Source of the DNA: Leptospiraceae bacterium
Lineage (GTDB): Bacteria; Spirochaetota; Leptospiria; Leptospirales; Leptospiraceae
DNA: 64,000 nucleotides
Assembly: GCA_015075105.1 (NCBI GenBank)
Contig: JABTUZ010000001.1
Coordinates: 1,065,001 to 1,129,000 of the forward strand
Reading direction: 5' to 3'
Below are positions 1 through 64,000 of this stretch, piece after piece. The notes under the pieces were generated by a model. That model saw only the letters and a program-made list of their open reading frames with translations. It was not told the DNA's origin and did no database searches. Made by a program: the position numbers and the translations under genes. Numbering within the stretch: the stretch's first letter is position 1; each line of letters opens with the position of its first letter.

Positions 1-328
1 GCCTTTCGTTTAGCTCAAATATAACTTTCACCCCATTTGAGGTAATTTCCCCTTGAATGTCTATATTGTAGAAATACCCGGTTGAGAATAGAGAAGATAA
101 ATCTTTATTTAAAAGTTTTTCAGTGAGAGGCATTCCTTTACGCATTTCAATTTTTGCATAAATATCCTCAGGTAGAGTATTTTTATTACCACGAAATACA
201 ATATCCGTAATTTGTTTCCCTATATAATCTGTTCTTTTTGACAATAGATCAGTGACAGTAGAATAAGAGAGTATGAATAGTACGAGAATACTCGATATGA
301 CTGCTTGATAAGATTTACGAATTTTCAA
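1..328 (-). CDS. bamA: Outer membrane assembly factor BamA (Omp85), N-terminal part, cut by window edge
   Basis: About 109 codons are present; the gene continues beyond base 1. Residues 1-25 form a signal-peptide-like segment. They are followed by a POTRA-type stretch with the wording FRGNKNTLPEDI and LFSTGYFYNIDI, the beta-alpha-alpha-beta pattern of the first POTRA domain. BamA-type proteins fold beta-barrel proteins into the outer membrane. I chose the TTG at 328; an AAGGG lies about 14 bases upstream, which is a long spacing, so the start is uncertain. It is the last visible gene of the TPR/barrel/ExbB/ExbD/TonB run. Another POTRA protein such as TamA is possible because the barrel is not visible. 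Confidence 0.7.
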   Translation of the reverse strand, partial: MKIRKSYQAVISSILVLFILSYSTVTDLLSKRTDYIGKQITDIVFRGNKNTLPEDIYAKIEMRKGMPLTEKLLNKDLSSLFSTGYFYNIDIQGEITSNGVKVIFELNER

Positions 329-443
329 ATTGATAAATAAAACCCTTAAATTATTCTAAAACCCACAATATATAGCTAAGTTTCCTTATTTTAAACTTTT
401 ACAACAATCTTTCAAATAGACTCTGAATTGAAAAGCTACTATT

Positions 444-1166
444 TTAATCAGTGTTTCCTTTTAATCTAAAAATATATTCTCTAAAAAACTCGGAATTTTC
501 GTTTTTTTCATCTTTTTCAAATCTCATGGATCTAATTTGTTTTGATACACTAATATCCAATAGTGAAAACCCACTCCTTTGGATAAATTCAACACCAAAA
601 ACTTTTCCGCTTGGATCAACTTTTGCTCTTATCTTTACGATAGCCGACACTCCAATATTTTTGACTGATGAAGGAAAGTGGAGAGGTGGGTCGAAAAGGA
701 TTTCTCTTTTGGGCTTTCCATGCTTCCATAAAGGATTTTTTTTTTCTTCATCGAATACGATTTTTCTTTCTTTTTCAACTTCAATTTTTTTGGATAAAAA
801 TTCATTTTTAGGATTTTTTCCTGATTCCTTATACTTTATGCTTCTACCCTCTGTAAGCTCTTCTTCTCTATCAACCGTTTTATTTTTAGTTGAAGATGTT
901 TTAAAACCAGACAGTAAATTATTCGTATCTCGATTTTTTTTGGATTGCTTTTTTGAAATTTTAGTGTCTTTCGTATTCTTTGTCTTTTTAAGCTCGTTGT
1001 TTTGCAAAGTTTGTTCATTTGTGATTGAATGAATCTCTCTGTTTTTTGTAATTTCTATAAAGATTGTTTCGTTATCTATAGCTTTAGCAAAAAAAAGAGA
1101 ATAGCCAACTAAGATCAAATGAAAAGATAGACTTAGAGAAAATGCAAATTTTAGTCTTATATCCAA
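444..1166 (-). CDS. tonB: TonB-family energy transducer
   Basis: This is a 240-residue protein with the TonB plan: one N-terminal membrane segment (about residues 8-28), a long Lys/Glu-rich linker (about 40-155), and a C-terminal TonB domain (about 160-235) containing VSAIVKIRAKVDPSGKV and a final amphipathic strand. TonB links the inner-membrane ExbB-ExbD motor to outer-membrane receptors. It follows exbD by 3 bases and is in the same operon as a candidate beta-barrel receptor. The linker is charged rather than the Pro-rich type seen in enterobacteria. Confidence 0.82.
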   Translation of the reverse strand: MDIRLKFAFSLSLSFHLILVGYSLFFAKAIDNETIFIEITKNREIHSITNEQTLQNNELKKTKNTKDTKISKKQSKKNRDTNNLLSGFKTSSTKNKTVDREEELTEGRSIKYKESGKNPKNEFLSKKIEVEKERKIVFDEEKKNPLWKHGKPKREILFDPPLHFPSSVKNIGVSAIVKIRAKVDPSGKVFGVEFIQRSGFSLLDISVSKQIRSMRFEKDEKNENSEFFREYIFRLKGNTD

Positions 1167-1169
1167 ATT

Positions 1170-1610
1170 TTATTTATCTGAAGAATTTCCCTTTACCATT
1201 GCAAGATTGAACTTTATTACACCGGCAGCGTTTACCTGATCAATTACTTTTACGATTACTTGATAGCTTGCTCCGGAATCTCCTCTGATGATTACTCTAT
1301 TTTTCTTTGGGTCTCTATTTTTTTCAGGACCCAAAAATGTAGTTATTTTTTCGGTTAGTTTATCAATAGGTACAGGGTCAGTATCTTTATCTAAAAAAAC
1401 TTTTCCTTCTTTATTTACTGTTATCACCAATTCATCGGGATTTTTCTCTTGCGAAACACTCGAAGAGGATCGGGGAAGCTCGATTTTAATTTTAGTTCCT
1501 TTCTCCATCGTTGCATTAATTAAAAAATAAATTACTAAAAAGGAAACTACGTCGATTAGAGAAGTCAGGTCAACCCTATCGAATGTTTTCATGGTTCTTC
1601 TAAATTTCAT
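1170..1610 (-). CDS. exbD: ExbD/TolR-family proton-channel subunit
   Basis: The protein has 146 residues with one N-terminal membrane helix containing the family Asp (about residues 14-35, [18 protein letters not shown]) and a periplasmic domain. That domain includes [20 protein letters not shown], the usual ExbD C-terminal wording. ExbD and ExbB form a proton-driven inner-membrane motor that powers TonB. Its start overlaps the exbB stop by 4 bases, which suggests translational coupling. Confidence 0.88.
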
Positions 1611-2227
1611 TTTTTATCAGCCCGAAAAATTTGAATGGCTTGATTGGAAAGATTTTCTATTTCGTTCAACCTCTCTTCTTTTTTACGAACTAGGTAGTTA
1701 TAAAAAATATATGCAGGAATTGAAATAAATAATCCCATCGCAGTTGTAATTAATGCCTCACTAATTCCAACCTCTGCTCCTTTTGTTCCGGCCCCTTCAC
1801 CAAATGAGCGTATCATTCCTACAACGGTTCCGAGGACTCCAAGCAAAGGTCCAATCGTTGCAATAGTTCCAAGACCTGTGAGAAATTTTTCCATCTGATG
1901 AATTTGTCTATACCCTTCAGTTTCCATTTCATCTTCTACATACTTTGAGCCTCTTCTTTTAAAATCCAATCCAACTTGCAAGACGGAAGATGCAGGGGAA
2001 TTGCTTACACTTCCGATGTAGTCTCTTGCTTCGTCCCATTTCATTTCCCGCATAAGGTCTTTGAATTTTCTCATGTCCTCTTGAGTTATTGGTTTCATTC
2101 TCCAAAAGTACACCATTCTTTCTATAATAATTGTAAACCCTACAATCGAAACTAATATAATTATAATCGGAATACTTTCAGGTGGAATTGCCGATATTAA
2201 CGAATTTGTTTTTCCTAATGGTACCAT
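1607..2227 (-). CDS. exbB: ExbB/TolQ/MotA-family proton-channel subunit
   Basis: The protein has 206 residues and three predicted membrane segments (about 15-37, 115-140 and 155-180). It shows the MotA/TolQ/ExbB core: [20 protein letters not shown] followed by [20 protein letters not shown]. It is the pentameric partner of ExbD in the proton-driven motor. It lies between the beta-barrel gene (29-base gap) and exbD (4-base overlap). Membership of the family is clear; the split between ExbB and TolQ roles rests on the neighbouring TonB gene. Confidence 0.9.
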
Positions 2228-2256
2228 TTTATTTCCTCAAAATATAAAGTAAGTTT

Positions 2257-3975
2257 TTATAAGTTCATTCTCATGCCAAATAAAATTTGTCTTCCGGGAT
2301 AATAGAAATTTTCTCTAAAAAATAGCTCTCTATCCTCAATATTTCTAATTTCTAACCTAAAATCTAATTTTCCAAAAATCGCATAGTAAAAAAGAAAATC
2401 TAAACGTCTTTGATCGGAAATTTTTTTTCCAATTTTATTCGTGTTCATATTCGACATATATTGCCCTTTTAGTTCAAGCGAAAGTTTAGAATAATTCAAC
2501 CTTACATAAGCGGTTTGTACAATTTTCGGCAAATAAGGCAGATCGTCTCTATCATAATTTCTGCAACTGCCTTCTGCTCCAATTTGAAAATTTTCACCAA
2601 TCGGTAAATTTAACTCTAAACTAAAAAAATCATAGCCGATATCTTTTTGTTCCGGTCGGTACAAAAATTCTTTGGTTTGATAAAAGAAATATTTTCCGTA
2701 TTCAAAAGCATTTCCTGCTTTCAAATGAAAACGCAGATTAGGAATCTCATACTTTAGAGATGTATAGGCTTTTTGAATTTCCGTTCTTCTTAGTTGTAAA
2801 TTCAAATCGGAAAGGTCGTTTTGTATATAGGTTTCTAAAAAATTTACTAATTGCCCTGATTTTTCGTAGTTTAAGGATATAAGATAGTCTTTCAATCTAT
2901 ATCCAAGATTTATTTCTCCTCCGTAAAAGTTTTTATCGTTTTGTAAAAAATGAAAATTCCAAAATGATTTAAAAATAAACCCGCGAAGTAAGCTCCCGCT
3001 TTCTTTTTTGGAAAACCCACCTTGGAATCTCCCTTCTTTTTTTTCAGGAAGGTCAGAGCTGTTAAAACTTTTATAGAGTTGGGTGTTTTTTCCTGAGTAA
3101 ACAGACGAGGAAAGTGTAGTACAGATTTTCCAATTATTGTTCAAATCGTATCCGGCTTCGTAACCAAGGGAACGTTTTTTGAATTCAGACTTTTTATCTG
3201 TATTGGTATTTGATGGTGAAATAAATCTGGAATCATCATCCAGTTTGAATTCATACAAATCGGATTTTATTTTATGAATCAGTTTATCGCTTTGAATATA
3301 ATCGATCAAGAACTCTGCACGATTCAAATTCTTTTTTTGTTTTTGGAATATCGGGTTATCTTGCAAATATAGTATAGAATTTTGGCGGGTGACGTTGTAC
3401 GATAATTTAAAATTTTCGGAGAAATAGGTAAAACCTTTTAGCTCGTATTGATTTTTGGTTTTCTTTGAATCTAAAATGTATTTTCCTCTACTTTCAAAGA
3501 AGTCGTAAGATTCGTCTTTTGCCTTTAGAGAAAATAAACTAAATCGGAAATCATCGGCTTTTGATCCATGGTTTAAGATTTTGCTGAATAAAATATTTCC
3601 TCCAATAAAATTTCCATAGCCTCCATAAATAGAAAAAGAATTCTCTCTAAATTTTTTCATTGATGCCTTCTCTTTAGATTCAAACCTTTCTATAGTTTTG
3701 TTGGTATCTTCAGGAGTCAGGTTTCGTTTTTTTAAAGAAATTTCTCTTTCTGGGATTGAAAATTCAGTGTCTTCATATTCCTCTTGAAGCTTTAGAGATT
3801 CTTCTGAATTCTTTTTTTGAGTATTGTATAATGGGTTGTCGTCTAATAAAATATCTTTTTCTCTGATTTCATTTTCTATAGGAAAAATTTCTGTAGAGTT
3901 AATTATATAATTGAAAATCAGAAAATAGAAAATATAAAAAACTCTAAATGCCTTATTCAAGAAATTTATTCCCAA
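2257..3975 (-). CDS. Predicted outer-membrane beta-barrel protein of the TonB operon
   Basis: A 572-residue protein with an N-terminal signal-like hydrophobic stretch (about 8-27), a charged linker to about residue 115, then alternating aromatic/polar strands to the end. The C-terminal wording EIRNIEDRELFF...YYPGRQILFGMRMNL resembles the last strands of TonB-dependent receptors. I see no plug domain, so it may be a receptor-like barrel lacking a plug. It overlaps the end of the upstream TPR gene by 10 bases and precedes exbB. A role as the substrate-specific or partner barrel for the TonB motor is inference from context. Confidence 0.6.
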   Translation of the reverse strand: MGINFLNKAFRVFYIFYFLIFNYIINSTEIFPIENEIREKDILLDDNPLYNTQKKNSEESLKLQEEYEDTEFSIPEREISLKKRNLTPEDTNKTIERFESKEKASMKKFRENSFSIYGGYGNFIGGNILFSKILNHGSKADDFRFSLFSLKAKDESYDFFESRGKYILDSKKTKNQYELKGFTYFSENFKLSYNVTRQNSILYLQDNPIFQKQKKNLNRAEFLIDYIQSDKLIHKIKSDLYEFKLDDDSRFISPSNTNTDKKSEFKKRSLGYEAGYDLNNNWKICTTLSSSVYSGKNTQLYKSFNSSDLPEKKEGRFQGGFSKKESGSLLRGFIFKSFWNFHFLQNDKNFYGGEINLGYRLKDYLISLNYEKSGQLVNFLETYIQNDLSDLNLQLRRTEIQKAYTSLKYEIPNLRFHLKAGNAFEYGKYFFYQTKEFLYRPEQKDIGYDFFSLELNLPIGENFQIGAEGSCRNYDRDDLPYLPKIVQTAYVRLNYSKLSLELKGQYMSNMNTNKIGKKISDQRRLDFLFYYAIFGKLDFRLEIRNIEDRELFFRENFYYPGRQILFGMRMNL

Positions 3976-6884
3976 TAAGGAATAGGCTCATCTGAAGAAG
4001 GAAGAACCATGTCAAAAAATTTAGTTTTTTCGGTTTCAAGTTTTAGCTTAGTTTTGTATTTTTCTGCCTCGTCTTTTAAGCCCAATCTATCGTAAGCTAC
4101 TATAAGGAAAAAAATACTTTCAGCGTATTCTTCTTTGTAAGATGAATATTGATAGATTACCTTTGAATACCTTTTGACTGCGGATTCATAATTTTTTTTA
4201 ATTAGATCGAACCTTCCTAAACGCAATAAACTTTTCACCGCAAGTTCACCGTCGTTGTGATTATCTACGAATTGAAAATGTGGAGTTGCACCATTATAAT
4301 TTTCTTCCTTATCTAAAATTTTCCCAAGTAGAAAGTGTTTTTTGTAAGCAAACTTATCCTTATCCGGAATTAATTTCAATAGAGAAATTGCTTCTTTCAT
4401 ACTCTTATTAGAAATAAGGCTTTCTGATAATTTAATTAAGTATTCAAATTTTCTATTCTCGTAAAATTGAGATTTGTTCTTCTTTAAAAATTCAATTTTT
4501 TTTTCAACAGATTCCTCTTTTTCTATTATATCCGAAATTCTAAAAAGACAATCATTTGCCCCATCGTAGTCCGAATAGGATTTTAGATATTTCACACATG
4601 CTTCTCTTGAACTTTTATATTCTTCTTTTCGGAAGTATCCGTCTGCAAGCAATAGTAATGCAGAGTCGGATTTTTTTGAACTTTCGAAATCGCTTTCAAT
4701 TGTTTTATAGATTTTTTCTGCCTCGTCGTAGTTATTTTGAGACCGGTATGTATCTGCTATCAGATAAAGAGATTCCAAAACAAATGGGCTATTCGGAAAT
4801 TTCTCTTTTAAAATTTCAAACTCCGAGCTTGCTTTTTTAAAATCAGTTTTTAAATAGTACTTACCAATTTCAAATTGAGAATCATCGGATGCACCTTCTT
4901 GAAGCTCTGCGGATTCTTTTAAGTCTGCGACTCCTTCTTCATTTCTTCCAAGGGATAAATACGCCATGCCTCTTTGAAATAAAGAGCTTGCGTAAAAGTT
5001 TTTTTGAGTATTTTTTGTAATTTTTATGGATTCAGAAAAACTGGAAATAGAGTCACTTAACATATTCATTCTTTTTTCAGTTAATCCCTTGTAATACAAA
5101 ATTTCACCCATATTGGTTGATCCGGAAATCAATGCTTTTTTGAGAAGTGCAAGGCTCTCCGGAAATTTTTCTGTTCTAAATTCGATTAACGCTAATCTAT
5201 ATAGTGCATCTTTTTTAAATGACTCGTTTGGATCGGTTGTGGACTCGTAAAGTATGGACTTAAAATTTTCCTTTGCTTTTGAATAAAGTTTTAAATTGAA
5301 TCGCATCAACCCGAGTGCGTGGTTTGCCTCAGAAAAATATTTATCTTTGCTTTTTTCTTTTTGTAAAATTTTTTGAAAAATTCCTTCTGCTCTTGCATAC
5401 ATTTTTTTATCAGAATATACCCACCCGATTCCCATTTCTGATTGAAAACGAATTTCTCTTTCTTTTGAATTTTTTAAATTGTTATAGACGATGAGTGCTT
5501 CCGAGTGCTTTCCTGTCACTGAGAGAGAGTCTCCTTTTAAGAGTAGAGCATATTCTTTATTTACAAAATCCGGAAATTTCTCCATAAGAGAATCAATCGT
5601 TTGAATACAAGCATCAAAGTCTTTATTTTTATGTTTAATTTTAGCTATTCCGTATAACGCATAAGACACGTATTCTGAATCACTGTAGTTATTTAAAATT
5701 TTTTCATAGTATTGAATTGATTTTGAAAAATTTAGAGAAGATTCTTCAAGTTCGGCAAGAGAAAAAAGCGCAAAGGAGATTTGTTTAATGTTATTGGACT
5801 GCAATACATTTTCAAATCTATTGATGGCAGACTGCAAGTTCCCATTTTGTTTGTATAAAAAACCTAATTCAATCTGAAAATCTTCCCACCGAGTGGAGCT
5901 TGGATTTTTATCAATATAATTCTCTAATACTACAATTGCATCTTTCACTCTGTTTTGTTTCTTATAAGACTTGCTTTCACTTAGGTATGATTCTATCGCC
6001 CACTCTGTTTTAGGAAATTTTTGTCTAAGTTCACCCCAATACTGAAAAGCCAATTTATCATTTTTTATCAGTAAAAAAGTTTCTCCCAAGAAATACAAGG
6101 CGCTAGATTTTTCTCTGTCTTTGGGGTAATTTTGATAAATGCCAGTAAACTGTTTTTCTGCATTTTTGATTTCCCCAAGGCCAAGTAAATTTCTACCGAT
6201 AAAAATTTCTGAATCAGAAGTCAAATCTGCAATTTCATAAGACTTCATTTTTGAATTTAGAATAATGTCTTTGAAAACCTTAATTGAAGATTTGAATTTT
6301 GATTTTTCAAAAAGTCGCCTCCCGTATCGAATATGCAAAAATGGAATCCTTGGGTGATTTGGATTTTTTTCGATAGCCTCTAAATAGGTAGCAATCTCGT
6401 CTTCCTCTTGACCTTTCTCAAAATAAATGTCAGCAATCAATTCATAACCATTTACAGAATACTCATCTTTAGGAAATTTTTCTATAAATTCGGTTAGATA
6501 TTTTAGAGCTTGGTCGTAATCTTTTTTTGCCTTATGGGTTTTCCCGACCCAATAAGTAGATCTTGCAAAAAAAGTAGAACCTGAATTTTTTTGAATTACT
6601 ACATCAAATGAATTTATGGCTTCTGTAAATTTTCCGAGACCATAGTATGAAATCCCAAGATGATAATAGATTCCCTCTTTTCCGGGTGAGGTTTCAGGAT
6701 TTTTAGAAAGTTCATTCAGGATTAGAACAGAGAGCTTATAATTTTTTTCTCGAATTGAATTTATAGCTGTTTGATAATCATTTTGCCAAAATGGTTCAAT
6801 TTCTGTGAAAGTCGAGTCTGCAAAAATCGAATCTGAAAATTGAAAAAATCTTAATAAGAAGAACAAGAAAAGAAAAAAATACAT
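3966..6884 (-). CDS. Large TPR-repeat protein, secreted or periplasmic
   Basis: This 972-residue protein starts with a signal peptide (about 1-23) and is then almost entirely tetratricopeptide repeats. Examples are GIYYHLGISYYGLGKFTEAI near residue 75 and many later A-x-Y-x-L-G-x-x-Y blocks. Such arrays act as protein-protein scaffolds; no catalytic motif is visible. It is the first gene of the minus-strand operon leading to the beta-barrel, exbB, exbD, tonB and bamA, so a periplasmic partner of the barrel or TonB system is plausible. The 259 bases upstream are AT-rich and hold no other gene; the promoter is probably there. Confidence 0.72.
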   Translation of the reverse strand: MYFFLFLFFLLRFFQFSDSIFADSTFTEIEPFWQNDYQTAINSIREKNYKLSVLILNELSKNPETSPGKEGIYYHLGISYYGLGKFTEAINSFDVVIQKNSGSTFFARSTYWVGKTHKAKKDYDQALKYLTEFIEKFPKDEYSVNGYELIADIYFEKGQEEDEIATYLEAIEKNPNHPRIPFLHIRYGRRLFEKSKFKSSIKVFKDIILNSKMKSYEIADLTSDSEIFIGRNLLGLGEIKNAEKQFTGIYQNYPKDREKSSALYFLGETFLLIKNDKLAFQYWGELRQKFPKTEWAIESYLSESKSYKKQNRVKDAIVVLENYIDKNPSSTRWEDFQIELGFLYKQNGNLQSAINRFENVLQSNNIKQISFALFSLAELEESSLNFSKSIQYYEKILNNYSDSEYVSYALYGIAKIKHKNKDFDACIQTIDSLMEKFPDFVNKEYALLLKGDSLSVTGKHSEALIVYNNLKNSKEREIRFQSEMGIGWVYSDKKMYARAEGIFQKILQKEKSKDKYFSEANHALGLMRFNLKLYSKAKENFKSILYESTTDPNESFKKDALYRLALIEFRTEKFPESLALLKKALISGSTNMGEILYYKGLTEKRMNMLSDSISSFSESIKITKNTQKNFYASSLFQRGMAYLSLGRNEEGVADLKESAELQEGASDDSQFEIGKYYLKTDFKKASSEFEILKEKFPNSPFVLESLYLIADTYRSQNNYDEAEKIYKTIESDFESSKKSDSALLLLADGYFRKEEYKSSREACVKYLKSYSDYDGANDCLFRISDIIEKEESVEKKIEFLKKNKSQFYENRKFEYLIKLSESLISNKSMKEAISLLKLIPDKDKFAYKKHFLLGKILDKEENYNGATPHFQFVDNHNDGELAVKSLLRLGRFDLIKKNYESAVKRYSKVIYQYSSYKEEYAESIFFLIVAYDRLGLKDEAEKYKTKLKLETEKTKFFDMVLPSSDEPIPYWE

Positions 6885-7143
6885 ATTTTAGTCGATTAAA
6901 CAAAACCAGATAAATTTTACAAGAATTTTGACTTGGTTTCACAGTTGCAATAACTCTAAACAAGATTTTTTTTAAGTTTTGGGAATAAAGCTGTATTCAA
7001 ATTTAACAAAAAATTGATTTCAAAATATGTTTTATTTTTCGAGGTCGGTTTATTATTACCTAATCAAGCAAAAAAAAGAATAATTTGAGTCCAAAGTCTT
7101 ATATGTTTTATAAGAATTGAACTCAAATCAGTTCTCATATCCA

Positions 7144-8850
7144 TCATACTGCTTTCTTTTTTAATAGCTCTTTTGCGTGTTCCATAGCACCTTTAGTGAT
7201 ATTTTCGCCTGAGATCATTTTGGCAAGCTCTTCTATTCGCTTAGAATTTGGTAAAGCAGTCACCTTAGTGAATGTTCTTCCATTCTGAACTTCTTTTTCT
7301 ACTTTCCAATGGTCTATACCGACTGCAGCAATTTGTTGTAAATGTGTAATTAGCACCACTTGATTTTCCTCCGAAATTTTCTTTAATTTTTCTGCAACTA
7401 TTGAAGCCGTTTCTCCTCCAAGCCCTGAATCGATCTCGTCAAAAATTAGAAGTTTATTAGAATTGTCTTTTTCTAATATCACTTTTAGCGAAAGCATGAC
7501 TCTTGACATCTCTCCGCCTGAAGCAATTTTTCTGAGAGGTCTCGGCTTTTCTCCTTGATTTGCACTAAAGTAGAATTCGATCTGATCCAATCCTTCTTCA
7601 GTTACAATGTATCTTTTTCCTCCTTCTGCAATTTCTCCTTCAGGACTTAGTTCCCACCTTAGTACAATTTGAAGTTTGGCATCTTTCATCCCAATTTCTG
7701 ATAATTCTTTTTGAAATTCATGTTCAAAGTTTGCGATTGCCTCCCTTCGAAGTTGAGATAATTTAACTGATTGTGAAGATAAAACTCCACACGAATTCAT
7801 CAACTCTGCATTTAATGATGAAATACTTTCTTCTCTAGTTAGAGAATTTTCTAAATCAGAGAGGATTCTTTTTCTATATTCAAGAATTTCAGGAATTGAT
7901 TTACCGTATTTCTTTTTTAATTTTCCTATTTCGGAAAGGCGATTTTGTATAGATTCTAATCTATCTTCAGAGAAAAAAACCTCATCTTTCTCGTCTGAAA
8001 TTTCCATATAGATTTCTTTTAGTCTTGTGAAAATTTCAATTAGCTCTTCCTTCTTTCCATTAAAATCAGGATGAATAGAAGAAATTTTCTCTGCAGAAGA
8101 AATGACTTTGGAAAAAGAACGAAAAATAGACTCTTCAGAATCTTCCAATAAATACGTTATTGTATTATAATTTTCAGATGCCTTTTCTCCAAAGATGAGT
8201 AGAGATTCTTCTCTCTGGAGATTTTCTTCTTCACCTTCTTTTAATTTTGCATTGTCAATTTCTTCAATTTGAAATTTCAAAAGATCAATTCTTTTTTTCT
8301 CTTCCTCTTCATTTTTGGACAACTCATCTAATCTTTTTTTAATTGCTTTGTAAGTGTGAAAATTTTCTTTTACGCATTTTTTTAAATTTACCAAATTGGC
8401 AAAATTATCAAGAATTCCGAGTTGTTTTGATTTATCCAATAAAAACAGTTGATCGTTTTGCCTGTGAACTTCGGCGAGGATTTGCCCAAATTCTCTTAAA
8501 TGTTGGAGTGGAGCCAAACTTCCACCAATCTGAATTCTGGCTTTTCCGTCTGAGTGCAATTCCTTTCTTAAAATTACTTCACCATTTTCGGAATCAAACC
8601 CCTTTTCTTTCAACCAATCTTTCGCTTCCGGTTTATTTGAAATATCAAAAATAGCCTCTATTTGGTACTTCTTTGCGCCTGTGCGTATATTCATTGTATT
8701 GCACCTACCACCAAGAACCGAAGCCAAAGAATCTAAAACAAGCGATTTACCGGAGCCTGTTTCTCCGGTTATTGCAGTTAGTCCATCCGTTAAGTTCAAA
8801 TCTAAATTCTCTATTAAAGCAAAGTCTTTCACAACAAGTCTCTTAAGCAT
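7144..8850 (-). CDS. recN: DNA repair protein RecN
   Basis: An SMC-like ATPase of about 568 residues used in double-strand-break repair. The Walker A motif TGETGSGKS lies near residues 30-40. A long coiled coil fills about 150-350. The ABC signature region (IASGGEMSRVMLSLK) and Walker B (LLIFDEIDSGLGG) lie near 440-480, with an H-loop in VVLITHLQQIA. I start at the ATG at 8850 rather than 8856, because the GGAG upstream is 7 bases from 8850 but only 1 from 8856. RecN is commonly SOS-induced; no clear operator was seen here. Confidence 0.92.
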   Translation of the reverse strand: MLKRLVVKDFALIENLDLNLTDGLTAITGETGSGKSLVLDSLASVLGGRCNTMNIRTGAKKYQIEAIFDISNKPEAKDWLKEKGFDSENGEVILRKELHSDGKARIQIGGSLAPLQHLREFGQILAEVHRQNDQLFLLDKSKQLGILDNFANLVNLKKCVKENFHTYKAIKKRLDELSKNEEEEKKRIDLLKFQIEEIDNAKLKEGEEENLQREESLLIFGEKASENYNTITYLLEDSEESIFRSFSKVISSAEKISSIHPDFNGKKEELIEIFTRLKEIYMEISDEKDEVFFSEDRLESIQNRLSEIGKLKKKYGKSIPEILEYRKRILSDLENSLTREESISSLNAELMNSCGVLSSQSVKLSQLRREAIANFEHEFQKELSEIGMKDAKLQIVLRWELSPEGEIAEGGKRYIVTEEGLDQIEFYFSANQGEKPRPLRKIASGGEMSRVMLSLKVILEKDNSNKLLIFDEIDSGLGGETASIVAEKLKKISEENQVVLITHLQQIAAVGIDHWKVEKEVQNGRTFTKVTALPNSKRIEELAKMISGENITKGAMEHAKELLKKKAV

Positions 8851-9024
8851 AAACATTCTCCATAACCATCATATATTTACTATACGGATTTTAGTCAATC
8901 AAAATTAAGTATTTTTTTGGTATGTTTTATTTTTTTTCAATATTGCTTGACTAACTATTGAGTATGGGGTTTTTCCTATTGAGGGAGGGAGCTTTGTAGG
9001 ACGAAAGTTTCGGGGCTTGCCATC

Positions 9025-9040
9025 GGGAGGCCTGCCTCCC
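9025..9040. repeat. Short GC-rich inverted repeat
   Basis: A 6-bp perfect stem (GGGAGG / CCTCCC) with a 4-base loop, just downstream of the DUF262 gene stop. There is no T-run on either side, so it is a weak terminator candidate at best. The surrounding 60 bases are G-rich (GAGGGAGGGAG and GGGGCTTGCC) and stand out from the AT-rich background. Confidence 0.4.
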
Positions 9041-9047
9041 TTACTCT

Positions 9048-11126
9048 CTATTCTGAGTATTTAATTGATAATTCGTCTTCAAATCCAAAAATTGTCAAGG
9101 CTTGTTTTATTCTGTCGAATTTGCCCATATTGTCAAAGTTGGTTTCAATAAAATATGTATCACTAATTGGAACAGCTTGTCTAAGTCCGCTTGCTTCAGG
9201 TGTTTTTGTCAAGCTAAGTCGGTCCCCAATTTCTGATGTAAAAAAGGTTTCTGGTTGCAAGTCAAATAGTTGCTTAAATACTTCAATATAAAGTTTTGAT
9301 ACTTGGGTAACATCAATTTTTTGATTGAAGAATATAGCATACTCTAACTTTTTGAATGTTGGGTCTTCTGCATCAAAAATGTTTATTTCGTCATTCGTTG
9401 CTTCGAGTTCAATGTCAATTTCAGGAATTTCCCAAATTTTAATAAAACGTTCCGAAATTGTATTAGCTCTCTTTTCAATTTCAGACTTATCCCACTTCGT
9501 TTTTTCTTTCAAATCTCTGTTTAGCCAAAGTCTGCTGAAAGTATAGCCTTGCTCTTTACCGTCAATGTTCATTACTTTCTTGTCAAGGAAAGGCTTGTTA
9601 CTTAATTTGCCGTTGTTGCCTGATAAAGTAAGATTGCCAATTGTGTTTAGGTAGTTTTCTTTTATCAAATTGTATTCGTCTGCACCTAATTCAATTTTCC
9701 ATTTTGGGTCAGGATTTTGAGGAAAAATATGTTCAATTGTTATGTCAGAATTTCCTTCAATAACTACTGGTTCGTTATTTTGAAAATTTTCAAGTCGTTC
9801 TAATAAATAGGTTCTATTTTTGGGTTTGATATTGTAAACGTCTTTTTCTTTTAGTGCGTTTATGGTTTCTGTATTTCTTGGAAAACGCTGAGCGCCTGAC
9901 CTTTGCAATAAAGATTTTTGAATTGAAAACAAATAATTGTTTGGCTCAACTTTGTCGTATAAGCCCATAAAGATTTTATTGAGTGCATTTGTCGGTAAGC
10001 CTAAAATGAAACGTCTGAATGTAAATGATTGAACAGTTGATAAAACTGAAATGGAAGTTCCTTTATCAATTATATCGTTTGAAAAATCTTCATAGACCTT
10101 CATTAAAAATGGAAATGCAACATTTATTTCTAATCTGTTGATGTATTCAAGTTGCGTGCGGATAAGTTTGTCGGGTTCATTTTTAGGATTAGTTAGTTTG
10201 TTGTAATATTTAACCAATGACTTTAATTCTGTAAGAACAAGCTCCAATTCGTCAATGGTAGAAGTAGGATATTTTTCTTTGAATTTTAAATAAACATCTC
10301 CTTTATTTGGAATTTCCTTGTTTTTAAGTGTTAAATAATCTCTAATAAATTCAGAAACTCTTGTTTTATTTAAGGTTTCGTCCTTTGCGTTTTTCTCGAT
10401 TACTTCCCAATAGCTTTTGTAAATTTTATCTTGATTTGTTCTTGATAATCCCATCAAAATATAATTTCTAATAAGGTCGGCTTGCGATAATTCAAGTCCA
10501 GTTGAATTCAAACATTCAAAAATTCTTTGTGGATTATCTTTTTGTCTGTCAAGTGCAATATCAACAAAAATTAGTTTTGAAAGTCCACGTTGGATAATTT
10601 CAAAGTTTTCCTTATTTATTACTGACCTGAAATAATCAAAGTTTTCAATGATTTTAGAGTAACCTTTAAATTCTTCTCCGTCCGTTGAATTGAGAATATG
10701 GCGAAGTGCTTCTTTGTTATTTTCGGTCGGTTTTAATTTTAGCTTTTCTTCTTCGGTTGCAAATTCTTTAATTAAATACGTTTTCTGAATTCGATTTACC
10801 AACATTTGGTTGTCCAATTGCTGTGCAAGTCTATAAAGTGCGATATAGATTAATGTAATCGTTGTAAGTCTTTGTTGTCCGTCAATTATGGTTAATTCCG
10901 TTAAGCCTGATGCAGTATAAATGTCATTGTGAACATAAACTATACTACCAATAAAGTGAGCATTGGTTTTTTCATTTTTGCCAGTTTCTAAAATGTCGTG
11001 AAGTAACTGTTTGCACTGTGTCAAAGTCCAATCGTAATTTCTTTGATAAACAGGAATGGCAAAAGTTGTTTCGTTAGTCGCTAAGAATTTATCTACTCTG
11101 GTTTCGTTCGCTTTCAATATATCCAA
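9048..11126 (-). CDS. DUF262/DUF1524 (GmrSD-like) protein
   Basis: The protein has 692 residues. The N-terminal DUF262 half shows IPVYQRNYDW (24-33) and DGQQRLTT (82-89), the motif of the nucleotide-sensing/hydrolysing ParB-like fold. The middle-to-C-terminal part has ITIEHIFPQNPDP followed by NTIGNLTLSGNNGKLSNKPF, the His-centred HNH-like DUF1524 motif. This fused arrangement is that of GmrSD-type modification-dependent restriction enzymes. It stands alone between recN and gltA with no methyltransferase or other defence gene nearby. The start is TTG at 11126; a second TTG at 11117 has better spacing from GGGG. An anti-phage role is inference from family. Confidence 0.8.
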   Translation of the reverse strand: MDILKANETRVDKFLATNETTFAIPVYQRNYDWTLTQCKQLLHDILETGKNEKTNAHFIGSIVYVHNDIYTASGLTELTIIDGQQRLTTITLIYIALYRLAQQLDNQMLVNRIQKTYLIKEFATEEEKLKLKPTENNKEALRHILNSTDGEEFKGYSKIIENFDYFRSVINKENFEIIQRGLSKLIFVDIALDRQKDNPQRIFECLNSTGLELSQADLIRNYILMGLSRTNQDKIYKSYWEVIEKNAKDETLNKTRVSEFIRDYLTLKNKEIPNKGDVYLKFKEKYPTSTIDELELVLTELKSLVKYYNKLTNPKNEPDKLIRTQLEYINRLEINVAFPFLMKVYEDFSNDIIDKGTSISVLSTVQSFTFRRFILGLPTNALNKIFMGLYDKVEPNNYLFSIQKSLLQRSGAQRFPRNTETINALKEKDVYNIKPKNRTYLLERLENFQNNEPVVIEGNSDITIEHIFPQNPDPKWKIELGADEYNLIKENYLNTIGNLTLSGNNGKLSNKPFLDKKVMNIDGKEQGYTFSRLWLNRDLKEKTKWDKSEIEKRANTISERFIKIWEIPEIDIELEATNDEINIFDAEDPTFKKLEYAIFFNQKIDVTQVSKLYIEVFKQLFDLQPETFFTSEIGDRLSLTKTPEASGLRQAVPISDTYFIETNFDNMGKFDRIKQALTIFGFEDELSIKYSE

Positions 11127-11143
11127 ACCCCTAAATCAACAAC

Positions 11144-11179
11144 TTAAAAAAATCTCTCTACTTTGTTTGCAGAGAGATT
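11144..11179 (-). terminator. Rho-independent terminator of gltA
   Basis: On the minus strand an 11-bp stem (AATCTCTCTGC paired with GTAGAGAGATT, one imperfect pair at the loop) is followed directly by a run of T. It lies about 20 bases after the gltA stop and before the DUF262 start, so it separates the two transcription units. Confidence 0.82.
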
Positions 11180-11197
11180 CGAAAGACAGCTTCCTAC

Positions 11198-12487
11198 TTA
11201 TGCTTTTTTCTTTGCCTCGTCATAAGAAATTTCTGTAGGTCCTGTATAGATTTGTCTTGGTCTTCCAATTTTTAAATCCGGTGACTCAATCATTTCTTTC
11301 CATTGAGCAATCCAGCCTGGAAGTCTTCCCATTCCAAACATAACCGTAAACATATCTGTAGGAATTCCGAGTGCACGGTAAATGATCCCGCTGTAGAAGT
11401 CAACATTCGGATAGAGCTTTCTTGCAACGAAGTACTCGTCTTTTAGTGCAGCCTCTTCCAATTCTTTTGCAATATCAAGTAGCGGGTCTTTGATTCCAAG
11501 TTTTGCGAGTACGTTATCACAAGCTTTCTTGATTATCTTTGCTCTTGGGTCAAAGTTTTTATAAACCCTGTGTCCAAAACCGCTAAGTCTAAAAGTAGAA
11601 TTTTTATCTTTTGCTTTTTCAACTACGGTTTTTACAGACCAACCGTTTCTTTTAATATCTTCAAGCATTTCCAATACTTCTTGGTTGGCTCCACCGTGTC
11701 TTGGTCCCCAAAGTGCACAAATCCCCGATGAAATTGCAGCGTAGATATTTGCAAGACTGGATCCTACAAGTCTTACTGTGGAAGTGGAACAATTTTGCTC
11801 GTGGTCGGCGTGTAAAATCAACAGTAGGTTTAAGGCTTTAATAATTTCTGAGTCAATTTTATATTCTTCAGCCGGAACACTAAACATCATGTTTAAAAAA
11901 TTACCGCAGTAATCCAAAGAATTATTCGGATGAACTGCAGGTTGACCGATTGATTTTTTGTATGCGAATGCTGCAATTGTTGGAAATTTTGCGAGTAGTC
12001 TTCTGATCGAGATTTCTCTATGAGCCGGGTTTTCAGGATCATAGGAATCTTGGTAGTAAGTAGAAAGACTTGCAATCATGCAAGACATGATAGCCATCGG
12101 GTGACCGTCTTTTGGAAAACCGTTGAACAGTCTTTTTAAGTCTTCGTGGATCAGTGTATGCTTGCATAAAGAATGATTCCATTCTTTTAGCTCGCTTGAA
12201 TTCGGTAATTTACCGTAAATGAGTAAATAAGCTACCTCTGTAAAAGTTGACTTCTCGGCAAGTTGCTCTATTGGAATTCCTCTGTATCTTAATATTCCAA
12301 GCTCTCCGTCAAGAAATGTAACCGCACTTGTGCACGCCCCGGTATTTAAGTATCCGCTATCCAAGGTAACATACCCCGATTGTGCCCTAAGTTTTGTAAT
12401 ATCAATAGCTCTTTCTTTTTCCGTTCCTTCAATTATGGGAAGTTCAAATTCCTTATCTCCAATTTTCAAAATTGCTTTATCTGCCAT
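11198..12487 (-). CDS. gltA: Citrate synthase
   Basis: A 429-residue type II (hexameric-type) citrate synthase that condenses oxaloacetate and acetyl-CoA at the entry of the TCA cycle. Catalytic regions are visible: HADHEQNCSTSTVRLVGSS, then ALWGPRHGGANQEVLEML, and GFGHRVYKNFDPRAK with the oxaloacetate-binding His and Arg. The N-terminal beta-rich domain (DKAILKIGDKEFELPIIEGT) is typical of Gram-negative type enzymes. Length is normal and the gene appears monocistronic, with a terminator just downstream. Confidence 0.97.
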   Translation of the reverse strand: MADKAILKIGDKEFELPIIEGTEKERAIDITKLRAQSGYVTLDSGYLNTGACTSAVTFLDGELGILRYRGIPIEQLAEKSTFTEVAYLLIYGKLPNSSELKEWNHSLCKHTLIHEDLKRLFNGFPKDGHPMAIMSCMIASLSTYYQDSYDPENPAHREISIRRLLAKFPTIAAFAYKKSIGQPAVHPNNSLDYCGNFLNMMFSVPAEEYKIDSEIIKALNLLLILHADHEQNCSTSTVRLVGSSLANIYAAISSGICALWGPRHGGANQEVLEMLEDIKRNGWSVKTVVEKAKDKNSTFRLSGFGHRVYKNFDPRAKIIKKACDNVLAKLGIKDPLLDIAKELEEAALKDEYFVARKLYPNVDFYSGIIYRALGIPTDMFTVMFGMGRLPGWIAQWKEMIESPDLKIGRPRQIYTGPTEISYDEAKKKA

Positions 12488-12752
12488 ATTTTTTCCTTAT
12501 TACAATAGTTTATTCTTAGTATAATAAATACATAGAGAGTAGGAAAGCATTTTTTTTAAAAATCGTATTATAGAAGATAAAAAAGATTGCAATTTTATAT
12601 TTTTAAAGTAAATTTAGTCTTTTCGGGTTAAATGAAAATGCTTGACTCTTATTCCACAAAATTTCTGCCTTATCGGATACTAATGCTACTCGTATTTTCA
12701 GAAGACTGGTATCTTTTATTGCAAACCTGCCGATCCATGCTTTCGGCTTAAA

Positions 12753-13259
12753 TTGTTACTAAACACAGAATACACTGGATTTATTTCTAAAAATTTTTTT
12801 CAGGTTGTGGTCAGTGTAGATATGACTAAGGATGAACTTCCAATAAATGAGCTTAGGAAGTTTTGTAAAAAAGAAGCTGACAGAAAAAAAGAACAGATAA
12901 CAATAGAGTATTTAAAAGAGAATTACATTTTAAAAAAAATTAAGAATAATCCATTTGCTTCTGTAAAAGAGAAAGCAAAAACAAAGGATAAAAATATTGA
13001 AGAATCCACCGAGAAGAAAAATGAAGTACAGGCAGAAGAAGAGATTTCCAAAGAATCCAATACATCTCTCTATAACCCTAAAAACTACCAGCTTACACGT
13101 GGAGAATTTTATCCATTTTTAGAATCTATGTTTTTGTATAGAGAAGATTATTCTAAACCCGAAAAATGTACCTTTGTTTATAGGATTATCGAAGACGGAT
13201 TATACGAAAAAATCGAAAAAACAAATAAATTTATTGAAGAGAGTGAAACAAAAATATGA
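12753..13259 (+). CDS. Unrecognised small protein, paralogue of the next gene; start doubtful
   Basis: A reading frame of 168 residues if TTG at 12753 is the start. The frame is open back to a TAA at 12681 but has no ATG or GTG, and there is no convincing ribosome site. Residues 14-25 (FFQVVVSVDMTK) match FQVVVFSLSDS of the next protein, and both end in F-I/V-Y-R/K-I-x-x-x-G-L, so the two share a domain. The next protein has a lipoprotein signal and this one does not, so it may have lost its 5' end by a frameshift. The middle is Lys/Glu-rich. Its stop overlaps the next start by 4 bases. Confidence 0.5.
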   Translation: MLLNTEYTGFISKNFFQVVVSVDMTKDELPINELRKFCKKEADRKKEQITIEYLKENYILKKIKNNPFASVKEKAKTKDKNIEESTEKKNEVQAEEEISKESNTSLYNPKNYQLTRGEFYPFLESMFLYREDYSKPEKCTFVYRIIEDGLYEKIEKTNKFIEESETKI

Positions 13260-13705
13260 AACAACTAACCTTGCTATTCCTAATTCTAATCTTAAATTGC
13301 AACACACCAAAAAAAGAAGATTCTGTTAAGAAAGAAAAAAGTAATTCAGACTCTACAAACCAAAATTTGGATACGACGAAAAAAGAAGAACTTGAAGAAT
13401 TTATTAGCCCTAAGGAAGGATTTGTAACACAATCGGTTTTTCAAGTTGTGGTATTTTCGCTTAGCGATTCCCTTCAAGAAGCAAAAAGAGAAGCCTTGGA
13501 CATAGCCAAAAGAAAATCTATCAATTTGTTAATATCCAACACAAGACAACCTTTGAGCAGTCAAGGTAGAAATGAAATTAAGTCCATTGTGGAAGAATCA
13601 GGAAAAATCACGAAAGAGTCGAGCAGACTCGAAGGGAAATACTACTTTATCTATAAAATCGAAAAACCGGGTTTAGAGATATTAATCAAAGACAAATTAA
13701 ATTAG
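13256..13705 (+). CDS. Small predicted lipoprotein, unknown function
   Basis: The 149-residue protein has an N-terminal hydrophobic stretch ending in LILNC (residues 11-15), a spirochaete-like lipobox, so it is probably lipidated. A Lys/Asp/Ser-rich tether follows, then a folded domain (about 55-149) beginning VTQSVFQVVVFSLSDS and ending in YYFIYKIEKPGLEILIKDKLN-like strands. The same domain is in the gene just upstream, with which it overlaps by 4 bases. I do not recognise a named family. It faces the convergent ctaB gene with only 2 bases between. Confidence 0.65.
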   Translation: MKQLTLLFLILILNCNTPKKEDSVKKEKSNSDSTNQNLDTTKKEELEEFISPKEGFVTQSVFQVVVFSLSDSLQEAKREALDIAKRKSINLLISNTRQPLSSQGRNEIKSIVEESGKITKESSRLEGKYYFIYKIEKPGLEILIKDKLN

Positions 13706-13707
13706 CT

Positions 13708-14619
13708 CTAATGAAATAGAGTAATATCGAGAATTAGAGCAAAAATAATTACCGGAAGATAAATTAAAGACCCATAATACACTTTTTTCACTTTGGAAAA
13801 GTCCCCGTCTTTGGTTTGCATTCCCGAGTAGGCTTCTTTGCTAAACCATACCCCGACAGCGAAGCTCACTACCCCATAAAATAGACCTGATACTCTAAAA
13901 TACAAAAGTAGAAGACTAACCGGAATCATTATAATAGAATAAATAAAGATTTGAGATTTTATGATAGATTCTTTTTTTATAGTCGGTAGAGCTTTTATAC
14001 CTGCAAACTGATATTCATCTTTTCTGATAAGTGCAATTGCAAGAAAATGTGGAATCTGCCATAAAAATAAAATTAGAAATAGGACAAGTCCGGGTTCACT
14101 AACCTTTCCGGTTGCAGATGTCCAACCTAAGAGTGGAGGAAATGCACCCGGAACTGCACCTATAAATAGTGCAATAGGAGATTTATACTTTAATGGAGTA
14201 TAAACCCAAACATAGAGTACTAAAGCAATTCCTGCGAGTAGTGTAGTAATTCGATTTACAAAAAAATACAAAATCAAAAGTGATAAAACACCAAGTACTA
14301 CCCCAAAAATTAGAGCAGTTTTGGAGCTTAATCTCTTGTCGGGCAAGGGCCTTTTTGAAGTTCTCTTCATCAGTGAGTCTGTATCTCTTTCGAGGTACAT
14401 ATTGAGTGTATTAGCCGAGGCTACAATAAGTGCAACCCCGAGCATGGAATACATTAAAACAGATGCAGAGAATTCTGCATTCGATAAATAAAAACCCCCA
14501 AGTGCCATAAGCACACTCATAAGAGTAATTCTTGGCTTACTTAAAAGAAGTAAATCTTTTAAAAAAAGTAGTCTTGAATTTTCTTTCAATTTATTAATCT
14601 CTATTGAGTCAGATGCCAT
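13708..14619 (-). CDS. ctaB: Protoheme IX farnesyltransferase (heme O synthase)
   Basis: This 303-residue UbiA-family membrane prenyltransferase adds a farnesyl group to heme b to give heme O. The first Asp-rich motif region reads NTLNMYLERDTDSLMKRTSKRPLP and the second is in WQIPHFLAIALIRKDEY, both typical of CtaB/CyoE. About nine membrane segments are visible. It overlaps the upstream fused cytochrome b gene by 19 bases and closes the heme-copper operon, implying that this enzyme uses an O- or A-type heme. No heme A synthase is in the window. Confidence 0.93.
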   Translation of the reverse strand: MASDSIEINKLKENSRLLFLKDLLLLSKPRITLMSVLMALGGFYLSNAEFSASVLMYSMLGVALIVASANTLNMYLERDTDSLMKRTSKRPLPDKRLSSKTALIFGVVLGVLSLLILYFFVNRITTLLAGIALVLYVWVYTPLKYKSPIALFIGAVPGAFPPLLGWTSATGKVSEPGLVLFLILFLWQIPHFLAIALIRKDEYQFAGIKALPTIKKESIIKSQIFIYSIIMIPVSLLLLYFRVSGLFYGVVSFAVGVWFSKEAYSGMQTKDGDFSKVKKVYYGSLIYLPVIIFALILDITLFH

Positions 14620-16742
14620 GTAAACCCGTTCAATTTATTAAATATGACTACATTACGAAATCCATTTTTAAATTCAATTTGTTTTGTATCCGTATAATCC
14701 CAATTTCCGTCAGATTTATCTCCAATCATAATCTGAACATTGTGTAACCCGTCTTTTTGGGAAATATATTCTATGGCAATACTATTTCCGTCTTTCCAAA
14801 TCCCTTGTGGAATATATGACTTATTTAGGATTTCTTTTCCGTCGATTAATATTTTCATCCTTACATTGGCTCTTGTTCTTTCGCAATGTACCGGTTTTCT
14901 CATGTGCATAGGTAATTTTTCAAGCTCTTCTTGGGTCAAAGTCCTGCAATTTTCACCTGCAAAACCAGGGTGCTTAAAACTGACTACGAGTTCACTATCT
15001 GAGTGCTTTAATAGATTGAAACGTAAATCACTAAAAAACCAAATTCCTACCCCGAAAAAAATCGTAATCAAAAAAGAAAAAATTCCAATTTTAGCGAGTC
15101 CATAAGGTTTTTTTTCGTATTTGGACTTTTGAGTTTTTCTGAAATCGGCTGCTTTCTTTTTTATATCCTGAAAGCCCAAAATAGACTTTTGAAGATAAAG
15201 AACCCTATTCTGGTTTTTGACTTCTTCTTTTAAGAAAGGTTTCCTGCCTTCAAAAATTCTTTTTTCTGTCCATGTTTGTCCTTCTCTATACGTTGCATTT
15301 CCATCGGCACAGGATACTACCATTATTCCGAGTACATTTTTAGATAGAAGTCTGTCTATCAAATGGGCGTGAACCCAACCTGCACAAGGAACTTGCATGA
15401 CTCGATAACCTTCGAAATCGGAAGATATACCTTTTTCTTTGTCATTCATTTTTATATTGAATGATTCTGAACAAACAAAGGCGATTAGCTCCTTGTCATT
15501 CGCTTTTTTCACAATTTCATCAGACCAAGTATCTACAATATCTTTCCCGTCTTTGACAGTAAGCCAAGGAATTCCTATACCATTTGTACTGCAAGATGCA
15601 TTGCATATACCACAGCCAACGCATAAGTCAGGATTGACCCATGCTACAGAATCAAAATGCTTCCCATCTGTTCTAGGAATCATGGATATTGCACTATACG
15701 GACAATCTACATAACATACCCTGCAAGCGTTGCACCTTTCAGGGATAACTACAGAAGGAATCACTTTTTCTTTTGCAAGCCACCAAGGAATAGTAAATAC
15801 GATAATCCCACCGAAAAACAATAAGCCCCATATTGCTCCCCCTGAGAGTCTGTCAAAAATATAGAGTGGAGCTAAATACCAATAGTCCATAGTAAAAGTA
15901 GTCGTAATTGTGTTCATTTTGGCAGGGATTTCATTCACTGCCGGCTTCCAGATTGACAATACAATCATAGAAACTAATAGCCAGATGATTGCATTCCTAC
16001 TTATAAAAAATTTGGACCTATTGAGCCTCGTGATATGGAGCCAAAGCGCAAAAGCCATCGCAAGCGGAAGTAACATGTGAAAGAAGAATACTACAAAAAA
16101 CAATAGAGTGTTAATATCAGAGTCAGTGAGAAAAGATCTGGATAAGGGGTCGGCAAAGATAGGAAGCAGGTCGAGTAATTTTGCAGTTCCAAGTGCTACT
16201 TCTTTTGCTCTCACATCCCATACTAACCAGTAACCGATCCAACCAATTAGCCAAAGCATACCAATAGAAAATAGCCCCGTAACCCATGCAAGCCATCTGG
16301 GTCCCGTAAATCTTTTTGAAAAAAATAGAGTAAGACCGTGTAGAGTTGCAAAAAATATGCAAACATCAGAGCTGTATCTGTGGAGGGAGCGAATAAGCTG
16401 GGCTGTGAAAAAATCTGACTTCATGTTTTCAAGTGAGCCATAAGCCTGATAAACACTCGGTATATACCATAAGAGTAAAAGTACGCCTGTAATCGCAGCA
16501 ATCAGAAAAGAAGTGTTTGCAATCGCACCGGCCTGTGCAATTGGATTAAAACTAACAGGAACAAATTTTGCTGAAATATTATTTAAAAAATCAAAAAATT
16601 CATGAAATGGTTTAAACAAAAATCCAAGCCTGACTTCAGGTAGGGCTGAATTGTTTTTTTTGGGCTGGTAGTTGAAATTCTCACTCGATGTTGAATTGGA
16701 ACTTTTCAAAGAGGGTTGTTCCTCTTCTATTTCTATACTCAT
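14601..16742 (-). CDS. Fused cytochrome b / two-cluster ferredoxin / MvhD-like protein
   Basis: A 713-residue three-part fusion. Residues about 70-320 are a cytochrome b N-terminal-type membrane domain with four heme ligands in two pairs 14 apart (His121/His135 and His222/His236). Residues 337-347 (CNACRVCYVDC) and 374-384 (CVGCGICNASC) bind two 4Fe-4S clusters. Residues about 415-530 resemble the MvhD/FlpD hydrogenase delta-subunit domain, with Cys424, Cys453 and Cys478. A last membrane helix (about 550-570) and an outside domain follow. It probably carries electrons between quinol, iron-sulphur carriers and the heme-copper enzyme encoded upstream; the direction is inference. Confidence 0.85.
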   Translation of the reverse strand: MSIEIEEEQPSLKSSNSTSSENFNYQPKKNNSALPEVRLGFLFKPFHEFFDFLNNISAKFVPVSFNPIAQAGAIANTSFLIAAITGVLLLLWYIPSVYQAYGSLENMKSDFFTAQLIRSLHRYSSDVCIFFATLHGLTLFFSKRFTGPRWLAWVTGLFSIGMLWLIGWIGYWLVWDVRAKEVALGTAKLLDLLPIFADPLSRSFLTDSDINTLLFFVVFFFHMLLPLAMAFALWLHITRLNRSKFFISRNAIIWLLVSMIVLSIWKPAVNEIPAKMNTITTTFTMDYWYLAPLYIFDRLSGGAIWGLLFFGGIIVFTIPWWLAKEKVIPSVVIPERCNACRVCYVDCPYSAISMIPRTDGKHFDSVAWVNPDLCVGCGICNASCSTNGIGIPWLTVKDGKDIVDTWSDEIVKKANDKELIAFVCSESFNIKMNDKEKGISSDFEGYRVMQVPCAGWVHAHLIDRLLSKNVLGIMVVSCADGNATYREGQTWTEKRIFEGRKPFLKEEVKNQNRVLYLQKSILGFQDIKKKAADFRKTQKSKYEKKPYGLAKIGIFSFLITIFFGVGIWFFSDLRFNLLKHSDSELVVSFKHPGFAGENCRTLTQEELEKLPMHMRKPVHCERTRANVRMKILIDGKEILNKSYIPQGIWKDGNSIAIEYISQKDGLHNVQIMIGDKSDGNWDYTDTKQIEFKNGFRNVVIFNKLNGFTWHLTQ

Positions 16743-16757
16743 TATTTTTCCTTAAAA

Positions 16758-17705
16758 TTAATTTATTTTTTCGTTTGCTAATAGTCGGACTGCTTCTTTC
16801 AACCACTTTTCTTGTAGTTCTCCCAAACTAAACCGATAGGCAATTTTGCCTTTTTTATCAATAACTACAAATAGGTTATTATGATCGATGTCCCCATTCT
16901 CAGAATTTTTTCTTCTTTCAAATGAATACTTGTCTAAAACTTTTTCTACTAAGATTGGGTCGCCATTTAAAAAATAAACTCCTGGCATATCCAGACCGTG
17001 TCCTTTTGCAGTTTTAGTCATTGTCTCTTTGGTTTCCTTTTGTGGGTCTAAAGTAATCGCTACTAATTTGACTTGGGATTTTTCTTTTTCGGTCAAAGAA
17101 TTTAATACTCTTTTCGCCTGAAATAAAATCGTAGGACAAGATTTACCACATGCAGTGTAAAATGATGTAATGATTAGAACTTGGTTTTTGAAATCAGAAA
17201 GTTGAACCTTGTGATTTCTGTGGTCAATGAATTGAAAATCGTGGGCAGGAATAGATGTTCTAAGTCCTTTTGCCGGAAATTCGTTGTTTACCGGTTGAAA
17301 AGAAGTTTCTGCAAGAACTGTGAAACCATATCCAAAAGAAAGCATAATAAGAAATGAAAAGATTGCGTAAGGAATTATTTTTTTTGGTTCTTTTGTGATA
17401 ACTTCCTTTAATTGATTTTTCCAAATAGTGCCGATGATAAGCATTAAAAATAATGGATCTAAAACGAGCATGACTACATAGATTGTTTTCATCTCGCCTG
17501 TTTCCGGATTATAACCAAAGCACCAGATTTTGAAATCTTTAGCAAAGCTGCCAGTTATATCATTTGTATCCGGGATAAATAAAACTACGCTAAATAATAG
17601 AGTAGTGAAAAAGAGCAGAAATAGCGCAAAAGAAGGAAATTTCCAGCTTGCGATCCAATCCGAAATAAATTCAATTGTGCTATTTTCGGCCCCTTTCTTA
17701 TTCAT
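16758..17705 (-). CDS. SCO1/SenC-family copper chaperone with extra membrane segments
   Basis: A 315-residue protein. Residues about 18-45, 80-100 and 110-130 are membrane segments; a thioredoxin-like SCO domain fills the rest. The copper-binding pair is in FYTACGKSCPTILF and the conserved His in DHNNLFVVIDKKGKIAYRF. SCO proteins deliver copper to, or reduce, the CuA site of subunit II. It lies between subunit I (16-base gap) and the fused cytochrome b. Usual SCO proteins have one membrane anchor, so the N-terminal part is an extension. Confidence 0.88.
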   Translation of the reverse strand: MNKKGAENSTIEFISDWIASWKFPSFALFLLFFTTLLFSVVLFIPDTNDITGSFAKDFKIWCFGYNPETGEMKTIYVVMLVLDPLFLMLIIGTIWKNQLKEVITKEPKKIIPYAIFSFLIMLSFGYGFTVLAETSFQPVNNEFPAKGLRTSIPAHDFQFIDHRNHKVQLSDFKNQVLIITSFYTACGKSCPTILFQAKRVLNSLTEKEKSQVKLVAITLDPQKETKETMTKTAKGHGLDMPGVYFLNGDPILVEKVLDKYSFERRKNSENGDIDHNNLFVVIDKKGKIAYRFSLGELQEKWLKEAVRLLANEKIN

Positions 17706-17721
17706 TCAAACTGTGCAAAGA

Positions 17722-19461
17722 TTAACGAACGTACCAAACGTCTGCAAGAGCCTTCCAGTTTGCAAAATAATAAACTACAAAACTAACGAGTAGAATTATC
17801 ACAAGAACCATAGTTCCGGGAGTCTTGTGCTCTAATGCGCTAGTGTCTTTTTTAGAATCAGCAAGAGGTGCAACCTCTCCCCAACTCTCCATTGGCTTAC
17901 CTGCGTTGGATTTTCCAAAAAATACCGCAGCTACAGTTAGTAGCACAAAGATCAGTAAACCGGTGAATGCAATAATTCCACCTACGCCAAGCAGTCCAAG
18001 CCAGATATGAGCACCCGGATCTACACCTGCACTCAATTGTGCACCGGTAAATTCTACGTCCCAATGTCTTCTTGGTACACCGTAAGAGCCTGCAAATTGC
18101 ATTCCCATTAACATGGTTACAATTCCAACTGCAAAAATCAGAGGTTGAATCCTGGCTAATCCTTTCCAATAGTATTCTCTTTGGAAAATTAGTGGAACAA
18201 CATAATACGCAAGACCCATGAATGCAAGTGTAGTTCCACCAACTACTGTAGCGTGGAAGTGACCAGGAATTCTAAGAGTATTGTGTGCAATGATATTAAT
18301 CTGTTGGGTTCCAAGGGTTACACCTGTAATACCACCGATAAAACCAAAAATTACAAGAGACATGAATCCTGCGCTAAAAGCCGGATTTTTCCAAGGAGCG
18401 TTCAGTAGCCATCCAAATAAACCTTTGTCGTAACCTTTTTTTCTCATAGCCACTTCTAAAGATGCAGGAACTGTAAATCCATGAATCATGGAAGCAAGTA
18501 CAGCCAAATACATCGCATAAGAAGTATTCCATATTTTCCAAGAAGCACTCACACCAGGGTCAACAAGAGCGTGGTGAGCAGATGCTAAATTGATAAATAG
18601 AATGTAAAGAACGAAAGCTCCTCTACATACTGCTTGGTTTAACGGTCTTGCACCGGCAGCCATAGTCATAATTAAGTACCATACAGATACCATCGCTGTA
18701 ACATTAATTTGCTGAGAAGCGTGTCCAAGTCCCCACCAAATCATCCTGTACCAAACAGCATCCACTGTAAACCCTTGAATCCATCCGGTTGACCAGATAA
18801 ACGCAGCACCTACTGCAACAGCACCGTGTAAAATCGTGAATACCGCAATGATAGCAGCTGCAATAGCACCAAAAACTACTAATGGAACTGAGCCTTCGTA
18901 AGTTTTGTCTCTTTTTGCAATATATAAAGTAGCAAAAAAGTTAAACACTGCAATTAGTGCACCTACCGCAAATACTATAATCCCAAAATAAAAAAGCGGA
19001 TGAGCTTTTAATGGGATGTAAGATGTCATTAGAACATCTCCGTACCCACCAAGGATCATATAATCTACTAAGATTGAGCCTATTAGCATTAGTGCAAAGG
19101 AAGCCCATGCAACTCCTGCCGAGAATAACTTTGAATTTAGAAGAGTAGTACAAGTAAAATATAGAATTGCAACTTCCATAAATATAATCCAAAAGATTAA
19201 CATATTTAGACCATGGAAAGTTAGAAGTCTATAGTACCACTCTGCAGGAAGAAGGTGAACTGTAGGCCAACGAGTCAAAGCGATCAGTAGTGCCGCAATC
19301 CCACCTAAGAGTAGGAATACTACCGCCATTACTGCATTCAACTTTATAAATAGTTGAGCAGTCAAAGATACAGGTAAACCGGTAGTGTCACAAACCCTAG
19401 CTTCACTTGAACCGTAGTTCCCTTTTAAAAAACCAGCTATATTTAATGCCTTTGTTGTCAT
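17722..19461 (-). CDS. Heme-copper enzyme subunit I with active-site Tyr replaced by Gln (NO-reductase-like)
   Basis: A 579-residue integral membrane subunit I. All six metal-binding His are in place: His83 (low-spin heme), His247 and His296/His297 (CuB), His401 and His403 in GHFH (the two hemes). Oxygen reductases of the A and B types carry the cross-linked Tyr four residues after the first CuB His (HPxVY). Here the wording is GHASQQINV, giving Gln251 at that position. Loss of this Tyr is known in NO-reducing branches of the superfamily (bNOR/eNOR types), so nitric oxide reduction is favoured. It is followed by SCO and preceded by the CuA subunit with a 4-base gap. Usual automated naming would be cytochrome c oxidase subunit I. 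Confidence 0.85.
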   Translation of the reverse strand: MTTKALNIAGFLKGNYGSSEARVCDTTGLPVSLTAQLFIKLNAVMAVVFLLLGGIAALLIALTRWPTVHLLPAEWYYRLLTFHGLNMLIFWIIFMEVAILYFTCTTLLNSKLFSAGVAWASFALMLIGSILVDYMILGGYGDVLMTSYIPLKAHPLFYFGIIVFAVGALIAVFNFFATLYIAKRDKTYEGSVPLVVFGAIAAAIIAVFTILHGAVAVGAAFIWSTGWIQGFTVDAVWYRMIWWGLGHASQQINVTAMVSVWYLIMTMAAGARPLNQAVCRGAFVLYILFINLASAHHALVDPGVSASWKIWNTSYAMYLAVLASMIHGFTVPASLEVAMRKKGYDKGLFGWLLNAPWKNPAFSAGFMSLVIFGFIGGITGVTLGTQQINIIAHNTLRIPGHFHATVVGGTTLAFMGLAYYVVPLIFQREYYWKGLARIQPLIFAVGIVTMLMGMQFAGSYGVPRRHWDVEFTGAQLSAGVDPGAHIWLGLLGVGGIIAFTGLLIFVLLTVAAVFFGKSNAGKPMESWGEVAPLADSKKDTSALEHKTPGTMVLVIILLVSFVVYYFANWKALADVWYVR

Positions 19462-19465
19462 GTAT

Positions 19466-19990
19466 TTACTCCACTATTATTTTACCGGTCATCGTGTGAT
19501 GCCCGATACCGCAAAATTCGTTACAAACTATTTGATATTCTCCCTTTCTGGTAGGAGTCAGAGTTAATATGTGATCGTAGCCAGGAACAATTTGAAAATT
19601 CATATTCACGGGTAAGAGTGAAAAGCCATGCTGGAAATCTAAGGAAGAAATATGTACTTTATACTCTTGACCTTCTTTCAATTTTAAAATTGGAAACCAT
19701 TTCCAACCTGCACCTTGAAGGTAAGCATCTCCACCAGGGATCGGCTCTACAATAGGTACACCTTTTTCTTCTCCAACTTTACCTGCTTCTACAAACTTAG
19801 CTACCTGACCGGCAAAATCAGCACCTGATATTTTATACGCATGACCTGTGCTATTTTGCTTTCCTTTGAAATGCCAGTAGGGCATCATAATACTTAATAC
19901 GATACACCAAACTATTGCAAGTCCAATCCAAACTCTTTCTCCACCTTCTGGAGCTTTAAACCAATCTTTTGCTGGTACAAATATACTCAT
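19466..19990 (-). CDS. Heme-copper enzyme subunit II with CuA site
   Basis: The protein has 174 residues, with one membrane segment (about 20-38) and a cupredoxin domain. CuA ligands are complete: His121 in DFQHGFS, then Cys156, Cys160, His164 and Met167 in CNEFCGIGHHTM. It accepts electrons from a cytochrome or other carrier and passes them to subunit I. The single helix and short length match ba3-like small subunit II proteins rather than the two-helix aa3 type. A Gly/Glu-rich loop (about 60-90) is inserted before the core. Confidence 0.9.
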   Translation of the reverse strand: MSIFVPAKDWFKAPEGGERVWIGLAIVWCIVLSIMMPYWHFKGKQNSTGHAYKISGADFAGQVAKFVEAGKVGEEKGVPIVEPIPGGDAYLQGAGWKWFPILKLKEGQEYKVHISSLDFQHGFSLLPVNMNFQIVPGYDHILTLTPTRKGEYQIVCNEFCGIGHHTMTGKIIVE

Positions 19991-20003
19991 TTTTTAGCTC
20001 CTT

Positions 20004-20144
20004 TTATGGTAAAATTGCCTTTGGAAGATTGAGTAGCTCGATTGTTCCCCATACTGAATATGAAACGGTAGGGACAACAATACCGAGTACTAATAACAAC
20101 CAGGTATTATCCATAAGTTTTTGAAGTATGTGTTTATTTTCCAT
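20004..20144 (-). CDS. 46-residue one-helix subunit (subunit IIa-like)
   Basis: A short gene of 46 residues beginning MENKHILQKLMDNTWLLL and ending LPKAILP. It has a single membrane helix (about 15-36) flanked by charged ends. It starts 14 bases after the upstream gene and ends 13 bases before the subunit II start, and an AGGAG-type site precedes the ATG. Size, topology and position match the small subunit IIa of ba3-type heme-copper enzymes. The identity is from context, as sequence this short carries little signal. Confidence 0.65.
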   Translation of the reverse strand: MENKHILQKLMDNTWLLLVLGIVVPTVSYSVWGTIELLNLPKAILP

Positions 20145-20158
20145 AATTCTATCCTCTC

Positions 20159-21583
20159 CTATTTTGAAACCAAATACTTGTCAAAGAATTTCAGATTTGA
20201 AATTCCTTTTTGCCTTTTTTTTTCGTTATAAGATTTGAAAATTAGTAGAATTGATTTTCCTGAATAAAATAAAAATATCAATCCACCTAAAATCGCTACA
20301 AATCCACCGATTCCCATGAGGCTCATACCGATATGATCCGAAAGAGTTTTCACTTGTTGTTCGTTTCCATACAACTTTCTTCCCATACCATTTAAGCCGG
20401 CAATCGCAAACCCTGCTGCAAACACCGCTTGACCTATACCAAAAATAAAAGGCTGAACTGAAATAAGTCTTGAAGTTTTTATTTCTTCATCGAATTCCCA
20501 AGACTCAAAAATTATAAATGTAAATGCCATAAATGATACTGTCACAGCACCTATAGAAGCATGGTAGTGAGCCGGAACCATTGTATTGGGTCCTTCTATT
20601 AAGGCTCCAAATGTAAATCCAAGAATAGTTAAAAATATACTGGATAAAAGTCCATTGACCCTTAGATCAAAAAAAGAATATTTGTTAAAGTTTTTATTTT
20701 TCCAAATAGAAAAAAGAAATATCGTAATAATGGCTAAGGTAAATGGAAATATCCCATATCGCATTAAAGTTGTAAAAAAATTCCTATAATCGTTTGAGGT
20801 TGTAGGTTGGGAAAAAACATAAGGGAGTGAAACAATTGCAGGGAATAAAAACAATAATAGAAAGTATCTGATCCATTTGCCTTGAGCAAAATGTTTTGTA
20901 GTAATGGAAGAAATTAAAAAGAACCAAACTGCTATTTTTGCAACTTCTGAAGAAAATTGAAGTAAGTGCCCCCCTCCCCATACTAAAACTTCATAATAAT
21001 GATCTGTAGCGATATCTTTAGATGTGTTCAAAATAGAAACAACCATAATTTCAATGGCAATTATAAAAAATACTACAGAGATTCTAATAGCTAATTGAGA
21101 TAAGTTTGATTCTTCTTCTTTGGATGGAATTACCCTTTTGTCTATAAATGTAAAAAATATTCCCATAAAAAAAAGTCCAAGCCCAACTAAATACACTGGA
21201 TGATCAATTACAGGGATATAGTTAGATAAAATAGGGTATGCGTTTGGAACTCCTGCAGAAAACACCATTAGACAAACACCTAATAGAGAAATAAAAAAAG
21301 AAGCTAACTTCCAGAGTTTTAGATCCCGACTACTCTTTAAAAAAACAAAAAAAATAGACGCTATAAAAGAATAAACCCAAACCGAAAGAGCTAAGTTGAC
21401 GTGAACTACAAGACATCTTTTGAAAAAAAGTGGATCGGTAATAAAAGGACTGAAAACTGGGATTCTTGCAATTACAAGTAGTAAGGACAATAGTCCTGCA
21501 AGAATTAAACTGCCAACTGAAAGCGTTAGCCATAAAAATGCGTAAGTCTTATCTTCCTTTAATTCACGGATTTCAAAAGACAC
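20159..21583 (-). CDS. Subunit I-like membrane protein lacking two CuB ligands
   Basis: A 474-residue protein with about 12 membrane segments and the general fold wording of heme-copper subunit I. Low-spin heme and high-spin heme positions are present (His61 in VVHVNLALSVW; His339 and His341 in PAHYHASIG), and His206 in GGGHLLQFS matches the first CuB ligand. The adjacent His-His pair that completes CuB is absent: the corresponding region reads LPYVFSQPTTSNDY. It therefore probably binds heme but is unlikely to form a normal heme-copper centre. It is the first gene of the operon, before the small subunit, so an accessory electron-transfer role or a divergent NorB-like enzyme are both possible. 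Confidence 0.72.
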   Translation of the reverse strand: MSFEIRELKEDKTYAFLWLTLSVGSLILAGLLSLLLVIARIPVFSPFITDPLFFKRCLVVHVNLALSVWVYSFIASIFFVFLKSSRDLKLWKLASFFISLLGVCLMVFSAGVPNAYPILSNYIPVIDHPVYLVGLGLFFMGIFFTFIDKRVIPSKEEESNLSQLAIRISVVFFIIAIEIMVVSILNTSKDIATDHYYEVLVWGGGHLLQFSSEVAKIAVWFFLISSITTKHFAQGKWIRYFLLLFLFPAIVSLPYVFSQPTTSNDYRNFFTTLMRYGIFPFTLAIITIFLFSIWKNKNFNKYSFFDLRVNGLLSSIFLTILGFTFGALIEGPNTMVPAHYHASIGAVTVSFMAFTFIIFESWEFDEEIKTSRLISVQPFIFGIGQAVFAAGFAIAGLNGMGRKLYGNEQQVKTLSDHIGMSLMGIGGFVAILGGLIFLFYSGKSILLIFKSYNEKKRQKGISNLKFFDKYLVSK

Positions 21584-21800
21584 AGTACGCCCCCTTCATA
21601 GCCAATAAGAAAATCACCCACTAATTCTGAAATTTTCAACCCTATTTATGTCAACCTTTTTTCGTAATTTTGAATTTTTCTCGCACATTTTTTATTTTTT
21701 GAAGTCAAATATTACTTTTTCTCTTGATAGTACAGCTCGATTATTAGTTTTTGACTATTTTTCGCTTGTTTTGCTTTTTTATCTAATTTTTTTGTTTCTT

Positions 21801-22265
21801 TTAGTTTTTTCGCCACTTCTTATGTCGTATCAGCCTATTGTATCGTATAGTTTTTCTCTTGGAGAGGTAAACTCCTATCATAATCGAACTGACCTTGGGT
21901 GGAACTCAAAGTCATAGAACTTGGCAGGATGATTATGTCCCATCCGGCAATGTCAAGTAACAAAGAAGGTAAAAGAGCCGTTCAGGAAATACCAAGCCAT
22001 TGAGCAAACTCACCAAGCTCAATCAATCTGCGTTCTCTGGACGAAAATTCTTCTTCTGCAAGTTTTGCCCTTCTTCCTGATACACCGTCTTAACACAATC
22101 CAACTTTTCAAAAGTCCTCCAAAGTAACACATTGCGATACCTCTCCAGCAAATCATGCAAGTAATCTTCTCTCGAAATAGTTTCAGTCCTCGAATTAAAC
22201 TCATCCATAAATTTTTCTGGAATAAGCAGACTCGATTGGGTTCGCTCAAATTTTTCCGGGTTCAT
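21801..22265 (-). pseudogene. Broken DUF1564-like gene
   Basis: The first 80 codons read MNPEKFERTQSSLLIPEKFM and onward, closely matching the intact protein at 58119-58580, with an AGGAG ribosome site. A TGA at 22023 ends the frame. Beyond it the DNA still matches the intact gene to its end (CCGGATGGGACATAATCAT is shared) but with several small deletions that break the frame. The remnant runs to a TAA at 21801. It is a decayed paralogue of a Leptospiraceae-type family of unknown function. Confidence 0.8.
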
Positions 22266-22434
22266 AGTATTCTCCTAATATAAAAGTTTTTTAATCTTGT
22301 TCTCTGATATAAGGTAAAATAATAGCGTGATAGAAATAAAATTTTTGCGATTTTCTGAAGAAATTTTTCAACTTTTACAGAAAAAGTCCCAAATCTGTAT
22401 TAAATGCGTAATCTCTTGAAATTCCCTAAAACGA

Positions 22435-22530
22435 TGGAGTTCCCACATTTTTGCGTGAAAGGTGAACAATTGGTATAAAGCATGCACTTTACAGAAAAGA
22501 GTGGAGATCCCACATTTTAGCACGAAAAGT
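22435..22530. repeat. Two copies of a GGAGTTCCCACATT motif
   Basis: Copy 1 (22435-22463) and copy 2 (22501-22530) share TGGAG(T/A)TCCCACATTTT followed by a GTGAAAG/CGAAAAG tail. A third copy is at 30502-30530, upstream of the ECF sigma gene. The unit is non-coding and resembles dispersed intergenic repeats I associate with leptospiral genomes. Confidence 0.6.
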
Positions 22531-22640
22531 GTAAAATCTGCACTAAACGCGAAATCTCAAAAACTCTACTAAAGCTCAAAACCTTATCCTAAAAGATACA
22601 CCTAATTGCAAAGATTCTACCTTCACGATTCCCGACCTTA

Positions 22641-22664
22641 GACCTCCGTCATCAGTCCTCTGAA
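22641..22664. repeat. Degenerate heptamer repeat patch 1
   Basis: A short run of 7-base units of the type CAGTCCT / CCGTCAT, the same units that form the arms of the helix 25 and helix 45 insertions in the 23S gene. Confidence 0.6.
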
Positions 22665-22996
22665 TTGTGTTGTGCTGAAATACGTTGACCGTTTTTATGA
22701 GTTTAAAAAAACAAAACAAATGACGAGTGAAGTTGAATTAGAAAAAAAGAGAATACTAAAATAAGGCAAATGCGATATTTTAGTATACCATTTTTTATAT
22801 TTCACGGGAGTTAGACGATACAGGATACACTAAATCGTCAAAGACGATTTAGGATTTACCTATTTGGTTAGTGATTCACCGAGAAAAAGTGGGAGGGATC
22901 GACAGAACGCAATTTCGAAGGACAAAACAAAAAAAGCCAAGACTCTTTCGAATCCCGACTTTTTCCTTCTTGTTAATCCTTCTTAACATACTATTC

Positions 22997-23027
22997 GGAG
23001 GACTGAGGTAAGAAGTCGGAGGACTGA
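22997..23027. repeat. Degenerate heptamer repeat patch 2 (reverse orientation)
   Basis: Units of GGAGGACTGA separated by AGAAGTC, the reverse complement form of the CTGTCCT heptamer family. It is followed by an A-run and the 23051 hairpin, the same order seen at 25173-25252. Confidence 0.6.
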
Positions 23028-23050
23028 AAAAATAAACTCCACCTCACAAA

Positions 23051-23076
23051 AAAGCAGAGCTATTAAACTCTGCTTT
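23051..23076. terminator. Terminator-like hairpin, copy of the 23S terminator
   Basis: A 9-bp stem AAAGCAGAG / CTCTGCTTT with a short loop. On the minus strand it is followed by a run of T. It is nearly identical to the hairpin at 25535-25560 that follows the 23S gene, which suggests this segment is a copy of an rRNA 3' flank. Confidence 0.6.
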
Positions 23077-23086
23077 CATTTCTATT

Positions 23087-23172
23087 CGCATAACGACTTG
23101 TTTACGAGTTGTTTTACCGTAGATCAGCAGCCGAGGAGGCGATAGCCCCGCAGCTCGTCACTTAGTTAGGGG
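23087..23172 (-). other. attC-like imperfect palindrome
   Basis: Read on the minus strand it begins CCTAACTAAGTGACGAGCTG and ends near CAACTCGTAAACAAGTCGTTATGC. The outer TAAC/GTTA ends and the inner ACGAGCTG/CAACTCGT blocks pair with spacers of different length between them, the layout of integron attC sites. The end box GTTATGC differs by one base from the GTTRRRY consensus. Before the IS256 insertion it would have lain directly after the stop of the lipoprotein gene at 24499, as in a gene cassette. No integrase gene is in the window. Confidence 0.4.
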
Positions 23173-23176
23173 ACGT

Positions 23177-23184
23177 GTTTGTTA
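23177..23184. repeat. IS256 target-site duplication, left copy
   Basis: The 8 bases GTTTGTTA directly flank the left inverted repeat and are repeated exactly at 24494-24501. Eight-base duplications are normal for IS256-family insertions. Confidence 0.8.
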
Positions 23185-24493
23185 GAAGGTGTAATTAATT
23201 TTGTGTAAATATCTTTTACTCCGAAAATAAAAGAGGGTAAAGAATATGGCAAAAACAAAATCCAGAAAAGACGAGCTCCTTGAAGAGTTGATCAAGGAAT
23301 ACAAAATCCTGAAGAATTGATCGGTGAAAATGGTCTTCTGAAAGAATTAACCAAAGCTATAGTCGAGAAGGCTATGCGGCAGGAACTGACCCATGAATTG
23401 GGTTATGAAAAACATTCTCGGCAAAATGGTGCCGGCAATTCCGCAATGGTTTTCAAAAAAAGACTATCAAGACGATTTTGGAAACCTGCAAATCGACGTT
23501 CCCAAGAGACCGGAATTCCGAATTTGAACCGAAGATAATCAAGAAAACCAGACCCATTGGAATGGATTTGATGATAAAATAATTTCTATGTATGCGAGAG
23601 GAATGACGACACGCGACATCAGGCTCATCTTCAGGAAATCTATCAGGTTGAAGTTTCTCTGATCTGATCTCCACAGTAACAGATGGTGTAATCGAAGAAG
23701 TAGTAAAATGGCAGACCAGACCTATTGATTCAATCTATCCGATTATTTATCTTGATGCATTGAGGGTCAAAATTAGAGACGATGGTCAGGTCAAAACAAG
23801 GCTGTTCATATGGCTATCGGCGTCAATATGAACGGTTTAAAAAGGTTTTGGGCTTCTGGATTGAAGAAAATGAAGGATCCCAAGTTCTGGCTCCAAATCC
23901 TGACTGAACTAAAAACCGTGGGTTGCAGGATATATTGATTGCCTGTGTTGATGGACTTACCGGTTTTCCGGAAGCGATTAAAACTATTTATCAAATGCCG
24001 AAGTTCAGCTTTGTATCGTTCATATGGTCAGAAATTCTCTGAAGTATGTTTCCTTTAAAAATCGAAAAGAGCTTTCATCTGACTTGAAAAAATCTATCGT
24101 GCAGTGAACGTTGAGGAAGCAAAATTAAAACTTCAGGAATTTTCTAAAAATGGGATTCAAAATATCCGATGATTTCAAAATCCTGGGAAAACAGATGGAA
24201 TGAGATAATTCCTTTTCTTGCCTATCCGGCAGAAATCAGAAAAGTAATTTACACAACCAATGCAATCGAGTCTTTGAATATGACGCTTCGAAAAGTGATC
24301 AAAAACCGGGCTTCATTTCCCAATGATGATGCGGCAAAAAAACTGTTGTATCTGGCTCTGCAGAATGCATCAAAAAAATGGACCATGCCTATCCGGGATT
24401 GGGGTGCTGCGATTAATCAGTTTGCAATAAATTTTGAAGGGAGAATGGAAATTTAAACGGAAAAGGATTTTACACAAAATTTCCTACACCCTC
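23185..24493 (+). mobile_element. IS256-family insertion sequence (degenerate)
   Basis: A 1309-bp element bounded by imperfect inverted repeats (left GAAGGTGTAATTAATTTTGT; right, read inward, GAGGGTGTAGGAAATTTTGT) and an 8-bp direct repeat GTTTGTTA. It contains one transposase reading frame broken by many frameshifts. The transposase is dead but the ends and target duplication are intact. It sits between the stop codon of the lipoprotein gene at 24499 and the attC-like site. Confidence 0.88.
23246..24456 (+). pseudogene. IS256-family (Mutator-type) transposase, frameshifted
   Basis: The frame opens MAKTKSRKDELLEELIKEYK and stops at once, then continues in other frames with family wording: ENGLLKELTKAIVEKAMRQE, a GYEKH block, DDKIISMYARGMTTRDIR, VYLDA-like DDE context, [13 protein letters not shown] and [20 protein letters not shown]. 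The last 95 codons (from 24169) are still one open frame, ending in [19 protein letters not shown]. At least six frameshifts or stops separate the pieces, so no active transposase is made. Confidence 0.9.
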
Positions 24494-24501
24494 GTTTGTT
24501 A
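24494..24501. repeat. IS256 target-site duplication, right copy
   Basis: Exact repeat GTTTGTTA of the left flank. The stop codon of the neighbouring minus-strand gene (TAA, 24499-24501) lies within it. Confidence 0.8.
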
Positions 24502-25114
24502 CTCAATTTTCTTCACGCTTGAAATCGTAACACTCGAACTGGATGCTTGCGGATGAACCAATCCTGAAAATTTTAACCACTTGCGACTATTTGGATTTAT
24601 TACTTCATAAACAGTGTGGCTTGTTGAACCAATTTGTGTGCTACTATTACTATAATAATTTGCTTTAAATTCTATATCCTTAATTTTAAATTTGCAGGGA
24701 TTAAATATTAATACATTATGTTCTGCAACGTAGCCACGATCACCTTTCGACCAATTCGTTTTTTCAACTTTGACAGATGAAGCCAAGTCCATTTCACAAT
24801 AATTCTGGGTTATTTCATTTTCAAGCTCTTCTTTTGTAATTCTTTTTACTAGAAAATCTTTAATTTCAGTTTTCCCTTTATTTTTATATATTATATAAAT
24901 CTTGTTATCACCACAGCTTTAGAGGAAATGTATATGAAAATCGCTTTTGTTCAATTTTTACATTTACTGAATTAATTTCCACACTTGCATTTTCACCCCA
25001 AGCAATTCCCCTTACTTCTAATGTATCTTCTACAGTTTTTTCAGGCAGACTATTAACTCGAAAATTTTCACAATTTAAAAAAATTGTTGAAAATAATAAC
25101 ATATTTTTGTTCAT
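24499..25114 (-). pseudogene. Predicted lipoprotein gene broken by a frameshift
   Basis: The ATG at 25114 follows an AAGGAG site. The first 68 codons start MNKNMLLFSTIFLNCENFRV, with a lipobox-like LNC at 13-15. A TGA at 24908 ends this frame. A second frame takes over within a few bases and runs on as KIYIIYKNKGKTEIKDFLVK to the end at 24499, with no start of its own. One small indel therefore splits a protein of about 200 residues. A TTGACA-like -35 box lies just upstream. Function unknown. Position next to an attC-like site suggests a captured cassette. Confidence 0.65.
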
Positions 25115-25172
25115 TAAGAACTCCTTAAATATTCTTAATGAATTAAAAGCGAAAACTTTGTCAACACACAAT

Positions 25173-25204
25173 TCAGAAGACATAGGTCAGAAGTCTGAGG
25201 ACTG
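25173..25204. repeat. Degenerate heptamer repeat patch 3
   Basis: Reads AGAAGACATAGGTCAGAAGT then CTGAGGACTGA, the reverse form of the heptamer family seen in the 23S insertions, followed by an A-run as at 22997-23035. Confidence 0.6.
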
Positions 25205-25225
25205 AAAAAAACACCCCACAAAACA

Positions 25226-25252
25226 AAAAAGCTCTGACCTTTCGACCAGAGC
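25226..25252 (-). terminator. Terminator hairpin after the degenerate 23S tail copy
   Basis: On the minus strand GCTCTGGTCGAAAGGTCAGAGC is followed by six T. It is placed after the 23S-tail-like segment just as the 25535 hairpin follows the real 23S end, and before the promoter region of the lipoprotein gene. Confidence 0.75.
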
Positions 25253-25338
25253 TATTTCCATACGTCATGCGCAATCTTTCCGGAAAACAAATCACATCTC
25301 GTAGTTATCAGTTTCCTGAATCCTGTCAACTGCCTGCC

Positions 25339-25369
25339 CAGCACCATCTTTTTGAAGAAAGTGGTGCTG
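25339..25369. repeat. Palindromic hairpin element, family B
   Basis: CAGCACCATCTTTTT pairs with AAAGTGGTGCTG around a short loop. These arms are the same as the terminal inverted repeats of the helix 98 insertion (AGCACCACTTTTCA), so this looks like a short derivative without an ORF. Confidence 0.65.
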
Positions 25370-25372
25370 TGG

Positions 25373-25530
25373 TAATATGGTCTGGGCACAACGAGCTATC
25401 CCTCACCTCTTTTTCTATTCAAAAGGTGTGAGGGACTTGTAATATCTTTACTCGATATTCAGAACGCCAATAGAAAGCGAGAATGGGCTTCGTCGAAGAC
25501 GAAGAGATGGTCGCCTTACAACGCTCAAAA
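25373..25530 (-). pseudogene. Degenerate duplicate of the 23S rRNA 3' end
   Basis: Read on the minus strand, segments AGCGTTGTAAGGCG, CGTTCTGAATATCGAGTA, TAGCTCGT and ACCATATTA occur in the same order as in the true 23S 3' end at 25664-25735. Hairpins separate them, including a family A palindrome at 25399-25435. It is followed downstream by its own terminator. This is a relic of a second 23S 3' end, not a functional rRNA. Confidence 0.6.
25399..25435. repeat. Palindromic hairpin element, family A (in rRNA relic)
   Basis: TCCCTCACCTCTTTTT and AAAAGGTGTGAGGGA pair almost perfectly. It splits the TACTAATAGCTCG-like segment of the relic 23S tail, so the true tail gives the uninterrupted reference. 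Confidence 0.7.
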
Positions 25531-25560
25531 ACAAAAAGCAGAGCTAATACACTCTGCTTT
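25526..25560 (-). terminator. Rho-independent terminator of the 23S rRNA gene
   Basis: On the minus strand AAAGCAGAG and CTCTGCTTT form a 9-bp stem followed by TTGTTTTT. It lies about 105 bases after the 23S 3' end with no gene between. Confidence 0.8.
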
Positions 25561-25627
25561 ATCTTTTATTTATTCAACTTAGACATACATAGCAATTTAA
25601 ATTTCATAAATGCTGATATCATAGAGA

Positions 25628-25663
25628 CCTCTCAGTCCTCTGTCCTCTGACATCAGTCCTCTG
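25628..25663. repeat. Degenerate heptamer repeat patch 4, touching the 23S 3' end
   Basis: Four to five 7-base units (CAGTCCT, CTGTCCT, CTGACAT, CAGTCCT) run up to the base where the 23S 3' pairing stem begins. The same units make the arms of two insertions inside the gene. Confidence 0.7.
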
Positions 25664-25676
25664 TAATATGGTCAAG
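25664..25676 (-). other. 23S 3' arm of the processing stem
   Basis: TAATATGGTCAAG on the plus strand is the exact reverse complement of 29717-29729, so the 5' and 3' ends of the transcript can form a 13-bp stem, the usual RNase III processing stalk of pre-23S. Confidence 0.8.
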
Positions 25677-25766
25677 CCTCACGAGCTATTAGTATACTCG
25701 ACTGAACGCCTTACAACGCTTCATCTGTAGCCTATCAACCGGGTAATCTTCCCGGGCTCTTCAGCC

Positions 25767-26067
25767 AGCACCACTTTTCACACTATTCTTTAATTCTTTT
25801 CATCAATTCCTGCTTTGCTCTTCCATGAGATTTTAATTTCTTCTCACGAACTAAAGCTAACTTCTTCGATGAAAATGCTTCATAGTAAATTAATTCCAAG
25901 TTCGAACTTTCTTTCTGTAGAATGACCTGATTCTGAGTTATGCTCGTTCAACCTGCGTTCTAAATCACCTGTTGAACCAATATAATTTTCATTCGTTTCA
26001 GATTTTTGAATCACGTAAACAAACCATACTTGAAACTCCTTTACTCGTTAATATGAAAAGTGGTGCT
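25767..26067 (-). mobile_element. Intervening sequence in 23S helix 98 with GIY-YIG remnant
   Basis: A 301-bp insert lies between GGAGATCTCCTCCC-side and GGCTGAAGAGCCCGG-side rRNA sequence, the position of helix 98 (E. coli about 2790-2805). Its ends are a perfect 14-bp inverted repeat AGCACCACTTTTCA / TGAAAAGTGGTGCT, extendable by one pair. This would form a stem on helix 98 suitable for RNase III excision. The interior encodes a decayed GIY-YIG protein in the same sense as the rRNA. Confidence 0.88.
25783..26027 (-). pseudogene. GIY-YIG endonuclease ORF inside the helix 98 insert, frameshifted
   Basis: An AGGAG site is followed by an ATG at 26027. One frame slip later the sequence reads VWFVYVIQKSETNENYIGST then GDLERRLNEHNSESG: the two-part GIY-YIG motif (here V-Y-V and Y-I-G) and the conserved Arg. 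After residue about 45 a one-base shift leads to YYEAFSSKKLALVREKKLKS and HGRAKQELMKRIKE, the usual GIY-YIG C-terminal part, then TAG. At full length it would be about 80 residues, like the single-domain UPF0213-type nucleases. Confidence 0.82.
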
Positions 26068-26242
26068 GGGAGGAGATCTTATCTTTAAGGAGGCTTCCCG
26101 CTTATATGCTTTCAGCGGTTATCCCGTCCGAACATAGCTACTCTGCAGCGCCACTGGCGTGACAACAGATACACTGGAGGTTCGTCCACCCCGGTCCTCT
26201 CATGCTGGGGCGCGGCTCTCATCAAATCTCAACGCCTGCGAA

Positions 26243-26290
<48 letters not shown>

Positions 26291-26296
26291 GCTTTA

Positions 26297-26329
<33 letters not shown>

Positions 26330-26330
26330 C

Positions 26331-26401
<71 letters not shown>

Positions 26402-26423
26402 AAGCCTGTTATCCCCAGATGCG

Positions 26424-26473
<50 letters not shown>

Positions 26474-26869
26474 TGCCCTACTTTCGTATCTGCTCGACTT
26501 GTTGGTCTCACAGTTAAGCTCTCTTATGCCATTGCACTCTATGCGCGATTTCCGTCCGCGCTGAGAGAACCTTTGGGCGCCTCAGTTACTCTTTATGAGG
26601 CGACCGCCCCTTGATCAAACTGCCCGCCTGACAATGTCTCAAGTGTTGTTCCACTCCGGTTAGAACTCGAGGTTCAGTAAGGGTGGTATTTCAACGACGA
26701 CTCCATCCAGACCGGAATCCAGATTTCAAAGTCTCCACCTATACTACACATACAGAACCAAAGTTCAATGCCAGGTTACAGTGAAGGTTCACGGGGTCTT
26801 TCCGTCCTTTCGCAGGTAGCCCGCATCTTCACGGGCACTACAATTTCGCCGAGACTCTCGCTGAGACAA

Positions 26870-26962
<93 letters not shown>

Positions 26963-27110
26963 AGGGCTTCGATTCCGAGCTTCGCCTTACAGCTTACAAG
27001 TCCTCTTAACCTTCCGGCACCGGGCAGGTGTCAGACCCTATACTTCATCTTTCGATTTTGCAGAGTCCTGTGTTTTGGTAAACAGTCGCTACCCCTATTT
27101 ATGTGCCCCC

Positions 27111-27139
27111 CTCACCACTTTTCTTGCGAAAGTGGTGAG
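27111..27139. repeat. Family A-like hairpin forming the tip of 23S helix 68
   Basis: CTCACCACTTT and AAAGTGGTGAG form an 11-bp perfect stem with a 7-base loop between GAGAAGGTT and GGGGGGCACATAAATAGG of the rRNA (minus strand sense). In most bacteria this is the helix 68 arm. Its sequence matches the small palindromes found outside the gene. Confidence 0.65.
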
Positions 27140-27300
27140 AACCTTCTCGAAGTTACAGGATATATTGCCGAGTTCCTTAGCGAGGAGTTATCTCGAGCAC
27201 CTTAGTATTCTCTACTCGCCTACCTGTGTCGGTTTGCGGTGCGGTCAAAATGTCCTAAACTTAGAAACTATTTCTTGGGAGCTTGAAATCATCTGCTACT

Positions 27301-27371
27301 CCCTCACCTTTTTTGTGCTAATTTATCACATTCGTGGGGCATTTCATGCCCTTAGCAGAAAAAGGTGAGGG
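27301..27371. repeat. Family A palindromic element inserted in the 23S helix 63 region
   Basis: Outer arms CCCTCACCTTTTT and AAAAAGGTGAGGG form 13 pairs; the 45-base interior carries further pairing (GGGGCA / TGCCCT). It interrupts the stretch between GAGCTGACAGTTGGAGGAT and AGTAGCAGATGATTTCAAG in rRNA sense, near E. coli 1710-1740 (helix 63). Confidence 0.75.
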
Positions 27372-27716
27372 ATCCTCCAACTGTCAGCTCAGACCCCGGA
27401 TTTTCAAAGATCCTCAACGCCTTCAATCAGAAAACTGGGACAACCAACGCCTGTTGCACAGACTATCCTTCTCCGTCGTTCCATCGCACAAACATTTTGG
27501 TGCAGGAATATGAACCTGCTTCCATCGACTACGCTACTTTAGCCTCATCTTAGGGACCGACTAACCCCGGTGGATTGACCTTGCCGGGGAAACCTTAGGC
27601 TATCGGTGAGGGGAATCTCACCCCTTTATCGCTACTCATGCCGGCATCTTCACTTCTGAACCCTCCAGCGATCTTTACAGTGCGCCTTCAGCGGGATACA
27701 GAACGCTCCTCTACCG

Positions 27717-28265
27717 TTCAGAGGGACGAAGACTGATGACTGAAGTCTGAAATTTTATTCGTAAAACTTCTTCTTTCTTCGCTCAACTCTTTCTGTCGCT
27801 TTTTTAAGGAAATACTAAAGATACAAAGCTAATCAAAATCGTCTTATATTCTTCTATGATTAACCCCAGTTCTTATACAAACCACTAAGCATTTTAGCTA
27901 TATTTGTATATTCCTGAATCAATTCATTCGACTTATCTTCAGAAAGTATTTCAAATCTCTTGTATATTTCAGCCAGACCTTTGTCTCATCTGCACTTCCT
28001 ATATATACTTAAGTATTTTTTAAACTCTTGTCTAGAATGGCTTTGCTTGCCAAAACCTTCTGCCAGATTTACACAAACTGATTTATCTGGATCTTCTTAA
28101 CTGATCTGCCAAACTTCTTTGCTCCATCTGAGATATTTCTAAACTCAACTTATGTATCTCCAACGATACTTTATACGCTTTTGAAATACTTCTAAATCTT
28201 CATACGATTTTATCATCTTTTTCCTCTATTATCTGTCCTCAGTCTTCTGTCATCTGTCCTCTGAA
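27717..28265 (-). mobile_element. Intervening sequence in 23S helix 45 with S23 ORF remnant
   Basis: A 549-bp insert replaces the helix 45 tip: rRNA sense runs ...CGCCGAAGACACGGG, insert, ACGGTAGAGGAGCGTTCTGT. The ends TTCAGAGG / CCTCTGAA and the following heptamer units pair over about 35 bases. Helix 45 is a classic site for 23S intervening sequences, including those reported in Leptospira. The interior holds an S23-type ORF in rRNA sense. Confidence 0.9.
27860..28216 (-). pseudogene. 23S intervening-sequence protein (S23, four-helix bundle), frameshifted
   Basis: ATG at 28216 follows AGAGGA. The reading starts MIKSYEDLEVFQK, then needs a one-base correction to continue KVSLEIHKLSLEISQMEQRS and LADQLRR, another for ICVNLAEGFGKQSHSRQEFK, and a third before EILSEDKSNELIQEYTNIAK and MLSGLYKNWG. 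Start to stop is 357 bases, the length of an intact S23 gene (about 118 residues). At least three frameshifts make it non-functional. The family's role is unproven; it is defined by living inside 23S genes and elsewhere in genomes. Confidence 0.9.
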
Positions 28266-28315
28266 CCCGTGTCTTCGGCGCCACGCTTAGTCCCGATTAC
28301 ATTTTTCGGCGCAGG

Positions 28316-28356
<41 letters not shown>

Positions 28357-28771
28357 GCGCGCTTAAGCCAACCTCCTGGTTGTGTATGCACCCCACATCC
28401 TTTGCCATTAGCGTGAACTTTGGGGCGTTAGACGACGATCTGGGCTTGTTTCCTTTCGACCACGGAGCTTATCCCCGTAGTCTGACTGCCATTTTGGAGT
28501 TATAGTATTTGGAGTTTGAGAGGGTTTGGTAAACTTGTGGTCCCCAGTCCTATCAGTAGCTCTACCCTATAACTAAACAAATGACGCTGCAGCCTAAAGC
28601 TATTTCGAGGAGAACCAGCTATTGCCAATTTTGATTGGTCTTTCCCCCCTATCCACAAGTCATCCGAAAACTTTTCAACGTTTACCGGTTCGGCCCTCCA
28701 GTAGGTTTACCCCACCTTCAGCCTGCTCATGGGTAGATCAACTGGCTTCGGGTTTACTCCGTGCTACTTCT

Positions 28772-28802
<31 letters not shown>

Positions 28803-28872
28803 CCGGTATCTCACTACCTAAGCTTGCAACACAAAGTAACTCGCCGGCTCATTCTACAAAGGCACACGGTGA

Positions 28873-29107
28873 CCCTTCGCATACTTTACTTTTTCTTGAA
28901 AATTTGGAACTGAGTCGCGAAGGGTCACAGACGACTGAGGTCTGATGACTGAGGACAGAAAAGATTGCTATTCACAACTATTCCACCTCTCCCGAAAACA
29001 TTTACTACACTGAATTCTGAAAACTGATCCATCAGTCTTCTATCTTCAGCCATCTGTCTTCGGGGCGACTAACTGCTCCAAAATTAAAAAATAAATTATG
29101 CGAAGGG
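28873..29107 (-). mobile_element. Intervening sequence in 23S helix 25
   Basis: A 235-bp insert lies between rRNA sense ACAAGGTATGGGCG and TCACCGTGTGCCTTTGTAGAATGAGC, i.e. the helix 25 tip (E. coli about 540-550). The ends CCCTTCGCATA / TATGCGAAGGG pair perfectly for 11 bases, and pairing continues imperfectly for about 80 bases on each arm, including heptamer units. There is no ORF. Helix 25 is the other classic site for fragmented 23S genes. Confidence 0.88.
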
Positions 29108-29112
29108 CGCCC

Positions 29113-29149
<37 letters not shown>

Positions 29150-29716
29150 CCCGGTCCCCAGTGCATTTTCACCTTTCCCTCACGGTACTGGTTCACTATC
29201 GGTCACTGATAAGTATTTAGCCTTGGGGAGTGGTCTCCCAGATTCCCTAAAATTACACGTGTTCCGTGGTATGGGATACCGACCGAAGATCTACAATTTT
29301 TCGCCTACGGGGCTTTCACCCTCTCTCTGGCAGGCTTTTCCAAAACCTTTCCGCTAACTGTAAATTTTGTAACTTCGTCGCACATTTCGATCTGTGCCTG
29401 TCGGTCCTACAACACCTGCTGCTGGCGCATCGAAGCTGTAACATAGACAGGGGTTTGGGCTACTCAATTTCGCTCACCGCTACTTTCGGAATCAATTTCT
29501 TTCTCTTTTCCTCCGGGTATTAAGATGTTTCAGTTCCCCAGGTATCGCTCCCAGCTCTTGCGTGCAAGGGCTGGGTCTGTAGGAATTTACCTACAGGTTC
29601 TCCCATTCGGAAATCAACGGATCGATGCTTGTTTACAGCTCCCCGTTGCTTATCGCGACAAACCACGTCCTTCTTCGCCTATCAATGCCTTGGCATCCTC
29701 CGTATGCCCTTACTTA

Positions 29717-29729
29717 CTTGACCATATTA
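29717..29729 (-). other. 23S 5' arm of the processing stem
   Basis: CTTGACCATATTA, exact complement of 25664-25676, marking the start of the mature 23S region. Confidence 0.8.
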
Positions 29730-30099
29730 CTTAAAACTCAACAAAGAATTGTTGAATCTTTCCTGAGGGGCTCATCGCCCCTCAGACTCCCCATTCTTAT
29801 GTGTAAAAATTCATTTCACGCACGGAATGAAGAATAGTTTAGTCTCGAGATTTTTTCCGGTTGGATAATCCGGAATTTTTATATAGGAACTCGTTCAGAG
29901 GTTAAATTGACTAAAGCCTGTGACCGAAATTAAAAGATATAACTTTTTAATTCGCATAGACCTTTAGCACCTTATCCTCCGAACCTACCAACTTCTCTTC
30001 GACAAAAGAAATTGGATTTTATTTGTCTCATTTTCAAATAAACCAATGGATTACAACCACTTGCTTTATTTGAATTTTCTCAACGAAAATTTTTGCAAA

Positions 30100-30136
30100 C
30101 CCTCACTTCTTTTTCCTCAAGAAAAAATGGTGAGGG
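30100..30136. repeat. Palindromic hairpin element, family A
   Basis: CCCTCACTTCTTTTT and AAAAAATGGTGAGGG flank a CCTCAAG loop. It is nearly identical to the copy at 30240-30278 and similar to those inside the 23S gene. Confidence 0.8.
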
Positions 30137-30161
30137 ACACTGTATCCTTTTAGATACAATC

Positions 30162-30192
30162 CAACACTGGTTTTGATAAAAAACTGGTGCTG
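30162..30192. repeat. Palindromic element, family B-like (diverged)
   Basis: CAACACTGGTTTT and AAAACTGGTGCTG can pair with several G-U or mismatched positions. The right arm matches the GTGGTGCTG type ends of the helix 98 insert. Confidence 0.5.
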
Positions 30193-30239
30193 AAAAAATT
30201 TCTATACCAGCCCCTCGGCAGAGAGACTGAGTGATGTCG

Positions 30240-30278
30240 CCCCTCACTTCTTTTTCCTCAAGAAAAAGTGGTGAGGGG
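30240..30278. repeat. Palindromic hairpin element, family A
   Basis: CCCCTCACTTCTTTTT pairs with AAAAAGTGGTGAGGGG across a CCTCAAG loop. It is the best preserved free copy of the family. Confidence 0.8.
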
Positions 30279-30646
30279 TTTATTATATATACGTTGTAAA
30301 GAACAAATATTTGTCCGTCAAAATCCTTACAAAGAGAATTCTCGTCTTGGGAAAATTTTCAGACCTTATACCGATTACGTGGACAAGAATGACTACGCTG
30401 ACCGGAAATTCCACTCTATTTTTGGCTCTTATACGTCAAGGATTTTATTGCCTATTTACTAAAAAAATTTATCCTCCAAGAGACATAATTTCTGCAAAAT
30501 GATGGAGTTCCCACATTGTAGTCGAAAAGGTGTTTACAATAAATCAAACTCATACCTTATAAAATAATAAGGTTTAATAAGATTGTCCGGATTCTAAAAT
30601 TTACCGAATACAAGGTTTACGGGGTAGTAAAAAGTATATTAGCATT

Positions 30647-31177
30647 ATGGAAAAAGAAAGAAAATTTGAAAAATTTTATTCAGAAAACTACCAATCCGTG
30701 TATAAATATTTGTTAAAAATGTCTTCCAATCCAGAGTTAGCCGATGATCTAACCCAAGAAGCTTTTATCAATATTTATAAGGCAATTGAATCCTATTCAG
30801 AAGAAAAGGGAAATTTCAAAACATGGGCTTTCACTATCGCCAGAAATGTATTCTATATGCACTTACGAAAAAAAAGAGTCGATTCTGAGTCTTTAGATGA
30901 AAATAAAACCCAAAATATCGCAAAAAATGATTTTGATCCGGCAGAGATTATTGAAAAAAAAATCACAGAAAATGAAATAATTTTAGCGATTCAATGTCTC
31001 CCTGAACCGGAAAAAAGCATATTAATATTTAAGAAAATAAAAAATAAAACTTTGGAGGAAACGGCTTATTTGATGAACCTATCCGAAAGAACTATTCGAC
31101 GAAGACTTTTAAGCGCCTTTGAAAAATTAAAAACTGAGCTTATCCGTAGAAATATTCTTCCTCCAGATAGCCAATAG
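30647..31177 (+). CDS. ECF-type RNA polymerase sigma factor
   Basis: The protein has 176 residues. Region 2 is at about 10-80 (FYSENYQSVYKYLLKMSSNP, DLTQEAFINIYKAI, NFKTWAFTIARN) and region 4 at about 115-165 (CLPEPEKSILIFKKIKNKTL, EETAYLMNLSERTIRRRLLS), with the variable linker between: the sigma-70 ECF layout without region 3. It is followed after 6 bases by a FecR-like membrane protein, its likely controlling partner. No clear ribosome site precedes the ATG. Confidence 0.92.
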   Translation: MEKERKFEKFYSENYQSVYKYLLKMSSNPELADDLTQEAFINIYKAIESYSEEKGNFKTWAFTIARNVFYMHLRKKRVDSESLDENKTQNIAKNDFDPAEIIEKKITENEIILAIQCLPEPEKSILIFKKIKNKTLEETAYLMNLSERTIRRRLLSAFEKLKTELIRRNILPPDSQ

Positions 31178-31183
31178 AAAAAT

Positions 31184-32584
31184 ATGACAAACACCAGAAA
31201 ACAATTTGAAAGACTTTTTCAAAAATACCTTAGTGGAGAAATGACCCACGAGGAAATGCAAATTTTCCGAGAGCAGTTAAAATCATTTTCTCAATTAGAA
31301 AAAGACTATTTATACTATGAAAAAATACAATCTATATTGGCTAACCTAAGCCATACAGATTCAGGTGTATTTTTTGGGGACAATAGCTACACTGTCTCTG
31401 AATTTGAAAAACTCCAATTCCAGAAAAAGTTTCGTTCTATTGATAAAAATACGAAACCTAGTGCTTTCATGAAAAGAATAAATATCTTTATGAAGCTTGC
31501 TGCCACTATTTTATTTGTGACCGGAGTTTATTGGGCTGTAAGCCTTGATTATTCAAAAGAATTTTTAAGCCTATACCCGAAAAATACCAAATATATTGTA
31601 AAAGATACAATCGGTAGGTGCTATTCAAATGGGGTATTACTAAAAAAAGGTGAGATTTTTGACAACACTCTAATACAAAGTGCAAAAAACTCTTACTGCT
31701 ATATCGTTTCTTCAAATGAAAAAAACTTTCTATCTATTCGCCTTTTCCCTGAAACAGAAATACAAAACATTCAGATCGAAGGCAAAGAAGTCTGGAAACT
31801 AAATCAAGGAAAAATTTATACAGAGTCAAACCAACCAAAAATGAACTTTCAAATTAAGGACCATCTGATTACTAGGGGCATTGGTGTTAGTTTTATTGAG
31901 TTTGAAAAAAGTCGCTTGAACATTGAATCTATCAAAGGAAAAACAGAAGTCGTGCAAAATGCATCCTTCTTATTCGGGAATAGGACAAATAGAATTGTTA
32001 CCCAAACTGAACGAAAGCTATTTGAAGAGAAATTACCTCAAGTTTTCGGAGATTTAAAAAGTGAAATAGATGAAGGAACTGCATACACCTTAGAATTTGA
32101 TTCAAACAAATTAAATCAAAAAGAGTTAATTTTACAAGAAATTGAAAGCATTTTATCTTCCGATAAAAAAGAAGTTTCTCAAAATGCTTTTAATGAAGTT
32201 GAATCTTTTTTAAAGCTAAGCGGTCCGAAAATTCAAACTGCTATCAACTACACTCCTGAAGCAGATTTTCCTTATTTAAAAGATAATAGAGAAAATATTC
32301 TAAACGGAGAAATACTTTCATTTTTCACGCCTAAAATCGAAAAAATAGTTTCAACGAATAGCGAAGAATCTCTGGAATTTGCAAAAGAGGAAGAAGAATA
32401 CTACAAATTGGCTCAAGAAAACTTAAACAAAAAGCCGGCTCTGATTTTTACTCTAAGCCTAAAAGATTCAACATCTCTAATTGGAGAGTTGAGTCACAAA
32501 GACGGATTTTATATAATTAAGACAAAAGAAGGCAACGAAATGGAAGTTCCGAGTGAGAAAGTTGCTTTGATAGAATTAAAATAA
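31184..32584 (+). CDS. FecR-like membrane regulator (probable anti-sigma partner)
   Basis: A 466-residue protein. Residues 1-60 form a cytoplasmic part with a zinc-finger-like helical look (FQKYLSGEMTHEEMQIFREQ) but no Cys/His cluster. One membrane segment lies at about 102-120. A FecR-type beta domain (about 130-270) contains LSIRLFPETEIQNIQIEGKE and VSFIEFEKSRLNIESIKGKT. The C-terminus ends in a small domain (SLKDSTSLIGELSHKDGFYI). It probably senses an envelope signal and holds the ECF sigma factor. The distal half (about 280-466) is not part of a normal FecR. Confidence 0.7.
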   Translation: MTNTRKQFERLFQKYLSGEMTHEEMQIFREQLKSFSQLEKDYLYYEKIQSILANLSHTDSGVFFGDNSYTVSEFEKLQFQKKFRSIDKNTKPSAFMKRINIFMKLAATILFVTGVYWAVSLDYSKEFLSLYPKNTKYIVKDTIGRCYSNGVLLKKGEIFDNTLIQSAKNSYCYIVSSNEKNFLSIRLFPETEIQNIQIEGKEVWKLNQGKIYTESNQPKMNFQIKDHLITRGIGVSFIEFEKSRLNIESIKGKTEVVQNASFLFGNRTNRIVTQTERKLFEEKLPQVFGDLKSEIDEGTAYTLEFDSNKLNQKELILQEIESILSSDKKEVSQNAFNEVESFLKLSGPKIQTAINYTPEADFPYLKDNRENILNGEILSFFTPKIEKIVSTNSEESLEFAKEEEEYYKLAQENLNKKPALIFTLSLKDSTSLIGELSHKDGFYIIKTKEGNEMEVPSEKVALIELK

Positions 32585-32596
32585 AGAAATAAAAAA

Positions 32597-32620
32597 CTTC
32601 AAGAAATATATTTCTTGAGG
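32597..32620 (+). terminator. Possible terminator after the sigma/FecR-like pair
   Basis: CTTCAAGAAA and TTTCTTGAGG form a 10-bp stem with one mismatch, followed by TTTAATAG. It lies between convergent genes and could serve both. Confidence 0.5.
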
Positions 32621-32637
32621 TTTAATAGAATTTGAAT

Positions 32638-33063
32638 TTAAACTTCTACAGATGAAAGAAAAAGCTCGTTTTCTTCAACTTTTAATATCTTAGAAGCAAG
32701 TTGTTTAAACTCATCTGGAGGCTCAACCAACCCAAGCTCAACTTTTGATAAAAAGGGAGAAGATACTTTCAACTTTTTTGCCATGTCGTATTGTCTAATC
32801 CCCAACTGTCGTCTTTTTGCCCATAGTCTGTTCGTAAGTCCTTCTGAAAATTCCGGAAAAACCTCTTCCACAGTAAACTCATTAAACAACTTCTCTACAG
32901 ATATTTTTAAATACTTGGCACAATTAATCTTAAATTTTTCAGTTGGCTCCTGACTACCAGTCTCAATCTTCGAGAGATAACTCGGTGAAACACCAAGTGC
33001 TCTTGCCATATCGTACTGCTTAATCGCTCTTTTCTTTCGCAACATATAAACGTGATTTTTCAT
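32638..33063 (-). CDS. Tandem XRE-family helix-turn-helix regulator
   Basis: The 141-residue protein contains two copies of the same HTH domain: about 5-60 (LRKKRAIKQYDMARALGVSP, SYLSKIETGSQEPTEK) and about 79-135 (AKRRQLGIRQYDMAKKLKVS, PFLSKVELGLVEPPDE). The copies share the R-x-Y/QYDMA-x-x-L-x-VS-x-x-LSK core. Two fused DNA-binding domains suggest that a single chain can bind a palindromic or repeated operator. The target is unknown. It has an AT-rich upstream gap before the next operon. Confidence 0.85.
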   Translation of the reverse strand: MKNHVYMLRKKRAIKQYDMARALGVSPSYLSKIETGSQEPTEKFKINCAKYLKISVEKLFNEFTVEEVFPEFSEGLTNRLWAKRRQLGIRQYDMAKKLKVSSPFLSKVELGLVEPPDEFKQLASKILKVEENELFLSSVEV

Positions 33064-33136
33064 TATATAGCCCTCTTTTTTTACTCATTATAAAAAAATG
33101 ACGAAAAGATTCAAGAAAAAATTTACTTATTTCTGA

Positions 33137-34630
33137 TTAAATTTCACCGGCAGTGAAATTTTCTGTCGAAATTTTTAAATGATAATCGTTTTTAAACCTA
33201 TTTATAATTTTTTCATACTCTGCTTTTTTCTTTGAATTTTCCACTTCAGTCACAATTCTATCTCTGACCATGCTAAACGGCAAGGGGGTTCTTTTTGTCG
33301 GATCCTCTTTTTGTGGGGTAGAATAAGCGTACAATTTTCCCATTTCATAAGTATCCTTCAACTCTTTCTCTGTAACCGGATAGTTCTTATTCTGAATATC
33401 GCTCTGAATTAATGCAAAGGCAATGGACCGATTGGCAAACTCTAAATTCTGTTTGAATTTTTGAGAGCCAATAATTTCAGAGGCTTCTTTTCTATCTGTT
33501 AAGATTGCTGAAGGGAGTAGTATCTGTTGTAAAAATGCAATCTTCTCTTTCATATCCTCTTCTTTAGATGTTTGACCCTTTCTTTTAAAAATATTCACCT
33601 TTTCGTAAGTATCCACCAAGTTTTGATATGTAAAAACTGAATTATCTTTTTTAGTAAAAAGAACAGTGTCCGATTTAAGATTTATCGAAAAATCCTGATT
33701 TTGAGGAAGAATTGCCTGCGATAATTTTATTCCACTATCTTCTTTTAGTTTTTGGTATTTATCATTCCATTTGCTATTTTCATATTGTTTCAAAATATGT
33801 TCGGCAGTCATTTTTGCCTTTTCGCTCGTCTTGTCATCAGCATAATACTCTGCATTTTTTTTATCTTCTTCGCTTTTGGCAAGTTTCTTGTATTTGTCAG
33901 CCATTACTTTAAATTCACTAAACACTTTTTGAAAATAATTTTCTAATTTTAAAGGTTTAACTTTTGTGACTTTATTAATCCTAATAATATAAAAATTTCC
34001 ATCAATCTCCTTTTTAAAAAATTGACCTTTTGGGTTGTCTTTAAGATTTCCAAAAATATTTTCTGTAACCGGATCCTTCCCGCAATTCAGGCAATGTGGC
34101 TCAAGTAGTCCTCCGAGGGGTTTTCGACTTTCCTCTTCCGTATTTTGCGAAATGGATTCTGAAATTTCTTTATCTGATTTTAAAGATTGTAATAAAGACA
34201 ATAATTTATCGGCTTTCTCAATTCCACTCTGTGCGGGGTTTGTCCTTCTTATGATGGCAATCTGAGACTCTGCAAATTCTATCTCCGAGTTATTTCTAAC
34301 TTTTTCTAAAAATTGCTTTTTCCAGAGTGTTGCAACGAGCTGCTTTTCTACAACCTCTTTAATGTTATTGAATTGCATAGTAGAGTTAGGATGGTTCTTC
34401 TTAAACTCAAATTCAGAAATCATCTGAATTGCGATATCCTCTGCAATACTTGACTGATTTTGAATTGAGGTTGTATTTGCATTTATAGGAATTTCTTTCA
34501 ATGAATAAAATATCCTAAGATCGGAACGCAAAACTTTGCCGTTATCAAATGTGACCAATACATCGCTGTCTCTTTTGCAATATATGGAAATAGTAAAAAA
34601 TCCTATAAGTAGAAGTTTGGTAATTTTCAT
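33137..34630 (-). CDS. Lipoprotein with SurA/PpiD-like features
   Basis: A 497-residue protein. The N-terminus MKITKLLLIGFFTISIYCKR ends in a spirochaete lipobox at Cys18. A SurA-N-like helical region follows (about 25-130). A degenerate parvulin-like segment (about 140-230) has KSDKEISESISQNTEEESRK, PLGGLLEP and FYIIRINKVTKVKPLKLENY. A long coiled helical region follows to the end. It is probably a periplasmic folding helper for outer-membrane proteins, anchored by lipid. The typical peptidyl-prolyl isomerase residues are not clear, so it may be a chaperone only. A Cys pair (CLNC, about 183-186) is unusual. Confidence 0.65.
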   Translation of the reverse strand: MKITKLLLIGFFTISIYCKRDSDVLVTFDNGKVLRSDLRIFYSLKEIPINANTTSIQNQSSIAEDIAIQMISEFEFKKNHPNSTMQFNNIKEVVEKQLVATLWKKQFLEKVRNNSEIEFAESQIAIIRRTNPAQSGIEKADKLLSLLQSLKSDKEISESISQNTEEESRKPLGGLLEPHCLNCGKDPVTENIFGNLKDNPKGQFFKKEIDGNFYIIRINKVTKVKPLKLENYFQKVFSEFKVMADKYKKLAKSEEDKKNAEYYADDKTSEKAKMTAEHILKQYENSKWNDKYQKLKEDSGIKLSQAILPQNQDFSINLKSDTVLFTKKDNSVFTYQNLVDTYEKVNIFKRKGQTSKEEDMKEKIAFLQQILLPSAILTDRKEASEIIGSQKFKQNLEFANRSIAFALIQSDIQNKNYPVTEKELKDTYEMGKLYAYSTPQKEDPTKRTPLPFSMVRDRIVTEVENSKKKAEYEKIINRFKNDYHLKISTENFTAGEI

Positions 34631-34636
34631 CTTGTT

Positions 34637-34990
34637 TTAATACCTGTGTACCTGTTTTTTAATTTCATTTTTTTTCTCTGCTGCAGAAGGAGACTCTATT
34701 GTAATAGATTTTTTACTTAGCTCTTTTTCTTGAGTGTTGTATAGATTTTTTGCCACAAAAGATTCATCTTTTTTTTGCTTGTTCAAGTCATTCGGAGCTT
34801 CCAAAACTTTCAAAGATAGTATTTCTTTCTTTTGGTTTTCTAATTTAGAAATCTCTAGATCAAATGAATTTTTTAATGAATCGGAATAATCCCTTTCAAT
34901 GGAAATTCTGCTTCTGGTATTCTTTAACTCAGTAATATCTTTGTCAATGGCTTCAATTTTTTTATATAGATTGACTACTCTGACTTTCAA
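34637..34990 (-). CDS. Small coiled-coil protein, unknown
   Basis: I choose TTG at 34990: AGGAGG lies 5 bases upstream, whereas the longer frame back to 35044 has no such site. This gives 117 residues, mostly a charged coiled coil (KIEAIDKDITELKNTRSRIS, then SLKNSFDLEISKLENQKKEI), and a Ser/Lys-rich tail. It overlaps the end of the upstream membrane-protein gene by about 29 bases and stops 6 bases before the SurA-like gene, so the three are probably co-transcribed. It is reminiscent of FliJ-like export proteins in shape only. Confidence 0.55.
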   Translation of the reverse strand: MKVRVVNLYKKIEAIDKDITELKNTRSRISIERDYSDSLKNSFDLEISKLENQKKEILSLKVLEAPNDLNKQKKDESFVAKNLYNTQEKELSKKSITIESPSAAEKKNEIKKQVHRY

Positions 34991-35942
34991 TAGCTCCTCC
35001 TGCAACCTTTTTCTCCAATTCAATACGAACGAAAGAAAATACAATTAAAATTGTAAATACTGGGTCAGAAAACTCAGAAGGAGTAAAAAAAAATAGTATC
35101 CATAAAAACAAAAAAAACATTGCTCTATTCTTAAAAACAGAACAAAATCGAATAAGTCGCTTTTTCTGAGATTTTTCTTTTTGAGATCTGGATAGACTGA
35201 AAATATTTGTGACTCTTTTTCTCTTTGCCCCTACCCCAAAAAATCCAACTACAATAAAAAAAATAGAAACAATTAAGATTCGATCGATTATTGAAGAATC
35301 CGGATTTAACAAAATAGAAAAAAGACTGTTTGTTTTGAGTGAATTCACACTGTACCAAAATATTATGATACATACGACCACGGTATTCAAAACTACAATC
35401 CAAATTCCAAACTTACTGAAACCGGCAATCTGTGAAGTATGACTCGGAAAATGTTCGGAACCTGTTTCTTTTGATTGAAGATAAATTTTGGAGCCATAAT
35501 TTAAGGATGGAAAGTTTTTTTCATAAAATGCATTTATATACATTGATTGAAGTGTAGCAAGGAAAAACAATATCCAGAAATTCCCCTCTAAAAATACACA
35601 AGCAAGAATTACAAATATTTCTATAGAAATAAAAGTAAGAAAATAAAATGAAGAAAAGAAATCTACTCTTTGCTTTTTAAAATTATCTAAAATACAAATA
35701 CAAGACACAGCAAAAAGATTCAGCAATTCATCTGGATTCTTTCCGTCTAAAGCAGAAAGAATCAATAAATACGAAAAAAACATTCCAAGAAATATATTAA
35801 AATCATTTTTATTTTCACGAAACCCCAAGGAAAGATCTTTTCTGTCAAAAAAAATGTACAATCCAAGACAAATTGCGCCTGCAAACTGAATCTGATAAGT
35901 ATAGAAAACAAAAAAAATTAGACAAATAACAGGAAATAACAT
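34962..35942 (-). CDS. Multi-pass membrane protein, unknown
   Basis: A 326-residue protein with about nine hydrophobic segments (first at 3-22, last near 295-315) and short charged loops, one containing SLSRSQKEKSQKKRLIRF. I recognise no motif. It is the first gene of a three-gene minus-strand set with the coiled-coil and SurA-like proteins. The 44 bases upstream are shared with the divergent STAS gene. Confidence 0.6.
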   Translation of the reverse strand: MLFPVICLIFFVFYTYQIQFAGAICLGLYIFFDRKDLSLGFRENKNDFNIFLGMFFSYLLILSALDGKNPDELLNLFAVSCICILDNFKKQRVDFFSSFYFLTFISIEIFVILACVFLEGNFWILFFLATLQSMYINAFYEKNFPSLNYGSKIYLQSKETGSEHFPSHTSQIAGFSKFGIWIVVLNTVVVCIIIFWYSVNSLKTNSLFSILLNPDSSIIDRILIVSIFFIVVGFFGVGAKRKRVTNIFSLSRSQKEKSQKKRLIRFCSVFKNRAMFFLFLWILFFFTPSEFSDPVFTILIVFSFVRIELEKKVAGGAIESQSSQSI

Positions 35943-35986
35943 TTGAATTAAAGCACTCTTATTTCAGAATAGATATTGTGAGTTTC

Positions 35987-36340
35987 ATGGAAATAAATTT
36001 TTCTGTAGAAAAAATAGAAAATATTTTTGTAATCAGGGTCAGCGGTTCAATCAACTCTTTTACAAAGGACAAATTTACAGAAGAAATCAAAAGCTACAAC
36101 AGTAAAGGCCCTCTGATTTTAGATATGGAAGATATTTTAATAGTTTCTTCAACCGGAATTATTGCCCTCAAAGAAATCAGTGACTTTAGCTTTGATTCAG
36201 GAAATAAAATAATTCTTCTAAACCCATCCCCTCAAATTAAACAGGTTTTTGAAATGGGTGGGATCAAAAATTTATTTAGCGTAGCCGCCAACGAAGAATT
36301 AGCCATGAAACTTGCTACCAGAACTTCGAGGAGAATATAG
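35987..36340 (+). CDS. STAS-domain anti-sigma factor antagonist
   Basis: A single STAS domain of 117 residues (SpoIIAA-like) starting at MEINFSVEKIENIFVIRVSG. The phosphorylation-site region reads ILDMEDILIVSSTGIIALKE with Ser-Ser-Thr at the usual place. GTG at 35978 is an alternative start. Such proteins work in partner-switching with serine kinases and anti-sigma factors. The gene is directly followed by a SEC59-type kinase gene (1 base apart). Confidence 0.85.
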   Translation: MEINFSVEKIENIFVIRVSGSINSFTKDKFTEEIKSYNSKGPLILDMEDILIVSSTGIIALKEISDFSFDSGNKIILLNPSPQIKQVFEMGGIKNLFSVAANEELAMKLATRTSRRI

Positions 36341-36341
36341 T

Positions 36342-37088
36342 TTGGCAGAAAAATTCAACACATACAGAAAACTTTGGCACTTTTTGGGTCTGGTTATTCC
36401 CATAGCCCTACTTTACGATATTTTTAAGGGAGGTTTTGGCTTGATACACGCCAGCCGGGCTATTATATTTACCGGGCTTTGTGTGGTCAATTTAGCATTT
36501 ATAGTAGTTGAAACACTCAGGCTACAAAATACTTGGTTTAATAATTTTTTCTGGAAATATTTCGGTTTCCTAATGAAAGAAAAAGAAAAAAATAGAATTA
36601 CAGCTACTCTGCCCTATTTTTTATCCATTGCTTTTGTAGTTGCAATTTACCCTCCGGAAATCGCTTTTCTATCCATGTTTTTTCTATTAGCCGGAGATCC
36701 ATCTGCTGCATTTTTCGGTTTCCGATATGGAAAATACAGATTCAAAAACGGAAAATCTTTAGTAGGCGTAATCGCATTTTTCATAGTTAGTTTTTTTGGA
36801 GGATTGTTTGTTTTATTCCTATTTTCAATCACGAACTCTTCTTTAGAATTTCAATTGTATATAAATAATAAAATCAACTTCCCTGCCATAGCCATACTAT
36901 TTTTTGGTGCAAGTACTGCGTCTGCTGCGGAGTTTTATTCATCCAACGCCTGGAAAGGACTATTGGATGATAATTTTACAATCCCTATAATTTCTTCTGC
37001 AACAATGGCGATTGTAGCCCTCGCTTTATTAAATGAATCTTCCGCTACTAAGATTCTATTTCCATTGAGCGAGCTATACAATAAATAA
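36342..37088 (+). CDS. SEC59/dolichol-kinase-like CTP-dependent lipid kinase
   Basis: A 248-residue membrane protein; the start is TTG at 36342, eight bases after GAGGAG. Family wording is visible: AEKFNTYRKLWHFLGLVIPI, then LAGDPSAAFFGFRYGKYRFK with GKSLVGVIAFFIVS, and near the end STASAAEFYSS with DDNFTIPI. These are the nucleotide-binding features of dolichol kinase, phytol kinase and phosphatidate cytidylyltransferase relatives (COG0170). It likely phosphorylates a lipid alcohol with CTP. Exact substrate unknown. Confidence 0.82.
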   Translation: MAEKFNTYRKLWHFLGLVIPIALLYDIFKGGFGLIHASRAIIFTGLCVVNLAFIVVETLRLQNTWFNNFFWKYFGFLMKEKEKNRITATLPYFLSIAFVVAIYPPEIAFLSMFFLLAGDPSAAFFGFRYGKYRFKNGKSLVGVIAFFIVSFFGGLFVLFLFSITNSSLEFQLYINNKINFPAIAILFFGASTASAAEFYSSNAWKGLLDDNFTIPIISSATMAIVALALLNESSATKILFPLSELYNK

Positions 37089-37098
37089 AATGCAGAAT

Positions 37099-37707
37099 CT
37101 AATACATTCTATACAGACCAATTAGTTTCCCAACAACAGAGGCCTTTTTGGTTTTAATTGGCTTGTAGGAAGTATTGCTTGGCTCCAAACGAATGTAGTC
37201 CGACTCTTTGTAATAGGTTTTTAAAGTAGCAGAATCTTCTACCAGAGCTACTACAATTTCTCCGTTTCTTGCTGATTCTTTTTTTTGGACTATAGCAATA
37301 TCCCCATCCAATATTCCGGCACCGGTCATGGAATCACCTACGACCCTCAAAGCAAAAGTAACACCCTTTTTTGCTAATTCGTCAGGGACTGGAATATAAT
37401 CCTCGATATTCTCTTCAGCCAATATTGGTAAACCAGCAGCCACTCTTCCAACCAACGGAATACTCATCACCCTCACAGGCAACATATCCTCTGCATTTGG
37501 TCTTAAAAGCTCAATCGCACGAGATTGATTCTTTGAAGTTCGGATGTACCCTTTTTTCTCAATAGCTTTTAAGTGGTCGTAGGCACCCTTAGCCGTTATT
37601 CCAAACTCATCACCAATTTCCCGAATTGTAGGTGGAAGCCCCCTATCTTTAATTGTATTGGTTATATAACTCAATACTTCTTCTTGTTTCTCAGTTAGTT
37701 CTTTCAT
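37099..37707 (-). CDS. lexA: SOS repressor LexA
   Basis: A 202-residue LexA. The N-terminal winged HTH reads LTEKQEEVLSYITNTIKDRG and IREIGDEFGITAKGAYDHLK. The cleavage Ala-Gly is in GRVAAGLPI (about 91-92). The catalytic Ser (VVGDSM, about 126) and Lys (SATLKTYY, about 163) are intact, so self-cleavage is expected when RecA is active. I start at ATG 37707 (MKELTEKQ) as in the family; a TTG three codons upstream is possible. Confidence 0.95.
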   Translation of the reverse strand: MKELTEKQEEVLSYITNTIKDRGLPPTIREIGDEFGITAKGAYDHLKAIEKKGYIRTSKNQSRAIELLRPNAEDMLPVRVMSIPLVGRVAAGLPILAEENIEDYIPVPDELAKKGVTFALRVVGDSMTGAGILDGDIAIVQKKESARNGEIVVALVEDSATLKTYYKESDYIRLEPSNTSYKPIKTKKASVVGKLIGLYRMY

Positions 37708-37756
37708 ACTATACAAAGAAAAAGTGAATAAATGTTACGTCAAGTTTTTTTTATAA

Positions 37757-37799
37757 TTTTACAAAAAAAAAACACCCGATCCATTACAGAGCGGGTGCC
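37757..37799 (-). terminator. Rho-independent terminator of the large lipoprotein gene
   Basis: On the minus strand GGCACCCG and CGGGTGTT form a stem with an AT-rich loop, followed by ten T. It lies about 30 bases after the stop at 37828 and before lexA. Confidence 0.85.
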
Positions 37800-37827
37800 T
37801 TTCCAATTCTAAGAATTAGAATCTATT

Positions 37828-40800
37828 CTAATTGTATGGTGCGTTGAAGAAGCTGTTTACAGGACATCCTGCTGTTCCGGCATCAATAATACTCATGCTC
37901 GGAGTTAGACAGAATATCTGCCACCATCTAGCTACTTGACCAGAGCCCACAGAGAATGTTCTTACAAGTCCTTGGGACTTGAATACTCGAATGGTAGCAC
38001 CAGATGTTGCCATTGAAGCTTCGTTACTCCAGTTGTAGATACTGTAACCAAGTCTTGGCTGAGTCCATGCACTTCCCTTTAGTGTCACTGTCTCAGGTCC
38101 GTAACCGGTAGTAATATCGTAGTCCAGAGTTATACCACCGCTTAGTTTATTCTTATCGTTCCAAACTGCCTGACATTTCTTTCCGCCATTTAAACAAGTA
38201 GAGTCGCCAAACTCTAAGTGAGAGTCTAAGTCTCTTGGAGTTGCATTCCAAGAAAGAACCACTCTCATCTCTGTATCGACCAATACCGGGCTAACCAAGA
38301 TATTCTGGTTAGCAGGGGTATCAGTTCCGGCAGAAATTACAGTCTTGAAGGCAGTTACTACACTAGCTCCTGAAACTTCAAGAGTATAGTTGCCAGGAGG
38401 AACTCCAGGAACTGCAAAAGTACCGTCAGAGCTGGTTGTTACAGCAGAAATCGTGTTACCATTGATATCTGTTGCGTAAGCACCATTCACTACGTTAATT
38501 CCAGGTCTCAAGCGAACTGTAAGGTTAGCTAATCCTGTATTGTTGAGAGCATTCAAAGCCCTTCCAGATATTGCCGCCGGTCCGTGAGAGCCAGGAACCA
38601 TAGTGATAATATCGAAGTTGGTAGTTACATCTTTTTGGATATTTACCAACCCTTCTACAGTTTTATATCCTGCAGCCACAAATCTCAACTTCCACTGGCC
38701 TGCATTGATATGGAATACGTCATACTTTGGCACATTCGCAAAAGAAGAGGATCCAGATGCAAGAGAAGCCGGTGAAATTCCATTAGACGGTCTAGCACCA
38801 GAGGTAGGATGAACCAATTCTAAGCTATAAGCTCCTGTAAATTGGAACCCACCGGGGAGTTTTACATACCCGCTCAAATTTCCAAAACCGGTATTCTCTG
38901 TTAGTTGAGTGTTGATAGCTACATCCGATGAAGAAGTTAGAGAAACAGAAATAAATGAATCTCCATATCCTGGTTTTGTAATTTTTAAGACATACTCACC
39001 TGGGTCAATATTATTGATCGAGTAAGCACCAACTGAATCAGTCGAAACTGCACCCACTAACTCATCAGAGCCGGGGATCAATCTTGAACTGGATGTGATT
39101 AAGTCATAGTCTTTGCGAACATTTGCCGAAAAATCCATAACACTTGGGTCAGAGCTTAAATTTCTTCCAAGTGTAACAGTTGCACCGTTAAGATTTTCAG
39201 TAGTAATCGAATTAGATACTTTTCCAGAAATCTTTCTTCTTGGCAAATGGAGAATCGTTGAAACTACATTGTGTGTTCCGTAAAGTGCAGTTCCCTCGTT
39301 GTCTGCTCTTGTAGATGATGCACTCAAGTGTCCGAGAGGATCCACTACAATTACAGCGTAAGAGCCTTGCTTGAACTGATATTTTCCTGCACTAACCTGA
39401 ACAGAATCAGTCACTGAAGGACCAGCTACACTCGGTGTAGAATCTAATCTCGTTGCAGAAGCATAATTTTGAATCGCATACCCAACTCTCTGAGTGTCGT
39501 TTGTAAATGAGTTAGATAGTTGGACTACCTTTGAATTTTCATCGAAAGCAAACTGCCCATTTGAATTTGTAACAGTAATATGAGCTACGGGTGCGTTGGA
39601 ATTATTTGAATTTCCTAGCATTACTACAAACATTCCGGGTAAACTGGTGCCTGCGTTTGTGTAGGTCGGTATAGCCCCTTGGTAAGCTCTTTTTGTTCCA
39701 GAGACCAAAGTATCCAATACAATTGCAACACCAGCAATTTGTGTTCTGTGTGTACTTGGAGTTAGAGTTACCGATGCCACAGTCAAATCAGTCCCGTTCA
39801 AAGTTATTGTAGCAGGTGATGTATTTTGATAGCCCGGAGCGGATACATAATACTGCCAAGCACCGGCAGCCGCAGTAAAATATACATTGGTTCCACTAAT
39901 TTCGTATAGTTTATTTTGGTAGGTATTGTAGTTACAGTAGTAGCCTGCGGTTCCTGTACACTGACCCACACCTGTTCCAATACACGAAGCGATTCCTGTA
40001 AGTTGCCCGTTCCAAGAAGGACATACTTCACGGATCCACATAGCTGCTAAATTTTTCAATCTATCATCGGACCCTGCGAGTAGATAGGCTAACTGAGCCG
40101 GTGTAGTAGTCTTATCCGGTCTGAAGTTGATTACAGCCCCAGGTACTGGTGAAACTAACCCGTCTGTTACACTACCTGTAATCGAAGAAGGTTTAGGCAC
40201 AACTTTAATAGCTGCAACAGAAACATTCTTTACGTTTGAGCCACCCGAAGGATGAGCACTAAATAAGAAAGACACAGAGGCAGTCAAGAAATTGGTTCTT
40301 GTAACTTCAATGTAATAAACCCCGTTAGCCAAAGTATTGGAAAAGCTGTAATTTCCGCTACCATCTGGAGTTGCTGTAGCGACTACACTTCCATTGGAAT
40401 CTTTTAAAGTTACGACATAAGAAGAGTAACTGTTGTCTCCCTGAATAGCTGCATTAGACACAGAGCCTGTAATGAGACCAGAGCTTGAACTGGCTACATC
40501 CCATGCAAGTTGTGCGTTTGCAATAGAAACCGGAGTGGTTATGGCAGGGTTATTTCCGGCAAATACAAATCTGAAAGGAATTGTTTGATTTTCAAATGGT
40601 CTTCCATTTTGAGATATAGAATCACCATTTATTTGAACCGTATAATTTCCATTAGGTAGATTTGCCAAGGAAAAAGAATAATTTCCGCTTGCATTGGTTG
40701 TAGTACTTGATACCACATTCCCATTGGAATCAAGTAACTTTATGGAAACTCCATTCAATCCACCGGCAGGAATTACTACAATATTGTTATATCCGGGAGT

Positions 40801-41397
40801 TTTTACTGTTCCGGAGATTAAAGCAGGACCGCTTGTGTAAAACAATCTCTCTGCGTGCATGGCAGGTATATCGACTGCAGTATAAGACCCGGAGGCAGGA
40901 TTGTAAGTAAAATTAAAATCTTGATAGGTGTAATTCGCACCAAATCCGGATTGAATCAGCACTCTATAGTTTTCATTGTGTAGATTGGAGATATCAAATG
41001 TATAGTTACCGTTTTCATCAAGATAGGTAGTGCTGATCACTGTTCCGTCGGCAGAAACCAATTGTACTTGAATTGCAGTAAGATCTACATCATTGGTAGG
41101 GTCTAAATCTGAATTAACATTCACCCCACCCAATACAACATCTATACTACCTGTAATTCTCGCTGGACCGGAAGTTGGATTCTCTTGTTGAGCAGCAGAA
41201 CTTCCACTACTTGCTGGAAGGGGTACACCGTTTGCGTCGGTTTGTGTACCGCTTGAGCCTGTTGTCCCACTACCCATTAATAACAGGGGCCATAACGGCA
41301 TTCCTTTTTTCTTACCGCCACAACCTACGACGGCAAAAATCAGAATCAGTGAGAAAATAAAATATCTATAGGGAGACCCTATTGTTTTCGTTTTCAT
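37828..41397 (-). CDS. Large surface lipoprotein with repeated carboxypeptidase-regulatory-like domains
   Basis: A 1189-residue protein. The N-terminus ends in AVVGC (Cys26), a lipobox. A Gly/Ser linker follows (about 40-75). Then come at least six Ig-like domains of the CarboxypepD_reg/SdrD-B type, each with D-x-N/S-G-x-Y-x-F/I wording (for example DENGNYTFDISNL, NASGNYSFSLANLPNGNYTV, DGSGNYSF). The last 130 residues look like a DUF2135/YfaP-type domain, starting LSWNATPRDLDSHLEFGDST. It is probably exposed on the cell surface; ligand unknown. It is a single-gene unit with its own terminator. Confidence 0.82.
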   Translation of the reverse strand: MKTKTIGSPYRYFIFSLILIFAVVGCGGKKKGMPLWPLLLMGSGTTGSSGTQTDANGVPLPASSGSSAAQQENPTSGPARITGSIDVVLGGVNVNSDLDPTNDVDLTAIQVQLVSADGTVISTTYLDENGNYTFDISNLHNENYRVLIQSGFGANYTYQDFNFTYNPASGSYTAVDIPAMHAERLFYTSGPALISGTVKTPGYNNIVVIPAGGLNGVSIKLLDSNGNVVSSTTTNASGNYSFSLANLPNGNYTVQINGDSISQNGRPFENQTIPFRFVFAGNNPAITTPVSIANAQLAWDVASSSSGLITGSVSNAAIQGDNSYSSYVVTLKDSNGSVVATATPDGSGNYSFSNTLANGVYYIEVTRTNFLTASVSFLFSAHPSGGSNVKNVSVAAIKVVPKPSSITGSVTDGLVSPVPGAVINFRPDKTTTPAQLAYLLAGSDDRLKNLAAMWIREVCPSWNGQLTGIASCIGTGVGQCTGTAGYYCNYNTYQNKLYEISGTNVYFTAAAGAWQYYVSAPGYQNTSPATITLNGTDLTVASVTLTPSTHRTQIAGVAIVLDTLVSGTKRAYQGAIPTYTNAGTSLPGMFVVMLGNSNNSNAPVAHITVTNSNGQFAFDENSKVVQLSNSFTNDTQRVGYAIQNYASATRLDSTPSVAGPSVTDSVQVSAGKYQFKQGSYAVIVVDPLGHLSASSTRADNEGTALYGTHNVVSTILHLPRRKISGKVSNSITTENLNGATVTLGRNLSSDPSVMDFSANVRKDYDLITSSSRLIPGSDELVGAVSTDSVGAYSINNIDPGEYVLKITKPGYGDSFISVSLTSSSDVAINTQLTENTGFGNLSGYVKLPGGFQFTGAYSLELVHPTSGARPSNGISPASLASGSSSFANVPKYDVFHINAGQWKLRFVAAGYKTVEGLVNIQKDVTTNFDIITMVPGSHGPAAISGRALNALNNTGLANLTVRLRPGINVVNGAYATDINGNTISAVTTSSDGTFAVPGVPPGNYTLEVSGASVVTAFKTVISAGTDTPANQNILVSPVLVDTEMRVVLSWNATPRDLDSHLEFGDSTCLNGGKKCQAVWNDKNKLSGGITLDYDITTGYGPETVTLKGSAWTQPRLGYSIYNWSNEASMATSGATIRVFKSQGLVRTFSVGSGQVARWWQIFCLTPSMSIIDAGTAGCPVNSFFNAPYN

Positions 41398-41629
41398 ATC
41401 GTTTTCCTCTTTTCATATATACTTTTAGCCTAATTTTACTAAAAATACCATAGATTTAAAATTCTGTCAAGAGTTTTTGTTTTTTTTGCAAATTTTATGA
41501 TTTTTTTTTGTTATCTTCAAATTTTTGAATGTACCTGTTATTTTTTGGAAATTTATAATTGGACATTTTTAGAAATTAAAAATCTATGTTACAAAGAAAA
41601 GATAAAAGTTTTTTATAGTTTCTATTGCA

Positions 41630-42079
41630 ATGAAAATAAGAATTTTAGCTTCAACCTGTATTATTTTTACTTTTTTTTGGGTAAACTCTATTTTACCAAC
41701 AAGTCAAACAGGTAAAATCACAATTTATTTAGAAAATATCCAAGTTGATCGTCCGGGTCAATTGATAATAGGGCTTTTTGATAAAGAAAAAGGGTTTCCA
41801 GACACCAGAAAAGCAATCAAATTATACCGATTAGACATATCTACAGAAATTACTGCGAATTTTAGCGGGCTAAATTACGGGGAGTATGCAATTGTAGCAG
41901 TTCACGACGAGAATAATAATGGCAAAATGGATATGAAATGGCTCCCATTTCCCCACCCAGGAGAAGGCTTTTCCGTATCCAACCAAAGATTTTCGAGTTT
42001 TAGTCCTCCTCAATTTCAAAAAGCAAAGATTTTACTGGATAAAAATGAGCTAAAAATTACCCTAAAAATGATTTATTGA
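41630..42079 (+). CDS. DUF2141 secreted protein
   Basis: A 149-residue protein with a signal peptide (about 1-25). The DUF2141 beta-sandwich follows: GKITIYLENIQVDRPGQLII, GLFDKEKGFPD, then LNYGEYAIVAVHDENNNGKM D, and a C-terminal GFSVSNQ-type block. The family is widespread in Gram-negatives with unknown role. It is not obviously co-transcribed with neighbours. Confidence 0.85.
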   Translation: MKIRILASTCIIFTFFWVNSILPTSQTGKITIYLENIQVDRPGQLIIGLFDKEKGFPDTRKAIKLYRLDISTEITANFSGLNYGEYAIVAVHDENNNGKMDMKWLPFPHPGEGFSVSNQRFSSFSPPQFQKAKILLDKNELKITLKMIY

Positions 42080-42400
42080 GCCTTTTTTTATACACACTAA
42101 AAAAAGTTCCCAAAAGAGCCCTTTTTTGCAATAAAGCAAAAACCAGAATTTACGCTTTAAATGGCGTACCTGCAAAAAGTCGTTTTTTTTGAAAAAGCAA
42201 TTGTTCAAAAAGCCAATAAAAGTGCCATTTTCTAGCGTTGTAAAAAGTCCTGAAAGGGGTTTTTGCAGTAGCGTCATAAATTGAATTGTAAAATACACTA
42301 AAATTAAATAAATTTGTAATCAAATTGTAATAATTTACAATTATATTTTAGCTATTAAATAAATTATATGGATATTTTCGGAGATAATTGAAGAAATTTT
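42080..42400. other. AT-rich gap with short hairpins, no gene
   Basis: About 320 bases. A minus-strand open frame across it has no ribosome site or family wording. The motif CCTGCAAAAAGTC occurs here (near 42171) and in reverse form near 44917-44931. The 60 bases before 42401 are strongly AT-rich and probably hold the promoter of the transporter. Confidence 0.5.
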
Positions 42401-43543
42401 ATGAAAGAGACACAAATCATTGACTATAAAAACCCAACAAGAAAAGATCAGATTCGATTCTACTCATTTACATTCATAGCTTCTGTATTAATCGTATTGG
42501 GCTATTTTCTGAATATACCGTCCTATTGGCTTGGGTGGGTTGCTTTTACGGTTGCAGCCTTCTCTGTTGCAGGTAACGACGCGATCCAAACTATCGGAAC
42601 TTTCATTGAAAGTAAATCCGGTGTACACTGGCTACCAAAACTGATAATATTAGGAGGAATGCTAATAGGTGTTCACGCATTCGGCTGGTTTATGGATAGC
42701 GGAGAAATTCATTTCCATAGATTAGATTCTTTTCATGAGACCAGAGCCTTCAACCTAGTCCAATTATTGGCTCCTATCTTATTAGTCATTATTACCAGAA
42801 TGAAAGCACCGGTTTCTACTACATTTATGATACTCGGACTTTTCGGCGGCTCTGCAAATATCAATAAAATGCTGACTAAATCATTCATCGGTTACGGGAT
42901 TGCATTTGTTGTGGCTCTTTTGGTTTGGGGAATTTTAGCAAAATTAGACCCGGATGAATACACCGAAAACCATGTCCCCGACGAAAAAACAGAAAAGAGA
43001 TGGGCTTTACTTCAATGGTTTTCTACGATTTATCTGTGGGGGGCATGGCTCTTACAGGACACTGCAAACATAGCAGTGTTTCTTCCAAGAAAGCTGAGTA
43101 TTACCGAATTTTGTGGAGCCATGGGGCTTATCGTGATTGCACTAGGGATCATCATTCGAACGAACGGTGGAACAATCCAAGAAGTAGTCAGCGAAAAATC
43201 AGACATTAAATGGTCGAAGGCTGCAACTATTGTAGATTTAGTTTACGCCACAATTTTATTAGTTTTCCAGAAATGGAGTAAAATGCCCATGTCAACAACT
43301 TGGGTATTTTTAGGGTTACTCGCAGGAAGAGAAATAATTTTACACGTAGTCACATTCAAAGACAACCCCTACTTGGATACTTTTAAAAAAGTGGGGAAAG
43401 ATGTAGTTTTTGCTTCTCTCGGAATTGCGGTAAGCATAGGAATATTTGTGCTTAGCGATATTGTGTATAAAGAAGGAAAAGATGCAGTAATCTCACCCTA
43501 CATCCAATATTTTGAAAAGATTTCGGTCAATTTTGAAAAGTGA
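42401..43543 (+). CDS. Inorganic phosphate transporter of the Pit family
   Basis: A 380-residue protein with about ten membrane segments. It has two inverted Pit-type repeats: the first carries SVAGNDAIQTIGTFIESKSG and the second has LQDTANIAVFLPRKLS. The two KAPVSTTFMILG / KMPMSTTWVFLG blocks are the other family marks. Pit proteins import phosphate, often as metal-phosphate, by proton or sodium symport. It is monocistronic with a terminator 5 bases after the stop. Confidence 0.85.
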   Translation: MKETQIIDYKNPTRKDQIRFYSFTFIASVLIVLGYFLNIPSYWLGWVAFTVAAFSVAGNDAIQTIGTFIESKSGVHWLPKLIILGGMLIGVHAFGWFMDSGEIHFHRLDSFHETRAFNLVQLLAPILLVIITRMKAPVSTTFMILGLFGGSANINKMLTKSFIGYGIAFVVALLVWGILAKLDPDEYTENHVPDEKTEKRWALLQWFSTIYLWGAWLLQDTANIAVFLPRKLSITEFCGAMGLIVIALGIIIRTNGGTIQEVVSEKSDIKWSKAATIVDLVYATILLVFQKWSKMPMSTTWVFLGLLAGREIILHVVTFKDNPYLDTFKKVGKDVVFASLGIAVSIGIFVLSDIVYKEGKDAVISPYIQYFEKISVNFEK

Positions 43544-43547
43544 AAAT

Positions 43548-43574
43548 GTATTGCCCTTAAAGGAAGGGCAATAC
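43548..43574. terminator. Bidirectional terminator
   Basis: GTATTGCCCTT and AAGGGCAATAC form an 11-bp perfect stem with T-rich sequence in the minus direction and a run of A after it in plus direction. It separates the convergent transporter and DoxX genes. Confidence 0.82.
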
Positions 43575-43592
43575 GAAAAAAACTTCTTTCGG

Positions 43593-43985
43593 TTATTCTG
43601 TCGGCTCTGCTTTTGCAGTCAAAACACCGGAGTAATTTTTTCTGTATGAATAGGCCAAGAATATTTCCAAAGCCACTACTGCAATCGCAACAGGCATTCC
43701 AGCATTGTTCAAAAATACATGGAATAAAAATATATTTATGGCAATCGGTGCAAGTATAGTTAGTGCAAGTGGAACAAAATAGTTGGAAAGAAGTAAAATC
43801 CCGCATACGATTTCAGTAGTTTTGAGCACAGGTATTAAATACTTAGTGGCAAACAAAGCCCCAAAAAAAGCCCCTGCTTCAGGAGCGGGAGGAGGAGAAG
43901 GGATAAAATTAAAAAACCCATTAAAACCAAAAACAACAAAAATCAGCCCTAGTAAAATTCGAGCTGCCAAAACTATTTTTCTCAT
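43593..43985 (-). CDS. DoxX-family membrane protein
   Basis: The 130-residue protein has four membrane helices. It begins MRKIVLAARILLGLIFVVFG FNGFFNF-like, the standard DoxX start, and continues LKTTEIVCGILLLSNYFVPL. Family members associate with redox enzymes or quinones; no function can be fixed here. It is a single gene. Confidence 0.88.
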   Translation of the reverse strand: MRKIVLAARILLGLIFVVFGFNGFFNFIPSPPPAPEAGAFFGALFATKYLIPVLKTTEIVCGILLLSNYFVPLALTILAPIAINIFLFHVFLNNAGMPVAIAVVALEIFLAYSYRKNYSGVLTAKAEPTE

Positions 43986-44055
43986 AGAGAACCTCTTAAT
44001 ATGTGATTAGACCATAGTTTAATATTAAACTATTTTGTCAATGAAATATTTTCAA

Positions 44056-44886
44056 TCAAAGTTTGTCTAATATTTCTTTTTTCTTGGACTCATACTCTGA
44101 CTTATTGATTAACTTTTTGTCGTAGAGTTTTTTCAATTCGCTAAGTCTTTTCTCGATATTGGATACGTCGTCTTTTTTAGCTATAGTGGATTCTTGGCTT
44201 GGAAAAAATACAATTTTTTTACATGCGAGGGTATTTTCTTTGTCTATAGTTTTATTCCCACAAGGCTTTCCGTTTCTATCTTGAAACTGGTAAGACAAAT
44301 CTGGCTTTTCAAAAACAGAAATAATAGAGTTTAAAGTAAGCGAAGATTTCATGTCCAACGGGAGTGGATTTGCCCAATCAACAAAATTGTATTGATTTCC
44401 AAAATTGATATTTTGATTGGCTTCTATGAAAATTAAATTTATTCCGTTGCCGTCCGCATAAAAGAAAAACTTTGTCCTAAAGATTCTAGTTTCCGGTGCG
44501 AGCTTGTCGTCTTTACGGATTATGACTTGGTAGATTTTACTAAAGTCTTTTTCTTGGATTTTTCTCCACAGTATTTCAGTTAGTTTTTCTGATATATTCT
44601 CTTGAATCAGTGCAATATTGACCGGACCGAGTATAGACCCTGTTGTGGCTATCGACTTCAGAGAATTTAAAAGCAATGTTTTGTAAGCTGGAGGCATTTC
44701 TGTGACTTTGTTTTCTTCGGTTTGAATTTCAATGGGCTTCTCCATTTCAAAAACCACAAACTCTTCACCCTGCCCTATAATTTTTCTCTCAGTTCTTTGA
44801 AAAATAGAGCAGTTCGTAAATAAGAGTACAAAAATATATACAATAAGAAAAACTTTCAAGATATTTTTCTTAATTAAAAGTTTCAT
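44056..44886 (-). CDS. Predicted lipoprotein with C-terminal SHOCT-like motif
   Basis: I start at ATG 44886, which gives a signal peptide ending in LLFTNC (lipobox Cys at about 26). A longer frame from TTG 44943 would bury the signal. The central domain is unrecognised. The last 40 residues (NIEKRLSELKKLYDKKLINK, SEYESKKKEIL) match the SHOCT short helical motif found at protein ends. Two Cys (about 205 and 218) may form a disulphide. Confidence 0.65.
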   Translation of the reverse strand: MKLLIKKNILKVFLIVYIFVLLFTNCSIFQRTERKIIGQGEEFVVFEMEKPIEIQTEENKVTEMPPAYKTLLLNSLKSIATTGSILGPVNIALIQENISEKLTEILWRKIQEKDFSKIYQVIIRKDDKLAPETRIFRTKFFFYADGNGINLIFIEANQNINFGNQYNFVDWANPLPLDMKSSLTLNSIISVFEKPDLSYQFQDRNGKPCGNKTIDKENTLACKKIVFFPSQESTIAKKDDVSNIEKRLSELKKLYDKKLINKSEYESKKKEILDKL

Positions 44887-45131
44887 AGTTTTTTTAGAGT
44901 ATATATTTCCAAGAAAGACTTTTTGCAGGTGCCCATTTATCAAAATCTGCTTTTACAATAAAAAAAATCTCATTTTTGTAAAGCTGAAATTTATTCTTAC
45001 ACAATAATAGAATTTTTTAAAAAAAATACTTCGCCAAGTATTTTACTATGATTCAATACAAAATTTTTTCAAGCAGAGTTCGGTCGGATTTTTATTTGAC
45101 CTTGAGCCTATTGAAAAAAAATGATATTACC

Positions 45132-46235
45132 ATGAACTTTAAATTTTCCAAAAAAATGAATGGATTAGACTCATCACCCATACGAAAGGCTTTTGAGCTT
45201 GCGGCAAGTCTGAAAGACCCAATCAATTTATCCATCGGTCAACCCCATTTTCCCTGTCCTGAGAATATACTGAACTCACTTGAAAAAGCGATTAAAGATA
45301 AAAAAACCGCCTACACCATAACAGGTGGGATTAGCGAATTAAAAACTGCGATGATCGAAAAATACTCTTCGATAAATAAAATCCATTACGCAAGCCCCGA
45401 TAGAATTCTAATTACCTCCGGAGTGAGTTCAGGCCTACTTTTACTTTTCAACGCCTTGGTGGATCCGGGAGACGACTGCCTTATTGTTTCTCCTTACTTT
45501 TTAATGTATCCTTCTATGTTAAAATTTAACGGTGCAAAAATCCACACCCTAAACGAAGATTTTAACAAAGACGATATAAAAAATATTCAACCTAAAAAAC
45601 TAAAACTAATTATTTTTTCTAATCCTTCAAACCCTACAGGCACGATACTTTCCAAGAATCAATTGGAGATACTCGCAGAGCTTGCAGAAAAAACAGGTGC
45701 GTATTTGATCTCGGATGAAATTTACGAGCTATTTGATTACGATAAATCGTTTATTTCAGTAGGCTCATTTTACGAAAAAACAATCACCCTAACCGGGTTT
45801 TCAAAAACTTACAGTATGACAGGTCTTAGGCTTGCATCGATCTTGTCTCCTCCGGAAGTAAACAAAGCATTAACCACTCTACAACAATATACAATTGTGT
45901 GTGCTCCTTCCATAACACAATGGGCAGGGATAGAAGCGTTGAAAACAGATATGAGTGATTATATAAAAGATTATAAAGAAAAAAGAGACTATGTTTACAA
46001 TTCACTAAAAGACTACTATCCTCTAAAAAAAAGTGGAGGCGCTTTTTATTTTTTTCTGCCAATTCAGGGAAACGACGAAGAGTTTGTAAAAAGAGCCGTA
46101 GAAGAAAAAAAACTCATTTTAGTACCCGGGTATATTTTTCACGAATCGCATAAATTTGTTCGGATTAGTTTTGCATCAGAATGGGAGAACCTAAAAAAAG
46201 GAACCCAAGCACTTCAAGAATTATCTAAAACTTGA
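45132..46235 (+). CDS. Class I/II PLP-dependent aminotransferase
   Basis: A 367-residue fold-type I aminotransferase (aspartate aminotransferase-like). Substrate- and PLP-binding motifs are present: SIGQPHFPCPENI, SNPSNPTGTIL (Asn-Pro), DEIYELFDYD (Asp to the PLP nitrogen), and the Schiff-base Lys in LTGFSKTYSMTGLRLA. I start at ATG 45132, as the longer frame upstream does not align with the family. Substrate not identifiable. It is followed 1 base later by the prepilin peptidase. Confidence 0.9.
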   Translation: MNFKFSKKMNGLDSSPIRKAFELAASLKDPINLSIGQPHFPCPENILNSLEKAIKDKKTAYTITGGISELKTAMIEKYSSINKIHYASPDRILITSGVSSGLLLLFNALVDPGDDCLIVSPYFLMYPSMLKFNGAKIHTLNEDFNKDDIKNIQPKKLKLIIFSNPSNPTGTILSKNQLEILAELAEKTGAYLISDEIYELFDYDKSFISVGSFYEKTITLTGFSKTYSMTGLRLASILSPPEVNKALTTLQQYTIVCAPSITQWAGIEALKTDMSDYIKDYKEKRDYVYNSLKDYYPLKKSGGAFYFFLPIQGNDEEFVKRAVEEKKLILVPGYIFHESHKFVRISFASEWENLKKGTQALQELSKT

Positions 46236-46236
46236 A

Positions 46237-47031
46237 ATGGAATTTTCTTTTTATTTGTTTGGTTTTTTTATCTGTGCATCCATCGGTAGTTTTTATGTAA
46301 CTCTATCCGAAAGAATTTTAGAATTTTTTTATTCTAAAGAAAGAAAAAATAAGACCTTCCTCCAAAAATTAAAAAAAACCTTATTAGAAAGAAGTTCGTG
46401 CAATCACTGTGGTCAAAAACTAAGCCCGTTAAATCTTTTCCCGGTATTTGGGTATTTTTTTTCAGGGAAAAAATGCAAAACTTGCAATTCAAAAATTTCT
46501 ATTTATTACCCTATTTCCGAACTTTTTTTCGGGCTTGGATTTATTTTATTTTTTTTTCTGACAAAAAATCTTTTTTATTCTGTAGTAGTTATGGTTTTTA
46601 TTGGACATATCTATATTTCTGCGATTACTGATTGGAATTATTTTTCTTTGGACTACGAAAATTTAGTCTTCATTGTGGTTTTTGGAAGCCTCACAAACTA
46701 CCTTCTACAAAAAGAACTTCCGACCCTAAATGAGGTTTATGTACTCTTTGGATTTTTTGTATTCTACCTTGGCTTGTATTATTTTTACAAAAAAGGAATT
46801 GGACTTGGAGATGTGTTATTTGCTCCATTCTATGCATTTCTATCTTCTCATCCTTGGTGGATGCTATTCTTAAACAGCTCCTATATCATAGCAATTGTAT
46901 TTACAATTTTGCTAAAAAAGAAAAATCAAAGCCTAAAAAATACCCCGATCCCTATGGGCTTATATTTCTCTGTAGGTATTACAATTGTATATATAGCAAA
47001 AGCAGTCTATTTTAAAATGCAAAATATATAA
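46237..47031 (+). CDS. pilD: Prepilin peptidase (A24 family)
   Basis: The 264-residue membrane protein has the two-domain prepilin peptidase form. The cytoplasmic zinc-binding loop has CNHCGQKLSPLNLFPVFGYF and CKTCNSKISIYYPISELF (CxxC twice). The second catalytic Asp is in GIGLGDVLFAPFYAFL; the first is probably the Asp in AITDWNYFSLDYENL. It cleaves and may methylate type IV pilin or type II secretion pseudopilins. It overlaps the convergent MBOAT gene by 20 bases. Confidence 0.9.
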   Translation: MEFSFYLFGFFICASIGSFYVTLSERILEFFYSKERKNKTFLQKLKKTLLERSSCNHCGQKLSPLNLFPVFGYFFSGKKCKTCNSKISIYYPISELFFGLGFILFFFLTKNLFYSVVVMVFIGHIYISAITDWNYFSLDYENLVFIVVFGSLTNYLLQKELPTLNEVYVLFGFFVFYLGLYYFYKKGIGLGDVLFAPFYAFLSSHPWWMLFLNSSYIIAIVFTILLKKKNQSLKNTPIPMGLYFSVGITIVYIAKAVYFKMQNI

Positions 47032-48427
47032 AACTCTGACTCTCTGTAATTCCAAAAGCAAGAAGCATAAGAAAATTAGCTATTAGAAAAAGAGTCAAGG
47101 CTACAGGTTTTTTTACAAGAGTCTCAAGCGGTCTTTTAGAAAAATAAATTCCAGCAAAATAACAAATAAAAAGTAGAATTGCAAAATTAGAATTTTGGTA
47201 TCTGCCAGCAAAAGATACGTTATCCGACATTGCAAACATTCTGTGAAGCATTTCCCAGCCTTTTGTCATATCTTCGGCTCTAAAAAATATTGCACTCACT
47301 CCAAGAAAAAATATTAGTAACAGTCGGCAAAACCATTCATAGACTGCACCACCTTTTGTTACTAGAAATTCTCGAACCTTGGTCTTTGAGTATTCTCTGT
47401 GGATGCTTACAAATACTCCATTCCACACTCCCCAAAGTACAAAGTGGTAACTTGCACCATGCCAGATTCCAGCAAATAGAAAAGTAATTAAAATATTTCT
47501 ATACACCATAAGCTTACTTCCTCTGGAGCCACCGAGAGGGATAAATATATAATCGCGTATCCAAGTAATAAAAGAAATGTGCCACTTAGCCCAATAATCG
47601 TTTATATTAGATGCAGCGTAAGGAAAATGAAAGTTCTTGTCGAATTGAAAACCAAATAACCTTGCTACGCCAATGGCTATATCTGTGTATCCCGCAAAGT
47701 CATAATAGATCTGCCATGCAAATAAAAGTGAGCCTGTCCAAATTTCTATAGAGCTAAACTCGGAATAATTTTTAAAAACCAAGTCAACTTGAATTGCCAT
47801 GTTGTCTGCAAATACGATTTTTTTTGTAAATCCGAGTAGTATCCTTGCAAATGAAATCTTTATATCTTCCATTTTTACGGGGAGTCTGTTGTCCAAGTCT
47901 CTAAAGAAGGTTTGTGCTCTTACAATAGGACCAGCAACCAATTGAGGAAAAAAAGAAACGTATAAAGCAAAATCTATAAAAGACTTTCTCGCTTCGATTT
48001 GTCTTCTATACACATCAATACTGTAACTCATGGATTGAAATGTATAAAAAGAAATTCCCACAGGGAGAATGATAGAATACAAAGGAAAACGAAATGAATT
48101 GAAAAAATTCAAATCGTTAAAAGCACCTAAAAGAAAATTGGTATATTTAAAATAACACAATAGCCCAAGATTGGCAAAAAGAGACGCTACAAGTAGAATC
48201 TTTCTTTTTATTTCGTTTTCAGATTTTTGAATTTCTATTGCAATAAAATAATCTATGACTATGGAAAGTAAAAGTAAAAATATAAAATACACATTCCAAA
48301 CCATGTAGAAGTACAAGCTCGCAATTAATAAAAATATTCTAAGAAGACCTTCCTTCTTTTTTAAAAAATGCGTAAGAATGATTACAAGAGGAAAAAATAT
48401 TAGAAAGTGTAACGAATTGAAGAGCAT
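47012..48427 (-). CDS. MBOAT-family O-acyltransferase (AlgI-like)
   Basis: A 471-residue protein with about 11 membrane helices. MBOAT wording: PVGISFYTFQSMSYSIDVYR, QLVAGPIVRAQTFF, DFAGYTDIAIGVARLFGF, and the catalytic His in FAGIWHGASYHFVLWGVWNG. It transfers acyl groups onto an exported polysaccharide or similar substrate. It directly follows the SGNH-like gene (1 base shared), forming the two-gene set seen repeatedly in leptospires and in AlgI/AlgX systems. Confidence 0.93.
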   Translation of the reverse strand: MLFNSLHFLIFFPLVIILTHFLKKKEGLLRIFLLIASLYFYMVWNVYFIFLLLLSIVIDYFIAIEIQKSENEIKRKILLVASLFANLGLLCYFKYTNFLLGAFNDLNFFNSFRFPLYSIILPVGISFYTFQSMSYSIDVYRRQIEARKSFIDFALYVSFFPQLVAGPIVRAQTFFRDLDNRLPVKMEDIKISFARILLGFTKKIVFADNMAIQVDLVFKNYSEFSSIEIWTGSLLFAWQIYYDFAGYTDIAIGVARLFGFQFDKNFHFPYAASNINDYWAKWHISFITWIRDYIFIPLGGSRGSKLMVYRNILITFLFAGIWHGASYHFVLWGVWNGVFVSIHREYSKTKVREFLVTKGGAVYEWFCRLLLIFFLGVSAIFFRAEDMTKGWEMLHRMFAMSDNVSFAGRYQNSNFAILLFICYFAGIYFSKRPLETLVKKPVALTLFLIANFLMLLAFGITESQSFIYFAF

Positions 48428-49557
48428 TAAAATTCACCTGATAATTTTTGGGATTTTAGTATAGATTTAGAAAGTGCTTCAGTGAATATTTTTGCACCTT
48501 CTCTATTCAAATGAAATAAATCGTAAAAGTATTTTTCTCCTTCGTTGTATGAAAAAATATTTTGAAATTCAAAAATTTCATCCACTCCAATTTCTTTTAA
48601 ATGGTTTTTCCAAAGTCGTATTCTTTCTTCTTCACCGGGAAAAACTGCCAATCTATTTGTAGGTGGTAAAACGCTCACTATCTGTATCCTGTGATTTTTT
48701 ATAAAGTCGTAAAATAATTTTAGTCTTTTAAAATACATTTGAGATGTTTCTGTTTCTCTATTTGTCACTTTTGAAGATTTCATAAGACTGCAAGTGTCAA
48801 GGATTGCTTTTTTGTGGAATACAGTCGAACCAACCGGAGGCAAATCTGAGTTAGCCATCTTTATCATGCAGTCATCTAAAGATTCAAGTTTGTACATAGA
48901 CACACTTTCAGTGTACCCATTTTCGTAAAAAAAGAGGCTGTCTTTTTGTTTTTGATTTAGTCTTGAAATGTTTTTGAATCTCTTTGGAGGATTTAGAAAA
49001 AAATCTCTTAGGTCTTGTCTATATGCGATACTTTTCAATAAAAGAAAAAAAATATCTTTATAAGAAAAATCGTACTCATATTTCTTCATTAAACTGTACG
49101 CATTTTTTTTGTGAAATTCTGCAATCATCGGAAAATTCACAGATTCAAGCCATTTTTCGTCTGCCCAAGGTCTTTCAAGCTCAACTACATGCACAATCAG
49201 CTTAACTTTCTCTAAGTTTTTTAGAACTTTTTCTAAAGCTAAGTTTTGTGCTAAAGTTTCAGACCCGGGAATTGCAATAGAAGAAACTTTTTTATGAATA
49301 GGGTTCAAAGACTCATTAAAATCACTCAAAAGGATTCCTTCTTGAGCAAGAGATGTTCCCACGACCAATATATCCGGGTTGAGTTTGTCCTTATGTGAAA
49401 TTACATTTTCTGTGATCCTGTTTATATTAGAGGCATAAGAATTTGGTTTTAAAATGGAAGTGTATATTCCTGATTGAAGAAAGATTTCAAAGCCAAGAAT
49501 AAATCCTAAAAAAATAAGAACGGGCTTCTCTTTTAAAAATATAACATACTCTTTCAT
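48427..49557 (-). CDS. SGNH-like / DUF1574-type partner of MBOAT
   Basis: A 376-residue protein with one N-terminal membrane segment (about 14-30). The GTSL block (VVGTSLAQEGILLSDF, about 61-76) is at the place of SGNH block I. The end reads YDLFHLNREGAKIFTEALSK, the D-x-x-H block V. The catalytic Ser and Asp/His pair are thus visible. It is likely to pass or accept acyl groups outside the membrane together with MBOAT. Confidence 0.75.
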   Translation of the reverse strand: MKEYVIFLKEKPVLIFLGFILGFEIFLQSGIYTSILKPNSYASNINRITENVISHKDKLNPDILVVGTSLAQEGILLSDFNESLNPIHKKVSSIAIPGSETLAQNLALEKVLKNLEKVKLIVHVVELERPWADEKWLESVNFPMIAEFHKKNAYSLMKKYEYDFSYKDIFFLLLKSIAYRQDLRDFFLNPPKRFKNISRLNQKQKDSLFFYENGYTESVSMYKLESLDDCMIKMANSDLPPVGSTVFHKKAILDTCSLMKSSKVTNRETETSQMYFKRLKLFYDFIKNHRIQIVSVLPPTNRLAVFPGEEERIRLWKNHLKEIGVDEIFEFQNIFSYNEGEKYFYDLFHLNREGAKIFTEALSKSILKSQKLSGEF

Positions 49558-49559
49558 AT

Positions 49560-50756
49560 TTATTTGATTCCGAGTAAGTGCCCCAATTTATTTTTTTTTG
49601 TATTCAAGTATTTTTCATTTTCGGATACAGACGGAATTTCCAAAGGAACTCTGTCTGTAATAGAAAGTCCATATCCTTCGAGACCTACAATTTTTCTCGG
49701 ATTGTTTGTCATAAGCCTCATTTTCTCCACTCCCAAATCTTTTAAAATCTGAGCCCCAATTCCATAATCTCTTAAATCGGGGGCAAAACCCAATTTTTCA
49801 TTTGCCTCTACCGTGTCTAAACCGGTATCTTGAAAAGTGTAGGCTTTTAGTTTATTTATAAGACCAATCCCCCTGCCTTCCTGCCTCATATACAATAAAA
49901 TTCCACTCCCCTCTTTTTCAATAGCTTCAAGTGCACTGTGTAGCTGTGGGCCGCAATCGCAACGACAACTCATAAAAATATCTCCAGTCAAACATTCAGA
50001 ATGCACCCGAACAAGTACAGGTTTTTCTTTTGAAATATTGCCTTTCACCAGAGCTACGTGGATTTTGTCATCCACAATTGTAGAATAGGCTTTGACTTGA
50101 AACTCTCCATATTCCGTGGGAAGTCTTGCCTCAGCTTCCAGACGAATTAGTTTTTCATTTTTCCTTTTGTAGCGAATCAATTCTTCAATAGAATAAATAT
50201 TTAGATTATGGATTTTTACAAACTCTTCCAGGTCTTTCATCCGAGCCATCGTTCCATCAGCATTCATTATTTCACAAATTACGGATGCGGGTTTCAGCCC
50301 TGCCAAGATACACAAATCGGTAGAAGCCTCGGTATGCCCTGCACGTCTAAGAACTCCTCCCTTGACAGCTTCCAAAGGAAAAATATGCCCAGGTCGCACA
50401 AGATCCTCTTTTGATGACTTGTCGTCTAATAAAACTTCAATTGTCTTTGCCCTATCGCCCGCAGAAATCCCTGTAGTGATCCCGTGTTTAGCGTCAACAG
50501 AAACAGTAAAAGCCGTTCCTTGGTGGTCGCTTGTCTGAACCATTCTACCCAGACCTAATTTTTCTAGCCTATCTGATGTCATGGGAACACATACAAGCCC
50601 ACGCCCGTGAGTCGCCATAAAATTGATTATTTCTTTATTTGCAAATTCTGCTGCAATTACAAGGTCTCCTTCGTTTTCTCTATCCTCAGAGTCAACGAGT
50701 ACAATCATTTTACCTGCTTGAATATCTAAAATTGCTTTTTCAATAGGGTTTGACAT
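49560..50756 (-). CDS. ribBA: Bifunctional DHBP synthase / GTP cyclohydrolase II (RibBA)
   Basis: The 398-residue fusion catalyses the two first branches of riboflavin synthesis. The RibB half (1-200) has [18 protein letters not shown] (metal-binding Glu) and [10 protein letters not shown] with RRAGHTEAS. The RibA half (about 205-398) has [20 protein letters not shown] (zinc Cys) and [16 protein letters not shown]. No FMN riboswitch is apparent in the 248 bases upstream. Confidence 0.96.
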
Positions 50757-51004
50757 TTTTCTCCTAAGCTCAAATTATTCAAAAAATAGAAAAATTTGAT
50801 TTCTATTGCACTTTTTTCCGTCTATGTTAAAAATAAAAGTGCAATTGTACTTGAATAATAAAATATTTGCATTTTTGCAATTTTATATTATTATAGTTAG
50901 GTTTTAAAAAAAAGAATGGACAAAGTTCAATCAAGGTGAGTTGGTTATATTTTATATAATATGAAGATACTCATCTATAATTACGATACAAGCAGGAAGA
51001 GGGA

Positions 51005-51343
51005 ATGGAATTAAAATTAAACACAGTTGGTAAAACGAAAGTAATTGAAATCTATGGAAAATTTGATATAGAATCTACAGAAGAGTTTGAATCCATTTTC
51101 AACAAGCAATTAGAATTAAAACCGGAGACGCTTGCAATAGACATGAATAAATTGGACTATATTGATTCTTCTGGAATCGGCTCACTTATTAAATCTCTGA
51201 ACAATATAAAAAATCAAAAAGGAAAACTGATTCTTGTAGGCTTAAAACCCATGATACTCAATGTTTTCAAATTAGCCAAATTAGATATGTTTTTTCAAAT
51301 CATGTCAAACGAAGATTTCAAATTAAAATTTGAAAACGAATAA
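51005..51343 (+). CDS. STAS-domain anti-sigma factor antagonist
   Basis: A 112-residue single STAS domain starting MELKLNTVGKTKVIEIYGKF D. The key region is LAIDMNKLDYIDSSGIGSLI with the phosphorylatable Ser-Ser pair. A GAGGGA site precedes the ATG. It is the second such protein in the window but not adjacent to the other; both imply partner-switching signalling. Confidence 0.9.
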   Translation: MELKLNTVGKTKVIEIYGKFDIESTEEFESIFNKQLELKPETLAIDMNKLDYIDSSGIGSLIKSLNNIKNQKGKLILVGLKPMILNVFKLAKLDMFFQIMSNEDFKLKFENE

Positions 51344-51363
51344 TTTTCTATTTTAAAGAAAAT

Positions 51364-54036
51364 TTATTTTCTCCACTCGTCAATAATGGATGCAATAAGA
51401 CCTGTCCATCCAGTTTGGTGGCTTGCACCTAAACCTTGACCTGTCTCTGCGTGAAAATATTCATAAAACAAAATATAATCCTTAAAATGAACATCCTCTT
51501 GAAATTTTTTTGAATTTCCGAATACCGCTCTTTTTCCTTCAGGGTTTGTTTTAAATATATTAATTAAACTATCGGACAAATCTTTTGCGATTTCGTATAA
51601 CGTTTTTTCTTCTCCATGAATCGGTATTTTCAGTTTATCCTCATAAAAATGGCTCAACTTTTTTAAAGATTCGATCATCATAAAACTGGTAGGAAACCAA
51701 ACAGGTCCCCTCCAATTGGAGTTCCCACCTTTGAGCATTATATGAGATACCCCAGGTTCATAACCGATTTTTTCTCCACCATGAATAAATGGATTCAGTT
51801 CATGGAATTTGGAAAGACTTCTAAGACCAAAATCACTTTTAAATTCATTTTTATGCCCAACCTTATGGAGTAGTCTTGAAAGCTGCCTTTGGTTTACCGT
51901 AGTCAAAAGGAATTCTCTTTTTTCGCTACTGTGAATTTCAGTTACACACTCTTCCGATATTTCTTTTCGATTTTCCAAAAACCAAAAAAAGTTCGTCTTA
52001 AAATTCGGAAACCTGTCTAATTCTTCTGAAGTTAGGATTTCCGTGGCAAACATAGGAATTAACCCCACTAAAGAGCGAACTCGAAATTTTTCGTATCTAC
52101 CGTTTGGGTAACGAAGCACATCATAAAAAAAACCATCTGCTTCATCCCAGAGTTGGTGTTCATGCTCCCTACCCCCCATGTGCTTCATGGCAGAGCTGAT
52201 ATAAGCAAAGTGTTGGAAAAATTTTGTCGCCAACCACTCGTAAGATCTATTTTCTCTCGCAAGCTCTAAGGCAATCTTCATAAGATTCAAACAAAACATA
52301 CCCATCCAGCCTGTAGCATCCGATTGTTCAAGAACAGCACCACCAGGCATAACCGAGCTTCTATCAACTACGGTGATATTGTCCAATCCGAGAAACCCAC
52401 CTTCAAAAATATTATTATCCCCGCTATCCACCCTGTTGACCCACCAAGCAAAATTGATAAGCAACTTATGAAAACATTTCTCTAAAAATAATCTATCCCC
52501 TTTTCCAGTTTTTTCTTTCTCCATATTATAAACTCTCAGTACAGCGTAAGCGTGCACTGGTGGGTTTAAGTCTGAATACTCCCATTCATAAGCTGGGATC
52601 TGTCCGTTGGGGTGTTGAAATTGCTCAAACAGTAAAAGCCAAAGCTGATCCTTAGCAGACCCTATGTCAACAAGTGCAAGTGGAATTGTCTGAAATGCAA
52701 GATCCCAGGCTGCAAACCAAGGGTATTCCCATTTGTCTGGAATTGTCAGAATTCTCATGGAATTCAAGTGAGGCCATTTGAAATTACGAATTCTTCTTCT
52801 TTGAGAAGGTGGAGGAAAATTTGGGTCATCTCCATCCAACCATTTTTTTACATCAAATAAATAAATCTGTTTAGATAAAAGCATTCCTGCAAGAGCTTGC
52901 CTTTGAATTCTTTTTTCATCGTTTGTGGATTTTTTCGGGTGAATAGAATTGTAGTAATCATCTGCTTCTTTTCTTTTGTGAATAAAAACTTCTTCGATAT
53001 TGTGAAAAGGTTTTATTAAATCAGAATTTGTAAGTCTCAAATAAAATACCTTGGATTCTTTTCCTGAAATTACCACATTTTTAAAATGAACACAGGCTTT
53101 TGTTCCGGTGAGTTTTGGATTTGTTGAATCTTCTCCGTTTACAATCTTTCTGTGAAATGCGTCTTTGGTGTATTTTGAAAGTGAGCTAATCCCATAGAGC
53201 CTTTCTGTATTTGTATCGTTGTCCGTGAATAAAAATTCTCCCCCTTCTTGTGAATACAAATACCACCTACCGAGCTTGTAATCAAAAGAAAGATTCGGCA
53301 TTGAAATGGCTTCATTGTCATCAATTAAAATTCGATTATTGGATGGGTCTAGCTTTAAAAAAGGCCTTTCTGTTTGCTTAGTCCAAGACCATTGGTTTCT
53401 AAAAAAAATCTGCGGAATTACATGAATTTCTGCTTCGTGCTCCGATCGATTGCAGACTTCGATCCGAACACAAATATCTTCATAATCAGGTTTTGCGTAT
53501 TCTATAAAAATATCAAAATACTCATTATTGTCAAATACTCCCGAATCTATAATTTCATACTCGTCGTCAGCTAACCCTCTTTTTTTGTTTTCCTGTATAA
53601 GCTCGTTGTACGGGTATTCATTTTGAGGATACTTGTATAGGTATTTGCAATAAGAGTAAGTAGGAAGTCCATCTAAATAATAATAAATCTCTTTAACGTC
53701 CTCACCGTGATTGCCTTCATCGTGGGACAACCCGAATAACCTCTCTTTTAAAATAGGGTCTTTGCCGTTCCAAAATGAGTGGCTAAAAACCAATAGTTGG
53801 TATCTGTCGCAAAAACCAGCAATTCCGTCTTCTCCCCACCTGTAGGCTCTGGATCTCGCATGGTCGTGTGGAAAATAATCCCACGCATTTCCGTTATATG
53901 AATAATCTTCTCTAACAGTTCCCCAAGATCTCTCTGAAACATAAGGTCCCCATCTTTTCCATTTCTGAAAAGGTAAATTGGACGGCTCGGTAAGTCTTTC
54001 TACTTCAGTATTCTTTTTAACAACTTTTTTATTCAT
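51364..54036 (-). CDS. Glycoside hydrolase family 63-type glucosidase
   Basis: An 890-residue cytosolic enzyme (no signal peptide). The N-terminal beta domain (about 20-330) has RWGPYVSERSWGTVREDYSY and DGIAGFCDRYQLLVFSHSFW. The (alpha/alpha)6 catalytic barrel shows WEYPWFAAWDLAFQTIPLAL (general acid Asp), EYSDLNPPVHAYAVLRVYNM, and NWRGPVWFPTSFMMIESLKK near the end with FHAETGQGLGASHQTGWTGL. This matches MGH-like GH63 enzymes that act on glucosylglycerate or small alpha-glucosides. A role in compatible-solute or alpha-glucan use is inference. Confidence 0.88.
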   Translation of the reverse strand: MNKKVVKKNTEVERLTEPSNLPFQKWKRWGPYVSERSWGTVREDYSYNGNAWDYFPHDHARSRAYRWGEDGIAGFCDRYQLLVFSHSFWNGKDPILKERLFGLSHDEGNHGEDVKEIYYYLDGLPTYSYCKYLYKYPQNEYPYNELIQENKKRGLADDEYEIIDSGVFDNNEYFDIFIEYAKPDYEDICVRIEVCNRSEHEAEIHVIPQIFFRNQWSWTKQTERPFLKLDPSNNRILIDDNEAISMPNLSFDYKLGRWYLYSQEGGEFLFTDNDTNTERLYGISSLSKYTKDAFHRKIVNGEDSTNPKLTGTKACVHFKNVVISGKESKVFYLRLTNSDLIKPFHNIEEVFIHKRKEADDYYNSIHPKKSTNDEKRIQRQALAGMLLSKQIYLFDVKKWLDGDDPNFPPPSQRRRIRNFKWPHLNSMRILTIPDKWEYPWFAAWDLAFQTIPLALVDIGSAKDQLWLLLFEQFQHPNGQIPAYEWEYSDLNPPVHAYAVLRVYNMEKEKTGKGDRLFLEKCFHKLLINFAWWVNRVDSGDNNIFEGGFLGLDNITVVDRSSVMPGGAVLEQSDATGWMGMFCLNLMKIALELARENRSYEWLATKFFQHFAYISSAMKHMGGREHEHQLWDEADGFFYDVLRYPNGRYEKFRVRSLVGLIPMFATEILTSEELDRFPNFKTNFFWFLENRKEISEECVTEIHSSEKREFLLTTVNQRQLSRLLHKVGHKNEFKSDFGLRSLSKFHELNPFIHGGEKIGYEPGVSHIMLKGGNSNWRGPVWFPTSFMMIESLKKLSHFYEDKLKIPIHGEEKTLYEIAKDLSDSLINIFKTNPEGKRAVFGNSKKFQEDVHFKDYILFYEYFHAETGQGLGASHQTGWTGLIASIIDEWRK

Positions 54037-54123
54037 AGTTTAAATATTTATTCTTGGTTTTCTTACTATATAGTTTCGGTCAATTATTATTAACCAATTG
54101 AAATCTATTAGCTAATAATCACA

Positions 54124-54984
54124 CTAAAATAATAGATTCACTTCGTCCGAATTCAAACTATACACTTTTTTGCAGAACTCGCACGTAAACTCGATACTTC
54201 CCTTTTCTTTTAAAATAGAATTTGCTTCATCCTTCCCCATAGAGACTACCACATCTTTGATTTTTTCTATACTGCACCCACAATGAAATTTAGGGGATCC
54301 CTCTTCTAAAACTTCAGATCGCACACCCAACACATTTTCAATCCTATTCAAAATTTCTTTCACCCCTCCAGAAAATAATTCTTTACCGTTGTATTATATA
54401 TTATTCAACTTTTCGAATAATTCCTCGATTAGAAATAACTCCGTTCCGGGAAGTGCATAGAGTATCATTCCTTTGGCATAAACCATTTCGCCTAACGCAT
54501 CTATATGTATTGATAAAAAGGATGTAATTTGATCTGACTCTTGGATATGGTCAAGTAGATTTGACTCAAAACTTTTCTTTTCTAACTTAGTCAAGGACTG
54601 GTGTAGTTTTTTTACTCCACCCCAACGGGTAACTCGAAAAATTCCTGTTCCGATTCCGAAGGTTGGGTCATTAGAGTTGGAGTTTACGGAAGTATTTTTT
54701 GCTAGAACTCTCATAAGTCCTACCCTGTTGCTGTAGCCAATTACTCTTTCAATTTCACCGTCTCCTTCTAATTGAATACTCACCACAGTGTCTTCCTTGA
54801 CCATTCCTGCCAAAAAAAACGAGCCTATCATAGTTTTTGCAGCTAAAATAAGTGAAGAGCCTTCCAATTTATGTCTTCTTACTGCCTCTATTACAGAATT
54901 ACTGCAATCTGTTATTAAAAATCGAAAATTGTACCTTGAAAAAATACCTACAATATAAGAATCTTTGTTTTGAATAGCGTTCAT
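54124..54984 (-). pseudogene. hslO: Hsp33 redox chaperone gene split by one in-frame stop
   Basis: 54984-54394 encodes the N-terminal substrate-binding domain (196 residues: SRYNFRFLITDCSN, RRHKLEGSSLILAAKTMIGS, GDGEIERVIGYSN). After a TAA at 54394-54396 the same frame continues without any shift as YNGKELFSGGVKEILNRIEN, then the zinc redox switch (CGC ... CEFC) to 54124. The total matches a whole Hsp33 of about 285 residues. A GTG with GGAGG just before it could restart the C-terminal part at 54363. Nonsense mutation, sequencing error and a true two-piece Hsp33 are all possible. Confidence 0.8.
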
Positions 54985-55046
54985 TGTTTTAACATTTGCT
55001 TAAACCTTATGAAGGCAAAACATTTTTTTAATTTAGGAGAACTCAA

Positions 55047-57032
55047 TTGATATTTGGAGCCGATTACTACCCCGAACAATGGACTGCAAAAGACTGGGAC
55101 GAGGATATTCTTATTATGCAAAATATGGGAATCTCTTCAGTGCGACTTGGAGAATTCTCATGGGCACTTATTGAACCAAAAGAAGGCAAATACGATTTTT
55201 CTTTTTTTGATAAAATTATAGATAAGTTCAAAAAAAGAGATATGACTGTAATACTCGGCACACCTACAGCAACATTCCCTCCTTGGTTATTCAAAAAATT
55301 TCCAAAAATAGTGCAAGTCTCTAAAGACGGAGTAGAAAGAGTAATCGGCACTCGAAGACAAGCGTGTTTTTCTTCCAAAGAATATTTACATGCAGTGGAA
55401 AATATTGTAACAGAAATGGCAATTCATTATGGAGATAACAAAACTGTAATCGGTTGGCAAATCGACAACGAACCCGGACACGAAGGCTCTGATCTTTCTT
55501 ACTCAAAGACAAGTGCAAAAAATTTCAGAAAATGGTTAGAAGAAAAGTACGGTAAAATTTCTAAACTAAACGATGCTTGGGGAAATATTTTTTGGGGAGT
55601 GCTATACAATGATTTTGATGAAATCCCTCTGCCTGGAAATTATGTTTCGAGTAACTTCAATCCAAGTATGATCCAAGATTTTTACAGATTCAATTCAGAA
55701 ATGCTTGTAAATTTTATCCACCTTCAAGCAAAAATTTTAAAAAAATATACCAAAAATCAATTCCTTACCACAAATCTTTTTCCAAGTCCGTTTTTAGCCA
55801 TTACGGACATGGCAAAGCTCGCATCAAAGTTGGATTTTATTTCTTGGGACAATTACCCTGTTTGGGGGCCTCAGTCTGAGCCTTTTCCTCATCCGTTTGT
55901 ATCTGCAATGTTAGAATACGCTCGTGGTTTGAAAAATCAAAACTTCACTGTGATGGAGCAATTTTCAGGAATCCAAGGACACGATACGTTAGGGTACTTA
56001 CCTCCACCCGGTCAAGTGGGTCTTTGGCTTATGCAGTCTATTGCTCATGGTGCAAATAAAATTTATTTTTTTAGATTCAGAACTGCAAGATTTGGCCAAG
56101 AGCAGCTTTGTTACGGAATCTTGGACCACGACAAAAGCCTCACTCTTCGTTATAAAGAGCTAAAAGACACAATTCAAAAAATTAAAATCTATGCAGAAGA
56201 TTTTATAGACGAAGATGTGCACGCTGAAGTTGCTGTTGTACACGATATTGAAAATGCAAGAAATTTCAAACACCAACCACTTTCTGAAGGGTTAAAATTT
56301 TCTCCTGTTCCTTTTGCTCAGTTAGGGTATGACGTAGAAATAGCAACTTGGTTTTCCGGGTTTAATATTTTAAACGTAAACACACACCTAATCCCTGCAA
56401 ATTATTCCGATCTATATCAATATAAAATTTTAGCACTACCACTGTATTCCATTGTTTCAGAAAAGTTTTATGAAAAAATTGAAGACTTTGTATCGAATGG
56501 TGGAATTCTAATCCTTGGATATAGGAGCGGTATTAAAGACGAAAACCTGTGGATGAGAGACGAAATACCTCCCGGTAAATTTAAAGAAATGGCCGGGGTA
56601 GAGGTCAGAAGATTTGAATCAGTAGGAAATTCTAAAGTTAAGATAAAATTCAAATTCCTAAGTGGTGAGGTTTCAAAAATTTGTGAGATCGTTGAGCCAA
56701 AAACTGCGAAAGTAATAGCAAGATATTCTGATAAAAATAAATTTTATACAGGCTCACCCGTGATCACAGTGAATTCATTCGGTAAAGGGAAAGTTTATTA
56801 TTTAGGCTCTTCACTTAGCCCTGAAACTTTTGTAAAATTTTATTACTCTGTTCTAAAAAAATCCGGGTTAAAACCATCGTATAAAGGAAGATATATAGAA
56901 GAAGTTTATAGGATCGGGAATGAAAACGATTACAGGATTCTGATGAATCACTCTAATAAAACAAGATGGACTGGCTTTACAAGACTAAAACCTTTTGAAT
57001 TTAAAATCATTCCTTTGAGGCATAAAAATTGA
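55047..57032 (+). CDS. GH42 beta-galactosidase-like glycosidase
   Basis: A 661-residue glycosidase; the start is TTG at 55047, 7 bases after AGGAG. The TIM barrel (about 1-370) begins MIFGADYYPEQWTAKDWDED. The acid/base Glu is Glu142 (WQIDNEPGHE) and the nucleophile Glu304 (TVMEQFSG). A trimerisation-like flavodoxin-fold domain (about 385-600) and a short beta end follow. It hydrolyses beta-galactosides or related sugars in the cytoplasm. The next gene begins inside its stop codon. Confidence 0.92.
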   Translation: MIFGADYYPEQWTAKDWDEDILIMQNMGISSVRLGEFSWALIEPKEGKYDFSFFDKIIDKFKKRDMTVILGTPTATFPPWLFKKFPKIVQVSKDGVERVIGTRRQACFSSKEYLHAVENIVTEMAIHYGDNKTVIGWQIDNEPGHEGSDLSYSKTSAKNFRKWLEEKYGKISKLNDAWGNIFWGVLYNDFDEIPLPGNYVSSNFNPSMIQDFYRFNSEMLVNFIHLQAKILKKYTKNQFLTTNLFPSPFLAITDMAKLASKLDFISWDNYPVWGPQSEPFPHPFVSAMLEYARGLKNQNFTVMEQFSGIQGHDTLGYLPPPGQVGLWLMQSIAHGANKIYFFRFRTARFGQEQLCYGILDHDKSLTLRYKELKDTIQKIKIYAEDFIDEDVHAEVAVVHDIENARNFKHQPLSEGLKFSPVPFAQLGYDVEIATWFSGFNILNVNTHLIPANYSDLYQYKILALPLYSIVSEKFYEKIEDFVSNGGILILGYRSGIKDENLWMRDEIPPGKFKEMAGVEVRRFESVGNSKVKIKFKFLSGEVSKICEIVEPKTAKVIARYSDKNKFYTGSPVITVNSFGKGKVYYLGSSLSPETFVKFYYSVLKKSGLKPSYKGRYIEEVYRIGNENDYRILMNHSNKTRWTGFTRLKPFEFKIIPLRHKN

Positions 57033-57916
57033 CGTTAGACGAAATCAAAGAGCTAAATCGAAAAATCCAATCTATACCGGAAAGAAAAAATCTGACACAC
57101 TGTGTCTTCGTTGACAATCTTCACTCCCCTTATGCCGAGTTTTCCGAAACTTATATTTTACCACCGGTAAGCCATAACGAATTGGATTTTCTTTCCGCAG
57201 AAAAATTTATTGATACACTAATTCATTTTCTTCCGGAATCTATTTCCGGTTGCAGCGTGTTACCGGAGCCAAGACCCAAAAGAGAAAGCGGTAAACTATT
57301 TCTTGTAAAAAAACTTTACAACGATAAATTTTTATACATTATAAAATTTGAGCCAAGCTACTTGGGTGGAGTGATCCCCAACGATATAATTGAAAAAGAA
57401 ACCTTAGAAAAGAAAGCCTCCATTCTTACAAATCGAATCTATTTTTCAATAAGAATCATTCCTGTTGAAAAAATTATTGAGAAGGAAGGACAAATTATTG
57501 ACTTTCAAGGAAAAATTTTTGAACCGGGTAATTCCACCCTCATCGAAACCAATGAACAACTGCATAAAGGGAAAAAAAAAGTTTCCGAACTTTTTGATGA
57601 AATTGATTTTTCAGACCAAATTCAAAACTTAAATAATAAACTTTTGATTCATAAAAATAATTGGAAGCCCGAAAAAGTTTATCACCCAATCTCTATAGAG
57701 TATCTGACTGTCTCAGTTCGTTTTTTAAACCTGTCTCAAAAACAAAACTTGAGCGACTTTGATTCATTCAAAGAGATTGTTTATTTTTTATTTAATGACC
57801 CTCAAGATTCAAACGATTCAATAAATAATTATCATACTTGGCTACAAAGATTTTCTGCCGATAGGGCGATTTCCAAATCTGGAAATATTATTTGGAAGAT
57901 AGAAGATAGAGGTTAG
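57029..57916 (+). CDS. Unrecognised protein coupled to the GH42 gene
   Basis: The 295-residue soluble protein begins with TTG at 57029, overlapping the TGA stop of GH42 by two bases, which indicates translational coupling. It has no signal peptide, membrane segment or family motif I can name. Visible points: a His/Cys near residue 24 (THCVFVDNLHSPY), a long charged middle, and FRKRES/RPKRESGKLF near 90. Function not assigned; co-expression with the glycosidase is the only lead. Confidence 0.55.
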   Translation: MTLDEIKELNRKIQSIPERKNLTHCVFVDNLHSPYAEFSETYILPPVSHNELDFLSAEKFIDTLIHFLPESISGCSVLPEPRPKRESGKLFLVKKLYNDKFLYIIKFEPSYLGGVIPNDIIEKETLEKKASILTNRIYFSIRIIPVEKIIEKEGQIIDFQGKIFEPGNSTLIETNEQLHKGKKKVSELFDEIDFSDQIQNLNNKLLIHKNNWKPEKVYHPISIEYLTVSVRFLNLSQKQNLSDFDSFKEIVYFLFNDPQDSNDSINNYHTWLQRFSADRAISKSGNIIWKIEDRG

Positions 57917-58118
57917 AAAATTTAAGAATAATAAGTTAAACTTTTAGGGAGATTTTATTATTTTTAGTTCAGTATGAAAAACGATGAGTTTAGTGAAATC
58001 TTACACTTTTTCTGTAAAAATTATAAAAAAATTTCACTATAATTAAAAAAATATTTTTCTTAATAAAGCTCAAATTTTATTTTTTCCAAAAAATAAAATT
58101 GTAAAGAAGGAGTAATAT

Positions 58119-58580
58119 ATGAACCCGGAATATAAAATGCGAACACAATCGAGTCTGCTTATTCCAGAAAAGTATATTGATGAGTTTGACACAAGGACTG
58201 AAAATATTTCGAGAGAAGACTATTTGCATGAGTTACTTGTAAGGTATAGAAATGTACTTTTGTGGAATACGTTTGAGAAGACAGACTCCGTGAAAACGCA
58301 GTATCAAGAAGAAGGCCAAAATTTACAGAAGAAAAATTTCTATCCAGAAAATAGTGATTGGATCGAATTGGGTCAGTTTGCGTTAGTGTTAGGTATTAGT
58401 AGGACGGCTTTATTTACCCTTCTTCTATTGCTTGATGTTGCCGGATGGGACATAATCATACCAGCAAAGTTCTATGACTATGGAGTTCCACCAAAAGTGA
58501 GTACGATTGCGGTAGGAGTTTATCTCTCCAAAAGAAAAACTGTCCGATACAATAGATTGATACGACATAAGCCGAGATAA
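58119..58580 (+). CDS. DUF1564-like protein (intact copy)
   Basis: The 153-residue protein has an AAGGAG site before its ATG. Layout resembles DUF1564: an N-terminal part with LLIPEKYIDEFDTRTENISR and LLVRYRNVLLW, then a C-terminal W-x-x-L-G-x-x-A-x-x-x-G-I-S-R pattern (DWIELGQFALVLGISRTALF), LLLLLDVAGW and GVPPKVS. The GISRTALF block could be a DNA-binding turn. The family is expanded in Leptospira and of unknown role. A broken close copy is at 21801-22265. Confidence 0.75.
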   Translation: MNPEYKMRTQSSLLIPEKYIDEFDTRTENISREDYLHELLVRYRNVLLWNTFEKTDSVKTQYQEEGQNLQKKNFYPENSDWIELGQFALVLGISRTALFTLLLLLDVAGWDIIIPAKFYDYGVPPKVSTIAVGVYLSKRKTVRYNRLIRHKPR

Positions 58581-58654
58581 AACACGAAAAAGACCCCAAA
58601 AGTAGATCTAAAAAACAAAAGTCCTCAACCTAATACAACCGACCTATACTCAGA

Positions 58655-59950
58655 TTAAAAAACAAAATGCCTAATCTCGCAAACCTTTGATTCCAAGTCT
58701 TTCTTGAAATCAGGATGAGAAATTGAGATTAGAGCCTTGGCTCTTTCTTTAAGAGTTTTACCATGAAGGTTAACCGCACCGTATTCTGTAACAATCCAAT
58801 GAACGTGTCCCCGTGTAGTAACTACCCCTGCACCAGGATTTAACTCAGTTGTAATTCTGGAAACTTTCCCTTTTGCAGCAGTGCTTGGAAGTGCAATAAT
58901 AGCCTTCCCGCCTTTAGAAAGAGCTGCTCCTCTGATAAAGTCCATTTGTCCACCTATCCCCGAAAAAATTTTATGCCCCATAGAATCAGCACAGACTTGA
59001 CCTGTTAGGTCAATTTGGATCGCAGAATTAATTGCAACAACCTTATCATTTTTTCTAATCAGTTGGGTATCGTTTGTCCTATCACAAGGGTGAAATTCTA
59101 CAACAGGGTTATCGTTTACAAAATCAAATAGCTTTTTCGTTCCGGCAACAAAGCTAGTTACAATTCTTCCTGAATGCACGTTTTTGTATTTATTGGTGAT
59201 TGCACCTGATTCATACAAATCAACTACTCTATCAGAAAACATTTCAGTATGGATTCCAAGGTCTCTTTTATTTTTTAATCGAGATAAAACAGCGTCTGGA
59301 ATTCCACCAATTCCCATTTGTAGAGTAGAACGATCTTCGATTAGATCAGCCACAATTTGTCCGATTTGTGCTTCTATCTCAGTCTCCGACTCGACCGGGT
59401 GCTCTATAACAGCTCTTTTCGTATAAATGAAAGAATGAATACTCTCAAATGGAATTACAGAATTTCCGTGAGTCCTCGGCATATCCTCATTGATTTCTGC
59501 AATTATAATTTTTGCAGAGTCAGCTGCTGCCTTTGCAGCGTCAATAGAAGTACCAAGGGAGCACATGCCGTGAGAATCCGGGGGAGATAATTGCAACAGA
59601 GCTACATCAAGGGGCACACTACCGGAGGTAAATAAACCCGGAATATCAGAAAGAAAAATCGGCATAAAGTCAGCCCTGCCCTCTTCTATCGGTTTACGAA
59701 GAGAAGCACCAGTAAATAAAGAAGTAGAATAAAACTGATTTTTAAACTCAGGCTCTGCAAATGGAATATTTCCGGCTAAATGTAAATGGTATAAATGTAC
59801 GTTTTCCAAATCTTTTCTTTTTACCATTAACTCAAGTAGCGGCGTTGGGGTTGCTGACGCACCATGGACAAAAATTTTATCTCCACTCTTTAGAGGTTTC
59901 ATTATTTCATCAGGGTTTTTTGCTTTATCTTTCCAGTTTTTATAATTCAT
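58655..59950 (-). CDS. 4-hydroxybutyrate CoA-transferase / acetyl-CoA hydrolase-type enzyme
   Basis: A 431-residue CoA-transferase of the acetyl-CoA hydrolase/4-hydroxybutyrate CoA-transferase class. Family wording: GDKIFVHGASATPTPLLELM, LQLSPPDSHGMCSLGTSIDA, LQMGIGGIPDAVL with the catalytic Glu shortly after (DLGIHTEMFSDRV), and GIGGQMDFIRGAALSKGGKA, RGHVHWIVTEYGAVNLHGKT. It moves CoA between acetate and another short-chain acid. It is divergent from the nitronate monooxygenase-like gene group. Confidence 0.9.
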   Translation of the reverse strand: MNYKNWKDKAKNPDEIMKPLKSGDKIFVHGASATPTPLLELMVKRKDLENVHLYHLHLAGNIPFAEPEFKNQFYSTSLFTGASLRKPIEEGRADFMPIFLSDIPGLFTSGSVPLDVALLQLSPPDSHGMCSLGTSIDAAKAAADSAKIIIAEINEDMPRTHGNSVIPFESIHSFIYTKRAVIEHPVESETEIEAQIGQIVADLIEDRSTLQMGIGGIPDAVLSRLKNKRDLGIHTEMFSDRVVDLYESGAITNKYKNVHSGRIVTSFVAGTKKLFDFVNDNPVVEFHPCDRTNDTQLIRKNDKVVAINSAIQIDLTGQVCADSMGHKIFSGIGGQMDFIRGAALSKGGKAIIALPSTAAKGKVSRITTELNPGAGVVTTRGHVHWIVTEYGAVNLHGKTLKERAKALISISHPDFKKDLESKVCEIRHFVF

Positions 59951-60090
59951 AAAACCAATTTTGTAAAATTAAAGACGAGTTCAAGTGCAATTTACTTCTC
60001 TTTATCTCATATCTATCTTAGAGCAATTGAAATTTTAAATTGCTAAAAAGAGATTAGAAAGAAAATATGGGTAAAGCCAAAGAGGAAGAC

Positions 60091-61008
60091 ATGAAAATAA
60101 AAACAAAAATTACTGAAATCTTAAATATTGACCTACCTATAATCGCTGCCCCCATGTTTTTAGTTTCTTATCCAGAGTTAGTAGTAGCCGTATCCGAAGC
60201 CGGTGGAATTGGTTGTTTTCCTTCATTAAATTACAGAACCCCCGAACAACTAAAAGACGGTATCGCCGAAATAAGAAGTAAAACGAAAAAGCCAATCGGT
60301 GTAAATTTGATTTTACACAAAGAGCATAATCCAAACTGGGCTAAGCAATTTGAAGTATGTATGCAATCCAAAGTAGAGCTTATTATCACAAGCCTTGGTA
60401 CCCCACGAACGATTGCAAAAGAAATTAAATCGAATGGGGCGCATTTATTTTGTGATGTAACTACTTTAAAGCACGCAAATATAGTGGCTAAATCCGGGGC
60501 AGATGCCTTGATAGCTGTAGCAGCAGGAGCTGGAGGCCACGCAGGTGTGATTACTCCATTTGCACTATTTCCCTATTTAAAAGAAGAAACAGGACTACCC
60601 GTAATTGCATCTGGCGCAATCAGTGGAGGAAAACAAATGGCAGCAGCTCTTTCACTTGGTGCGGATGCGGTCTATGTAGGCACAAGGCTAATCGCAACTC
60701 CTGAGGCAAGATCATCCGAAGACTATAAAAAAATGCTAATCGACTCATACCCTGAAGAAATAGTCTATACCGAAAAAATTTCAGGAATACCTGCGAATTG
60801 GCTTGAGAAAAGTTTAGAAAAAGCAAAGCACCTACTCACAGGAGAAGAATCTAAGTCAATGGATGAATACAAAAGGTGGAAAGATATTTGGTCTGCGGGG
60901 CATGGGATTGCACAAATTCACGACATTCAACCCGCAGGTAAAATTATAAAAGAAATGGCTGAAGAATATTGGAAAACTGTAGAAAGTCTTCCTAAACCAA
61001 TTTATTAG
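60091..61008 (+). CDS. NAD(P)H-dependent flavin oxidoreductase (nitronate monooxygenase / FabK-like)
   Basis: The protein of about 305 residues has an FMN-binding TIM barrel. Motifs: DLPIIAAPMFLVSYPELVVA, GGIGCFPSLNYR, GADALIAVAAGAGGHAGVIT (His near the flavin), PVIASGAISGGKQMAAALSL, GADAVYVGTRLIATPEA. I start at ATG 60091, as GAGG lies 5 bases upstream; an earlier ATG at 60067 is possible. It may act as a nitronate monooxygenase or an enoyl-ACP reductase-like enzyme; the neighbours are fatty-acid genes. Confidence 0.88.
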   Translation: MKIKTKITEILNIDLPIIAAPMFLVSYPELVVAVSEAGGIGCFPSLNYRTPEQLKDGIAEIRSKTKKPIGVNLILHKEHNPNWAKQFEVCMQSKVELIITSLGTPRTIAKEIKSNGAHLFCDVTTLKHANIVAKSGADALIAVAAGAGGHAGVITPFALFPYLKEETGLPVIASGAISGGKQMAAALSLGADAVYVGTRLIATPEARSSEDYKKMLIDSYPEEIVYTEKISGIPANWLEKSLEKAKHLLTGEESKSMDEYKRWKDIWSAGHGIAQIHDIQPAGKIIKEMAEEYWKTVESLPKPIY

Positions 61009-61017
61009 AGGATAAAC

Positions 61018-61833
61018 ATGAGCTATCCGTTTTTTGAAGTAAAAAAAATCCCTGAAAAAAAAATTGCAACAATCAAGTTAAATAGACCAGAAAAAAGAAA
61101 TGCAATGAATTGGTCTTTTTGGAGGGACTTACCTCTACTTGTAGATGAATTAGAAAAAGATAAAAATATTCGCTCTGTAGTAATCTTAGGAAACGGAAAG
61201 TCTTTTTCTACCGGACTTGATATAGAAGATTTTTTCACTGAGTTCAAAGAAACAATTACCGGGGATATTGCAGATAAAAGAGAGAAGCTATTTCAACTCA
61301 TAAAAACAATGCAGGAAGGCTTTAAAAAAATTATCTCCAGTGAGAAAGTGTATATATGCAGCGTTCACAAACACTGTATAGGTGGTGGATTGGATCTAAT
61401 GGTCGCTTGCGATATTCGATTAGCAAGTAAAGATGCGAGTATTTCGTTAAGAGAAACCAAGGTTGCAATTGTTGCCGATATGGGCAGTTTGAACCGACTC
61501 CCGCAAATCATAGGAATGGGCAACACAAAGATGCTTGCATTTACCGGAAGAGATATTTCAGGAGAAGAAGCAAAAAGAATAGGATTAGTGAGCGAAATAT
61601 ATGAGGATTTTGAAGAATTAGAGAAAAATTCCATTGAATTAGCAACTGAAATCGCATCCAATCCTTCAATTGCAGTCAGAGGGACTAAGGAAATCCTAAA
61701 CTATATGGAAGACCACGGTCCAAAAGACGGAATGGATTATGTAGCTGTATGGAATTCTGCATTTTTAGACAGTGAAGATTTGAGAGAATTAGGAGACGCA
61801 TTCAAGGAAAAAAGAAAACCTAATTTCAAATAA
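61018..61833 (+). CDS. Enoyl-CoA hydratase/isomerase family protein
   Basis: The 271-residue crotonase-fold enzyme begins with PEKKIATIKLNRPEKRNAMN. It has the oxyanion-hole pair in GKSFSTGLDIEDFF and KHCIGGGLDLMVACDIRLAS, and the region DASISLRETKVAIVADMGSL NR-like with a Glu/Asp pair typical of dienoyl-CoA isomerase-like members. It acts on CoA thioesters in fatty-acid breakdown. Ten bases separate it from the upstream flavin enzyme. Confidence 0.92.
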   Translation: MSYPFFEVKKIPEKKIATIKLNRPEKRNAMNWSFWRDLPLLVDELEKDKNIRSVVILGNGKSFSTGLDIEDFFTEFKETITGDIADKREKLFQLIKTMQEGFKKIISSEKVYICSVHKHCIGGGLDLMVACDIRLASKDASISLRETKVAIVADMGSLNRLPQIIGMGNTKMLAFTGRDISGEEAKRIGLVSEIYEDFEELEKNSIELATEIASNPSIAVRGTKEILNYMEDHGPKDGMDYVAVWNSAFLDSEDLRELGDAFKEKRKPNFK

Positions 61834-61862
61834 ACTAAGAACTCCCTTTTTTAGTTTTTTTT
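61832..61862 (+). terminator. Possible terminator after the enoyl-CoA hydratase gene
   Basis: AAACTAA and TTAGTTT form a 7-bp stem with an AACTCCC-type loop, followed by more T. It overlaps the stop codon region. Confidence 0.5.
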
Positions 61863-61928
61863 TAAAATTTTCAGAAAAGAGCAAATAAATTCTTGCAGTA
61901 TTTCTATTAGAAAATATAATTCTCTGCC

Positions 61929-63821
61929 ATGAATAATCCTCCAAAATTTTTTTATGATCTAATCCAAGAAACTGCAAAAAAATTTCCTAATAAGGTAAGT
62001 TTTAAAAAAAGAGACACTGAAGGAAATTTTGTCGGAAAAACATATAGCCAAATCTTTGAAGAAATCAACCAAATCACTGCTGGACTGATTAATTTAAAAG
62101 TCTCAGTGGGAGACAAAATTGCATTTCTATGTGATGCCTCCCCTAACTGGATATTGGTAGATATTTCAATAGTAGCCTCAGGTGCAGTAAGCGTCCCCAG
62201 AGGAACTGATGTAACTGATGAAGATATAATTTATATACTCAGCCATTCTGAAAGTAAGTTTGCAATCGTTCAAAAAGAAAAAGACCGAAAAAGGCTAATG
62301 AAGCTAAAACGAAAATTTCCAAAGCTAAAAGAAATTTTTGTAATTGAAAGTGAAAATTTTCAGCTCGCCACGGGGAAAAATTCTCTAACCGATTTAATGA
62401 AAAAGGGAGAGTCTGCACTAAAAAAAGATCCAAAAATAATCCAAAATAGAAAAACAAAAATCAACCCAAAAAACTTAGCTACTTTAATCTATACAAGCGG
62501 GACTACCGGCGCACCAAAAGGGGTCATGCTAAACCAGATGAATTGGATAGACGCAGTTCACAAAGTTTTAAATAGAATTGAAGTAACGGAAAATGACAGA
62601 ATAGTAAGTCTTCTCCCTCCTTGGCACGCATTAGAAAGAGCGATTGAATACGCAGTAATAAGCACGGGTGCAGATTTTTTAGTCTCAGACTCTGCAAAAA
62701 TAAAAGATGACTTAAGAGAATTCAAGCCGACTATGTTTCCATCTGTTCCAAGAATCTGGGAGTCAGTGTATAACGGAATTATGTCTAAGATCAAAAAAGA
62801 AAAGCCTGCAAAGCAAAAGATATTTAATTTTGCTTTAAAAATTAGTGAAATTTTTGCAAAAGAAAAAGCGTTTCTATTAGGCTATGACCCTGCAATAGAA
62901 GAACCAAATCCGATTCTAAGTACAATTCGTAAAATTCTCGCTGGCATTCATTTAATTTTTCTTTTTCCATTAAGAATTTTAGCGAATAAGATTTTTTCCC
63001 CCATCCATGGAGCTGTTGGAGGTAATTTAAGAATATCAGTATCAGGCGGAAGCGCACTTCCAAGCGTAGTAGATAGATTTCTAACTTCCATAGGAATAAA
63101 AGTTTTAGAAGGATACGGACTAACAGAAACTGCTGCTGTAATCTCAGTCCGAAATGCTTTTAAGCCAACTTCAGGAACTTTGGGAGATCCACTAATAGGC
63201 TACCAAATACAAATCAAAGACGATAAAGGCCACGACGTATCTTCTACTCCGGGGAAAAGAGGAGTACTCTGGGTGAAAAGCGATCAAATTCTAATGGGAT
63301 ACTATAAAAGACCGGAATTAAATAAAGCAGTGTTTGACAAAGATAGATTTTTTGACACTGGAGATATTATGACTCTAAACTACAAGGGAGAATTAATTTT
63401 TGCAGGAAGGGCAAAAGACACGATTGCACTTGCAGGTGGAGAAAACGTAGAACCCGGTCCGATTGAAGATAAGTTATTAGTAAGTGAGTTCATTGATCAA
63501 GTTATGGTAACAGGAGATGATAAAAAAACTTTAGGAGCCTTAATAGTTCCCAACTTTGAAAGAGTAAAAATAGAGCTTCAATTAAAAGAAGTTACCGAAA
63601 AATGGAATGAAAATAAACAAGTTCGTGAGCTATTTAAAAAAGAAATTACAAGGTTGATTTCTAAAGATACCGGATTTAAAACTTTTGAATTAATCCCCGG
63701 AAATTGCTTTTACATAGTACCCAGAAATTTCGACCCGGACACCGAAATGACAAGAACTTTAAAAATGAAAAGAACTATAATCAAAGAACACTTTCAAAAA
63801 GAAATCGACGGAATGTATTAA
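61929..63821 (+). CDS. Long-chain fatty acid-CoA ligase (AMP-binding)
   Basis: A 630-residue adenylate-forming enzyme. Motif A3 is LATLIYTSGTTGAPKGVMLN (about 178-197), later LPPWHALERAIEY, A5 YGLTETAAVISVRN (about 397-410), A7/A8 FDTGDIMTLNYKGELIFAGR AKD (about 474-496) and the C-terminal Lys region in EMTRTLKMKRTIIKEHF. It activates fatty acids to acyl-CoA for uptake and breakdown, the only energy source leptospires are known to use well. Together with the two genes upstream it suggests a fatty-acid module. Confidence 0.93.
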   Translation: MNNPPKFFYDLIQETAKKFPNKVSFKKRDTEGNFVGKTYSQIFEEINQITAGLINLKVSVGDKIAFLCDASPNWILVDISIVASGAVSVPRGTDVTDEDIIYILSHSESKFAIVQKEKDRKRLMKLKRKFPKLKEIFVIESENFQLATGKNSLTDLMKKGESALKKDPKIIQNRKTKINPKNLATLIYTSGTTGAPKGVMLNQMNWIDAVHKVLNRIEVTENDRIVSLLPPWHALERAIEYAVISTGADFLVSDSAKIKDDLREFKPTMFPSVPRIWESVYNGIMSKIKKEKPAKQKIFNFALKISEIFAKEKAFLLGYDPAIEEPNPILSTIRKILAGIHLIFLFPLRILANKIFSPIHGAVGGNLRISVSGGSALPSVVDRFLTSIGIKVLEGYGLTETAAVISVRNAFKPTSGTLGDPLIGYQIQIKDDKGHDVSSTPGKRGVLWVKSDQILMGYYKRPELNKAVFDKDRFFDTGDIMTLNYKGELIFAGRAKDTIALAGGENVEPGPIEDKLLVSEFIDQVMVTGDDKKTLGALIVPNFERVKIELQLKEVTEKWNENKQVRELFKKEITRLISKDTGFKTFELIPGNCFYIVPRNFDPDTEMTRTLKMKRTIIKEHFQKEIDGMY

Positions 63822-63839
63822 AACAAGAAATATAAAATT

Positions 63840-64000
63840 ATGATAGATGAAGAATCTTTAGGTATTGAACATAAAAAAAGGGAATACTCTATTACAGAAT
63901 TGCAATCAAAAAAACAGGAAAGTTTAAATCAGATATATTCCTACTACAATAATTTAGAATTAAAAATAGCAACTACTCCAGATGAGCAATTGCATACTCT
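63840..64000 (+). CDS. Start of an unrecognised protein, cut by window edge
   Basis: ATG at 63840 opens a frame of 53 codons that runs out of the window, beginning MIDEESLGIEHKKREYSITE and rich in Lys, Glu and Gln. No ribosome site of note and no family wording. It is 18 bases after the acyl-CoA ligase stop, so it may be part of the same transcript. Confidence 0.5.
   Translation, partial: MIDEESLGIEHKKREYSITELQSKKQESLNQIYSYYNNLELKIATTPDEQLHT

Follow-up and report, generated by a model that had tools for sequence, protein, structure and literature searches.

Gene content of the locus

The window, a 64,000-nucleotide stretch of a Leptospiraceae genome (contig JABTUZ010000001.1, positions 1,065,001 to 1,129,000), carries an operon built around a heme-copper subunit I that resembles NO reductases of the eNOR type (Table 1). 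The original prediction had placed a CuA subunit, a IIa-like subunit, SCO and heme O synthase beside this gene, and we confirmed all four. To these we added a cytochrome b fusion protein and a second COX1-like gene.

Table 1. Predicted products of the operon in order of transcription (positions in the window)
Product	Position	Strand	Remarks
COX1-like (HCO-like) accessory protein	20159..21583	-	474 aa; first gene of the operon
IIa-like peptide, single helix	20004..20144	-	46 aa; read directly from the sequence
Putative eNOR subunit II, CuA cupredoxin, motif CNEFCGIGHHTM	19466..19990	-	Directly upstream of subunit I
Putative eNOR subunit I, heme-copper catalytic subunit	17722..19461	-	579 aa; Gln251 at the active-site Tyr position
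SCO-type copper chaperone	16758..17705	-	N-terminal membrane segments
Cytochrome b/b6 - two [4Fe-4S] - FlpD-like fusion	14601..16742	-	
Heme O synthase (CyoE/CtaB)	13708..14619	-	

We scanned 84,980 species genomes and obtained 218 relatives of subunit I, of which the best 80, with identities of 63-77%, were kept. These belong to Leptospiraceae, Myxococcota/Deltaproteobacteria, Verrucomicrobia, Balneolaceae/Rhodothermales, Planctomycetota and other groups. Using tblastn on the loci of these best 80 relatives, short contigs included, we recovered subunit II in all 80; SCO was found in 75 of them, the cytochrome b protein in 70, and the order of the operon was common to many phyla among the sampled loci.

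The residues expected to hold metals and clusters are strongly conserved across the operon. H121, C156, E158, C160, H164 and M167 of subunit II are invariant in 80 sequences, and the four His and eight cluster Cys of the cytochrome b fusion are invariant in 64. C186 and C190 of the SCO protein (CxxxC) do not vary either. RME88945.1, which appears in an appendix table of PMC8756737, has a comparable set of domains (PRK03735, DMSOR beta-like, FlpD). The fusion protein is most likely the electron-transfer partner of the enzyme.

Elsewhere in the window, a GmrSD-type restriction endonuclease with both its N and C domains (9048-11126, minus strand) adjoins an SMC/AAA-type ATPase gene (7144-8856). 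A 1189-aa protein with several carboxypeptidase-regulatory/SdrD-B-like repeat domains is encoded at 37828-41397 on the minus strand.

Active site of subunit I and its assignment

Subunit I matched the COX1 domain profile PF00115 with 212 bits, and its closest solved structure, also by fold search, was the Thermus ba3 oxidase (E 3e-45; about 26% identity in the structural match). We numbered the alignment to Thermus thermophilus ba3 by placing known ba3 residues in register. The ba3 ligands H72, H233, H282/H283 and H384/H386 correspond to H83, H247, H296/H297 and H401/H403, and the Arg pair R449/R450 corresponds to R464/R465. The CuB helix reads GLGHASQQINV, so that the cross-linked Tyr of B-family oxygen reductases (ba3 Y237) is absent and Q251 stands in its place. 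Two central claims of the original prediction, that all six metal ligands are present and that HASQQ replaces HPxVY in the CuB helix, are thus borne out.

The six ligand His and Gln250-Gln251 are found in 81 of 81 sequences (the window protein and the best 80 of its 218 relatives), and Gln251 is therefore neither a sequencing error nor a chance substitution. At the ba3 proton-channel positions, Tyr248 and Ser309 are kept as Y262 and S324, Tyr244 is replaced by Val258 and Thr312 by His327. A single proton channel has been predicted for eNOR in the literature. AlphaFold modelled parts of the active-site helices of subunit I with moderate confidence.

The published criterion for eNOR is a Gln at this position of the alignment; oxygen reductases have Tyr there, cNOR and qNOR have Glu, sNOR and CuANOR have Asn, and gNOR has Asp (PMC8756737). 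PMC11388526, citing Murali et al. 2024, counts eNOR among the biochemically characterised NORs. Because the Gln is diagnostic of eNOR and the family is reported as characterised, the original proposal of a NO reductase is supported, and the grouping of the window protein with other Gln proteins points the same way. In our tree, which used named plasmid relatives as outgroups and contained no characterised eNOR, bNOR, sNOR or gNOR sequence, a 96/91 branch divides the Gln proteins from the Tyr-bearing B-family oxidases. The Gln side includes the window protein, Defluviimonas, Thermomicrobium roseum and Thermus thermophilus plasmid proteins, and a Rhodothermales relative (66% identity) also falls within this clade. 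On the Tyr side are Halobaculum, Haloarcula, Natrialba, Deinococcus, Methylobacterium, Sinorhizobium, Variovorax, Geobacillus and the Thermus ba3 oxidase. Placement inside an O2-reducing clade had been raised earlier as a point against a NO reductase, and the window protein lies outside the sampled O2-reducing clade.

Taken together, we consider it very likely, judging from sequence, that the gene product is the catalytic subunit of an eNOR, the only recognisable heme-copper NOR of its host, most likely linking NirK to NosZ. The eNORs, bacterial NO reductases recognised only recently, are relatives of the B-family (ba3-like) oxygen reductases. The enzyme type is already known and the gene is a further member of it. 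The type is said to be that of Hemp and Gennis in 2008 and of Murali and colleagues in 2024. Known eNORs share with the window enzyme the Gln for Tyr, the six ligands, a CuA subunit II directly upstream and an association with NirK and NosZ; only the host lineage (Leptospirales) is unusual, and the COX1-like gene occurs in many, not all, eNOR loci. CuANOR/bNOR and sNOR are likewise proved or proposed CuA-type NO reductases with a Tyr-less active site, but in them Asn takes the place of the Tyr (PMC8756737, Table A4). The cNOR and qNOR enzymes belong to the same superfamily and reduce NO at a heme-metal center, as we propose here, but they carry Glu (same table) and take electrons from cytochrome c or quinol, whereas the window enzyme is ba3-like and has a CuA subunit.

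Gln-type subunit I genes on two Thermus thermophilus plasmids (L090 and L091) are annotated as cbb3 or b(o/a)3 oxidases and are probably eNORs. In their helix X the usual GHFH has become GHFK: Lys replaces the second His, a heme ligand elsewhere.

Role of the enzyme in the host

The host, a relative of Leptospira (Leptospirales), has a nearly complete genome of 3.42 Mb. Its three COX1-family genes are an A-family oxidase with HPEVY, the eNOR and the COX1-like neighbor; the genome therefore has no cNOR, qNOR or cbb3. It does encode NirK (370.8 bits against a cut-off of 296.3) and NosZ (890 bits against 625; clade II, Sec-dependent type), both located elsewhere in the genome, outside the eNOR operon. 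NirS was not found in the host genome. The eNOR is the only recognisable heme-copper NOR of the genome and, together with NirK and NosZ, fits a pathway from nitrite to N2. A chain from NirK through eNOR to NosZ is the most economical and most likely reading of these genes.

In the proposed mechanism, electrons would enter at CuA of subunit II, probably by way of the cytochrome b/Fe-S protein, and pass to the low-spin heme (His83/His403) and on to the high-spin heme (His401) and CuB (His247, His296, His297). There, two NO would be joined (2 NO + 2 H+ + 2 e- -> N2O + H2O), with Gln251 in place of the Tyr that serves oxidases as electron and proton donor for O2 splitting. We infer NO as the substrate, along with the electron route and the uptake of protons. 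Within the chain, NirK would supply the NO and NosZ would take up the N2O.

The enzyme might still be an oxygen reductase in which the Gln is tolerated, or in which another Tyr substitutes, as in helix VII of cbb3 enzymes. The ba3 fold and the complete set of ba3 metal ligands agree with this, and Tyr262, Tyr286, Tyr315 and Tyr318 are conserved. We take the cbb3 helix-VII site to lie about six residues before the His-His pair, as in the P. stutzeri enzyme. A Tyr at this site, the second point raised against the original prediction, is absent from the window protein, which has Ile290/Asn291 there, both invariant or nearly so among the 81 sequences; Tyr286 lies ten residues before His-His. The Gln clade also stands apart from the Tyr oxidases in the tree, and the host already has its own A-family oxidase. 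Taken as a whole, we regard an oxygen reductase as highly improbable, though the eNOR may reduce some O2 as a side reaction.

A rather less remote alternative is that the enzyme reduces NO for detoxification instead of as a respiratory step of denitrification. On the Thermus plasmids, genes for an Rrf2 regulator and a DUF542 protein, two gene types linked to NO stress, flank the eNOR. Among the loci of the best 80 of 218 relatives, DUF542 relatives lie near 4 and Rrf2 relatives near 12. Against a detoxifying role, the host's NirK and NosZ imply that NO is made internally and that N2O can be used, and a respiratory chain is suggested by the CuA subunit and the dedicated cytochrome b partner. 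NirK relatives lie near 8 of the same 80 loci, the Thermus plasmid eNOR also has a NirK-like multicopper oxidase beside it, and an eNOR and nirK share one operon in Ardenticatena maritima (PMC4653789). The evidence favors a denitrification role for the window eNOR, and we consider pure detoxification unlikely. No close eNOR was found in the seven other genomes of the host family that were compared.

The host is a Leptospirales bacterium with NirK, eNOR and NosZ but without a classical NOR. eNORs are frequently annotated as cytochrome c oxidases, and denitrification and N2O production are therefore overlooked in many genomes.

The CuB-less COX1-like neighbor

The first gene of the operon encodes a full heme-copper fold (AlphaFold mean pLDDT 91), with Foldseek matches to ba3, bo3, cbb3 and cNOR. 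All of 68 aligned sequences have H61, H206, H339 and H341, and Arg402-Lys403 is nearly invariant. The heme-ligand His are kept (H61, H339, H341), but no His position is conserved in helix VII of the same 68 sequences, the His-His pair having been lost. H206 is thus the only CuB ligand left, where a catalytic subunit is recognised by three. By homology, the protein could bind both hemes and no CuB. Its profile stands closer to eNOR subunit I (about 1e-34) than to ba3 (about 1e-8), although these values come from databases of different size. The protein sits on a long branch, and the tree does not separate an origin from within eNOR from an earlier one.

Most of the sampled loci have the gene upstream of eNOR subunit II. 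Of 103 genomes from the order to which the Pelagicoccus genome belongs, 8 encode the protein, each with an adjacent eNOR-scoring match, and in six of these eight matches we read the Gln motif. Of 129 genomes from the order of a Balneolaceae genome, 15 have the protein, 13 of them beside an eNOR; two divergent forms without an eNOR match come from Balneolales (G160 and G165), and one genome (G172) has a second copy apart from its eNOR locus. eNORs without the gene include those of three Spirochaetota loci (L115-L117), some Rhodothermales, Bacteroidetes and Verrucomicrobia relatives, and the plasmid eNORs. We therefore rejected both a strict dependence of the protein on eNOR, given the G160, G165 and G172 copies, and a constant need of eNOR for the protein, given the loci that lack it. 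The two are strongly linked, and the protein is neither strictly required for nor exclusive to eNOR.

The literature examined yielded no description of this protein, although the primary eNOR paper may contain one. As a conserved eNOR partner, it may be the only part of the operon that is new. We tentatively suggest a dedicated CuB-less diheme partner of eNOR, serving as an electron-transfer (e.g. quinol-oxidising), NO-binding or assembly subunit, though we hold this specific role to be somewhat doubtful. If true, such eNORs would pair a catalytic with a non-catalytic heme-copper fold in a single complex. The protein raises the question of how eNOR is supplied with electrons or assembled.

Stand-alone, divergent CuB-less copies with no adjacent eNOR gene were observed at three Balneolales loci (L112:8875-10275, L113:9294-10556 and L114:8745-10097), and a DUF6448 gene lies near two of the three.
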